Below the pieces are notes generated by a model. That model was not told the origin of the DNA. It was given only the letters and a program-made list of their open reading frames with translations, and did not search any database. The translations under genes and the position numbers were made by a program. From assembly GCA_022661535.1 (NCBI GenBank), contig JAKULF010000006.1, positions 2,165,001-2,229,000 of the forward strand: a DNA stretch of 64,000 nucleotides. Reading direction: 5' to 3'. Of this stretch, positions 1 to 64,000 are shown piece by piece (the first letter of the stretch is position 1; every line of letters starts with the position of its first letter). This DNA is from Eutypa lata (taxonomy: Eukaryota; Ascomycota; Sordariomycetes; Xylariales; Diatrypaceae).

Positions 1-887
1 GACTAGCAGTCTACCTCTAGATTGCCAGAATACCTAGCCTTGCAGTGTCGATAATGCCTATTAACACGTAAAGTAGTACCTAAGGTTAGATAGGCGTTAC
101 CGTGTTGTACCACCTCCATTTAGACCCATTTTTGGTTAAGCGTCTCTCACCCCTGGCTGGATGGAAGTTGGACCCGGACTCCGGCTAAGAGTCAGATCAC
201 AGGGTCATAGGCACAAATGACCCCTGTAGATATGCTTTTTTTGGACGCTATTTTATCCCCAAAACCAACCAACTGTCCAGTAGGGATTTGGTACAATCCC
301 GCAACGCCCGATTAATGGTAGCCCTGTGGTGGCCCTGCAGCAGTTGTTTGGGTGTTGGGTGTGTATTGTGTGCGTGCGTGTGTGTGTGTGTGTGTGTCCT
401 TTTTGTATGTCTGTCAGTGTCTGTCCCTCTCTCATTTTTTCGAGAGCAGAGCCTGCCTACCTGCCTGCCTGCCTAGCTCCCACTTTTTTTTCTCTCCCTC
501 TCTCTTCTTCAGTCCACACCCATCTGTCCCGCCTTCACTGCTTGGATAAATGGTATGGGATGATATTTTCACACCCGCCAGCCCACCATTATCCACGTAC
601 CTACCTGCCTAGACCTAGCATCCACGTCCACCACATCATCTTTCATTCGCATCAACAAATCTGTCTACCCAAACGTCCAGGGTCGTCGTGGTTGACATCA
701 CACCTTGTAAACTCTGGACTTACTTACCTAGCCCTACATACTAACAACTACCTTAACCTAGTTATCTCATCATTTACCATTTACCGTTCTTTCCCTTCGT
801 TTATCATCCGTTTGTTCGTTCGGGATTTTTGTTACTTTTTAATCTTATTTTTTTTTTCGTCTTCTCTTTCTTTCCTCTTATTTGACC
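1..887. other. 5' flanking region of the FAR1-type gene, no gene seen
   Basis: No reading frame here looks like a protein. The stretch holds a GT dinucleotide microsatellite (about 373-397), several ACCTA/CCTG short repeats (about 450-475 and 597-615) and a pyrimidine-rich tract (about 840-880) directly before the start codon at 888. Such CT-rich tracts are common just upstream of fungal start codons, so the right end is probably core promoter and 5' leader of the next gene. Confidence 0.5.
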
Positions 888-1340
888 ATGTCGGCCTTGG
901 GTCAGACTGGGTCGAATTCCCATACACATCCGGGTCTGACCTTCCCGCAAGTCAATACTCTTCGCCGAACATTTCCTCCTTCGCATACTTCGACACCTCC
1001 TAAACCCTCGTCAACACCACAACAGCATCAGTCTCCGTACCAACCTCAGCAGTATACTCCACAGCAGCCTCCTCAGGCACCGTATCCCCATCACTTATTT
1101 TCGAGTACCACCCCTTCGCCTGTTCCGAACGTCGCCAGCATCCCGAATATACCAGGCAGTACCCAGAGACATACCCCGGCACAGGCTGCTCAACATGCCC
1201 AGCACGGATCACACGCTCAGCATGCCCAGCACGCCCAGCACACTCAGCATCCACAACATCCACAACACTCGCAGCACACACAACATGCCCAACACGCGCA
1301 TGCTGCTGTTCAGGCGGCGCGACACCAGCAACAGCAGCAA

Positions 1341-1372
<32 letters not shown>

Positions 1373-2885
1373 ACAGCCTCAACCACTCCACCATCAGCGT
1401 GGTAGTCAGCAACGCCAAATGCAACAGCAGGCTGTTCCCTCTGTGGCGTATCTGCAGCAGGCCATGAACCAACCTGTTCCTCAAACTGTTCCTCAAGCTG
1501 TGTCACAGCAAGTGCCACAGCAAATAAGTCAACCGGTGCAACAGGTGCAACAGGTGCAGCAATTGCCGCAAGGACAGTCAATGCCACAGCAGGTCCAGCC
1601 GGTTTCCACTATCCAACCACAACCCGTTCAGCCGGTTCAACAGCAACAGCAGCAGGTTCGACCTAATGATAGTAATTTACTAACGCACACTCCGCCGCTG
1701 CATCCGCAAGCTCGGCCGCAAGCTCATCCCCAGGCACATCAGCAGACACACCAGCAGGTGCACTCACAAAGTCATCCACAGCCCTCAGCCCAGGTCCTCC
1801 AACAAACTCCACAATTACAACCTCAGTCGACTCCTCAGCCTCAGCACCGACCTTCTCCCGTCCATCATGAATCTCCTGCCAAGCAGCAAGAAAGTCATCA
1901 CGAGGATGATATGGATGTTGATAGCCAGACTGATCCGGCAGAGAGTGGCCATTTAACTCCTAAAATCATTGATGGTACGCCTTTTGTACCCCGGTCGCCA
2001 ATGGGAAATATGATGTCGGCTCCTCCAGAAGGAGGCAGTTTTCCTAGTCTTGATGCCGTGCACAAACATGTGCTTGAGTATTGCACTTCCGTCGGATTCG
2101 CTGTAGTGATTGGACGATCAAAGAAAACAGTTCCTGGCTTGAAAAAGGTTCTATTCGTCTGTGATCGTGCGGGGAAGCCACCGAGTCGAGTGAGCCCTGA
2201 GCAGCGGAAACGGAAGACATCGTCACGCAAATGCAATTGCCAGTTTGGGTTCTTTGCCATTGAGCAGAGGACACAATGGACAATCCGTTATCGTCCCGAC
2301 CAGGCTCATCTCCAACACAACCATGGCCCCAGTGAGAGCCCACTCCTCCACCCCGCCGCGAGGAAGCTGGATAGCAAGATGGTGGCCGCTGTCAAGCATC
2401 TCAAGGAGTCTGGTAAATCTTCTCGTATGAAAACCCCTCAAAGTCTTGAAGAACTGACGGTGATAGGTATCGGTGTTACTCAAACTTTGGAGATTCTACA
2501 ATCACAGAATCCACATGTACCCTTATTACCACGTGATATCTACAATGCGCGTGCAGCAATCACCCGAAATCCGTCCAAGGTTGAGGAAGGAATTGCCGAG
2601 GAAAGGCCAGCAATCTATAGCAAGCCAGCACCTACTGCAGAGGAACGCATCAGGTCAGATCTGCGGCGGGAGCTTGCTCGAACTAAGGAGGAGCTGGACA
2701 AAGTTAAGGAAGACAGCAAGAAGGAAATTGACGACCTCAAAGCAAAGCTTCGCGAGAAGGAGAAGATGATCAAGAAATTCGAGATGTTCATCGACATTTG
2801 TAACGAGAGAGTAATGGTGCAGCGGGAGCGACTCAACGATGTGGATGATGTGAACAGTGGCGGGGCTGGTAGCGCAAGCCACTGA
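888..2885 (+). CDS. Glutamine-rich FAR1-type (WRKY-GCM1 fold) DNA-binding regulator
   Basis: A single-exon gene of 665 codons. The first ATG in frame is at 888, after a pyrimidine-rich leader. Residues 1 to about 350 are low-complexity, rich in Gln, Pro and His. They include about a dozen Gln-His-x tripeptides (about 101-140) and a poly-Gln run (about 146-165). A folded domain follows at about 385-485. It has a Cys near 425, Cys-x-Cys near 449/451 and a terminal His-Asn-His near 475-477, the ligand pattern of FAR1/WRKY-GCM1 zinc domains that derive from Mutator-like transposases. The C-terminal part (about 590-645) is charged and heptad-like, probably a dimerising coiled coil. Inference: a sequence-specific nuclear transcription factor with a Q-rich activation region. 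The target is unknown and I do not recognise a named orthologue. No transposase catalytic domain is seen, so this is a domesticated regulator rather than an active element. Confidence 0.8.
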
Positions 2886-4360
2886 TAGGGGGGAGACGAC
2901 ACTTGCATTTGCGGGCAAAACAAAATGAATTATGCAGCGTTTGGGGTTTCGGTTCATCAAGGAATAGCATCAGGCGTCTAGGGGTCAACATATGGATCGG
3001 AATAGCGATGGCATGTGGCGGGGCTTTTAGGTGTTCTGGAGGTCTATGATAAAGGTGGAATGGGAGTCAGGCGTTGATTTTAATTTTGCATTGCATCTAC
3101 CTAGCTGGAAATACTTCTAAGTTTTATTTTATTTTATCAAGACAAGAGAGATGATTAGCGTTTGCTATTTTCTAAACTTATTACACATTTTCCCCATGCT
3201 ATTCGTGCCCTTTCTTTATATTAGCCAATATGTCCCTTGAAGTCGGAACAACATGGGTTTCAACTACGGTTAAATATGTGACCTTTGGTAGGGTTTTACG
3301 TTTATATCATCATACCTTGAAAGTATGATTCACTATATTCTCCCAAAATATATGGATTGATGTTCGATATGGAATTTCCGTCGCATCATCAGCCGCTTCG
3401 GAAGAACTATATAGACAGGGGCCATATATGCAAATTACCCGTGACACATGTGACATATGCAAGCACTAACTTAGTTAACTTCTCCAGAATCTCGATAATA
3501 TATACTAGGTAGGTAGGTATCTATGTAGTTATGATGCTACGCAACTTACACATGAAGGTAGGCAAGTGCAACCTGATGTCTACCTCGATCACAGACTCGA
3601 TCATACACACAATCATACACACACATGTAACTACATATGTATGTAGGCGGCGTAACTTCAGAACCAGATGGATTATCTAATAATTCTTCAATGAAAGCCG
3701 CAAACCCCCACATATGCCCCTGTCTTGAGCCACATGCAATAAGAATTAGTGGGGGACATGAGAGGCGTCATTTGCTATTGGTGACTTCCCTGCAGTCGCG
3801 ACCGTTTCGGCACCTTTCGCGTTGTTGAAGGGGGCATGCATGTGGACATTTTATTATTGACTTACCCATTTTTGATTGATTGATGAGTTGTCGCAGCGCA
3901 GGTACATACAATAATACATACATTCAGCCTACCAAATCTCCAACGCATAGGTACGCATACGCATACGCATAGTCATAGTTACTCATCCTCATACTGCGCG
4001 TACATGCCGACTAAGACAAACGCAACGCATCGCAAACGAAAGCCTCTTTTCTCTTTTTTTTTGTGTGTCTATTTACTTGCGAAGTAAACATATCGATACG
4101 ACGATACCGTGAAACCACCATTTCGAGACAAATTAGAACAAAGGAGACACGACACGCTCATTACCGATACCCCCTTTTTTAATTTTTCGACCGCCCGCCG
4201 GCATCTCTGTGACCATACTCAAACTGTACATTCGTCAGGAATTTTTGACTGACATCCTCATTTCGGATGTGCTCCCCTACCTAATCTAATATTCCGACAA
4301 CCTGAAGAAATGCGATACACTCTTCGATAATCCATCCAAACTTCAATATAGATAGCCACC
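2886..4360. other. Intergenic region between the FAR1-type gene and dynein
   Basis: No supported gene. The left part is the AT-rich 3' flank of the FAR1-type gene. The middle holds TAGGTAGGTAGG (about 3505-3518) and short tandem repeats such as CATACACA (about 3604-3625) and GCATAC (about 3955-3970). The right end is the dynein promoter and leader. It is CT-rich near 4045 and ends in a strong start context, GCCACCATGG. Confidence 0.5.
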
Positions 4361-7300
4361 ATGGAGGCCGTGGCGTCTGCTCCTCCTTTGGCTTCCCAGA
4401 GCCCCGGCGCAAATGGAGACGGCCCGTCCGCCTTTATCGCCATCGACCCGAACCTGGTGGTTGACTACTTAGTCTCCATCACCACTATCACTCTCGGGGC
4501 AACCCGTTCCGACCTTGAGAGCCCAGGTAGTCTGCTTTCTAAGGCGAACTATACTGATACCCTTCAACGATGCACTCGGTTTGCCTCAGATGTCCAGGTC
4601 GCCTTGTATATTCAGAAAGAGACCATACCGTCACCTGACGTACCTGACGGGCCTGTAGACAATGGTGAGCTTCTTTGCCAGACGGGAGACCTGGCAAGCT
4701 ACTGAATGCTAACAAATCGAACCTAGTGCCTATTTCTTATACCTATAGCATCACACCCGAGATCACATCCTCGCCGACCATAATAGCCTATCTCGCGCTC
4801 CTCAAACGTCCCCAGGCGATAGACCCTTCTCTCCCCTTGTCTTCGCAAGTACAAATCCAAACGCTACCCGGTGCCGGATCCCTGAGTAGCCTCGTTGCCG
4901 ATCAGGGCCCTTCTGCCTCTCCCTTCGAGATCCTTCATTCTATTGTTCATAATGCGCTGGCGCCCTACTTCGATGCCAACACCAAGACTTCGCAGACTGT
5001 TAATGGTGCTAGGAGTCGAGCAGATGTAGATGCGAAGACCGGAATTCCTATTACCAAGAAGCGGATGACCGAGCTCGAATTGAGCTTGCTTCATCTCCAA
5101 CAGAATGTCGAGATACCCGAGTTGTCCCTCTCCTTCCACCCTGTGGTCCAGGCAGCATTGGAAGAGGCGCAAGCTCGAAGTATCAGACCGTCGACCGATT
5201 TGATAGCCTCAAGTCTCCTCTCAGACAGCACTTTCATGAACAACCTACAATCGACAGTAAACAGCTGGATCAAGTCGATTCAAGCTATCACGAAGCTCAC
5301 GCGTGATCCCGTGACAAGGACCGCTACGCAGGAAATTAACTTCTGGTTATCTATGGAGTCTGCTTTGGAAAGCATCGAGGCCCAGCTGAGAAGTGAAGGT
5401 GTCATGCTGACCTTGGAGATTCTTAAGCATGCAAAGCGATTCCAGGCCACAGTCAGTTTTACGGCTGATACCGGTCTGAAGGAAGCCATGGAGATGGTGC
5501 AGAAATACAACCAGCTCATGCGTGACTTCCCCCTGGACGAACTCCTCTCGGCCACCTCGCTTCTGAAGGTCCAGGATTCTATAGCTCAAATCTTCAATCA
5601 CATGAACAAGAAGATGAGATTTAGCAACTACCCCATAGCCCGCACCCTTCACCTTGTCGAAGCTGTCTCGGCCGACCTCGAGGAAGTTGTCCACCGTCTT
5701 CTGCCTGGTTCCGAGTTGGTGGATCTCGATTATAGGGACTTCAAAAATATCATGGCTACTGCGGATGATATTTTCCGGTCCTGGGACGATCACGTCAAAG
5801 AGTTCATCAAAATCGCCAGAGATACTACCCGCAGAAGGAACGAGAAATTTATCCTCATCAGAGTCAACCCAAAACACAACGAGCTGCAGGCGCGCCTGAA
5901 ATACATTGATACCTTCCGAGACAACCACGAGCAGCTTCAGAGAACCATTGTCAATGTGCTTGGCCCGAAATCGACCGTCAACGGCTTAACCGATGAGTCG
6001 ACCACCAACAGCGTCGCTTTTGTTGAGGAGATGGGCGATGTAGATGCTGTCGAGGAAGTTAAGCAAGCATGGGAGGCGCTGAAGAATGTCGACTTGCTTG
6101 ATGTCACCCAGGAAGGGACGCAGAGATGGGTTAAGGCGGAGAATACTTACAACGAGCGTACGTCGAGAGTGGAGAACTCCATCATTGCCAGGCTTCGTGA
6201 CCGTCTCGCGACTGCGAAGAATGCAAACGAGATGTTTCGGGTATTCTCACAGTTCAATGCACTCTTCGTCCGACCGAAGATCAGAGGTGCCATCGCTGAA
6301 TATCAGAACCAGCTGATTGAGAATGTGAAACAAGCTATATCAGCGTTGCACGAACGCTTCAAGCAGCAATATGGGCACTCTGAGGCTCATGCCATGGCTC
6401 AGCTCCACGATCTCCCTCCTGTGTCGGGTGCCATCATTTGGGCTCGCCAGATCGAACGCCAGCTAGATGGCTACATGAAAAAGGTTGAGGATATTCTAGG
6501 TTCGGATTGGTCGCTTCATACCGAGGGTCAAAAGTTGCAAACCGAGAGTGAACTGTTTAGGAAGAAGCTGAACACACAAGCCATCTACAAAGCCTGGATC
6601 GAGGACGTTCAGCGGAAACATATAACTATTTCTGGTCGTCTCTTCAATATCAATAGGATTAGGGCCGCCAACAACGCATTGGATCTTGCAGTTAACTTTG
6701 ACGCCCAGATCATCACATTGTTCAAGGAAACTCGAAATCTTGGTTGGCAGAATTTCAACGTGCCTAACTCCGTGAACAATGTTGCGAAGGAGGCTAAGAG
6801 AGTCTATCCGTATGCCGTCAGTCTGATGGAAAGTGTGAGAACCTTTACTCAGACGACACGTCAGATCTTGGAGATGTCGGAGGTGTCCATTTTGCTGAGT
6901 GGCTACCAGAATGATGCGCACTTGCTTATTGCGAAAGGCATCCCTCTAAAGTGGGAAACCTTTGTGAACACTTGGGAGGCGTATCAAAAGCCGTTCCTAG
7001 CCAATGGTGGTCTTGATCACCCTATCGGCCGAGGAACCGAGAGCAAGCATGTCATGTTCGTCCGAGAGTTTGCTGCCGCTGCTTCCCTGCTCCAATCTAA
7101 GACCGTTGCTCTTGCAGCTATCAATATTACCGTCCAGAAGGCGCTGGCGGAACTCGCCACTTGTCCGTATGAAGCTACTGAGTTCCAGTCGCGTTTGCAG
7201 ACTATCCAAGCTGCTGTTGACCAGTTGAATTTAGAACAATATGTCAATCTCAGCTTCTGGGTTGAGAGAATGAATGAGCGCATCAAGCTGACTTTCCTCA

Positions 7301-10300
7301 CTCGTCTTCACCGTGCAGTGTCCATCTGGATTGAGGCGTTTGAAGATGATACTCCTATAGAACACCTTGAGTCCTACCGAAAAAAGCAGTTGGCTCTGTC
7401 CGGCGAGTCTCTGAAATCTGATACCCCAACCATGAGACACCTGACGCATGAGATCACTATGCGCAACCAAGTCATCTATCTGGACCCCCCTCTTGAATTC
7501 GCTAGAGCTAGTTGGTATCTGCAATTGCATAACTGGATTGGGATTGTCTGCAACCTCCCAAAGATCAAAGCATCTAGGTACCAAATGAGCTTGACCCTGA
7601 GCACTGCTGTGCAAGAGGAGGCCCGTTTCAATGAACTCCCCGCAGACTGCACCGACGTCTTAGGCCGAGTCTATTCTACGGTCGAGAAGAAGTTGACCAC
7701 TATTAGCGAATATGTGGATAAGTGGCTACAATTTCAATCGTTGTGGGATTTGCAGTCTGAGCAGGTTTATGAACTTCTGGGCGATGAGCTTCCGAGATGG
7801 CTGCAGCTCTTGCAGGAAATTCGAAAGTCCCGAGCAACCTTTGATACAAGCGAAGTAAGCCGCTCGTTTGGCCACATTACCATCGACTATGATCAGGTGC
7901 AGTCCAAGGTCAACGCCAAATATGACCAATGGCAGCATGAGATCCTAATGAAATTCGCTGGGCGCCTGGGTAATCGCATGAGGGAAGTCCACGCCGAGAT
8001 TGAGAAGGCACGGAGAGACCTAGAGCAGCAGAACCTCGAGGCTAGCTCTACTGCGCATGCTGTTCAGTTTATCACTATCGTTCAAAGTTGTAAGCGAAGA
8101 GTTAAGGCTTGGGCCCCCGAAGTTGAGACTTTCCGTCAAGGTCAATCCACACTTGTTCGGAACAGATATACGCTGCCAAATGATTGGATCGATGTCCAGC
8201 AAGTAGATTCGCAGTGGGAAGCCCTCAACGAAATCTTGACAAGGAAAGCGAAGATCGTGCAAGATCAGACAGATGCTCTTAAGGCGAAGATCATCGCAGA
8301 AGACAAGGTCGTCGTAGACAAGATTTCCGAGATCGCCATTCAGTGGAACGAGGAGAAGCCGGTCTCAGGAACCATCGCACCAGAGGTTGCATCCACCACC
8401 CTTAGCAGTTTCGAGACTCGCATTACGAAGTTGCAAGATGAACTCGACATGGTTTCCAAAGCTAAAGAAGCTCTTGATCTTCCTGCCAGCCCTGAATCCT
8501 CCCTCCCGATTATCTTGGAGGAAGTTCAAGACTTCAAGTCCGTTTGGGCCGGTCTGTCAACAATCTGGAAGAGCCTGAATGAGCTTCGAGAGACGCTCTG
8601 GGGAAGCGTGCAACCTAGAAAAATTCGGTCTTCGATTGATGGTCTCATCAAGATGACGAAAGAGATGCCGAGCAGAATGCGTCAATACGCTGCTTTTGAG
8701 CACATTCAGAATGTCCTTCGCCAGTACTTGAAGGTGAATAGCATCTTGGGTGACCTGAAGTCTGAAGCTATCAGAGATCGACATTGGACGAAGATTTGGA
8801 AGGATATCAAGCCCGGTCGACGATACTCACCAGTGTCTATGACCCTCGGAGATGTTTGGGACCTCAACCTAGTCGCTACCGAGGTCATCGTCAGGGACAT
8901 CATCACCCAAGCACAAGGTGAGATGGCCTTAGAGGAGTTCCTGAAGCAAGTGAAAGAGACCTGGAATAGCTACCAGCTCGAGCTCGTGGCATATCAAAAC
9001 AAATGTCGACTGATCCGTGGTTGGGATGACCTTTTTGCCAAGTGCAGTGAAAATCTGAACTCGCTTCAGGCGATGAAACATTCGCCCTACTACAAAGAGT
9101 TTGAAGAGGAGGCCTCATCCTGGGAAGACAAACTGAATAGAGTACACGTTCTCTTCGACGTTTGGATTGATGTTCAGCGTCAATGGGTTTACCTGGAAGG
9201 TGTCTTCACTGGCAATGCTGACATCAAGCACCTCCTGCCTATTGAGTCGTCTCGTTTCCAGAACATCAACAGCGAGTTCATGGCTGTGATGAAGAAGGTC
9301 TACAAGCAGCCGATGGTGATGGATGTACTCAGTATCCCCGGCGTTCAAAAGTCTCTGGAACGTCTTGCTGAATTACTCAACAAAATCCAGAAGGCATTGG
9401 GTGAATACCTTGAAAAGGAGCGTGTCTCATTCCCTCGGTTCTATTTCGTCGGAGACGAGGATCTCCTCGAGATGATCGGTAACAGCAACGACACGCTGCG
9501 CATTGCGAAGCACTTCAAGAAAATGTTTGCTGGGCTGAATGGATTGATCATGGAGGACGAGACTATTATCTCGGGTTTCACCTCTAAGGAGGGCGAGGAA
9601 GTTCGTCTCAAGAAAGAGATTTCGCTTGCCAAGGTCCCTAAAATCAACGATTGGCTAGCCCTTCTCGAGAGTGGAATGAAGGCTACTCTGGCAGAACTCC
9701 TTGCTGAAGCCGTTGAGGCTTACACTCCTATCTTCGAGTCGAGCCCCATTGACCCAGCAGCCATGAACTCGTTCATGACTGCCTACCCAAGTCAAATAGT
9801 CGTTCTTGCTACCCAGGTCGTATGGACAACAGTAGTTGATAAGTCCCTAGCCGAGGGTGGAAAGTCACTCCAGTCTCTTTTTGATCGTGAAGTTGAAGTT
9901 CTGCGACTGCTGGCAGAGACTGTCTTGGGCGATCTTGATGTGACCCTCAGAAAGAAGTGTGAAGCTCTCATCACGCAGTGTGTCCACCAGCGAGATACTA
10001 TTGAAAAGCTAGTGAAACTGAATGCCAGTACACCAACGCACTATATGTGGTTGCTGCAAATGCGATACGTATATGTTCCCGAAGGAGATTATCTGCAGCG
10101 GCTGAACATTAAAATGGCAAACGCAAAACTGAACTACGGTTTTGAGTACCTAGGCGTTCCTGACAGACTTGTCCGAACACCCCTAACAGACCGCTGTTTC
10201 CTAACACTCACCCAGGCCCTCTGCCAGAGGCTTGGTGGATCTCCTTATGGTCCTGCTGGTACTGGAAAGACCGAGTCTGTCAAGGCCCTTGGTGTCGAGC

Positions 10301-13300
10301 TGGGTCGTTTTACTCTGGTGTTCTGTTGTGACGATACGTTCGATTTCCAGGCTATGGGTCGTATTTTCCTAGGTATTTGTCAGGTCGGTGCATGGGGTTG
10401 CTTTGACGAGTTCAATCGTCTGGAGGAAAGAATCCTGTCTGCTGTGTCGCAACAAATTCAGAACATTCAGCTCGGACTTAAGCAAGGCATCGAAGACGAC
10501 AAGGCCCAGATCGAATTGGTCGGACGGCAACTTCATGTCAATGCCAACACGGGTATCTTCATCACAATGAATCCTGGTTATGCCGGCCGCTCTAACCTCC
10601 CCGATAACTTGAAGAAGCTATTCCGCAGTGTCGCGATGTCCAAACCCGACAAGGAACTCATCGCCGAGGTCATGCTTTACTCGCAAGGTTTCAACCAAGC
10701 AAAGCAGCTGTCGAAGCAGACTGTACCATTTTTTGACCAGTGTGCCAAGAAACTGTCCAAGCAGGCACACTACGACTTCGGTCTCCGAGCTCTCAAGAGT
10801 GTTCTTGTCAGTTCAGGTGGTCTAAAGCGTGCTCGACTTACGAATAGTGATGGTAGCATTGGCGCAGAGGAAGTCGTTGAGCCTGAAATCATCGTCCAGA
10901 GCGTCAGGGAAACCATCGCCCCAAAGCTTATTAGGGGCGATGTAGATATCATGATGAGCATCGAAGAGGATTGCTTCCCCGGCGTCAAATATGTGCCCGC
11001 TAACCTGGTGCAACTTGAAGATGCTATTCGTCGGATTGCGGGAGAGAGGCATCTAGTCGTCAACGATATCTGGATGACCAAAATTCTTCAGTTGTATCAG
11101 ATCCAGAAGATCCACCATGGTGTCATGATGGTAGGTAACTCGGGCTCTGGAAAGTCAGCTGCCTGGAGGCTACTCCTTGATGCTCTTCAACAAGTCGAAG
11201 GGGTCGAGGGTGTGTCCCACGTCATCGATTCGAAGGTCATGTCAAAGGAGGCCCTATACGGAAACTTGGATTCGACGACCAGAGAGTGGACCGACGGTTT
11301 GTTCACCAGCATCCTAAGAAAGATTGTCGACAATCTCCGTGGAGAAGATTCTAAGCGTCACTGGATTGTTTTCGACGGTGATGTCGATCCCGAATGGGTC
11401 GAAAACTTGAACAGTGTGCTTGATGACAACAAACTCCTCACGCTTCCCAACGGTGAGCGTCTCAACCTACCTTCTAACGTCCGCATAATGTTCGAAGTCG
11501 AGACTTTGAAGTACGCTACTCTCGCCACTGTCAGTCGATGCGGTATGGTCTGGTTCAGCGAGGATACCGTCACCCCAAGCATGATGGTCACCAACTACCT
11601 CGATACTTTGAAGACCGTAGCTTTCGAGGACTTGGATGAAGATGCTGCTGCCGCTAACCAGAGCCCAGCTAAAGCTCTTCAAATTCAAAGCCAAGTTGCT
11701 GACTTGCTCCATGCTTATCTGCATACTGATGATTTCATCCATGCTGCGCTCAAAGAGGCACAGAACTTCAACCACATCATGGAGTTCACTGTTGCTCGCG
11801 TCCTTACAACCCTATTCTCATTGCTCAACAAAGCAGTCCGGGACATGATCGAGTACAACGCACAGCATGTCGACTTCCCGTTAGACCCGGAGCAGATTGA
11901 AGCTTATGTTTCCAAGAAGCTTCTGCTTGCCTTAGTCTGGGCATTAACTGGGGACTGCCCACTAACTGATCGCAAGGTATTCGGTGATAATGTTGCAGGC
12001 CTTGCAAGTTTCGGCTCTCCACCGCTCGATGGTACCAGCTCATTGATCGACTTTGATGTTACACTTCCCAGGGCTGAATGGGCGCCATGGCAAAACCAGG
12101 TGCCTACCATCGAGGTCAACACACACTCGATCATCCAGACAGACGTTGTCATCCCTACCCTGGACACTGTACGCCACGAAGATGTTCTTTATTCATGGCT
12201 CGCCGAGCACAAGCCGCTGTTGCTCTGCGGTCCTCCTGGTTCCGGTAAAACAATGACTCTGTTTAGCGCCCTTCGTAAGCTACCAAATATGGAAGTTGTC
12301 GGTCTCAACTTCTCCAGCGCCACCACCCCTGATCTCCTCATCAAGACTTTCGAGCAGTATTGTGAGTATAAGAAGACATTGAACGGTGTCATGCTATCTC
12401 CAACTCAGATTGGCCGTTGGCTTGTAATCTTCTGCGATGAAATCAACTTGCCTGCTCCGGATAAGTATGGTACTCAACGCGCCATCTCCTTCCTTCGTCA
12501 ATTAGTTGAACACAATGGCTTCTGGCGAACATCAGACAAGTCTTGGGTCACTCTTGATCGTATTCAATTTGTCGGTGCTTGCAATCCTCCAACCGATGCA
12601 GGCCGTACTCCTATGGGCGCCAGGTTCCTTAGACATGCTCCACTCATCATGGTCGACTATCCCGGTGAGTTGTCACTGCTGCAGATCTATGGTACTTTCA
12701 ACTCCGCAGTACTCAAGATTATCCCCACGCTGCGTGGATACTCCGAAGCCCTTACCCAGGCCATGGTGCGATTCTACTTGGAGTCTCAACAACGTTTTAC
12801 GCCCAAGATCCAACCTCACTACGTCTACAGTCCTCGTGAATTGACACGATGGGTGCGTGGTGTGTATGAAGCAATCCGGCCTTTGGAAACTCTCTCAGTC
12901 GAAGGTCTTATCCGCATCTGGGCTCACGAGGCGTTGCGACTCTTCCAAGATCGGTTAGTCGCCGAGGACGAGAGGCAGTGGACAGACGAAGCAGTGCGAA
13001 GAATTGCTCTGGACCTATTCCCAACCATTGATGACTCAAAAGCGCTTAGTGGCCCGATCCTATTCTCCAACTGGCTTTCCAAGAACTACGTGCCAGTTGA
13101 CCGGGAGCAACTGCGAGACTTTGTTAAGGCTCGTCTGAAGACTTTCTGTGAAGAAGAAGTTGATGTTCCTCTCATCCTATTCAACGATGTCCTCGAACAC
13201 GTTCTGCGCATTGATCGTGTGTTCAGACAACCACAAGGTCATTTGATTTTGATCGGTGTGAGCGGTAGTGGTAAGACGACATTGTCAAGATTCGTTGCCT

Positions 13301-16300
13301 GGATGAACGGTCTCAAGGTCTTCCAGATCAAGGTTCATGGAAACTATTCCGCCGAAGACTTCGATGATGACTTGCGAGATGTCTTACGCCGATGCGGATG
13401 TAAGGGCGAAAAGATCTGTTTCATCATGGACGAGTCCAATGTCCTGGACTCGGGTTTCCTCGAGAGAATGAACACTTTGCTAGCTAATGCTGAAGTCCCT
13501 GGTCTGTTTGAGGGCGACGACCTTGCCGCTCTTATGACGGCTTGCAAAGAAGGAGCTCAGAAGCAAGGCTTACTGCTTGACTCGCAGGAGGAACTCTACA
13601 AATGGTTCACTCAGCAGATCGTCAAGAACTTGCACGTCGTTTTCACTATGAATCCCCCTGAAGACGGCCTCTCGTCCAAGGCTGCAACGAGTCCAGCCCT
13701 GTTCAATCGTTGCGTGCTGAACTGGTTCGGCGACTGGTCTGATCAGGCACTATTCCAGGTCGCCGACGAATTGACTCGCTCTGTCGATCTAGATAAGCCC
13801 AATTTCACAGCCCCTGATACTATCCCCGTCGCTTACCGTGGTCTCCAACTTCCACCTGCTCATAGGGATACCGTTGTCAATTCCATGGTTTACATCCACT
13901 ATTCCCTGCAACGCTTCAACGCCAAGCTTCACAAGCAACAGAACAAGATCACTTTCCTTACACCGCGCCATTTCCTTGATTTCGTAGCACAATACGTCAA
14001 GCTATACAATGAAAAGCGAGAAGACCTTGAGGAACAGCAACGCCATCTCAACGTCGGTCTTGACAAGCTCCGCGATACGGTGGAGAAAGTTCGCGACCTC
14101 AGAGTCAGCTTGGCCGAGAAGAAAGCTCAGCTCGAACAGAAGGACGCAGAGGCTAACGAAAAGCTGCAACGTATGGTTGCCGACCAGCGGGAAGCCGAGC
14201 AGCGCAAGAACACCTCCCTAGAAATTCAAGCCGCTCTAGAGAAACAAGAAGCAGAAGTCGCATCACGAAGGGAGGTTGTGTTGAATGATCTCGCGAGAGC
14301 TGAACCTGCGGTCGAGGAAGCAAAGGCAAGCGTCAGCAACATCAAACGTCAACACTTGACAGAAGTCCGTTCCATGAGTTCTCCACCCGGAGGTGTCAAA
14401 CTTGCGTTGGACTCAGTCTGCACTTTGCTCGGTCATAAGACAGAGGGAGTCTGGAAGGCCATGCAGGGAGTTATCCGCGGAGATGACTTCATTGCCCGTA
14501 TCGTCAACTTTGACAACGAGAAGCAAATGACCAAATCTTTGAGGCTCAAGATGCGGAATACCTTCTTGAACAACGGCGAATTTACATTCGAGAAGGTTAA
14601 CAGAGCCAGTAAAGCTTGCGGTCCCTTAGTCCAGTGGGTGGAAGCTCAGGTCAACTATTCTGAGATCTTGGACCGTGTCGGGCCTCTAAGAGAGGAGGTC
14701 GATCATCTCGAAGAACAAGCGCTTCAAACAAAAGCTGAAGCAAAAGCCGTCGAGAACACTATTACTGCATTGGAGGACAGTATCGCACTTTACAAGACTG
14801 AATATGCAGCGCTCATCAGTGAGACTCAGGCTATCAAGGCGGAGATGTCTCGCGTTCAATTCAAGGTTGACCGAAGCGTCCGGCTTCTTGATAGTCTTTC
14901 TTCCGAACGAACCAGATGGGAAGATGGAAGCAAGTCCTTCGAAACTCAAATTAGCACTCTTGTTGGCGATGTGCTTGTTGCTGCGGCTTTCTTAGCCTAC
15001 AGCGGACTGTACGACCAAACGTTCCGAAAGTCCATGATGGACGACTGGTTGCGCCAGTTGGAGCTATCCGGTATTCAATTCAAGCCCCACAACCCTATTA
15101 CCGAATACTTGTCCACTGCCGACGAGCGACTCAAATGGCAGGAGAACACTTTACCAGTTGATGATCTCTGCACCGAAAATGCCATTGTCCTCAAGCGTTT
15201 CAACCGCTACCCGCTCATTATCGACCCATCCGGCAGAGTTACCGAGTTCCTTCAGCGCGAGTGTCAGGACCGTCGTCTCACCGTCACGAGTTTCCTTGAT
15301 GACTCCTTCACTAAACAGTTGGAAAGTTCGCTTCGATTCGGTAATCCAATCCTCATCCAGGATGCCGAGCACTTGGATCCCATCCTCAACCACGTCCTCA
15401 ACAAGGAGTACCAAAAGACGGGCGGTCGTGTCCTCATCCAACTTGGCAAGCAGCAGATCGATTTCTCGCCCTCTTTCAAAATCTATCTGTCAACTCGTGA
15501 CCCATCAGCTACTTTCGCGCCCGATATCTGCAGTCGAACGACCTTTGTCAACTTCACTGTCACGCAGAGCAGTCTTCAGACTCAGTCCCTTAATGACGTA
15601 CTGAAGTCCGAGAGACCAGATGTCGATGAGCGAAGATCAAATCTCATTAAGCTACAGGGTGAATTTAAGGTTCATCTTCGACAGCTCGAGAAGCGTCTCC
15701 TGCAGGCGCTCAATGAATCTCGTGGTAATATTCTTGACGATGATAATGTCATTGAGACGTTGGAGACCCTCAAGACCGAAGCCGCCGAGATCTCGACTAA
15801 GATGAGCAACACCGAAGGAGTGATGGCCGAAGTCGAGGAGATTACGCTTGAATACAACGTTATTGCTCGGTCCTGCAGTGCGGTCTTTGCTGTTCTCGAG
15901 CAACTGCACTACCTCAACCACTTCTACCAATTCTCATTGCAATATTTCCTCGATATCTTCCATTCCGTCCTTCACGGCAACAAGAACCTAGCCAACGAGC
16001 CAAACTTCAACAACCGAAAAGATGTCATCATCAAAGATCTATTCGTAGCGACCTTCAAGAGAACCGCCTTGGGGTTGTTGCAAAAGGACCGCATCACGCT
16101 TGCCATGTTGCTTGTTCAGGCGTCTCCCTACAAGATGGACAAGGGTCTAATTGATATTGTCCTAGATGATCGTATTGAAGGCAAGGATCTCTCTACGGAG
16201 ACCGACGCTAAGGACGAAGCATTTATCAAGGCCAAGAGGCTTGCAGTCTTGAAAGACCAGCTTGACCAAGTTCCCGCCGATGTCTGGGACAAGTTCCTAT

Positions 16301-17626
16301 CAGAAGAATTTGCTGAGAACTTCGTTCCTCAGATCTGGTCGTCAGAGACCGAACCATTCAACCAGTCACTCTTGTCACTGCTTCTCGTCAAATTGTTCCG
16401 CCTAGACCGCTTCGTCCCGACAGCTGAACGCTTTGTTGCGTCGGTATTTGGTACCGACCTGCTCGATGTTGTCGATGACCTCAAGGAGACCATTAGCCAA
16501 GTACCCTCGACTCGTCCAATCTCGCTTGTGTCGAGTCCTGGTTTCGATGCCAGTTACAAGGTTGACAGTCTTGTGGAGAGGATGCACGTCCGATGTACCA
16601 ACATTGCCATGGGATCTAACGAGAGCGTGGCGAGTGCCGACAAGGCTATCAGCAATGCCGCACAAGTTGGAAACTGGGTTCTGGTCAAGAACGTCCATCT
16701 TGCGCCAACTTGGCTTCAATCTCTTGAGAAGCGCATGGAGTCCCTGAACCCTCATTCTGACTTCCGACTGTTCTTGTCTATGGAGTCGAGTCCCAAGATA
16801 CCTGTCAACCTGCTCCGTGCTTCTCGTGTCCTTATGTACGAGCAGCCCGCTGGTGTCCGTGCCAACATGAAGGACTCGATGTCTTCCCTTTCGACCCGCG
16901 CGACTAAATCCCCAGTGGAGCGAACCAGGCTCTACCTGCTCCTTTCCTTCCTCCATGCCGTTGTCCAAGAGCGTCTTCGATACACACCCAACCTGGGATG
17001 GAAGGGCTTCTGGGAGTTCAACGATAGCGATGTAAGTTTATCCATCCATCCATTTAATCCACCTCGACATATATTTTATATCAATCAATAAATCAAGCCC
17101 ACTTACTAACAAATCGAAACTATAGTACGAATGCTCGGCCTTCATAATCGACGTCTGGGTGGAGTCGGTGGCGCAGAACCGCACCAACATTGCGCCCCAG
17201 AACATCCCCTGGGACATGATCCGCTACCTGGTGCGCGAGATGTACGGCGGCAAGATCGACGACGAGGGCGACTTCGGGCGCCTGACGCAGCTGGTGGACG
17301 CGTCCCTCACGCCGGCGGCCTTCGAGATCGGCCACAAACTCGTCGAAGGTGGAGGAGCAGACGCTGCTGGAAATGGTGGTGGCGGCGACGACGAGACAAC
17401 AGCAAAAGCCGGAGACCTCGTCGTGCCGAGCGGTACCTCCCTCCAGGAGTTCCAGGCCTGGATCCACAAGCTGCCCGAGCGCGAGCCCCCCACCTACCTC
17501 GGCCTGCCGGCTAACGCCGAGAAGCTGCTCCTTGTTGGTCTCGGGCGCAGCCTCATCCAGAACCTGCGTAAGGTTACGGAACTACTAGATGAGGGGGAGC
17601 AGTTGATGACTGAGACTGGGTCTTGA
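4361..17626 (+). CDS. Cytoplasmic dynein heavy chain
   Basis: The AAA+ motor for minus-end-directed microtubule transport of nuclei, endosomes and spindles (nudA in Aspergillus, ro-1 in Neurospora). Model: join(4361..4664, 4727..17031, 17126..17626), 4,369 aa, which is normal for the family. Both introns have clean GT-AG ends (GTGAGC..CCTAG and GTAAGT..TATAG). The middle exon is 12.3 kb without a stop. The four nucleotide sites are visible: AAA1 GPAGTGKT at 1943-1950 with Walker B-like CFDEFNR near 1990, AAA2 GNSGSGKS from 2238, AAA3 GPPGSGKT from 2603 with FCDEINLP, and AAA4 GVSGSGKT from 2945. Residues about 3190-3510 form the coiled-coil stalk around a microtubule-binding tip (about 3308-3427). 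The N-terminal 1,900 residues are tail and linker. The start context is ideal (GCCACCATGG). Exon 3 is much richer in G/C at third positions than exon 2 and carries a Gly/Asp-rich insert (about 17346-17410) in the short C-terminal domain. Confidence 0.97.
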
Positions 17627-17646
17627 GGGTCTTGAGGAGGGGGTGT

Positions 17647-17741
17647 GAGGAGAAAAGGAGAAGAGAAAAGGAGAAGAGGGGAGAGGGGAAAAGGAGAGGA
17701 GAAGAAGAAAAGAGAAGAAGAGAGAAGGAGAAGAGAAGAGA
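17647..17741 (+). repeat. 95-nt homopurine (GA-rich) tract
   Basis: Every base on the plus strand from 17647 to 17741 is A or G, built of irregular GAGAAG/AAAGGAG units. It starts about 20 nt after the dynein stop codon, so it should lie in the 3' UTR. Long polypurine tracts can form triplex DNA and can hinder polymerases. Here that is inference only. Confidence 0.85.
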
Positions 17742-19332
17742 CGAGAAAGCAGAGGCCTGTATGAGACAGGCAGGGAGGCGTGAGACCGAGGGAGCTTTTC
17801 TATTTTTTGACTGGCAGCTGCTGATTACCTAGAATTCACATTCACATTCATCAACATCATCACCATTACCATTACCATCATCAGGCGGCGTTTCTCGAGG
17901 TCATTATTGGTTTTGGGGTTTCGAATAAATCGCTACAATAATACCCTGATACCCCTGTTGGCTTTAGATTGCTTACTTGCTTCTGCTTCTGTTTCTGCTT
18001 CATTGTCATGTTTTTATCTTTATCTTATTCTTAGACTGTAGTGTATTAATTCAAAATTGTATGTATACTACTTCTGGTTTTAGGGTGTGAGTGTTGTATT
18101 GTTTGTTCAAGTTTGCGCGAGGCTATTTTCGATCGTGATTGTTATTTGTGCATTGTCCCTGCACGTAAGTATCCACCACTAGATCTATTGCTTTGCCTTA
18201 TTTTTATCTTATGTGCTATAATACCATATGGTGCGTACATATTCTAGTTTGAAGTCATTTGTTTAGCCATGGTCTAATAATCCTTAGAAGTCGGGTAGTC
18301 CATGCTCCCGCTTCAAGGACGGTATATTCGAGCGCTATCTCAAGCACACTACGATCAGATTGACGAGTTCAAAAATGTAGACAATCGATTGAACTTATGT
18401 CGCAATGCCTTGACGTTGTATAAGTAGTTGACAACATTGGTGATAGTAATGATGGAAATATGTAGGGGACACTGCATTATCTACAAAAAGCATAATGGAA
18501 AAATAACAAAGCTCTCGGCAAGGGGATATCTCTCAGAAGGTGGGACAGTGATATTCTAGCTCTAGCATATTTTCTATCGCCCTTCCTATTTACAGGAGAT
18601 GTTGCGACTTGAACATGTGTAAGAGTATCGGTCTCTTCCTGCTATGCGTGATATCGACGCTGATTGCGATAGTTAAGAGTCAAACTTGGTCATACCTAAA
18701 GTGCTACAATTGGCATTTTTAACAAGTTATGTAGTAAATGGGATGTAGTAGATTCTCTACAATGATTGCTATTGTAGATGCCATATAATCAGGACAAATA
18801 TATAGGTATGAATCTGCAGATGCATACGCCGTCCCGACACCGCCGTCACATGAATCATCAGCGCGTAGGGTTGGAAGAGTAAGTCTGGTGTATAATAGTA
18901 TTGCAAAATCCTAAAATTAATCGCTTTAGATGTGTCAGCAGATAGGGTGGGTTTGTGGTGACCTATCTAAGTGATGCAGATGGTGGCCTCCAGCGCTCGA
19001 GATTGTACTACATAAAGTCCCAGGTGACGTAGAGACTTTATATACCTTCCCGACAACCGCATACAACATCACCGGTAGATATCGTTTGCAATGCACCATA
19101 ATCACACATAGTACATGACATAATATCCTTCTGTCATTTTGCCTCGAAAATACTTAGGTTAAGGGGGAAGGGAGGGTTTGATTAACACTCAAAGGAAAGA
19201 GTGTGATCGTATAGTATTAACTACAGTGTATTTACAGGCCTGTGATGTATAGCTCTTATGACTAACAATATACAGTGTATAACAGTCGTACAATTGACTA
19301 AATCGATATTCACTCGGAAATATACTATGACT

Positions 19333-19336
<4 letters not shown>

Positions 19337-19366
<30 letters not shown>
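19337..19366. repeat. AT dinucleotide microsatellite
   Basis: About 15 consecutive AT units, ending about 100 bp upstream of the F-box-like gene start. A simple repeat with no coding meaning. Confidence 0.85.
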
Positions 19367-19368
<2 letters not shown>

Positions 19369-19465
19369 TGCCACAATAAGTCTTGAAAAGAGATTGAGAT
19401 TCCCATACATATCACCTCCCTAAATTTTGCAATCCCTTTTCGCCTTGGTATAGGACTATCATAAT

Positions 19466-21148
19466 ATGGCTGAAGGACGTAATATCCTGAGAGACGGGCC
19501 AACCGAGATCCTGTTCTTGATAATCGAGAACTTTCGGGAGAGACCCCCGGAATTTAACGGCACAACCTACAAGGAGGATTTCCATACTGGGTGTGGCGAC
19601 TATTATACTCTTATGAGTATGTGTCTGGTATCACGAAGGTTAGGAGCGGTCGCGACCTCCGTTCTTTATAATACGATCAACCTTAAGGACTGGAGAGATA
19701 CTCTAACATATAGTGCCTCAATGGTAATATAATTCATATCCTACCTAGCTAGTACAAGAGTACTTATCAATCTGGCTGACACACGATCATAGCTCTTATT
19801 GTTACGCACTCTCTTTGGAAACCCAAAGTTGAGGACGATGGTCAAACAACTGACCTGTGACGCCGACCTCCAGGCCCGGTTTGATGAGAAGTGGCACCCC
19901 TGGCCCACTGAATACACATGGCCACATATACGAAAAGGAAACGAATTTGACCCGCGTATTGACGACCCAGCATTCGACATCCTTCGCTGTTCACTACGCA
20001 TGATCGATGAAGAACTAGAGAGAGACATGGGGGAGTATGCATTCGGCACTATCCTATGCCTGACACCCAACCTACAGGCTCTCTATATCTCGTTTCCTAC
20101 CATGTTCGTGGCATTCCGTCGTTGGGAATCGCGGGGCCGTACGAAAAGTTGCTTTGAGAAATTGGGCCGCCTCATCGCTACCGTCACTGCAAACCGCGGC
20201 GTCGGCAAGCCTCATCCACTGGAAAATCTACGCTGCTTACGCTTTTACATGAAATGTGGCGCCGATTATCCTTGGCGTGTTAAAAGTAGACTAGGTGGCG
20301 ATTCTCGTCAGTGTGAAGAGAATATGTGCCCGGCCCTTTTGGGGGCGCCGAATCTAGCAAGCCTTCAAAGCATCTGTCTGCACTTTGGTGCCACGGGCAT
20401 GATTCCTCGGGGCTTGAAAAGCGTCACATTGAACATGACGACCTTGATGAGCAAAGATCTAGACGCCATTCTCGACCTGCCGTATCTTCAGGAACTGACT
20501 CTGTACGCGCTCTACGAGGAGTCATGGGAAAACCCACGATCGGACGGTGACTATTTCAATGCTCAGCTCGCCAAGCGCGCGAAGCATAAACTGAACCGCC
20601 TTGCCATCACCATAATTCAAAATCTCATGATACGAAGTCGCTGGGATCTCTTCGGGCCCCGCCGCTACCTGCACTGCATAGCAGACTTCACCGTCCTCCG
20701 CGAGCTCGACGTAGACCTGCTAGTACTGGTAGCACACCGGGGCAACATGAAGAACGTCCAACTAGAAGCGAGGCTTCCCGCGTCCCTGCGGAAGCTGACC
20801 CTCCGGGAGCAGTGGCGGTTGGAGCCTCCGAAGCGTCGAAGGCCCAAGTGTTTCGGGACAAAGTATGCCAAAGACCGCGCCGACATGATGAGGCGGTTCG
20901 CGCGATCCTGCAAGGCGAGATGTGCGGATCTGACCACCGTGCACTGGGTCGCCTGGCAGACAAAGGAAGGGGACGAGATTGTCAGCGGGTGGGACCTCGA
21001 AACCTACTCCGAGCTCGTGGGGCTGTTCGCCGCCGCGAACGTCGCGTTCGAATGCGCGGTGGCGAGACGGAGGCTTGAGTGGAGTAAGAGCGATAGTCCT
21101 GCCTGGTGGTTTCCCCGTCCCCTCTATAAAAGGATAGTGTATGGATAA
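19466..21148 (+). CDS. F-box-like protein, fungal-specific
   Basis: Model: join(19466..19723, 19793..21148), 537 aa. The 69-bp intron has a GTAATA donor and a CATAG acceptor and keeps the frame in phase 0. The N-terminal 75 residues carry the typical fungal F-box pattern: GPTEILFLIIENF, later LMSMCLVSRRLGAVATSVLY. F-box proteins bind Skp1 and present substrates to SCF ubiquitin ligases. The remaining 450 residues contain weakly leucine-spaced segments that may form degenerate leucine-rich repeats, and basic clusters near the C-terminus. Fungi have large, fast-evolving families of such proteins, so the substrate cannot be inferred. The gene stands alone between two AT-rich non-coding stretches. 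The F-box assignment rests on motif shape only. Confidence 0.75.
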
Positions 21149-21642
21149 CCCCAAGGTAGACAGACATATAATGAAGTTGTTATTCCTATCTTATATAGCT
21201 CCTTCGGCAATAAGAGTCAGCAGCCCCTTTGGTATCTACCCACATACTTAGTTGTTCGGCGTCTGTTTTTGATACCGAGGCGTTCCAACCTCATGGGATG
21301 TTTCGTGGCTGCTCATCTTGGCTATACCTAACATAACGCAATTGTATATCGATATCTATATGTATGTAATAAGGATCGTTCTTCAATATAAAACTTTGAG
21401 CACCTTGTATGGTATACCTGTCCCCCTTTAATATGTAACATTTCAAGTTGTAGTTGAATTATTGGCCCCACTTCAAATGAATATGTGATAGGGGTACATG
21501 ATGTATGTACTCAAGTACCTACGTACCGCTTTAGGGACTCCTTATCGATCAAGCAAAATGCCCCTCCACTAGAAATTTGCCCCTCCAAACTGATGAATCC
21601 TCAAGTTTTTTGCCAGGTTTATAGGCAAATGCGCGGTGAAAG
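21149..21642. other. Intergenic region before TYW1
   Basis: An AT-rich stretch of about 490 bp. It holds the 3' end of the F-box-like gene and the promoter and leader of TYW1. An out-of-frame ATG lies 14 nt before the chosen TYW1 start (at 21629). It would open a short overlapping upstream frame and might lower initiation at 21643. Confidence 0.4.
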
Positions 21643-24040
21643 ATGTCGAACACGTCTTGGGAGTTGAATGCTGGCAATAATCCGGAATTGACTAGTAAGT
21701 TATCCTCATACGAAGATTCTTTCACTGGGTGCTAACCTCCCCGTCATAGATATTCTCGAGCTGTGGCACAACTACCGAGCCTCAATTCTTGGCGCAGCGA
21801 CATGTCTTCTCCTAGCGATATGGCTTTACCTCCAACTAAGCCAGAGGAAGGAAAAGCGTCCCAGCTCGCCTAAATTAGAGTTGGGGAAGAGCACGGTGGT
21901 TGAGCTTAAGTCGGAAGAGAAGATCAGTCTTCCGAAACCGAAGGAGACGTCTAACGGCCCGCGGCGCATCAAGGGCGAACTGCGAAAGCCAGACAGATCT
22001 AAGCCGGTTGTCAAGCGTGATCACGAGCGCCAGGTACAGGTCTTGATCTTCTTTTCATCCCTTACTGGGACTACAGAGAGGACTACAAAAGAAGTTGCAC
22101 GGAGTCTAGAGACTTCCTTGTTAGAACAGAGCCCCGAGAACGGCCATGTCTTCCTAAAACCTCAAGTTTTGGATTTGACTGAGATAGACTATGACGAGTT
22201 CTTCATAAGTCCGCCTAAGCCAGCAGAGGAGGGATCACAGGTTGATTACTTCTACATGTTACTACTTCCGAGCTACAACATTGATACCATAAACGACACC
22301 TTCCTTGAGCATCTGAAAGAGACACACAATGATTTCAGGATCGACAGTGCTTCCTTGTCTGGACTATTAGGTTATTCAGTATTTGGGCTTGGGGATCGGG
22401 AAGGATGGCCGTCCGAAGAAGACGGCTATTGCTTCCAGGCTAAGGAGGTCGATAAGTGGTTAGCTAAGCTCACCGGTCGGAAAAGAGCCTACCCGCTAGG
22501 CATGGGTGATCCAAAGCAGGACTTAAAGGAGCGATTAATCGAGTGGACGGAAGGCGTGAGAGACACAGTGAGGCATATCGCTAAAACTGGGAGCCTCGGA
22601 GAGGGGGTACGGGGAAGCGGCGATGCAGTGGAGAGTGACGATGAATATATCTCTGAGGACGACGACGATGGAGAGGTTCTCATTGACGAGTCAGCCCTAC
22701 CTAAGAAGACCAAGCAAAAGAGCACGAGAGATCTCGAAGATGTGGAAGACCTAGGAAAGATCATGAAGACGTCGCGAGCAGAAACGGCCGCTTCAAAAGG
22801 TTCTACGCCCATCGCTGTCGACTTCACAACATACGGCAAAACCTCCAAGAAGTCTCCCCAGACAGTAGTCAAGGAGATGGTGCCGAAGAGCTCCCCGACG
22901 CACGCGGCGCTCACCAAGCAGGGCTACACGATCGTGGGGTCGCACTCGGGCGTCAAGATCTGCCGGTGGACCAAGTCGGCGCTGCGGGGGCGCGGCAGCT
23001 GCTACAAGTACTCGTTCTACGGGATCCACTCGCACCAGTGCATGGAGACGACGCCGTCGCTCTCGTGCTCCAACAAGTGCGTCTTCTGCTGGCGGCACGG
23101 CACGAACCCCGTGGGCACGACCTGGCGCTGGGTGGTCGACCCGCCCGACCTGATCTTCCAGGGGGTCAAGGCGGGCCACTACCAGAAGATCCGCATGATG
23201 CGGGGCGTGCCCGGGGTGCGGAGCGAGCGCTTCGCCGAGGCCATGCGCATCCGCCACTGCGCGCTGAGCCTGGTGGGCGAGCCCATCTTCTACCCGCACA
23301 TCAACGAGTTCCTGGGGATGCTGCACGCGGAGCGCATCTCGTCGTTCCTCGTCTGCAACGCCCAGCACCCGGACCAGCTCGCGGCCCTGGGGCCCGTCAC
23401 CCAGCTCTACGTGTCCATCGACGCGAGCAACCGCGAGTCGCTCCGCCGCATCGACCGGCCGCTGCACCGCGACTTCTGGGAGCGCTTCCAGCGCTGCCTC
23501 GACATCCTGCGCGCGCGCCGCTTCCGCCAGCGCACCGTCTTCCGCCTCACGCTCGTCAAGGGCTTCAACGTCGACGACGAGGTCGACGGGTACGCGGACC
23601 TCGTCGAGAAGGGCCTCCCGTGCTTCGTCGAGGTCAAGGGCGTGACGTACTGCGGCACCTCGAACGGCGGCAAGGACGGCAAGGACGGCCTCACCATGGC
23701 GAACGTGCCCTTCTACGCCGAGGTGGCCGCCTTCGTCGAGGCCCTCAACGCGAGGCTGAACGACCGCGGCCTGGGCTACGGCATCGCCGCCGAGCACGCC
23801 CACAGCTGCTGCGTCCTCCTGGCCAGCGACCGCTTCCGCGTCGACGGCCGCTGGCACACCCGCATCGACTACGAGCGCTTCTTCGCGCTGCTCGAGGAGA
23901 AGGGCCCCGAGGGCGAGTGGTCCCCTGAAGACTATATGGGCGAGGCGACCCCCGAGTGGGCTGCTTGGGGCAATGGCGGGTTCGACCCCCGGGATGAGAG
24001 GGTGGACCGGAAGGGGAGGAAGAAGGTTGTGGAGATTTGA
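21643..24040 (+). CDS. TYW1: tRNA 4-demethylwyosine synthase TYW1 (flavodoxin + radical SAM)
   Basis: Catalyses the second step of wybutosine synthesis on tRNA-Phe G37: radical-SAM condensation of N1-methylguanosine with pyruvate to form the tricyclic base. Model: join(21643..21694, 21750..24040), 780 aa, close to the yeast enzyme (810 aa). The 55-bp intron (GTAAGT..CATAG) joins a 17-codon first exon to the body. The N-terminus then has a single hydrophobic segment (about residues 28-47), a likely membrane anchor. The FMN-binding flavodoxin domain starts near 113 (FFSSLTGTTERTT). An acidic linker lies near 310-350. The radical-SAM cluster CxxxCxxC is at C457, C461 and C464 (CSNKCVFCW), followed by the family's WRW and GVKAGHYQKIRM motifs. 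The coding DNA switches abruptly to almost exclusively G/C third positions at about 22870 and back at about 23925, without any break in the reading frame. Confidence 0.95.
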
Positions 24041-24713
24041 GGTTGGGGTGGGGGGTTAGCTGGTTATGTTGTTTAAGGGGGCATTACATCGGATAAATAG
24101 AAACATTATGTAGGACAGGTGGAAAATCGTGGTTCATCATTTGTCTCTCTATACTGCCTGCCCTGCTGTGACTTCGGGGCCACATACATCATCATGAAGG
24201 AAGAAAAAAAAAAGCAACAAATGTACAAAGGTTTACCAAAACCTCCCACGCCATCTATCGGTACAGCCCGGCTCCCCCTTATTACATATCATACACCGTT
24301 TTTTTTTTCCTCTTGTAATGACCACCATGCCGTTCCTTCCTTGACTAGACAACTGACTGACCCTGAAAGAATAACCTGGAAGCTTTCGTGCGTACGTATG
24401 GCCCGTTTCCATCCCTACACATATATAGATAGATAGCTAAGGGGCTTTTTTTGTGTGTTGTTTTTTGTGTGTGGCTGATATGTCAGTTCCTAGCTGAGTC
24501 TTTGTGGATACATATATATATATATATATGTATATATATCCTGCTGGAGATTTCGAGAGAGAGTGAGGAGGGATGCAAGTTTTTTGATTTGCGACGAGAT
24601 GAGGTATATAAATAAGGCCTGGCTGATTGTTTATCATCCCACCCTCTTATTCGCTCGTCTGTCTGTCTGTCTGTCTGTCTATAACCGTGAGGTCGGTCCA
24701 TCCGTCCGTCCGC
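24041..24713. other. Convergent 3' regions of TYW1 and Tom20
   Basis: The 673 bp between two convergent stop codons. It contains an AT run (about 24511-24538) and a GTCT tetranucleotide repeat (about 24656-24681) that starts some 30 nt beyond the Tom20 stop. No gene is seen. Confidence 0.5.
24656..24681. repeat. GTCT tetranucleotide microsatellite
   Basis: About six GTCT units in the 3' UTR side of the Tom20 gene. A simple repeat, not coding. Confidence 0.8.
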
Positions 24714-25754
24714 TTAATCCAGACCGGGGAGAGGCATGTCGGAGAGGTTAATTCCTTTAGGCATAAGCTCGTCCGTTCGGAGGTCCTTGTCGTATGCGAT
24801 CATCTCGGCTAGGACGTCAAGTACGCGCTAGGGAGGGTTACGAGTTAGCAGGAGATGGTAGGTGTAGGGTTGTGCGGGTGTTGTCGTCGTTGTCGTCTTA
24901 CCTTGTCTACGGTCTTATCGTAGATGTTGACTAGATCGCTGGGAGTCGGGTACACCTTGAGCGCCCTGTAGAATGCGACGGCGGCCTCCATCGTTTTTGA
25001 AGCTGTGTGTTGGGATAACCTGGTTAGCTAACCTGTTTCAAACCCGCTATATATTTTTGCCGCTACCATTATGTATAGATAAGAGCCTTTTCTTCTTCTT
25101 TTTTTTTCTTTCTTTCTCTTTTTTTTTGGACCACTAGAGGGAGAAGAAAAATAAACTCACGTTCGGCAGCTAGGACCTCGCCTTGCTGGACATGGTCCAT
25201 GAAGTACTGCTCCTTCTCGTTGATGCCGGTGGGGAAGCCCTCCTCGAGCGCAGCGTCGACGGCGTCGTGGATAGCCTTCCGCCTCTCCTTGACGCCGGCG
25301 ACGGCCTCCTCCTTCTCGGCCCGCACCTGCCGCCGCTCCGACCGCCGCAGCGATCGCCGGAAGTCTGCGTTCTTGCGCCGGTTGTGATCGAAATAGACCA
25401 TGTAGGCTGCAATTTTTAAAAAATTTACTTCAAGTCAGTTTCTCTCCCTTTCCTAGCTTAGGTATGTAGGTAAGTTGCATGATATTATATTTTGTGTTCT
25501 TTTTTTTAATAACTTCGACTAGATTGTAAATCCTGTGCCATGTGTTTGTGTGTTCTTCTCCTCTTATCCCCTTCTAGCCGGACTAGGACATTGTCTTGAA
25601 TTGTATGTACGGGTTCAAGGGATGAAATGTGAAGTGGTGGCTGTCATGGTGGTGGTGGTGGTGGTGGTGTTGGAGGAGGTGGTGGTGACGTACCAAGGAG
25701 GCCGGTGGCTATGGTAGCCGCTGATATCGTGGCTACCGCGCTTGTTTGCACCAT
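24714..25754 (-). CDS. TOM20: Mitochondrial import receptor subunit Tom20
   Basis: An outer-membrane receptor that recognises amphipathic mitochondrial presequences and passes precursors to the Tom40 pore. Model: complement(join(24714..24827, 24902..25002, 25161..25406, 25694..25754)), 173 aa (Neurospora Tom20 is 181). All four exons join in phase with GT-AG introns of 74, 158 and 287 bp. The N-terminus MVQTSAVAT, rich in Ala and Ile, forms the membrane anchor and runs into [13 protein letters not shown], the family's anchor-to-cytosol junction. Next comes a strongly basic segment of about 35 residues, and then the receptor domain with [16 protein letters not shown] and NIYDKTV motifs. The C-terminus is short. 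The gene shares a divergent promoter of about 790 bp with EXO84. Exon 2 is unusually GC-rich. Confidence 0.93.
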
Positions 25755-26548
25755 TGTGAAAACTCTCGTTTGTGATACCGTTGCGACAAAATACAAATGT
25801 TGTTATTCGGTTTGCAAACAAGAAGAACAATGTCAAGGGGGATTCGCTCGCAGTGAGGGAAGCCGGGTCGGAGAGGGGGGGTTCTGGTATGAGGTCGGTT
25901 TAACTAAAAGATCAGCTTGTGAAGAAAGCCGCACCAAGTGCACATCTTCCAATCGAGGTTGTCGTAATTTTTTTTTATCAAGGCCTAGTCAATAGTAGGT
26001 AGCTGAGGGTCCGCTATCCGTCATCCCCTGTAGTTACAGTATGTAGGTAACTTTAGCGGTGCCTTTCAACTAACATGAGTGCCCGCTCTGCCGCTGAGAT
26101 AACTACAAGGTCTCCACTTCTATACCGGGCCTTCAATATGTACTTCCGATTCCCTTTGTTAAGTGAGGTCATTGTATGTACTCATTCTCAAACATAATGT
26201 GGTCAATGCGCCAAAGTCGACATCTTGTTAGGCTGTCTCAGCGTTCCTCAGCTATGTAGGTACTTAGTTAATGGGGGCAGTGAATCAAAGTAAAGCATCT
26301 GTCTTGAATACTATGTATCAACATTCATTCCGGCATACTTCGTAAATCTCATGTCAATTCGGTTCACTGTTTATACTTTTAATTTTCTCTCTCTGAATTC
26401 CTCTATGTATAATATACTAGTAACCCAGTTTCCCTACAGCGCTTTCTTCTAAAAGTTGACTCGACGATAAAGCTTTCTCCCTAACTTAATTTACCTACCT
26501 TATTATCGACAATACCCTAAGGACCATAGCCTAACCTGATTGCCGAAT
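25755..26548. other. Divergent promoter region of TOM20 and EXO84
   Basis: About 790 bp between divergent start codons. AT-rich, with TACCTACCTT just before the EXO84 leader (about 26492-26501). No coding frame is supported. Confidence 0.5.
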
Positions 26549-28650
26549 ATGTCTGAGGAAAGGAACAAGATCTCTCTTCGTAGCGGCAAGAGGAAAACTC
26601 GTCCAGTTATTAGCGCCCCAAGGCAAATATCAGAACCGATTCCCAACGATGGTGTAGCTGTGCCTAGGAGCGTTGGAGGGAAACTTCCGGCAGTACCGAC
26701 TCCTGGTCCAGCAGCACAACCTCGTCCACGCCCCCGCCCACCACCTTCGACTGCGACAGGCGATCTTGTTAAGCGCCGCTATTCTACTCGCTTTAACAAC
26801 CTCCCCGAGAATTTCGATGCCTCCGCCCCACCGCTCCCCAGCTTCGATATCTCCAAGTATGACCAACCCCGTCAACAGCGCCCGCCTCCGTCACGAGGTG
26901 GTCCGGTAGGCGGAGGATCTGGTGCTGCACCAATTGTCGACAGAGAAGCCCTCGGGAACCCACGTCTTATTGTTGATCAATATGTTTCGAACATCCTTAG
27001 TGAAGCCGATGAGGAGGGAATACGAGGCTATGAAACTGAATTACAGAAGACTAAAGCCAAGGCATCGGCCGACTTGCAACAGAACGTCTATCAGAACCGA
27101 ACACAGTTTATCAAAATTAGCAAAGAGGCCGAAAAGCTTAAGGCCGAGATGCGCTCGCTCCGGAACGTGTTCGAGGAGTTGAAATCAAACACTACTGCGC
27201 TCAGGAGCGCGACAAACAACAACGATGCTTCCATGAATGGGGAATTCTCGACAGGCTTGAGTAAGAGAGATAAGCGAAGCTCTGTCGCTGATCGATCCGC
27301 CCTTTGGAACTCGCAAATGCAAGCTCTCTACAAGAATGTTGAAGGGTCGCAAAAGTTCCTACCTAATTCCATGGGACGTCACGTTGTCCAGAACGCCGGT
27401 GCTTGGATCGAGTTAGACAACGCTACTTACAAACCAAGGCGGTCGATGCACGTGTTCCTCTTAAATGACCACCTGCTTATCGCATCGCGCAAGAAGCGCA
27501 AGGTCGATACGCCTAACGACGTGCGCGGTCCGATGACAAAGCTAGTTGCTGATCGCTGCTGGCCCCTATTGGACATCGAAGTCATCGACATGGCTGGGAC
27601 AAATGAATCTTCCAGTGGGAGGAACAAACTTGCGGATGCCGTCATGGTTCGAGGGGTTGGGCAGGAATCTTTTATTTATCGGACGGAGAAACCCGAAGAC
27701 CCTATGAAACCGAACTTGATGCTCAACATCCGCAAGGCCGTAGAGGAGCTACGTAAGGGCTTACAGTCGGAAATGGAGGCCAACAACAAGGCTAAGGAGA
27801 CCATCAACTATTTCGCTTCGCGCGACCCCGGTCTACTACAAAAGACTGAACTACTTGAAACATTGTCTGACATCAAAGACATGCTAATCGAAGTAGACGG
27901 CAAGCAGCAGAACTTGCGCTGGGTTGAAGGACAGATGGATGAACTCGACATAGACATCGCTCTCCAGCGATTCGACTTGGCGGTCGATCGCGTTGAGAAC
28001 TTGAAGAACCTTGCTCGAGGGTTAAAGAAGAATATCATCGCCCAAGACTTTATCAACTTCAAGGTCGAGGAAAGGAGCGCTAAGCTAGCTGGGCTGATTG
28101 TCAGAGAACTCATCGATACCCATAGTGAGCAGACAAAGACGAAACGCAATGTCGGCTGGCTTAGCAGACTCGGCTACGAAGACCGTGCGAGAGAGGCATA
28201 TCTGGAGGCCAGGGGCAACTTGATCCAGAAACGGTCCAGGTATGTATTCTATGGTTCCAAACAGTCACCACACGGAAGCTAACTTGGCGTAGACAATGCA
28301 TTTTCCAGGGCGACCTACATGCTTATATCTGGCAGCTCTCCTTCGTGTACTTCAGTATCATCAGGAACACTGTCAGCTGCTTCCAGAGCTGCTTCCCGCA
28401 GCCGATGATGAGCGCGTGTGTCAAGTGGGCCAAGGAAGAGGTGGATGCATTCAACGTCATCCTAGCTAGACAGCTCAGCAGCGTGGAGAAGGACGGGGAG
28501 GCGTGGCAGATGTGCATCGAAAGGGCGAAGCTTCATGCGCAGATGTTAGAGGAGGTTCACTTGGACTTCAAGGATTTTGTCGGCAAAAACGTATCCCATC
28601 TGAAGCCAGTGCGCGCCAATGGGCCGGTCGGCCTTGGACTAGCACAGTGA
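26549..28650 (+). CDS. EXO84: Exocyst complex component Exo84
   Basis: A subunit of the octameric exocyst that tethers secretory vesicles to the plasma membrane at growing hyphal tips. Model: join(26549..28239, 28293..28650), 682 aa. The 53-bp intron (GTATGT..GCGTAG) completes an Arg codon across the junction and restores the conserved run FQGDLHAYIWQLSFVYFSIIRNT-like. The N-terminal 130 residues are basic and proline-rich. A Vps51/Exo84-type coiled coil follows at about 140-225. A PH-like domain lies near 285-390 (AWIELDNATYK...VFLLNDHLLIASRKKRK). The helical exocyst-rod C-terminal domain begins near 420. The start at 26549 is the first in-frame ATG. The gene diverges from TOM20. Confidence 0.93.
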
Positions 28651-29792
28651 ACTCCGTAAGCCAGGCTGGCCTAACTACTTCGTTTTGAACCTTAGATGAT
28701 GAGGAAGAGGAAAGTCGGGATTTCTCAAGGGTATTAGGTCGTAAGGGTTATTATGACAGAAGACAAGAAGACAATAATGAGATACCCGATTAATTTTATC
28801 ATGACATGCATTTCTTAGATCATTGTCACTACCTACCTTACTTTACTAGATAGATAGGTAGTCCGTGAATATATATTGTGGGAAATAGGAGAGCGATATA
28901 TAACTATACCACCTGTCTGCCAGGTCTACTACATGCTCAACGGACCGTAGATGCGACCCTCCTTTAGCGGCTTTACATAGCTTATCTAATCTGGGGTGAC
29001 GAAGTACTACGTACGTAAGTACTTAGTTAACTAGGAAAAATTAGAACATGCCCGCCCGGCACGTTGAGGCCCAGTCCTATCCCACTAATCAAGCAACAAC
29101 AACATCAGGTATCTACATACATAAGTACATAGCATATGTTAGTTGAACTGACTACCCGCTTGTGCAATATCCCCTTCATCCCTTCCCATACTCACATAAC
29201 ACCCTACCTACATACACTACCCACTTACTTTACTTCCTTAAGATAGCCCGCAACAATCAAAGATCGATTGTTTTTTTTTCTATTCTAACGACGACCGCTA
29301 CGAAGACCCATCTGCGATATTCTTTAAAGTTCAATACCATTCTCATCGTTACCAAATAGACAAAGGGGAGGATAACAGGCGAACCGAACACGCGACCAGC
29401 TCCTTCATAGTTTCATTCGCCTTTGCCCGAATTGGTGTCTCCCCCGCCCGCCCCTAAACTTGATATCATATCGACCTACCTTCTGCCCAACCAGCATAGC
29501 ATCATAACACCTGCATCTACATATCTCCTCCATCTGGATTTTTGGCCTGTAGAATTGACGACGACGACCACCTTGTTTACGATCCATTCCTCTGTTATAA
29601 GCGGGTGTATCATTCTTTTTTTCTTGTTCCCCTCATCCTCTTTTTAGCTGCATCGCCGAAATCCTTTTGGAACGAACGACGGACGAACGAACGGCCAACT
29701 CTTTGAAGAAAAACCACGATACCCCGCCGACGACATTTGCATAGATACGCATCCCACGCTTATCATTTATTAATTTCTCGCCTATAATAATC
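28651..29792. other. Intergenic region and PP2A promoter/leader
   Basis: 1.1 kb without a supported gene. It contains CTACCTACCTTAC and GATAGATAGGTAG (about 28830-28861) and ACGTACGTAAGTACTTAG (about 29009-29030). The last 500 bp is pyrimidine-rich and probably holds the PP2A promoter and 5' leader. Confidence 0.45.
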
Positions 29793-31199
<1,407 letters not shown>

Positions 31200-32196
31200 T
31201 CCATATCGGAAAGTTCCTGCGCGGTCCCTCGTGGACGTGCAGACTCGAGGCCTGGCTTCGTCCGGGACTTTCCATGTCTTGGGAAATGTCAGGGTTTGCC
31301 TCTACCGTCATGTCGGCTTGGGAGTGCGATACCGCTCTGCGACAATGTACTACTATTATACACAGAGGGCTCACATGGCCGGATGCGAGGTATACTCAGC
31401 TGAGGAGGCATCCATCTAGAGGCACACGCGCCGCCCAGCATTCGGCATGGTTCGTTTCGGTTGACCATGTCGGAGAGAAAGAAGGAAAGAAGGAAAGAAA
31501 GAAAGAAAGGCTGGCCGGCGTGAAAAGCAGAAGTTGCAAGCAAGCCATAGATTCCTCATTAATGAAATAGACAAAAAAGTGTCGTGTCAAGTATAATCAG
31601 TCCATTCTTACTTCGCAAATGTGATTAATGTTCGAGACAAGAATGTCCCTTGATGTGAAATTCCAAGTCGAGAAACTATGGGCACTATACTTCGTAGCAC
31701 TGCAAGTAGGTACCCATAGGCGTTTCGTTGTATTCTCTCCGTACCTAGCTCGATGACACGACTCATACCAATACCATACCATACCTAGGTACTATTAAAT
31801 CAACCTATCCAGCCCATAACTATCACTAATCCCAGCCCCTTTTTTCATCCTCGTCCCTACGTCACATTCTGTTTTCTCATTTTTCAACGTCTTAACCTTC
31901 CCTTTCCTTTCCCACCTCCATCTCCCATCACCAATATCCTCCCACCCCCTCCCGTTCGGTTCGGGCCCCATCTATACTCTCTTCATCATTACTATCATCG
32001 TCATTTACCATCTCCCCCTCGAACCAGAACCGCGAGAGCATCCATTGCTTTCTGTTGAGATCGGCAGTTTTCACTCATTCTCTCGTTTTGTTAATATTGG
32101 CGCTGCTTACTTAGTAAATGAAAGGAAGGATGATGCGTGGTAAGCAGTTGAGTAGCTAGCCAGCCTTGTCACTCACTCAGGCGCCACTACGTACTG
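31200..32196. other. Convergent 3' regions of PP2A and the DUF3112-like gene
   Basis: About 1 kb between convergent stop codons. It contains a GAAA/GGAAA purine run (about 31473-31509) and pyrimidine-rich DNA around 31880-32020. No gene is supported. Confidence 0.45.
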
Positions 32197-34411
32197 CTAT
32201 CGCGCAACGGGGCCCGTTCCGAGATCAACCTCGCCATCATCGCAAACGACACGGTCGTCGTTGCTATTAGTAGCAGCAGCAGTAGTAGGTATTCGATCGA
32301 TACGCGTCCAAGCAGAACCGCCGTCGCTGTAATGTGTCGTCGTAGTGGCGGCGAAAGCGGCGGAAGATCCACCGCCAGGATGATCGACCATGACGATATC
32401 ATCACCGCCACCAACGCCACCCAGTGGAAGCATGAACGCGGACCGGTTGGTCTCGCCCAACCTCAACATGGACACCACCGAGTCGGCCCCCATCCTCGAC
32501 CCGTCGTAATCCATCCTGGAAGACGTCCTCGGCGACGAAGACGACCCACCACCATCACCACCACCACCACCACCACCACTACCACTAGCAAATAGGAACG
32601 GCACGGTGCTACTGCACCGCGAGGGCGAGTCGTCCTTATTATCATTATTAGCAGCAGCAGCGCCTCTGCTCATGCCCAGTAGTGCAGCAGCGGGAGCGTA
32701 TCGGCTACCACTGCTGCTGCTATTTCTGAGGCCACTACCACCACCGCTACTTCTTCTCTCCTTCCTGAGCTTGTTCTGGCCGCTCACCAAATTGAAATTT
32801 CCATCTCCGTTTCTACCTCCACTACTGCTATTACGACGACGATGGGAGAAAAAGGCATGGAAGCGGCAGCGCCTGCAGCAGGGATTATTGTTGGAGTTGG
32901 AGTTGGGCCAGGGAGACCGCGTGGCGCAATTGCAGCTCCTGAACGAAGATGGGTTTCCATTGTCATTTTCATTACCACCAGCAGCAGAGGGCGAGGAAGG
33001 GGTACCGGCACCGGAAGAAGACGCCAAGTTGAGGTAATCGCCCGGCCCCTTAGATCCGTCCGGGACGACGAACCGCCGGTCGAAACGCCAGAATAGGTAG
33101 GCTGTCGATATGGCTAGGTCCGTCGCGTAGTTGAAGATGTAGTAGCACCAGCGCGCCGCGTACCATGGCTGTTGCTGTTGCTGGCTATCGCCGGTGGCAG
33201 CACGAATGGCGATGGCGATCCCTGCCCCGGCTCGGAACCAGGCGCCTAGTGCTGCGAGGGCCGAGCAGACCAGCAGGAGGCGGACTTTGGCCGACCTAGT
33301 TGGGTGTAACGGAACGTTTCGGTTTGGTTAGCTAGCTAGTTCTTCATTTTTCTTCTTCTTTGTCTTGCGTGTATTTCCAGGGGTAAAAGAAAGGAAGGAA
33401 GGACTTCCTGGTAAAATAAAAATAAATAAATAATGGAAAACTCTCTCTTGAGAAACATCATTTGGATAAGGGAAAGGGGGCAGGGAAGATAGAGATGGAT
33501 CAGATGAAACGAAATGAAGATACATACCAGCTTCCGGAGCCGAACTTCTCGATATTAGCATGTCGAACCCGACAGCAACGACGATGATGGCATCGATTGT
33601 ATCGCTTTTCTCTTTCATCGTTACCCCCTGTGCCCGTTGAAATTCTTCCGGTGCCGGCCTCGACGTCAGCGTCAGCAGCAGCAGCAGCGGGGGTAACATA
33701 ACTCTCGCCACAATCATCACCACCACCCCGACAACAAGATCTCGCCATCCCCCACGCGACCGCGGCGCCCAGTACAACCGGAACTGGAACCGTAGCCAGG
33801 ATAGCCAAAGCCACGGCACCGAGGAGCTGAACGACGCGGGCGCCGTTGATGCGGCGCGCGAACACCTCTTCCTCACTACCACCATCATCACCACCACCAT
33901 CACCATCACCATCAATCCTGGCGTAAAAACACCCCAGCGCCACCCCAGCAGCGACCATGAAAACCAGCGCGACGACAACAGCGGCGAGCAGGGCGTTGAA
34001 CGCGAGCGTGGTAGCCCGCCGCCACCCGAAGCGCGGCCGGTAGCCGCGCAGGACGCGCTGCGCGAGCACCATGTTCGTTATGTAGATTAGGACGGTGCCG
34101 AGCTGGGCTAGGGCCGTGGCTGCTGTCGCTACTCCCCCGCTACTGCTGCTTTGGGAAGAAGCCCAGGCCATGCGGACGGCGAGGGCGAGGCACCGGAGGA
34201 GGCAGAGCGCGCACATCATGCCTGAGAAGGCGAATTTGAAGTTTGGTGGAGACGAGGGGGGGTTCTTCTTGTTGTTTTTGTTGTTGTTGGTGCGGAGGAC
34301 GATGAAGTGAGCGAGTGCTGATAGGAAGAAGAGGAGCAGGAGGACGACGCAGATTGCGTCGTCGAGAGGGGGCGTGGGCGTCCCGCCTATTATTATTCGT
34401 GGTGTTGCCAT
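32197..34411 (-). CDS. Multi-pass membrane protein, DUF3112-like
   Basis: A fungal integral membrane protein of unknown function. Model: complement(join(32197..33295, 33528..34411)), 660 aa, with a 232-bp intron (GTATGT..ACTAG) splitting a Trp codon. The chosen ATG (34411) places the first membrane segment right after GGTPTPPLDDAI, as in the DUF3112 family. An in-frame ATG at 34612 exists, but the added residues look like translated leader. About seven hydrophobic segments are visible up to residue about 365, with family-like motifs NMVLAQRVLRGYRPRFGW and, in the last segment, ATDLAISTAYLFWRFDRRFV followed by PDGSKGPGDY. The C-terminal half (about 385-660) is a low-complexity Asn/Gly/Ser-rich cytosolic tail. 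The family assignment comes from memory of these motifs. No substrate or partner can be inferred. Confidence 0.75.
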
Positions 34412-36854
34412 GGTTAGGGAGGGAGGGGGTTTGGCTTCCAGGTGAGAGAGTGCGATGGACTTTTGCTTGTTATGTTGGGTGTTGTGGATGGAGGGATTCG
34501 TGAATCGCCGAAGGGACGGTATATCACAGGATAGAAAGGGGAACCTTTTCTTGCTTCTGCAGTTTTTTCTTCTTTTCCCTTCTTCTTCTTCTTCTTGCTT
34601 TAGTGTGGTCACTGCCCGGCTTTTACTCCCTGACGTTCTTAGTTAGGCACAGAGCCTGGAGTTAATAGCATATACTCCCGAATATCTTCCTAAGCAGCCC
34701 CAACTTCAGAGCCAATATCACAAAATGGGACTAAGGAACAAGTAAAGGACAGCTCTATCTGTTGTAGATCTAGATCAATGTACAAAGTGAAGGATGTGCA
34801 CATTAGGATAGCAGTAGGTATAGGGGATGAGGGCTTAGAACCGTAGTCCTCAACGGCATGCTTATTCTTCCTGAGTAACTACTATTAATAAGTCCTGATG
34901 CGACTATAATGTTTAAGTTGCTACTGAACCAAGACTCCTTACTCTCCCTCTAAGGCGTAAGCTTCTGACCTGTATTGAGGCACAATAATGTCTCGTCGGC
35001 CATCCCCAAACAGTAAGACGAACTTAATTAGCAAATGAGGAGCTTATCATATACCATGCCTCCTGAAACTCTAGACGGCCGCTACCAAAGTCTATGCAAC
35101 GAAACACCTTCTTTCACTTGTCAGCCAGTACCAAGTACATGATCAATGGCTGAAAATAGAGAACTTGTCTGCGTTACTCTTTACATGGTATACTTGTGGC
35201 CGAGTCCTTATGACTGCAGATGTGTAGTTTGGTATAGGAGCCAACTTCGATATGTTTCGTCAGCCTTGCTACCTAGTTACTAGTAAACTCTGAATTGCTA
35301 ATAGCTTCCATGGCCTTAGAACAGGTAGTTACAATATAGGCAGCCGTTCAGTTTAGCGGGTTCTTGTTCTCTTTCCGTCGATATTACTTCCATCACTTTA
35401 TTTATTCTTCCACAGATAGCTTCTTATTGTTTATATATAACCTGAGATATAGTAGACCTGGACGTATATAAGAGGCAGGTAGGCTTCGATGCACAATGAA
35501 TAGAACGGCTGAAATGCCTGGGTACTCCGTAATTTAGCTACGCAAGTTACCACTACAACCTTAGAACACCCCCCTCGGCTAATGCTCACTCATACTACTA
35601 TAAGTATAAGGGGAATCGGTTTCCCAGAAGTGTTAATTCCAATATTAACAGACACACCATCTCCAGTCGCGGTTGTAGTGGATGAGAGAGCTCTCGTATT
35701 TTCTAAGCTATTCCCCTGTAGTCTTCGACTTCTTACGATACCAGAAAATTAGGAAATAATTTATGTGATCAGTAAGGCTTAATTCCCGCAGTTACAAGTT
35801 CGGCCGCCGCGATAGCACATGGAAGGCCTTAAGAGTCGAAACTTGAGAGGTGTTGGGTCAATTCCAACCTGGATAGGGGAGTTTATAGCACCCCAGGCAT
35901 TATTCGTATGAGTTTGCTTCATGTTCTTCCCAAGGTCATAGGTCCTACGCCTTCAGGCTTAGTCAACTGGCATCGAATCCCACCTAGAAGTATGTATGTA
36001 TGTATTTGAGTTTGGTACCACGAGATTACAACAATTAGTAATCTAGGAAAGAGGCAGCTAGTTATAAGTTTCAACATTAAAATCCCAAGCTATCCGAGTC
36101 CTTGCTCTCCAACTACGTAGTTAGATCCAGATCCCTCCCGGAGCCCTCGGTGCAGATGCCGGACACCCTGACGGCCCGACATCCGGTACATAATATATTC
36201 CGGCCCGCTGCTAATCCCGAGCGGTCCTAGCTTTGTTTCCATACTTCCAACGTTAGATTTTCAGAATGACGACAGAAAAAGGCCAAATTTCAGCCAATTG
36301 GGTAACGCTCGCAAGTTCTCCTGTCAGAGATATTCGTACAGCTACCTAGTCTAATCAGAGAGCTCGAGAACGAGAAGCTAGACTAACTACCTAGGTACCT
36401 AGCTCAAGGCTGCTACATAAGAGGGAGGTACTGGCTTGAATGTATTGTACATACAATACGTACGTACCAAGAATAAAATAAGCCTCCGACCACAAACAAA
36501 CCTATCATCGATCATCGTCGTCATCAAACCGGGAGATCCTTTATTTCTCTTTTGCTCTTCCAATCTTCTCAATTTCAAACCCTGCGTTGCGTGGCCGCTC
36601 TAAACGTCTGCCTAGCGTTGTACAAACTAGTTAACCATTTATCTATCTTCCTTTCTTCTTGTATCCATCCATCCACGCGCAAAGTCAACAGAGACGGGAA
36701 CTTACTCTTAACTTTTTTCAATCCGAATATTACATAAACAGTCCCCTTTTATTGTTTCACAAGTAAAACTCAAAGAAGCCTTTTTTTTTCTTCTTCTCGT
36801 TATTAAAGAAAAAGAACCTACTCCTACCCCTATAATTACGTTACGGTAGCAAAT
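34412..36854. other. 2.4-kb divergent intergenic region, no gene recognised
   Basis: Lies between the divergent DUF3112-like and TVP15-like genes. Moderately AT-rich, with stops in all frames. I see no transposon protein, tRNA boxes or long repeats. Features noted: a GTAT tandem near 35993-36006, a GC-richer patch near 36125-36215, and the palindrome CTAGGTACCTAG at 36391-36402. The last 350 bp is CT-rich and probably the TVP15-like promoter. Confidence 0.45.
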
Positions 36855-37490
36855 ATGGACTTCTCCGATACCTTGTACGTGTTTTCGCATCGCAGCAGCA
36901 GCAGCTCTGTCTGTCGCTGAATGATGGTCGTCGCGTTGCCGATGATGCATCTGCCTAGCTTCAATCGCTAACCTACTTTTTTTTTGCGTATCGCAGCCGA
37001 CTTGTCAACCTCGCCGTGGGCGTGATTATGGTCCTAGGTGGAATATCGCAATTCTTCCCCTTCGGATTGTAAGTTCTTCTCCGAATCCCCGACTTTATTG
37101 CAACGATTCTCCCCTTCCCTTTTTTTCAACGGAAACCCCTCTCTCCGAAAACAAAAACTAACACATGCCCAACTTAAAAAATAAAACAGCCAATCCCTCA
37201 TCATCGGCATCTACGTGATCCTGTTCGGCCTGAGCGTGGCGCTCCTCGAGTTCCAGATCCCGCCGCAGCTGTCGCGGTACGCGTCGTTCCTGTTCTCGTT
37301 CGCGGGGCGGGGCGCCTTCTACATCTTCGTGGGTTGCATCCTGCTGGACCACCACGTGCTGCGCGTCATCGCGGGCGCCATCGTCGGCGTCGTCGGCGTC
37401 GGCTACGTCGCCCTCGAGTTCATCCCCTCCGTCGAGCCCCCCGCCAACATGCGCGAGGCCGACCAGGGCTGGGGCGCCGAGCAGGTCTAG
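36855..37490 (+). CDS. Tvp15-like Golgi membrane protein (COPI-associated family)
   Basis: A small four-helix membrane protein of late Golgi and trans-Golgi membranes, linked to COPI vesicles in yeast. Model: join(36855..36874, 36997..37068, 37190..37490), 130 aa (yeast Tvp15 is 143). The 20-nt first exon encodes MDFSDT plus two bases. Introns of 122 and 121 bp both have GT-AG ends and split Phe codons. Hydrophobic segments cover LVNLAVGVIMVLGGISQFF, SLIIGIYVILFGLSVALLEF, the AFYIFVGCILLDH region and VIAGAIVGVVGVGYVALEF. The C-terminal tail is short, acidic and soluble. Exon 3 has almost only G/C third positions, unlike the first two exons. Confidence 0.88.
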
Positions 37491-38947
37491 ATGGGGAGAT
37501 GGTGAGAGGGAGAGGGAGAGGGAGAGAGAGACATCGAAAATGTTTCTGTCTGTCTTTATCTGTCTCCCCTTTTCCCTTTCCCCTCCCCTCCCCTCCCCTG
37601 CTCCTCTTACCCCTCCACTCGGTTCTCGACTTCCGCGGCGCTTTCCTGTCGGGATAAAGGGTATAAAACAAATAAAGAAATGGGAAAGAGGAACAGGGGA
37701 AGGAGGCGAGGGAGAAAGAACGAAGGAAGGGGTTGTTGGTATTTCTGTCGACGGGAGAGAGAGAGAGGACTGGTTACGGTGCTGCTCTGGGTTTCATGAC
37801 TTCCTATCCAAAATATCTTTATATAATATATATAAAAAAAATTAGTCCAGCTGTTGAGCAGCTACGGCAGCAGGGGAGAGGGGAGGGGGGCTATGGCGGA
37901 GAACGGAAGGAGAGAAAAAGTGTGGTGTGGGCAATATTATTATGTATGAGAAAGGCGTGATGGAAGCATGATTATTATTACGAAGGCGAAATGGATGTTT
38001 CAAGTGAGAAGTGGCCGAAGTCGAAGAAACTCACAAATAAATCAATGTACATTCAATTGCATACGGGGGGCCCGGTACGGTGTAGAGAGAGAGGTATTGT
38101 TACATTCACTTTCCTTGCGTTGCGTTGCCATGCGATAATGTCTCACGTCCGTCGTGTAAGATTTCCTGTATCTCGGGTTTTCAGATGGTGTCTATTTCTT
38201 TGGTTATTGTTTTCTTGTTGAGTTCTTGAACAATACTTGGTGAAGAGGCGAAGTCAGATCGTCGTCGAAGTTGGAGGGGTGGGAAGCTAAGGAGCGTTTT
38301 TACGGCTCAAAGTATGTAGATACTACCAATTACGACGTATTCTTTAGACCTAGGTACTTTGGTCGCGTAGAAGAGACTATATTCCGATTATGTTCCTCTG
38401 TACATTTACATGTAGTCCATGGAAAGACTAGACACAATACTTAATCCTTTGCTTGGTAGATGCAAGATATCCTGGAAGAAGAAGCAAAAAGAGCTACACC
38501 ATCTAGATTCATGAAACGATCACCATCAAACGAAAGCATCTGCTCGGTATAGATCACCAAGGCAAAATCTTAAAAATAACTAGATGCATAATCCATATCT
38601 CCTAATACATGCCATACAGGACTTCATATGTAAGCAACGCCATGGGATTGCTCGGTGCCATACTTTTTTTAGGCTCTAGACCCCTTATACTGATAATTCG
38701 CTTTTTTCCTGAATGCTCCTCAGGTGCTTAGTTGCGCCGCCGTAAATGCCATGTGAGTCGATGGGAAGGAAGTCTTAATCTTTCGTACGTGATATCGTAA
38801 TTTCCGTTCCTTCGACGCCTATAAGCCCATGAATATTCATTTCTGCAACCTGCACCCAATATCCCCCAAACCCGCTCTGTTCCTGAGCCCCTCTTATAAA
38901 GGCCGTTATAGATCGGCCGCAGCAAAATCATTACTAATTATAAAATT
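37491..38947. other. Convergent 3' regions of the Tvp15-like gene and sreA
   Basis: 1.46 kb with no supported gene. Just after the Tvp15-like stop, a GA-rich run (about 37500-37531) is followed by a C/T-rich run (about 37559-37620). The two could pair as an imperfect hairpin in the transcript. The rest is AT-rich 3' flank. Confidence 0.45.
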
Positions 38948-40752
38948 TTATTCCCCAAGATCGGCCAACTCCCGCTCCTTAGCTGCAAGCATCTCGCGCA
39001 TTCGAGCAGCCTCTCGCTGGAGCGCTGCTCGTCGTTCGGCTTTCGTTTGTTCGCTCTCGGAGGGTGACTCCCGGCCAAACATGCTAGGCAACGTATTTGC
39101 TGCCCCTGGATGCCTTCCTGGGCTCTGTGCCGAAGCGGAAGAAGCTGGTGAGCCTCTGAAGTGAGACATGTCGGACATATTATCGGCTGTATTGAAGTTG
39201 GAACTCGAATCCGCCGCTGGATTAAGAATTGATTTGATGGAAGACAGCCGTTTCGTACTGTCATTAGATTCGTTCAATTGTAGCTCTTGATCAGTCGTCG
39301 AAAATGATCTTTTCCTCGACCTTGTTGGGGATAGAAACGAGGCGGGTGATATCGATGACTGTCTATCACTCATCACAGAAATCGACGTCAGAGGAGCCAA
39401 CCGGTTATCGTCCGTCAGCGAATTCCGCATATCTAGAGGTTGATAATTGTGGGAGGTGTGATACGCCGTTAAATCTGTCGGTTGTAATGGCGTTGAACTC
39501 TGACTAGAACGAATAGGTTCCGGAAGTAGGGTCGAGAGATGTTCGGTATGTCGTCGGAAACCCAAATTGATTGATCCATCATCATTCATACTGCCTCGCT
39601 CCACCTCGGACTCGGCATATTGACTTTGTTGATCTGGTGAGTCAATCATCATCGCGTCGTCTGTTTCAAGCCCCTGGTTTGCTGGGATCACTCGTTTCCT
39701 CCGCTTGATGACGGATTTCTTCATGGTGACAGGGCGATGAACTCCATGGAGCTTATAGTATAATCCTATAACGTTTGTTAGTGGCAGAAATATGGCAGAC
39801 TATTGAGATTCCATACCACAGGCATTGCAAATGGTATGTCCAGCCTCATCGCGGCGCCATAATGGAGTGATCGTAGTTCCACAATTTTGACAGGCTATCA
39901 CCACTGTCGTACTCTGCCCCTGGGCTTCACTACCCCCTTGATTTTGTAACACATTGACATCAATGGGTAACGGCTCATCTTCTGCAATGCTTTCCTTGGG
40001 CTTCTTAGCCGAACCACTTTGACCTTGGAGTTGAGCACTCTTGGCCACGCGATTGTTATATGCAGGGCAGCCACTGCATCCTTCAGCTCCACCTGTTCCG
40101 TTACATCGACCTCCGCCGGGACAAGACCCGGTAGGCATCTGGTCAGCCGCGACATAGGTGGCGCCTGGAACATTTGTCGTCGAAACAGATTGAGAGCACG
40201 GCCTAGGGGAGGTCGCTTCCGGGGTTTTCCTCGGGGTGGTAGATACTAGCGATGGCGGCCGTTTCAAATTGGTCGGGCGGGACGAGTTCCGCGCTTTCAG
40301 GTATAGCCCGCAAGCATTGCATATAGTAGAGCCTTGTGGTGACCGTCTCCAAAGCGGCGTTTGAGTGGTGCCACAATTACTAGATACTTGGTTAGAGACC
40401 AATTATAAAAGAATGGCGAGAGTGTTTACCTGCACACTTGGCCAGCCTGGGTCGCTTTCGTTGAACCCGAAGGCCCTCGTGACATGGAATCTAACGGGGA
40501 TGGGCTATGAGATGCAACTCGATCAGATCCGTGTATGGACGGACTGGGGACATCTGATATTTCGCTGGGACTTGGAGCAACGGGACTCCTCGATTCAACG
40601 GAAGAGGGATAATGAACGGTCACGGGTGCCTGCGGTTCGCTAATCTCCTTGGGTGCAATAGGCCGTGACGGAAGTGCTGTCCGTGACGACCCCGCCTCTC
40701 CCTTGGATAATTTTGCATGCGTATTATGATGGGGGGACTCCATCATTGCCAT
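38948..40752 (-). CDS. sreA: SreA-type GATA repressor of iron uptake and siderophore genes
   Basis: A two-finger GATA factor that represses siderophore and reductive iron uptake when iron is sufficient (SreA, SRE, Urbs1, Fep1). Model: complement(join(38948..39765, 39817..40379, 40430..40752)), 567 aa. Both introns are about 50 bp and each interrupts a zinc finger, as is typical. Finger 1 is C107-x2-C110-x17-C128-x2-C131 ([17 protein letters not shown]). Finger 2 starts at C271-x2-C274 ([17 protein letters not shown]) and runs into [16 protein letters not shown] after the splice. Between them is the diagnostic cysteine-rich iron-sensing region, C194, C200, C208 and C211 ([19 protein letters not shown]). 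The C-terminus ends in a charged coiled coil (about 533-567), conserved in this family. A 10-bp match to the family's binding site lies about 950 bp upstream (41698-41707), which suggests self-regulation. The N-terminal start is the least certain part. Confidence 0.94.
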
Positions 40753-43700
40753 CCTCCGCCAGCTTGTCCACAGAGAAGTTCGCTATAGCGTTAGGTTGAT
40801 GTCTCCACGGTATGGGAAAGTTGACTCTTAGTTATGATATTGAAATATAATGTATCTTATATTGCTTCTGTTGCTGGAGGAAAATCAAACAGCGATAACT
40901 CTGAGGGTTGTCAAAATGTCGGACATTCAAGACTGTTCAAGCTGGATCGATGCCACCACACCAGGGCTAGATAGACATCCAAACAGTCAGAAGCAGCCAG
41001 TAGTAAAAATTTCTAGTATGAGAATGCAGCGACGGTGGTTGACTGGGCGGTGGATCATCAACCAGGGACAATAGCGGCTAGTTGTGTCGTACAAGCAAAT
41101 AACCTATGTAAGATGCCACAAGTCTAAATGTGAGAAATTGCTACAACCCACTTATGGGAATGTTGAGTAAGTGTAGGTCATAGAGGGGGAGACCAAGGCG
41201 CCGAACGAGGGCAAACATGGGTAAGGGCACAGCCGGCTAGCAGTATGTCATGGGGATCCGGGATGGCGAACGTCTGGGGTCTTGTCTGGCCGGTTCAGAT
41301 CCGATTGATTAGTGGATGATCGTGGAGACAACTAAAACCGTCGATTGTACTTGGTACACAAACGTAAAATGCCGGAATTAAACGACCAACGGAGTGGAAG
41401 GACGTAGATATGATCCTAGAAGAACTTGATTGTTGGTGGCCCAGGGAGAAATAGATCGCGAGACTATGGCTTATGGTTTTACTGCTTATGCTATTCCTGC
41501 CTTGTGATAGAGGATGTAATTCTGCATGTACCACTACCTATGCGGTGTGAAAGATCTATGGGAGGAAAGTCAGCTCCGCCACTTTGGGGTACCTCGTTCG
41601 ATGTTGAGAAGTAATGGTGGGACGGGTCGCACAAGGCCAGTGTACGTATGTGTGTGTATGTGTGTGTGCCCACTGATGAAGACAAGATGGAGGGGGATTA
41701 TCAGATTCGAGGCCAAGAATCTTATGAAACGGGGATCGGGAGAAGGCGATAGACAAACCGAGAAGACCGTAGTCAGGAAGCTGGTATCCACGAAAAAGAA
41801 AGGCCAGAAGGTGATAGACTCGGGTCGGTAAAGGAACATCGACGGACATAAGCCCGCACCACTACATACGTACAAGCAGACAAGGGAGAAGGTCTTGTCA
41901 CGAGTTCAGACTAACTACATAGATGGTTCGCTTCATGTGGGGAGATGTCTACGCCTGGTGCAGCCTGGCGTATGTCTGGGGCCAAGGGAACGGGGTCCCG
42001 GCGTCGGCGAATCGGCTAAGAAGACTCTGATTATAATTCCATATCAGATGATTGGTCACTAGGTCAAATCGAAGACGACGCTACCGGACCTTAACGTGCT
42101 AACATCATGTAATAAAAGACAGGGGGGGATGGTCACTCCTGACATCAATTGATCATTAGCCATGTATGGCAGTAGTTATGGGTATGTTCCTTCAGCGATA
42201 ACGCATGGGGACCGTATCAATCTTCATCGTACCTTGCTACACCATGATTGTTACCTCTTATTTTTTGGGGGGGTAGGACAGCATGAGATCTCAGACACCT
42301 GAATCAGCATACGATTTAAGAAACAAACATGTATAGTCGTTAAGTGCTTTCACCTTGAAAACAAGTAATATCCAGCCGAAACCGGTAACCTAACCCAGTC
42401 GAACATTGTTAATATAGTAATATTAATACCATTTACTTCTTGCGAGTAGGCAATTTTGTCGATCTTAGGTATTACGTTGTTGATCCTAGAGATAAGCCGC
42501 TCCGACTATAGGGTTTCGGCTAGGACGCAGGACTTGTCTCTTGGTGAAACTATCTATAATAATGCATTGTATAGTAACTATTGTCTACTACAATATCCTA
42601 AGTCAAGACGAGAGATGTCGGTGAACCACCCAATTACTATGTATAGATCAAAAGAAGGGAGTTGATTGCTTAAAAAGTTTTATCTAAACATCTAGATTGA
42701 TGCCCAAACCCCCTCCCTGAGGAGAAGAAGAAGAGAGTCACGAGTATGGTATCATGCAGATTCAACGAGACATGGTGTAAGATGAAAATGATGTGTAATT
42801 CGGTACATACGTCAGGATTTTCCAGTACCTGCTACATTCAATGGTACGGCAGGTATTTTACGCCAAGCGATTTTATCTAGCCATCATCTTGCATTCGCGT
42901 GCCTGGCAACCTTAACCACATGTAGGCAAGAGTCCATCGCCCCTCCCAGATAAGATCACCGAGACCAATCATATTCGGGCACTTGTCCTACTGCCTAGTC
43001 GCCTGGTCGCTTAGCTGACATAGGGTTTTGGGTTTTGGACCCTCAGCCGTAATGATAAGGAGGAGGGAAACAGGAGTTGAGTAGGATAACTGCAAGGATG
43101 AACAAGATTAGAATGCACTGCCTATAACTATCGGTTTTTCATCTCACGATAGCTCGTTCGTTACCGAACTCGGAGATATGGGCTGTTCCTTGATCTTGCT
43201 AACTAACGCATAGTCATTTTTATCTGGGTCGTCAGTGAAATCGTGAAAAACGAATGACAATCACGTCAGTGATGATTGGCCGCTCGGAATTATATTGACT
43301 AATCTTTAGGAGCGCTGGCTGGCCGAGGTAGCATTTGGGGCGGACGCTAACTAGATGCCTTAGCCTAAGGAACGGTGTTTCCTTCTATGGGGCCGTTATT
43401 AGTCAGTAAGCTGGATGATGCATTGCATCGTCGATCAATATACTTCGATGCAACTTCAACACGTCAGCGCACCAATGCATGTGTAGTAGGAAAATTATTT
43501 CTTGTCCATCATACTGCACAGGTCCAATTATGGCTGATGATTTCTTTGAGTTTACTACAGAAAAACAATATTGACCATAAAAGCAGTGTAGCTCAATTAA
43601 ATGTTATGCGATCCGCCTACAAGGCCATTGGCAGTTGGTATCCGTCCTCCCTATAACTCCTATTCTTCCATCAGACACTATATTGACATCACCACTGAAA

Positions 43701-43834
43701 ACTTCCAAGCAACTATAATTCTGCTGTTGCAAATCCACCCCCGGGCATTCCATATGTAGTTTACCATGCTTCAACGTTACATTCAAACAAGAGAATCGCC
43801 CACCTCCGTTCGCTCCCCCCCTATTTGCATCCAC
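40753..43834. other. 3.1-kb region upstream of sreA, no gene recognised
   Basis: The largest gene-free stretch in the window. All frames are broken and no spliced gene could be assembled by eye. It contains a TG-rich patch near 41646-41668, AT-rich DNA from 42290 to 42450, and an SreA-type site at 41698-41707. It probably includes the sreA promoter and perhaps a long 5' leader. A non-coding RNA cannot be excluded. Confidence 0.45.
41698..41707 (-). promoter_or_regulatory. Candidate SreA/Sre1 binding site (AATCTGATAA)
   Basis: The minus strand reads AATCTGATAA, an exact match to the 10-bp consensus (G/A)ATC(T/A)GATAA known for SreA/Sre1-type iron repressors. It sits about 950 bp upstream of the sreA start codon. 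Its function as an autoregulatory site is inference. Confidence 0.4.
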
Positions 43835-45001
43835 TCAGACATCAGGATCACTTGACGGAGTATCAGGGACAGGGTTCAAGTTCATTGCCGTAGCTGTCTT
43901 CTTTAGGATGTCTCGTGCCCAACAAATAGTCAGCATGATGGCCAAGGCGTTCCATTGGTGCTGATTCTTCTCTCCCATGTTTAGCTGAGTAGGGATGTGT
44001 TCTACTGCGTCCAAGTCCCCAGCGTTCATTGTGGCAATAAAGAGGATATGCTTGTAAATGACAAGTCCAAAAATGACAGGCGGATCTGGTTTGGAGTCCT
44101 CGTCGGGGAATCCAGGCAGATTATCCATTGTGTCGGTCCACTCGTCGGCCATTTGATTCAGCCTGTCAGTGATGGCTAATCGCATTTGGGCTTGACTTGC
44201 CATCGTCGTCACGTCTATAATCTCGAGGTTGGGTGGCAGCTGTTTACCGTACACATCTAGGGCTCCGTCTTTGGCGGCCCAAATTATTGCTTCGTTCAAG
44301 GTCTTCCTGAGCTGTTTTGCAATGTCGCCGATCACGAGCCTCTCGTCATTTTGCCGATCAGCAGGTAATTTGATACTGTTCTGGAGAACCTCCACCTGCT
44401 TATCTCGTAGATCAGAGATACGCCCATGTACGCCGATGAGTCTGCGAAGAGCCTGCACACCTATAAAACGTTAGTAAGATAATGGAGGGTGATGGGATAA
44501 ACCAACATACCTCGGAATTCAAGGCTGTCTGTATGAGCATAAATCCTTGGGCGCGTGGCTGTGTTTTTTGTCTTGGTGTAGAACAAGCCTTCTGGCAGGG
44601 GGATTCCTTTGAGGGACATCCTCCAAGTTGATGGCATCAGGCTATACTCATTTCGCGCATTGAGAATGACATTGAGAGCAACCTGGTCTTCATGCCAGAA
44701 ATCGGCTGGGTCGTGACCTTCATCGGTTGATACGCTAGGAGTTGGGCTGGGACTCGGATCATACTCCCGCGCCCTGACTACTCTGTCATTTTCGATCCGT
44801 CTCTGTTCAGCCTCATATTCACGGCTTAAACTTTCTTGTATAAGATTGTCTGTACGGGTCCATAGGTCCTGATGAGCAAAGTTGTATGGCGGAAAGAGAG
44901 GACCATTTCTTGGTTGGGTTACGGGTGGACGGGATGGACCAGGCTGACCAGTCTGGGGATTAGTTGAGGCTGTATTACCAGTTCCGCCGGTGCCGGTGCC
45001 G

Positions 45002-45058
<57 letters not shown>

Positions 45059-45288
45059 TTGGGTGTTGGTGCTGGTGCTGGTGTTGGTGTTGGTGTTGGT
45101 GCTGGTGCTGGTGTTGGTGTTGGTCCTGGCGCTGGTGTTGGGGCTGGCGCTCGAGTTGGGGCTGGCGCTGGACGACCTTGGAAATTGAGGGTTGATGCCC
45201 CTGGTTTCGGCCTTGGTTCCACAGGTGTCTTAAGTATAGAGAAAGAATCACCAAATAGATTGGAACCTTTATCAGACACTCCAGCCAT
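43835..45288 (-). CDS. Unrecognised protein with Pro-Thr/Gly-Thr repeat linker
   Basis: Model: complement(join(43835..44460, 44511..45288)), 467 aa, with a 50-bp intron (GTATGT..TTATAG) completing a Gly codon. The first ATG in frame is at 45288. After a short N-terminal segment come Pro-Ala-Pro-Thr repeats, followed by an almost pure Gly-Thr dipeptide run of about 13 units. The second part (about residues 165-467) looks globular and mostly helical, with KGIPLPEGLFY before the intron and EAIIWAAKDGALDVYGKQLPP after it. No signal peptide or clear membrane segment is seen. I do not recognise any family, so it may be lineage-specific. The repeat DNA is a hexanucleotide array likely to vary in length between strains. 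The frame stays open for 76 codons beyond the TGA stop, noted separately. Confidence 0.65.
44985..45175. repeat. Coding hexanucleotide repeat array
   Basis: On the plus strand GGTGCC and then GTGCCT units (about 44988-45057) pass into GGTGTT/GGTGCT units (about 45062-45175). On the coding (minus) strand these encode Gly-Thr and Pro-Thr/Pro-Ala dipeptides of the unrecognised protein. Unit length is a multiple of three, so copy-number change would keep the frame. Confidence 0.85.
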
Positions 45289-46756
45289 ATTTGGTGTTAC
45301 ACTCTGGTAGGTCCAGAGTGAACGGTTGCAAGACTTAGTGGCTTGGTCAGAAGATGCAATGACGGCAATAGTGATGAGATGTATCGCATCAATATATTCC
45401 AAATGGGGACGGGAAACGTGAAATATCTTTGAATTGGAGTTAGATACGAGCAGTCGTGGTGAGGAGTTCAATTGGGTGGTATGTAGAAATCTTTGAAGTG
45501 TTACTTGTTTCTTTGGCGCACGGAAGCGGACAAGAAGCAGGTGAATGGCTTTATTTTATTGTTCTCCCGGTTCTCGGATAAGTTCCTTCCATTGTTCACA
45601 GGTTCTGATTTGACAATAACGATAGGTCGAAGCTGCCTCTTGAAACTACATAGGTAGATTTAACAGGTAGGTGCACGCCGGTTGCGGTTAATGCATCAAT
45701 ACTCTATATATTGAATTGTCCAAGTACTTGACGTATTTGTATGTATGTGTTCAAATGTTGTGTGTCTACAGGTTATGTATGTACATAAATGTGAAGGTCA
45801 TGTGTTGCCTACTTACTACCTACCTGATTGTGACTTACTGCCTAACGTGCTGACCTGTGGCCGTTACATTCAAATGCAATTATTACTTCACCTTCATCGC
45901 AACCTTGAGATGTGGTAGCACTACATGTTAAAGGAGTCGTGCTGTCCCCTCTTTTCTTCAAGTGCTGGAAGTCCCAGATGTCCTTATCTGATTAGAATTA
46001 TAGCATTTAGAGGCTAGTATGTAGGCACAATCATACAAGGTATGTATGTACATATTTACGTTGTAATATTGATTGGCCTGGAGGTGTACCAAAGTCAAGT
46101 ACACCTGAAATATTTATTAGATTAATTGCAGTTGCCGATTAAATGGTCATGATTGCTTGCTTGCTCTCCGGGGATTTCATTGCTGCCATTCCATTCTCAA
46201 ATACAGCCTTTAAGTATCAAGTACCTACAATGTATGTCTTCAACGTCACAGCCCTGGAGGTGCAAAGGAAAAAGTGGCACCGCGATCTAGTCAAGGTCCT
46301 CTTTTCTTTTTTTCCTCCTGCGCAACCGCGTCGTCGCGCCCAACGTTGCAGTCCAACTCATTACATACCTACCTCACTACCTACATACCTGCCTACGTAA
46401 TATTCTAAACTTCAGTCCATTCTTGTGTATCACAACACACCTTATGTACGTAGGTAGCTCTGTGAAAGCTATTTCATCTCTGCCTAATATACAATACTTG
46501 CCTGCACTAGCAAATACGTACATTCTGACCACTGTACATAATTTACGTCGCTATCATCACTTTTCCCTCCACGACAGCCTTACCTAGATATATACTTAGG
46601 GTACTAAATACTCAAGTACCGACGACCGATATCCCATATTACCACCAGTACTCAAACGACTACTTCCATCACCTTTGCAGCTCTGCTGCTCGAAGTTACC
46701 CTCCTTCTAGGTTATGCTACTCTAACTTTTAAAGCTATCTTAGATTCTATACTATT
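45289..46756. other. Divergent intergenic region with ACCTAC repeats
   Basis: About 1.5 kb between divergent start codons. Many ACCTA/TAGGT words occur, for example at 45649-45672, 45820-45826 and 46362-46398. An SreA-type 10-mer lies at 45984-45993. No gene is supported. Confidence 0.45.
45984..45993 (-). promoter_or_regulatory. Candidate SreA/Sre1 binding site (AATCAGATAA)
   Basis: The minus strand reads AATCAGATAA, matching (G/A)ATC(T/A)GATAA. It lies about 700 bp upstream of the unrecognised gene at 45288 and about 770 bp upstream of the Acinus-like gene. With about 0.5 matches expected by chance in the window, this one alone is weak evidence. Confidence 0.25.
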
Positions 46757-48622
46757 ATGGCCACAGACTATAATAAGCTAAAGGTCGTCGACCTTAAGGC
46801 GGAGTTGAAGAATCGAGGCTTGCCTCAGAACGGTCTCAAGGCTGAATTGGTTGCCCGTCTGGAAGCTGCAGAAACGGAGGCTGCAGAGGCCGCAGAGGCC
46901 GCCGAAGCTGCCGAAGCCGTACAGGCTGACAATACCGAACCTATATCGCCAGAAGAGCCGGCAGAAGGAACTGCTGAAGAGCTAACAACTCAAGACGTAA
47001 GTGACGATGTAAAGCAATCAGAAGATACGCCTGGTGCTGTGGGGCCAGCTACCTCAAACGAGTCTGTCCAAGACCAACTTCCTGACCCTCCTACTACACA
47101 AGACCCTCCTACGACGACTGCTACCGATGCCCAAGGTCAACCCTCTGAGGTTACGCCTGAACCTCCGGCAGAGGTTGCTCGGGATTCGCAAAAGCGAAAA
47201 AGAAGATCTGGAAGTCCACAACCAACCGCCGAAGATGTTGCCCGAAAGCGAGCGAGACAAGATGGCCAAGGGGGCCCGGAGATTGAGCCTGAGGCTTCGT
47301 CCCATTCACTTCAAGATTCAGATGTCGATATGGAGGGTGTGAGAGGTGAGCCTTCTGCCGTACAAGACATCAAAGAAAACAGCGGGGAGAGACTTGTCCA
47401 GGAAGCTTCCGGTGAGGATATTCGTGCCACGGAAACTTCAACCGATGGAAAAGACGAGAACCGCTCAGAAACTTCAAGGACCATGACGCCTATGAATACT
47501 GGAGAGGACTTCACTGCTTCAAACGAAATTCTCCCCGACCAGAAAACCAACGTCAGCCTCCATTCTGAAATGGATCGTGATGTTGAGCCTGCCATTCACC
47601 CTGCGACTTGTGCGTTGTACATCAAGAATTTTATGCGACCTCTTCGTCCGCAAGCAGTCCAGGACCACCTACTAGGCTTGACCACGCCATCGAGTATCAC
47701 CCCCGATGAAAGTACCATTGCCGACTTCTACCTTGACACAATCCGGACGCACGCTTTCATTGTTTTCAATTCGATCTCAGCAGCTTCTCGGGTCAGAACA
47801 GCTCTTCACGACCGCATCTGGCCCGACGAGACTAATCGAAAGCCCCTGTGGGTTGACTTCATGCCTCCGGAGCGCTTCACAGATTGGGTTGATATGGAAC
47901 AGGGATCAGGCAGCGGCCGCGGCTCTACCAATCGGTATGAAGTCATCTACGAGAACGACGATGACGGCAATGTGATAGCTAGACTTGACGAGGCTGGCGC
48001 AGCCCCGCCTGTCACCAAACAGCCACCGTCACAGCCACCCCAGCCTGAGCGCAAAATGTCGATCCCCACTGGGCCCTCACGGCAATTCGCTGGGATAGAG
48101 GGCGCGCCCTTAGGCCCACGGGGCTTTCAGCAAGGGGGACGCGCGCCTCAGGTGCATCCTAGTAGACTGGAGAGACTGAGTCAACATTCACTAACCACAC
48201 GCGCCTACCCTCCTATCTCTTACAAGCCCGTCTCAGAAGAGCTAGCCGACCGACGCATTTCTGCACTCACGGCAGCTAAGACCCGGGATTATGACCGAGA
48301 CTTTGGTAAAGACTACAAGCGCTACTACTTCGAGAACGGTGACTACCTAGTCGACCGTGGCCCTGAGATCTTTTTAGGTATCCGACCCCCTCACCGCGAG
48401 CGCGAGCGAAGAGTGGACCAGACGGGCGAACGTCGAGGCGGTCGTGATCGTCGTGATAGAGGACCTCCTCGTCCTCGCGGCGGCGGCGGCGGCGGCGGTG
48501 GTGGCCGTGGCCGTGGCCCACCGTTATATCATGGCGTACCCAGAGGTGGCGATCGATTCCGCCCGCAAGATTCAGGCTCGAGGTATGGAGACGAGCGCTA
48601 TAGAGGTGGCGACCGCTACTAA
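46757..48622 (+). CDS. SAP-domain, Acinus-like nuclear RNA-processing protein
   Basis: A single-exon gene of 621 aa starting at the first in-frame ATG. Residues about 5-40 form a SAP DNA/RNA-binding motif (KLKVVDLKAELKNRGLPQNG), followed by an Ala-Glu repeat. Residues about 50-270 are acidic and disordered, with a basic nuclear-signal-like KRKRRSG near 150. About 275-370 is an RRM-like fold of the Acinus type (CALYIKNFMRPL... AFIVFNSISAASRVR ... KPLWVDFMPPE). The C-terminus has the conserved RISALTAAKTRDYDRD segment and an Arg/Gly-rich tail. Acinus acts with RNPS1 and SAP18 in the ASAP complex at the exon junction complex. Fungal homologues with this layout are known mostly from sequence. The assignment is by domain order. 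The Gly-run DNA (about 48477-48500) is a GGC repeat. Confidence 0.8.
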   Translation: MATDYNKLKVVDLKAELKNRGLPQNGLKAELVARLEAAETEAAEAAEAAEAAEAVQADNTEPISPEEPAEGTAEELTTQDVSDDVKQSEDTPGAVGPATSNESVQDQLPDPPTTQDPPTTTATDAQGQPSEVTPEPPAEVARDSQKRKRRSGSPQPTAEDVARKRARQDGQGGPEIEPEASSHSLQDSDVDMEGVRGEPSAVQDIKENSGERLVQEASGEDIRATETSTDGKDENRSETSRTMTPMNTGEDFTASNEILPDQKTNVSLHSEMDRDVEPAIHPATCALYIKNFMRPLRPQAVQDHLLGLTTPSSITPDESTIADFYLDTIRTHAFIVFNSISAASRVRTALHDRIWPDETNRKPLWVDFMPPERFTDWVDMEQGSGSGRGSTNRYEVIYENDDDGNVIARLDEAGAAPPVTKQPPSQPPQPERKMSIPTGPSRQFAGIEGAPLGPRGFQQGGRAPQVHPSRLERLSQHSLTTRAYPPISYKPVSEELADRRISALTAAKTRDYDRDFGKDYKRYYFENGDYLVDRGPEIFLGIRPPHRERERRVDQTGERRGGRDRRDRGPPRPRGGGGGGGGGRGRGPPLYHGVPRGGDRFRPQDSGSRYGDERYRGGDRY

Positions 48623-49464
48623 ATGAGACGCGCGAGGAGAAAAGTAGGCAGGACTTTGCATGATATCCGTATGTTTCTATGGAAAAGTGCATTTACGGGA
48701 GCAATTTGCTTTCATCCCGCATTCGAGTGCGGAATATCTACATAGATTAGCTAAGAAGGCAGCTCAGCTGGTCAATCGTGTACTGAAAAAGGTAGAACAG
48801 TCTAGGGAAGCTCTCGTAGGCCAAATAGAAGTCCTAATAATGTATATTATAGCTAGACCTAATTATCCCACATTCTCCGTGAAAGCCGGGGCACTCCTAT
48901 GGTGGTTCCTACATGCAAGCAAGTTTCCCCGAAGAGCTTGGTCTTATTCCACTAGTTGGGGGGTTTGCTGGAATCTGTCCTAGCTACTTCCTGCCCAGTT
49001 ACCAATTGATGACTCTGTCTGAATAGGCTGTGTTGAATGTTTGTGCTACAGAGGGGTTTTATTCATATATCATAAGAATTTACCCCTGCACAAGACAACC
49101 AAGTCAGCATAGAGCGGCAATGGTAAAGAGCTAGTGTATTACCTAGGGACTCATCTCCTAACTGTATACAGAGTACCTAGACAGACACGCATTTTCATCC
49201 ATCCATTCACTACCGGTAACTACAACTACCCCCCCTATCCACCTCCAGCACCAAACACCGCATACAATATCGGGCCGAAACCATCAAGCTTCCATCTACA
49301 TACCTACGTTGGTTAACCCATTATCCATCCCCCACTTAGCGGGAGCGATGGCTCGGAAAGTCAGCTCCCCGTAGGTAGTTAGTTAGGTAATCGGTCTTCC
49401 CTTTCCCATCCATCCATCACTGCGTCCCAACCATATTCTGCAAATCAGACCAGCCGTCGTCGCC
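48623..49464. other. Convergent 3' regions of the Acinus-like and LPMO genes
   Basis: About 840 bp. It includes GTAGGTAGTTAGTTAGGTAA (49371-49390) and CATCCATCCAT-type repeats. No coding frame is supported. Confidence 0.45.
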
Positions 49465-50884
49465 CTAGACTTCGCCGCCGGGGGCCGTGTAGGGGTTGTC
49501 GGGCGAGACGTCGCGGTACTCGAGGAAGATCTATTTTCATTTATTGTTAGCTATGGCAATTGCAACAGTCATGCCAGGTACGTAGGTAACTAACTACCCA
49601 GTGATCCACCCACTCATCATCGCCGTTGCTTTCTTTCTTCCTCACCGGCACTAGCATGCTTGCTAGAGACGTATAGACAAGAAATTCTACATAGGCAACA
49701 GCAAAGTCTATAAAATAATAATAAAACAAGAAAGAAAAGAAAAGAAGAAGAAGAAGAAGAAAAAACTCACACTCGTCGTATCATCGGGCCGATAAGCCCC
49801 CGGGAGCGCGATGCCCGCGGGCAGGGCCGCGGTACCGGTCCCGGTGACGGCGATCTGGTGGCACGCGGGGTAGAACTGGGCGAGGTTGCCGTCGGTGTTG
49901 GTGCGCTGCAGGCCGAGGATCTCGTGGCGGAGGACGTACTGGCCGGGCCTGAGGGTCGCCGGCAGCGCCACGGTCCACGTGGAGTTCTGCTCGGGCAGGC
50001 GCTTCGAGGCCCAGGGCGTCCCGCCGTCCGCCGCCGCCCGGTCCGGGTCGTACCCGGCCTGGTGGATCTTGACCCAGACGTCGCCCGTCGAGCCCGAGAA
50101 CGCCGAGCACGGCCCCTGGCAGTCGGCTAGGTAGGTCATGACTGTGTTAAAGCACGTAAGTAGGTAGGTGGGTAGGTAGGTAAAGTTAGCGTATATCTAC
50201 ATATGTAGCATGTAGCATACGCGCCCCCTACATCTATCTGTATCTGCTACCTATTTTATTTGCATATGAAATGGGGAAGGTTGGACAAGGAAAACTTACT
50301 CGGACCCGGGTGGTCAGACTGCCAGTCCGTCCAGAAGAATGTCACTTGGCTACCGGCGGGCACCTCGGCCGTCACGTCGACGGGGACGTTGTTGGACGAG
50401 TCGGCCTTGGCCCCGTAGTTGCACGTTATGGCATCGGTCTGCAGTTCTCCTCATACTGTTTGTTAGTTAAAGTAGCGAGTAGCTTTTTAAAAAAGCCCAA
50501 ACCAAACCAATAATCTCTCATCATCATCATCGTCATCAAATTGCTTCAACTTTCCCCTTTTCATTCATTCATTCATTCATACATTAACCAGATCTCCAAC
50601 CCGGCAGCCAGTATGGATCAGGTGGAAAAGAATATTCCAAAAAAAAAAAAAATAGAAATACATCAGAACACACGCACCGTGAACTCGCCGTCAGTGACGG
50701 GGCCGTTGTCGAGGAAGTGCCTGGTGATCTTCTGCACGGCGGGGTCCTTCTGCGGATCCTTGTAGGGGTTCCAGGCCTCGACGAGGTTGTCGCCCAGCAG
50801 GATCTGCTGGACGTAGCCGTGGGCCGCGACGTAGGAGTCGAGCACCAGCAAGCCGGCTGCGGCAACGGTGATGGGGCTCTTCAT
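49465..50884 (-). CDS. AA9 lytic polysaccharide monooxygenase (formerly GH61)
   Basis: A secreted copper enzyme that oxidatively cleaves cellulose or related glucans. Model: complement(join(49465..49530, 49771..50141, 50300..50438, 50678..50884)), 260 aa. All three introns have GT-AG ends and restore the family sequence. A signal peptide (about residues 1-21, ending VAA) leaves His22 as the new N-terminus, the first copper ligand of the histidine brace (HGYVQ). The second is His112 (WQSDHPGPIMTYLADC), and Tyr206 (AQFYPACHQ) is the axial residue. His188 (LRHEILGL) and Gln204 match the conserved second sphere. Disulphide-type cysteines are near 75, 123 and 209. There is no C-terminal cellulose-binding module. 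The enzyme acts outside the cell, and the gene's presence suits a plant-associated or wood-decay fungus. Exon 3 is very GC-rich. Confidence 0.95.
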
Positions 50885-50951
50885 CTTGACGGGGGGAGGG
50901 AGTGTATATAACCCAGGCTACTCAACTAGTGATGGTATATCGTGTGCAGGA

Positions 50952-51005
<54 letters not shown>

Positions 51006-52208
51006 ATGAAATATCTTTCCAGTTAACTAAACTAGCTTGTACTCTCACTCTCTTCACATGGACGACATCGTAGAGCAATTATATTTATCTTCCCTTATAT
51101 AATTATATATGTACACATGGTACGGGACTTTTTCTCTCCTTGACGAACCCCTGTCCGACCATAAAGGGGAAACACCAGAGCGCCTACCGCCTCCTGATTG
51201 GTGGGAAATCAAGCCTATAGTCGAACCCCCTGCACGGGGAGCCGCACAATTACCATCAACCTGCAGCATATATTAAGTGAGATGGCGTGTTACAGCCCGC
51301 CTATGACTTCTCTAAATCGCCGTTGTTGCGCCTTCTTCTGGGTATGGTGGAAAATCGCATCTGGAGTGCCATCTTACTACTATATGCCCAGGAACATCTA
51401 GAGGTACTTACTTACTTAGTCTACCCACGTTATAACCAATGTGGAGACGACGTATTAAGCACTATTCGGTGTTTATGACTTGTCCTACCTAATGGATCCG
51501 TTGAGCCCGGGTGTTTCCGAGCGAGTTATATTCAGCAAGGAATAGGCGACGCCAGATCTCAAGTCCGACTCCCCTAGCAGAAGTTAGCCAGTGTGTGTCC
51601 CAGCAAGCCAGTGCATTGGTGGATATATCTCCATGTGCTTAGCCATATATGTAGTTCAAAATATGTATAAACCCGATCCTACAGCTTGTCCAACGTCACT
51701 ATGAATATCTAGCATTTATCGGTATGGGCTTTTGCGTAGCTAGACTCGTTAGGTCAACATCGGTAGGAGGGGGATCGATGTAGACAGTGATATAATCCAA
51801 GTGCTTAACGCCGGACTGTAAGCCACTTCATTGCAAGTGTGTACGCAATTAGTTCAACTACCGTTGGCTGTTGACTTCATTCAATACCAGGGGTTCAAAT
51901 ATACTGTTGTATAGATATGGCGGTATTAAGTTGTGAATGAATGATTATATAACTACTCCTATTAGTCAAACTGTCCTAACTACTGCATAGGACTGGGCAT
52001 CAGTTATCCCCCCCGCGTGACAGACAGAAACTCTTTTTACCCCTAAACTCTTATCTCACGTTATTTTAGAAGTAAAAGATATTTGTCAAGTCGAGCACCG
52101 TCGACAACAGGCAACGTCAGACATAGGCAAAAGGATCGTTCTGTGGCGATTCCCCCCTAAATATCCTGCCCAGCCAGCAGCATCTTTACAACACACTCCA
52201 TGTCGTGG
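50885..52208. other. LPMO promoter and intergenic region
   Basis: 1.3 kb without a supported gene. It begins with the LPMO 5' flank, which holds a compound TA/TG microsatellite (about 50956-51005). The rest is AT-rich with many stops. A CG-poor, AT-rich stretch around 51600-51980 shows no protein similarity I can recognise. Confidence 0.45.
50956..51005. repeat. Compound (TA)n(TG)n microsatellite
   Basis: About 14 TA units pass directly into about 10 TG units, 70-120 bp upstream of the LPMO start codon. Confidence 0.85.
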
Positions 52209-53600
52209 TTAGCGACATGGACTCGTGTATTGCAACCACGTCAGTGACGATCGCGGGTCTGATCGGGCCTTGTGCTCTGGCAGCCTTTTGTCGTTCCAAC
52301 CCAGCAGCACCGAGGGGATCTCCTTAGCTAGCACCTCTATAGCCCAAAGCAGCGTGTCTTCGACACTCGCGATGTGCGCCGGACGGACATTCACGAGCGT
52401 GGACAGCCCTGGACCATCGGAGACAGTGATCTTCGGCCAGCAGCAGTCGGAGCTTTCTGTGTTCTGTATTTCTTCGTTGTTATCTCTATGGCGTATCTCA
52501 CGATCATCTAGCCCGGATACGTCGGGCATTTCTTTGGAGAGTTTCTGGAGGGTAATCTTTCGCAGAATATGTCGGTGGTAACTGAGATAGTTTTTCCTGT
52601 TGATCATTCGCTTAGTTCCATATCACCGTAAATGATATGTTCGGAAAGCACGAAGTACTACATATATGATTGCCGGCGGTGCGCTGGCAGAAGAAAAGTG
52701 TATCTTATCAGTGTTTGCTTACCAGATGACATCAGTGAAATATCCCTTTGTCTTCCACCACTCGCCAGGCTTTCTGAAACGGTCATAGTCGGGTCTCCGA
52801 AACTTCCGCTGCAAAGCCTCTTCTTCATCCAAGGGGAGGAATAACGCAATGTCGAACTGTTGTCTTATCTTCTTTAGATATCGTAGCTGCCTCGACCCAG
52901 AATCGCGGTGAAGTCCATCATTATCTTGGGCAAGTAGAAGAGAGCCTTCAAGCACCGTGATGTTGCAATCAACGATGGGCGTAAGTTTATCCACTCGATC
53001 CCTCAGGGATAAACATCCCCGCTGTTTTGTTGGTTCGCGCGGGTTTAATTTCGCACGTTGGCATGCTCTAATCATCGCATCCTCTAATATCTTCACGGCC
53101 CGTCCAAACACACTCGGAGTAGAGGTTCTGAGATCTCCTGGATCTGCACCTCCGGGTGATGGCTCCTTTAGGTCTAGGATTCGTTGGCGAGCCTCCTCTA
53201 CACGCCACACCAGGCTATCTTCCCAGTTATGGGCTCGAGAATCACATTCGTAAGAGCATACCATCCGATGAAATAGATGGGGGAATTTGATACCCTCGAG
53301 GCGTTCTTGGTCAATCGTCTGAATCTCAGAAACATAGGTGTTTCCGACCACGATATCGTCTTCTGGGTGCTATGGTTTGAACGATACCTGTGGCTGGTGG
53401 CTATGTCGAGTTGGTGAGTAATTCTCGACCATATGCTCATCTTGAAGGATGAGTAGTCTATCACAATAAACTTGATAGCTAGTCTTGAAGACTTCTCCGA
53501 TGACTTGCCGAAGGAGACCAGCTAGCGTTATTTTCCCAGAAGATGGGCTGCCAGATACGGCAATGACAAGTGTAGGTGCCGTAGGGTTTCTCCAACCCAT
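52209..53600 (-). CDS. Divergent nicotinamide-riboside/uridine-kinase-like P-loop protein
   Basis: Proposed model: complement(join(52209..52596, 52723..53318, 53388..53600)), 398 aa. The P-loop GSPSSGKI lies at 17-24. The usual Thr/Ser after the Lys, which helps hold magnesium, is Ile24 here. Later motifs fit the nicotinamide riboside kinase branch: NWEDSLVW, a predicted strand IVDCNITVLEG, an FDIALFLPLDEEEALQRKFRR lid region, and GYFTDVIWKNYLSYH, which is restored exactly by the 126-bp second intron (GTAAGC..CAACAG). The first intron (69 bp, GTATCG..TTCAG) is less certain. Without it an in-frame TAG at 53370-53372 would cut the protein after 76 residues. Family enzymes phosphorylate nicotinamide riboside for NAD salvage. 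With the altered P-loop and long insertions, activity is doubtful. The gene may be a diverged paralogue or a decaying pseudogene. Confidence 0.5.
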
Positions 53601-54472
53601 CGTGCAAGATATGCTGGGGGATGTAGAAGTGGTCTAGGCGAAGAATATCTTGAGCTGTATCTGTGATGTCTAGTCAAATAGTGTCTCCAATAAAATAGAG
53701 GGAGCCTCGTGGCAAGAGATACTATTAACTGCGATGCTGTCAACTTTTATGAAAGGTCGAACCAAAATCATTTGGTTGAGTATGATGTATAAATATATGA
53801 AATAGGGACGTTGTAAACAAATGCGTGATCATCTCGAGTATCACTTGCCAGGTGACGAACCAGTCCGTCGAGGCTGCCGACGAGCTTAAACTTCATCTCT
53901 AAGCAACTGCCCCTACAGACTTACGATCTTAGAAGGAACAAACTAGTATACTGATGCCCGACACCGCGTTCCACTGTTTGACCTAGTGGCTCCAAAGTCA
54001 CTGCTTGCCACACTTGCGAAATTACCTAACTTCCCAAATATATATATTAAAGGGAAGGAGTATGGCCGAAAGACGTACCTAAGTAAAGTCCGCGAAAACC
54101 ACACCATCACGGACTTCGCCTGGATCATCCAAAGAAATATAATATGGGCTGTTGGGCGACAAATTTGTTTCGCCGAACATCCCCCTTTAAACTAGAAGAA
54201 TGTGCAGTATCGCATGATATGCTAATTCGACTGCCTCATAACACAATTAAGACCACAATTATCAAGACTAGAGAGGCTACACATGAATACGAACAACTTA
54301 TTGTGAATTTAATTCAATAAACACAAGGTTTCACATAATTTACCGAGCCATATATTTGTATGAACAACTGCATTGACCTATGTCCTAAATGAAAAAACCA
54401 CGTATATCAAGACTTCCCCAGTTCGCCGATTTCCACCCAAACACCTGTGAACTACACCAGAACAGCAGGGGC
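53601..54472. other. Intergenic region between the kinase-like gene and arg-2
   Basis: 870 bp of AT-rich DNA. It holds the promoter of the minus-strand kinase-like gene and the 3' flank of arg-2. No coding frame is supported. Confidence 0.45.
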
Positions 54473-55912
54473 CTAAGCAGCAGTAGCCAACGATTCGGGC
54501 TGGACACCGACCCGCTCCTTGCTGAGGATATCCAGCATGAACTGCGAAGGACGGTTGTCCTTGTACACGGGCTGGTAAGACTTGAAAGCCTTCACATCCT
54601 CGATATACTTGTCGAAGAGGTAGCTGCTGTCCATTGGGCCACCCCTAGCCTCAGGATGGAACTGGGTGGAGAAGATCGGCCGAGAGGTATGACGCATACC
54701 TTCGTTGCTCCCGTCGTTAAGATTCACGAAGTACTCTTTCCAATCACTGGAAAGGGTGCTGGAATCAACGGCGTACCCATGGTTCTGGCTAGTGATATGA
54801 CACTGTCCCGTCGTCATGTCAAGGGCTGGGATGTTGTGCGCTCTGTTGCCATACTTGAGCTTAATGGTACTAGCTCCTGCTGCGAGAGCTAGAAGTTGAT
54901 GGCCCAAGCAGATACCCATGATGGGGACCTGAGAGGTCTCCATGAGCACTTGCAGGTTGTGCACAGTGGATTGGCAGTGCGTTGGGTCTCCAGGGCCATT
55001 GGAGATAAAGACACCATCGTAGTTATCGGCCACCTTCTGAATCTTGAAATCATAAGGGAAGACCGTAACACTGGCTCCACGGCTGACCAAGCTTCGGAGA
55101 ATGTTCTCCTTGACACCACAATCAATCAAAGCGATGTGGTACTTGGGGTCGTGCGCCTCGACAACGAAGGGGGCTTTCGTGCTAACCTTCTTGACAAGGT
55201 TAATCTGGCTAGGATCGACGAAACTCTCGTCTTCGTCGGCATCGTACTCATCACCAACCGAGATTCGGGCCAGGGAGGAACCCTGCTCTCGGAGGTAAGT
55301 GACAATGGCACGGGTGTCAACGCCAGAGATGGCGGGAATGCCTTCTCGGGCACACCATGTGCCGAGGCTCTCAACAGCAGTCCAATGACTATATTGCTCG
55401 GCGACGTCGGCGACAACCACACCAGCACACTGGATATGAGGAGACTCGAAGTACCTCAGGAGGTTCCATTCGTCACGCTGCGAGGAAGGCACGCCATAGT
55501 TTCCAATCAATGGCTGCGTAAAGACCAGGATTTGTCCTCGGTAGGAAGGGTCGGTCATCGACTCAGGGTAGCCTACAAGGGAAGTGGTGAAGACGGCTTC
55601 GCCGGAAATGTTGGCGTTGGCACCGAAAGCAGTTCCCTGGAATACGGGTCCGTCCTACACTCTGATTAGCACCAATGCCATCACAGATGGCATCTAGCTG
55701 TAACATACCCTAATGGTGAGCGTGGCTTCCATGCCAGAGGCAGGAGCTGTGGCACGGGTGTAAGTCTGGGGCATAAGTCTGCCCTTGCTACCCTGCGCTG
55801 CCTTGCTGGCTAGAGTGGCCGCAGTTGTAGAAAGGCATCGTGCCTGGGGTTTGAGGCCCACGGCAATGATGGCGTGGGGCTTGGCAGCCCTGAAAGCAAA
55901 TCGGGAGAACAT
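54473..55912 (-). CDS. arg-2: Arginine-specific carbamoyl-phosphate synthase, small (glutaminase) subunit
   Basis: Splits glutamine and passes ammonia to the large subunit for carbamoyl phosphate, the first committed intermediate of arginine synthesis in mitochondria. Model: complement(join(54473..55654, 55709..55912)), 461 aa (Neurospora ARG-2 is 453). The 54-bp intron has GTATGT..GTGTAG ends and is in phase 0. The N-terminal 45 residues are rich in Arg, Ala and Ser without acidic residues ([12 protein letters not shown]...), a mitochondrial targeting sequence. The body begins at [17 protein letters not shown]. The class-I amidotransferase nucleophile is Cys317 in GICLGHQ, with the His-Glu pair in FHPEARGGP near 400. 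The mRNA leader carries the attenuator uORF at 55968-56253, whose stop lies 55 nt before this start codon. Translation is therefore expected to fall when arginine is plentiful. cpa1 is the yeast name. Confidence 0.96.
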
Positions 55913-55967
55913 GATGTTCTGAAAATTAGAAGTCGAGTATAACTAAAGCGATTATTCAATGAACCCC

Positions 55968-56253
55968 CTAGGCGCTAAGAGAACGCCACAAGTGGTCTGT
56001 AATTCATGTTAGCTTCGAGGCGGTGAGTCAGTGCTCGTTGGGGGGGATTTGGGCGGACCTGAGATATAATCCTGCGATCTAGTTAGTATATATCACCAGT
56101 AAAACAATTGGGGGTGTAATGGAAAGGAAATCATTGGCTGAGGTATTCAATTTTTCCGAACCTATCCAACAAGGATTGAAACATTATATCAGTGATGGCG
56201 ATGATGCCATTGACACGTACCTGTGAAGTGAAGACTGACGAGCGCCCGATCAT
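55968..56253 (-). CDS. Arginine attenuator peptide (AAP) uORF of arg-2, split over three exons
   Basis: Model: complement(join(55968..55996, 56059..56071, 56221..56253)), exactly 24 codons plus TAG. Spliced, it reads MIGRSSVFTSQ, then DYIS, then DHLWRSLSA. This matches the known fungal AAP length and core (SVFTSQDYxSDHLWR), including the essential Asp12. Exons are 33, 13 and 29 nt. The introns are 149 bp (GTACGT..CGCAG) and 62 bp (GTCCGC..TACAG). The 13-nt microexon encodes DYIS plus one base of the second Asp. Established knowledge: in the presence of arginine the nascent AAP stalls the terminating ribosome and blocks scanning to the main start codon, and can trigger mRNA decay. The match of length, spacing and sequence makes chance very unlikely, although the splicing itself is inferred. 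Confidence 0.93.
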
Positions 56254-57383
56254 AAGGGCTACTATGGATCAATTCCAGTCAGAATGGGAAAAGAGAAGGA
56301 GCACCGTGTGGTGAGAAAGATTAGAGGGTATTGTGAGTTTAGAAAGACATAAAGATAGTGTCAGTGTCAACAAGGGGTGGGAATGACTTGGTCAAATAAA
56401 TTCTCTCTGGGTTGGCGTAAAATGATGAAAATGATGTTGAATCAAGCGGGGCGATGAAAGTTGATATGACTGGTCTTGTTATGTCAGAAAAGCCAAAAAA
56501 TTTCAGCGCACCCCACCAGAGCTACCGAAAAATAGGGCTCTATCCAATTGGCTGACCTAAATTAGAAATCCATTAGCGTAAGAGTTAATTGTACCATTGC
56601 ATGTCCCCGATATCCAGCCTCAGCATTCCCGACTCCGAAAACGGCCTTGTAGGCATGACGACCACTGACGCCACTGGACAATAAATACCAATTGAAAGAA
56701 AAAGAGCAATGGATTCAAGGTAGGGAAGTATGGGATGTTTATAAAACAATTGTCTGGAAGATTAGCGAAGTGTAAATACCATGCTATATTTAAGCTCCTA
56801 TCTTAGCAATTGACTTCAACATCTTTCACATGTGATTGTTAAGTTTTTACCTGCTTTTCTTTGGTAACTTGATGATAATGAGCAAAGTCACAATCCTACT
56901 ACTTAACTATCACAAGGTGGTAGGTAAGTTTATTATCAAAGGCAGGCTCAAGGTAAATATATATACATATATATATATATCCACTAGAGTTGGAAATTTT
57001 AGACAAGGTAGGAAGCCGATGGCAAATAGAGTGAGGGAGCTTTAGGCATAACATTGGTCACTTTTTGAACATATACTCAAATAGGTGATTACTAAAGGAT
57101 GATCGGGGCTACAAGCTGTTAAAACCACGTAGTTGAATATACAGAAACATTCCGGTTACTAACTACAGGTTAATCGTATTTCATAGGTTTCATGAAGGTC
57201 AGAGGAACTGATGTCACAATGATTTATCTATCAATTCTGATCGTCAACTGGTCTTCGTCTGTCAAAGAGATAAGACATTCCCAACGTAGCATACCAAACA
57301 TTCATTTCATGTCTTCAAAGCTGTCATTCCCCAGACCAATGCTATGACCAGCTTGCATTTATACACAGAGCACCATTGCCACT
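56254..57383. other. arg-2 promoter and ETF beta 3' flank
   Basis: 1.1 kb, AT-rich. The part near 56254-56480 should hold the arg-2 promoter and transcription start. An AT-run (about 56958-56983) lies further away. No gene is supported. Confidence 0.45.
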
Positions 57384-58492
57384 CTATAAGACGCCCAACT
57401 CCTTGAGCTTGCCAACCAGGCCATCGACATCCTCAACCTTTCCACCTCCCTGCCTTGGCTCGGGTTCTGCAAGTAATCGGTTAGCAATAGGTAACTCGTG
57501 AATACTTTATCATCTGGTAGAGTGTTCTCCCATACTCCAACGCAGCCAGCTACTGCCCAAGAAAGAGCAAACAAACAGAGACAAAGGAAAAAGTAGCAAT
57601 CGAGGGGGAAAAGAAGGAGAGAAAAAAAAGGAAACCATACCCGTAACCTTCACAACCTTCAACCGCCTCTCATTCGCGACGCCCAAATCGCTCAAGCTCA
57701 GCTTAACCAGGGGCTTCTTCTTCGCCTTCATGATATTGGGCAGGGTAGCGAAGCGCGGCTCGTTCAGGCGCAGGTCCGTCGTGATGACCATGGGCAGCTT
57801 GGCGCGGACGGTGGCCACGCCGCCGTCGATCTCCTGCGTGACCTCGACCGCGTCGCCGCCGTCGACGAACCGGACGGCGCTCGCCTGGGTGGCCTGGCCC
57901 CAGCCCAGCAGGCCGGCGAGCATCGGGCCGGTCTGGGCGGCGTCGTCGTCGATGCTCTGCTTGCCGAGGATGACGAGGTTGGACCCCTCCCTGGCGACCG
58001 CGGCGCGCAGGAGCTTGGCCACGGCGAGCGGCTCCAGATCCCCCTCCTCCCCGTCCTTGACGTCGACGTGCACGGCGCGGTCGGCCCCCATCGCCATCGC
58101 CGTCCGCAGCACGTCCTGGGCCTTGGGCGGCCCCGCCGACACCACGCAGATGTCCTCGACGCCGCCCGGGGCCGACTTGCGCTCGCGGATGCGCACCGCC
58201 TCCTCGATTGACAGCTCGTCGAACGGGTTCATGCTGTGCTTGACGCCGGCCGTCTCGACGCCCGTCTGGGCTTTGTTCACGCGCGGTTTGACCTATTTGG
58301 ATAGTAGTTGTTGGTTAGCTTCTTTTTTTTTCTTCTTCTTTCCTTCCCGTCATGCGTGGCAGCTTAGTTTAATATTCTCGCATTTCACATGATTTTTTCA
58401 AGGACCGGTAGAGGTGTACGAGAACTAGAACTAGAACTTACCGCATAGTCGATTACCCGCTTCACGGGGACGAGGATCCGTAACGCTGACAT
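57384..58492 (-). CDS. Electron transfer flavoprotein beta subunit
   Basis: With the alpha subunit it forms the FAD-containing matrix protein that passes electrons from acyl-CoA dehydrogenases to ETF-ubiquinone oxidoreductase. Model: complement(join(57384..57466, 57641..58292, 58442..58492)), 261 aa, normal for the family. Exon 1 encodes MSALRILVPVKRVIDYA and joins directly to VKPRVNK. The introns are 149 and 174 bp. Recognisable segments are KHSMNPFDELSIEEAVRIRE, the ADRAVHV region, LVILGKQSIDDDAAQTGPMLAGLLGWGQAT (the family signature around the nucleotide site) and LPNIMKAKKKP, the loop that contacts partner dehydrogenases. The C-terminus after the last intron is the conserved arm ending GLVGKLKELGVL. 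Exon 2 is strongly GC3-rich. Confidence 0.95.
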
Positions 58493-59571
58493 GGCTGGCG
58501 ACCTTTTGCACTTGGACTCCTCTGTGTGCGGAGTGCGATGGTCTTAACAAGAGTTGAAGCAATGGAAGCAAGCAAGTACAGGGAGTTAACTAGCAGGTCG
58601 GCGAGTTTGGGTGAGCTTCTTCCGAACATACCCCCCGTTTCAATTTGGAATGACGCAGGGCAGAAACAGCACCCACCAGAAAACGTGAGAGCGAGACCGG
58701 CAGTAGCCGATTTAAACCTCGGGTCAATTCGACCCACATACCAACACCATTGACCATACAAAATGGTAGAGTCTCTACGAAACTTTCCGAGGCTGTCACG
58801 ATATAGAGACTAAGGAATGTATTTGGAATATGTATTTTTAAAGGGATAATTGGCATTATGTCGAACATGCGCACTTATAGTTATATGGTTATAGTCTTTC
58901 AGCATGGAGATATTACTTACCTACGAGTTAGGTTCGCATATACTCATGGTGTTCAATCTCCTCTCACCACCAAGAAGAAACCAACTAAGTAACATTGCTT
59001 ATTCTGTGATTCATAATTAGAAGGTCTATTACCCAAGTGCTGAGGTAGTTAGCTAGATGGTCAATTATCCAGCGATGGCTCAAAGTTTAGTTTTAGGGGT
59101 TGGGTTGGCTAGCCCACAACACAAAGTCAGTAAGAGGCGTGGAGCGAGTATGTTAAAATGTTATACAGGTATATAGGTGGTAGGTCATGTATTGGAACAA
59201 TAAATATATATAATCTTGAAGAAGAAGGATACAACCTCTTTATTTATTTTATTTTTGAAAACATTACCTCATAATAGTTAACGCAAAGGCAAAAGCTAGA
59301 AGACCATATATACGCTACCCAATGAACTCCTCTCTAACTTAGAATACTTGATAATAATAATAATACAGCCAGCTCTACCCCCTCAACGGTAGATAGATAT
59401 GCCTGTCACAAACGCACCAACACATCCAGTCGTCCAGCCCTGCCCACGTGCAAGGTGAAGTTGCACGATGAGGAGGACCTATCTCTCTCTGTCCCCATCC
59501 CCATCTTCACACAGCACTCTCTTCACCCCAGCACCCAGCCAACAGTAACAGCAACAGCAACAAACTCACAT
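58493..59571. other. ETF beta promoter and ArfGAP 3' flank
   Basis: About 1.1 kb with no supported gene. AT-rich, with a TAA/TAATAA run near 59349-59362. Confidence 0.45.
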
Positions 59572-61273
59572 CTACCAATCATCCCACTCATCATCCTTCT
59601 TCTTCGCAGCCCCAGCAGCACCACCAGGCGTACCACCAGCAGCAGCAGCAGCAGTAGCAGAATTCTTGTTACCGGCCCTCCCCATAGCGGACGTGCCGAC
59701 GGCGCTGTACTTGGGCCCCGTGCCGTGGCGCTGGTCCGCCACGGACGCGAAGTCGTCCCAGAACGCCTTTCTACTCTCGTCGATCGGGGCTGCCGGCTGC
59801 CGGCTGCCGTCGGGTCCCTCGACGAACCGCGTGAGGCCCTCCTGGGCGCCCCTCACGCCCGTCTGCGCCACGCGTCCTACGTTGCCCGCCGCCGTCCGCG
59901 CCTGGGCTGCGAAGTCTGACTCAGAGAGCTGTGTGTTGTGTTGTGTTAGTAGAAGTCCTTGTGTGGATCTATCTGTTTGAAGGGAGAGATTTTTCTGATC
60001 GAGTAGCAGTGGTAATAGCAGTGGTAATAGCAGTGGTAATAGCAGTGGTAATAGCAGTGGTAATAGCAGTGGTAATAGTAGATAGAATGCTTAGCAAGCA
60101 TAGCATAGATCAGGGAAGGGATAACGGTATAGTAGAGACCGAAAAGTAACGACAGCGACATATGACGAAAGAATAAGAGAGAAAACAAAGTCGCCCACTC
60201 ACCTGTTTAGCCGTAGGCTGAATAAAATCCGAATTAACATTCTTGACCGTGCTAGTGAACCAGCCCCAGCCCTTCGTGACGGTCGCCATGGCATCCCTCT
60301 GGATATCGCTGAGGTCGGGCAGGCCGGCCTCGTTCCCACCGCCGCCGCCGCTCTTAGCAGACCCCGGCGTGTTGCCGAACCCGGCGTACTTTCCGCCCTG
60401 GCTAGGCGGCAGTTCCGCCGACCGCGCCGCGTTCTCCTCGCCCAGGCGCGCGAAGTACTTATCGTCTACCTTGGCCTTGCCACCTCCACCTGTTGCTGCT
60501 GTTGTCCGACCAGGGCTCGCCGTCCTGCTCCCGCTCGTCGCGACACCCTGCAGCGGGGTATTCGACCTGCTGATCCCTTGTTTCGCCGACTGTGTTGGTT
60601 TCGCGAGGCCCGCACTACCCGGCTGCGGCGTACCACCGCCACCACCACCATTCGCACTACCACCAATACTAGTCTTCTTCTCGCCGGGGACGTACTCCCT
60701 GCCCTCGACCTTGGCGCTCAGGCGGTCCTTCCACTCCTCGCCGACCTCGCCGCCGTAGCGCTCGGCGATGGTGGCGTCGTCCCAGGCGAGCCCCCGCATC
60801 TGGGTGTCGTCGTGCTTCTCGAAGAAGGCGCGCCAGCCGGCGTTGCCGCCCAGCCGCATGCGCTCGATCTCGGCCTGCTTGAAGGCATCCATGGTGACGG
60901 ACCGCACGAACGAGATGTGCACGCCGAGCCCGCGGTGCACGCCCGCGCACGACAGGCAGATGAAGACCCCGAACTTGGGCGACGCCCACTGCGGGTTCGG
61001 CGCCCCGCAGTCGCAGCACACGTTGTTGTTGTTGGTCTTCTGGATCGCGAGGAGCTGTGAAAATAGTGGCAAGAAAAGAAGTCAGCCTTGTTTTTCTTCT
61101 TATTCTTCTTCTTCCTCTTCTCTTCTTTTTTCTTCTTCTCTCAAGCTTGTATATCTATCCATCCATCCATCCACCCACTCGTTCGTTCGTTCGTTGGTTA
61201 GGGGCCCATGCGTATGTATGCGTACCTTTGACCGTGTTTCGGGGTCGACCTCCCACATTGCCTTGGAAGTCAT
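59572..61273 (-). CDS. ADP-ribosylation factor GTPase-activating protein (Gcs1/ArfGAP1 type)
   Basis: Stimulates GTP hydrolysis on Arf1 and so controls COPI coat turnover at the Golgi. Model: complement(join(59572..59928, 60203..61054, 61226..61273)), 418 aa. The ArfGAP domain covers residues 1-120, with zinc ligands C29, C32, C49 and C52 ([14 protein letters not shown]...FICLSC) and the arginine finger Arg57 in [16 protein letters not shown] low-complexity Gly/Ser/Thr-rich linker follows. The segment around residue 280 ([18 protein letters not shown]) resembles the amphipathic lipid-packing sensors of Gcs1, which bind curved membranes. The C-terminus ends in DDEWDDW, a tail typical of this family. 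Intron 2 (274 bp) contains a 12-bp minisatellite. The ArfGAP-domain exon is GC3-rich. Confidence 0.95.
60003..60078. repeat. 12-bp minisatellite inside an ArfGAP intron
   Basis: Five perfect GGTAATAGCAGT units (60011-60070) with partial units on both sides, lying in the second intron of the ArfGAP gene. It sits between the splice sites at 59929 and 60202 and is not part of the mature message in the proposed model. Confidence 0.9.
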
Positions 61274-62283
61274 GGTGGGAAATGAGTGACCTGATGCACA
61301 CTTGACTTCGATGGTGGTAATGGCGAGGTTCTCTGAGAAAGGCTGCGCTACCTGTAATAAAATACGATTCTTAATAGCAACATTTAAATGCGATGTCCAT
61401 CAGATAAGCGCCCCTCTAACACTTTGTTAAAGGATGCGTGTCGGTAAAAATGTATAATAAGTTGGCAAGGTTGGCTTAGTTAACTTTGTTACAAGACCAA
61501 TCATAGCGGATTTCCCCACATATCCACATGTCGGCAGTGACCCTGCTGCCCTGACTCCTTTTTCATCTTGGAACTTTTGCTTTATGTTACAATGAATGAA
61601 CTTTAACTATTTCAAGTATGTAAGACTTGGCACAATGAGATCTAGATTTTGAACAAACATCGCCAATAATTGCCTTGCTTGCTACATAAGTAACATTCAC
61701 TACGATTTCTAAATAGTAATTACGTTGTGCCTATTGTCTGGATTCACAAGAGATCATGTCTACTACAGCTTGGATCAACTATAGCAAACATTTCTAATCC
61801 GTAAAGCAAAGGGTCACATATCTTTTTCATATCAATCATGTGTATTGTTGCGCTCGAGAACTTTTCCCACCCCTCCTTAAAACCTGTTCTCCGCTGTTCC
61901 AGCTAGGTAGTGTACAGACTAAGAGAGATAAAAGCGCGAGTCAAAGCGAAATAACACATAGCTGAAAGACTAGGGGAATGTCATTCATCAATAATTAAGA
62001 TGCTTGCCAAAAGTTGCAGCACAACGGCTCAGACGCCCATCGGAGATAAAGTCCACTGGCTGCAGAACATTTCTCCATTGATAATATCCGAAGCCATATT
62101 CGCTACTGTTTCTGAGTTTCGTTCGTATCTACTATGAAAATCAAGGAATCGACCTAGCCGAGACATTACAAATGCTCGACTAAGTTCACGACCGGGTAAA
62201 ATAAATCATGCTAACTGCTGGGTGATTTGTTGATAGCTATACGGTCCCCATCTCCAATCGCAACGTTGAAAAGTCGAAACCGC
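61274..62283. other. ArfGAP promoter and 3' flank of the RRM gene
   Basis: 1 kb, AT-rich, no supported gene. The part next to 61274 is the ArfGAP 5' flank, and the right part is the downstream region of the RRM gene. Confidence 0.45.
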
Positions 62284-63851
62284 TTAAGCGGTGGCTGCAG
62301 GAGCTGCAGTCTCCTGACCGTTGGTCTCGGTCTCGGGAGGAATGTTGGCCTCCTCATCGGTCTTGTCGGGGCTGTCAATGGCGACCTTGACAGCGATCTC
62401 ACGACCCTCGATCTCCTTGCCGTTCATCTCAGTAACGGCCTTCTGCTGTAGTTCCTCGGAAGCCAGAGTGACGAAGCCGAAGCCACGTCCCTTGCGAGGC
62501 TCACCACGCGCCTGGAGCTTCTTGATCATGAATCGGGGGATCGGGCGAAGGGCGATCTTGGCAGAGGAAGGCTCATAGGCCTGGAAGAGCTCCTTGAGCT
62601 ATACCATCAGGTTAGACACGTGTGACATCAATAAAAATACCAGGGGTATGATTTACCTTCTCCTCAGTCAGGTCGTAGGGCAGGTTAGCAACCATGACCT
62701 TGTTCTTGGAGGGGATACCATCAGCTGGCGGTCCACGCTCACGTCGCTCACGGGCGGGGCGGTTCTCTTTCTTCTTGTCCACGTTGTCAGTATTGTTCTT
62801 GTTGGTGATGTCCGTCAATGGTAAAACCTCAGTGTCAGCAGGGGCGGCAGTCTCTGCGGCTCCCTCAGTAGCAGGTGCATCATTGCCCTCCTTAAGAGAA
62901 AAAAAAGGTTAGCATTTAAGTGACCGTACGTAAGGAATATACCAATTCCAGATGAGGAAATACATACAGATCGTCCACCGCGTCCAGCGCGACCGGCACG
63001 ACCACGGCCTCGGCCACGACCACGTCCCGAAGCTCGGCGACGGGACCCCTCAGCACCAGATTCGCCGTTAGCAGCACCATCGGACTTCTCGCCAGCAGGC
63101 TGGGGAGTACGGGCGAGCTGAACAGAGACTTTGCGCTCGAGGATGTCCTTGCCGGAGAGCTCAGCGATGGCACGATCAGCCTCAGTCGGGGTAGAGAGGT
63201 CAACAAAGGCATAGCCCACGGGGCGGTCGGTGCGAGGGTTCTTGGGGATGGAGACGGACTCCCTAAGAAGTAAAGGTTAGTTGAAACTCATGATGCAACG
63301 TACAGGGATTTGCAGAGCCACAGCCCAGTAAGGTAGGTTTATAGGGATACATAATTCGCTACGCAGGGCCAAAAATCATCCTCCAGCCCATATAAGTAAC
63401 GGTGAATTGAGCATGAAAGGCTAGGAATGTTGAATGACGACTGGACTCAGTGTGGGTCTGGAATATATATAGAAATGAACAGTAGAGCTAAGAACCCACG
63501 ATAGCAGTTGTCGATGTGGCAACTGCTACACACTTGGAGATCTGAAGGCAACAAGCCAACCATGCAGGCTGCATGTAAAGCGCTATGGTGCAAAATTGTG
63601 GGAATGCATAGCAGAAGAACAAGAAAAGGCGGTAAATAAGGGTAAACTTACACAAGATAGCCCTTGAAGAATTCTTTCAACTCCCCCTCGGTTGTCGCAT
63701 ATGCGAGGTTGCCAATGTACAGGCGGCGACCCTCGGCGGCACTGGCATGGACGGCATCCTTGTTCTCGTCTTTACCAGTGATAGAGGTATTGCTAAGAGC
63801 GTTGGTAACGTCCTTGACAGCGTCGGCAACTTTCTCCACGGCGGCAGCCAT
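62284..63851 (-). CDS. Two-RRM RNA-binding protein with RGG-like linker
   Basis: Model: complement(join(62284..62598, 62657..62890, 62968..63262, 63652..63851)), 347 aa, with introns of 58, 77 and 389 bp. RRM1 spans the first intron: RNP2 is LYIGNLAY (about residue 43) and RNP1 is VGYAFVDL. A basic linker rich in Arg-Gly (GRGRGRGRGRAGRAGRGGR) follows, the kind of tract methylated in hnRNP-like proteins. RRM2 has RNP2 VMVANLPY and RNP1 GRGFGFVTL. The acidic N- and C-termini are disordered. The layout resembles yeast Sbp1/Rnp1-type mRNA-binding proteins, which act in translation control, but I cannot fix the orthologue. The first intron is long for this window and lies inside RRM1, so retention would remove the domain. 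Confidence 0.88.
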
Positions 63852-64000
63852 TTTGTCTAGTTGTGATGGTTGAAGTTGGGAGATTAGTTGAAGTTATGTT
63901 GATATTGCTTAGCTTGAGATAGTCGGGGATTAAAGACGTTCGGTCGGGTTCAATATTGAACTCTTGAACAATTTTCGGGGGAGGAAATCAGGGTGGCTAC

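Follow-up and report, generated by a model that had tools for sequence, protein, structure and literature searches.

The closest described systems to the locus reported here are the uORFs that encode an arginine attenuator peptide (AAP). A 24-aa AAP is described for arg-2 of Neurospora crassa in the available text of PMC9604717. In Saccharomyces cerevisiae, the AAP of CPA1 has an inefficient start and gives an arginine-dependent stall at its stop codon, ahead of the carbamoyl-phosphate synthase small subunit (PMC7969011, available excerpt). The accessible portion of PMC7049704 describes repression of reporter synthesis by AAP uORFs and gives the mRNAs of yeast and N. crassa as targets of decay. 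For very short internal exons, an excerpt of PMC11121469 describes a 20-nt microexon in Xlr2 of Trichoderma virens, the use of which is reported to depend on glucose.

We analyzed a 64-kb window of Eutypa lata DNA that carries an arg-2 gene on its minus strand. The uORF that can be read ahead of this gene shares with the N. crassa AAP its length of 24 codons, 19 of its 24 residues and the family of the main ORF, and the two peptides differ at residues 2, 5, 14, 21, and 23. The key Asp of the S. cerevisiae peptide is D13, whereas the residue that we equate with it in E. lata is Asp12. To our knowledge, the S. cerevisiae CPA1 uORF has no intron. The E. lata uORF appears to be divided by two introns, which leave a middle exon of 13 nt. 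Like the Xlr2 microexon, this is a very short internal exon, and the length of the Xlr2 exon is likewise not a multiple of three. The latter, however, lies in the coding region of a transcription factor, whereas the E. lata microexon lies in a uORF and is predicted from sequence.

A predicted split AAP reading frame ahead of ARG-2

Joining the three minus-strand segments listed as uORF exons in Table 1 (33 + 13 + 29 nt) yields a uORF of 24 codons, MIGRSSVFTSQDYISDHLWRSLSA, followed by a TAG stop. One junction precedes Asp12, and the other splits the Asp16 codon behind its first base. The original prediction had given these coordinates, exon lengths, the 24-codon peptide and both junctions, and all of them were reproduced when the sequence was read again. 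An mRNA in which the three segments are joined would carry an AAP in the arg-2 leader. In size and flanking sites, the middle segment resembles switch-like fungal microexons (exons of at most about 30 nt with splice sites), as it is 13 nt long with AG before it and GT after it and its splicing is predicted.

Table 1. Features of the arg-2 region in window coordinates, with predicted exons, introns and sites
Feature	Position	Strand	Details
ARG-2 main ORF, part 2	54473..55654	-	full protein of 461 aa after removal of intron 3
Intron 3, within ARG-2 ORF	55655..55708	-	54 nt, GTATGT...TAG
ARG-2 main ORF, part 1	55709..55912	-	204 nt; AUG at 55912; start context AACATCATGTTC
Spacer, uORF stop to ARG-2 AUG	55913..55967	-	55 nt
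Candidate alternative acceptor CTAATTTTCAG	55919..55929	-	directly before ARG-2 AUG; branch A 7 nt from AG; sequence reading
AAP uORF exon 3	55968..55996	-	29 nt; remainder of Asp16, HLWRSLSA, TAG stop
Intron 2	55997..56058	-	62 nt, GC 0.565; weak donor CAG|GTCCGC; CTAAC 56012-56008; acceptor ACAG
TGAGTCA (TGACTCA on minus strand)	56024..56030	.	inside intron 2; only exact TGASTCA in 55600-57400
AAP uORF exon 2 (microexon)	56059..56071	-	13 nt, GATTATATCTCAG; Asp12 Tyr13 Ile14 Ser15 plus base 1 of the Asp16 codon
Intron 1	56072..56220	-	149 nt, GC 0.389; donor CAG|GTACGT; CTAAC 56086-56082; acceptor GCAG
AAP uORF exon 1	56221..56253	-	33 nt; encodes MIGRSSVFTSQ; AUG context GCCCTTATGATC

When compared with the PDB, the spliced peptide aligned over its full length with 2xl1, annotated as "arginine attenuator peptide" (E 1.1e-9, 38 bits), the sole distinct PDB sequence that it matched at E<=10. 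We take the 2xl1 peptide to be the N. crassa AAP. The two are of equal length and, apart from the five substitutions given above, identical, with SVFTSQDY and SDHLWR kept; exon 1 accounts for nine identities over its 11 residues in this alignment. Asp12, Tyr13, and Trp19, which presumably have roles in AAP function, are all present in the uORF peptide. As a member of the AAP class, defined by a uORF of 24-25 codons in the leader of the gene for the small subunit of arginine-specific carbamoyl-phosphate synthase (arg-2/CPA1), the frame has 24 codons and ends 55 nt before the ARG-2 AUG, its placement in the leader being predicted.

The main ORF downstream is ARG-2. Removal of intron 3 restores TIRDGPVFQG, a stretch present in homologues, and the resulting protein scores 465.8 bits against TIGR01368 (cut-off 307.35). 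Our list of homologues comprises the best 120 of 7999 scored matches. At its top is a Diatrype stigma protein (Diatrypaceae, Xylariales) with 96% identity, ranks 2-10 have 82-90% identity and include Apiospora aurea and Pseudomassariella vexata, both of the Amphisphaeriales, and a Neurospora protein on the list is 80% identical to ARG-2.

Because the junctions had been picked to give an AAP peptide, the chance control was fitted in the same manner. Every reading took 56220 as its first donor and used GT-AG introns no shorter than 40 nt, with the length of the middle exon capped at 42 nt, and 1000 dinucleotide shuffles were read under these rules. The score was the number of matches over 14 positions, namely AAP residues 12-24 and the stop. 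The best two-intron reading of the real sequence matched 11 of the 14 positions, whereas the best readings of the shuffled sequences scored 2 to 7, with a score of 7 in four shuffles and of 4 in 581. With a single intron, the best reading of the real sequence scored 3, the same level as the shuffles. The difference between 11 and the shuffle maximum of 7 practically excludes chance. One could still suppose that the pieces are the remains of an AAP, or a fortuitous likeness to one, that are no longer joined, and the weak donor of intron 2 would suit such decay. We consider this barely credible, since the frame is fully open, the length and stop match those of the AAP, the core is retained and none of the 1000 shuffles approaches the real score. 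Taken together, the 2xl1 match, the ARG-2 identity and the shuffle control back the earlier proposal of an arg-2 AAP encoded by three exons, and an arg-2 AAP uORF split in this way is a strongly supported prediction.

Some further observations concern ARG-2 and its relatives. A search of the E. lata genome (54.5 Mb, 29 contigs) for relatives of ARG-2 returned, besides arg-2 itself, two stretches on contig C10, at 54% and 51% identity, together with a weak match (31%) on contig C4. The C10 locus, at about 1.288 Mb (L002 and L003), is carbamoyl-phosphate synthase-like, with one of the stretches lying inside an open frame of 2053 codons, and it perhaps encodes the pyrimidine-pathway enzyme. Several ARG-2-like proteins from Claviceps (P0081-P0107) carry the label "Amino-acid acetyltransferase" in public records, and further ones are entered there as "Multifunctional pyrimidine synthesis protein CAD"; the domains listed for them, PF00117 and PF00988, are the same as those of the remaining homologues. 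With the Neurospora protein (P0017) as the query, seven pattern-matching stretches in the viral collection included none that encodes a relative, and 74 such stretches in the prokaryote collection included one, from the bacterium Ensifer, and none from a fungus.

Expected behavior of the spliced leader

The most likely account of the locus is an ordinary arg-2 AAP uORF, with both introns spliced in most transcripts and ribosomes stalling at high arginine, to which we assign a probability of roughly 0.88. Normal removal of the two introns would give an mRNA with the 24-codon AAP 55 nt upstream of ARG-2. The base at -3 is C at the uORF AUG and A at the ARG-2 AUG, so that the uORF context reads as poor and that of ARG-2 as better, a pattern that would fit leaky scanning. 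With such a poor context, initiation at the uORF would be inefficient and many ribosomes would scan onward to ARG-2. At high arginine, the nascent AAP would cause a stall at the stop codon of the uORF, and the stalled ribosome would block scanning and favor decay of the mRNA. Stalling, the response to arginine and leaky scanning are expected here by analogy with the N. crassa and yeast orthologues, and removal of both introns from most transcripts is likewise an expectation.

The intron 3 exon junction lies 259 nt downstream of the uORF stop (55 + 204 nt); where exon junction complexes operate in a fungus, this junction would favor decay. In yeast, the native CPA1 uORF context is inefficient and the AAP change D13N loses arginine regulation, as given in the accessible part of PMC7969011. 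The start contexts, the behavior of the yeast AAP, the targeting of AAP mRNAs for decay and the position of this junction together lead us to take the ordinary AAP mechanism as the most likely one.

If so, the core of an arrest peptide is apparently assembled from three exons, one of them of only 13 nt. Scans for uORFs on unspliced genomic DNA miss peptides split in this way. Judged by its title, the 2007 work of Hood, Spevak and Sachs (doi 10.1016/j.fgb.2006.07.009) is a survey of the fungal gene and its uORF. Introns have probably been reported before in some AAP uORFs, which is why we do not present the split uORF as new. Among the papers listed by our literature search, which covered titles and the openings of abstracts in a library largely outside the subscription journals, none concerned introns or alternative splicing in AAP uORFs.

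It should be noted that a further AUG on the minus strand at 56350, within 56254-56480, opens a frame of three codons (MSF). This would be a second, minimal uORF ahead of the AAP if transcription begins upstream of 56350.

Splice sites and possible alternative transcripts

Both uORF introns have GT-AG ends. Each also carries CTAAC as its branch site, and the branch A precedes the acceptor by 11 nt in intron 1 and by 12 nt in intron 2, where another branch candidate lies 31 nt from the acceptor. The predicted distances are near the median of 15 given for Trichoderma longibrachiatum in the available part of PMC4324775. The strength of the donors was assessed from the pairing energy with the U1 5' end, calculated for the 15 GT sites that lie from the uORF AUG down to 55920, a ranking that is independent of the peptide. 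The intron-1 donor ranked first (-9.8 kcal/mol) and the intron-2 donor second (-5.6 kcal/mol), followed closely by an unused GT at 56096 (-5.2). Elsewhere, the energy was -6.2 for intron 3 and -9.3 and -7.3 for two introns, identified by eye, in the neighboring gene at 57.4-58.5 kb. By energy, the intron-2 donor is thus the weakest among the five nearby introns compared. By letters shared with CAG|GTAAGT, it has 6 of 9 and is tied with two of the five introns and with an unused GT at 56239.

Two attempts at a splice-site model were abandoned. Intron finding at ORF flanks was run on 34 sequences totaling 188,254 bases (the window and L002-L034; L001, which overlaps the window, was omitted) and gave zero candidates at the first thresholds. 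Looser thresholds gave 70 GT against 95 GC, 71 GA, 80 CT, 56 TG, 80 AC, and 64 CA, and the model was dropped because real GT was no commoner than the decoy dinucleotides. Enrichment anchored on branch sites, for which L003 was also omitted, gave a signal too weak for a splice-site model. In its 202 modules, G at +5 occurred 185 times against 153 in control zones and GTCCGC once against 3.0; in the 69 modules with CTAAC, GTCCGC occurred once against 0.7 in controls.

We next consider the products of incomplete or alternative splicing. Retention of intron 1 gives a frame of 40 codons that runs 29 codons past exon 1 and has no AAP core, which is exactly the extension that the original prediction had named. 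It had also held that skipping of the microexon shifts the frame and loses the C-terminal half, and the skipped form indeed translates as a frameshifted peptide of 25 codons, MIGRSSVFTSQTTCGVLLAPRGFIE. A case that it had not included is retention of intron 2, which gives MIGRSSVFTSQDYISGPPKSPPTSTDSPPRS; Asp12-Ser15 are kept and residues 16-24 are lost. Splice forms were then enumerated, for which a donor had to share 5 or more of the 9 letters and an acceptor had to have a CTRAY branch site. DHLW was present in just two of the 88 resulting forms, namely the form predicted above and another that carries two additional residues, so the claim that mis-splicing abolishes the AAP core was correct. 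Splicing fidelity at this locus would directly determine whether arginine feedback is present.

The original prediction had suggested that splicing could act as a switch. In such a model, arginine or some other condition would shift the retention of either uORF intron or the skipping of the microexon; the AAP core would then be lost, and the uORF that remains would be a generic one without an arginine response. Both introns interrupt the peptide core, which few enumerated forms keep, and the weak intron-2 donor, as the one hint, fits some intron retention. Intron 1, at 149 nt, is long beside the T. longibrachiatum median of 72, and intron 2 is GC-rich (0.565); in that fungus, alternatively spliced introns are on average longer and GC-richer with a lower splice-site score, and 93.4% of alternative events are retention, as reported in the portion of PMC4324775 at hand. 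The Xlr2 microexon of T. virens offers a precedent (PMC11121469, available excerpt). Against this, intron 1 combines a strong donor with a low GC content (0.389), and intron 2 is a short one of 62 nt. Fungal splicing is believed to proceed mainly by intron definition (PMC4324775), under which small exons need no special help, so a 13-nt exon would be included without special regulation. There is also no sign of a regulatory RNA structure. An Rfam scan of 55500-56700 gave two matches, both below the gathering score (E 0.14 and 0.68) and both on the plus strand, and the fold of 55968-56253 had a z-score of 0.06, with 102 of 200 shuffles equally or more stable. We therefore regard regulated splicing of this kind as unlikely. 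If true, it would add a nuclear layer to the textbook translational control. Leader splicing under a TPP-type riboswitch was considered separately and rejected, as neither the Rfam scan nor the fold z-score points to a known structured RNA element.

The AAP could also be bypassed altogether, by splicing of exon 1 to the candidate acceptor at 55919 or by a transcription start within or beyond intron 2 that is controlled by the TGACTCA element, either of which would yield an arg-2 mRNA without an AAP. Joining exon 1 to the 55919 acceptor would place AAP residues 1-11 in frame with ARG-2 as an N-terminal extension, MIGRSSVFTSQNI. In four of the 88 enumerated forms, the frame opened by the first AUG continues into ARG-2, and this form is the simplest of the four; an in-frame match, however, has a 1 in 3 chance of arising. 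The intron would be 302 nt long with its branch A just 7 nt from the AG, features for which the 55919 acceptor may go unused. As for the element, we take TGASTCA to be a Gcn4/CPC1-type site. The sole exact copy in 55600-57400 sits in intron 2 and not in the upstream promoter, and one site with one mismatch is found at 56438. Exact TGASTCA nevertheless occurs 5 times in the window against about 8 expected (a hand estimate with equal bases), which is about the chance level. A search for fused AAP-ARG-2 proteins, a weak test, gave one candidate with shared words and none at E<=10. Five AAP words were absent from all 120 listed ARG-2 homologues (the best 120 of 7999), again a weak test. A bypass is, in our estimation, very unlikely.

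Parts of these two ideas can be combined into a splice-gated sensor, in which, owing to the weak second donor, a regulated fraction of the transcripts would keep intron 2 or would bypass exons 2-3 through 55919. Such transcripts would be immune to arginine stalling, the bypass form would encode an N-terminally extended ARG-2, and the spliceosome would set arginine control ahead of the ribosome. We hold this to be quite unlikely and retain the ordinary AAP uORF, spliced in most transcripts, as the preferred reading.

Two further features of intron 2 and its surroundings were also observed. An alternative AG at 56013 (CTCGAAG; minus strand, 56013-56058), likewise accompanied by a branch site, would shorten intron 2 to only 46 nt and alter the C-terminal half of the AAP. 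At the end of the microexon, CAG|GTCCGC (56057-56060, minus strand) juxtaposes AG and GT, and an acceptor at this position was listed in the enumeration. Use of that acceptor, followed by use of the intron-2 donor, would be a recursive-splicing path to skipping of the microexon.
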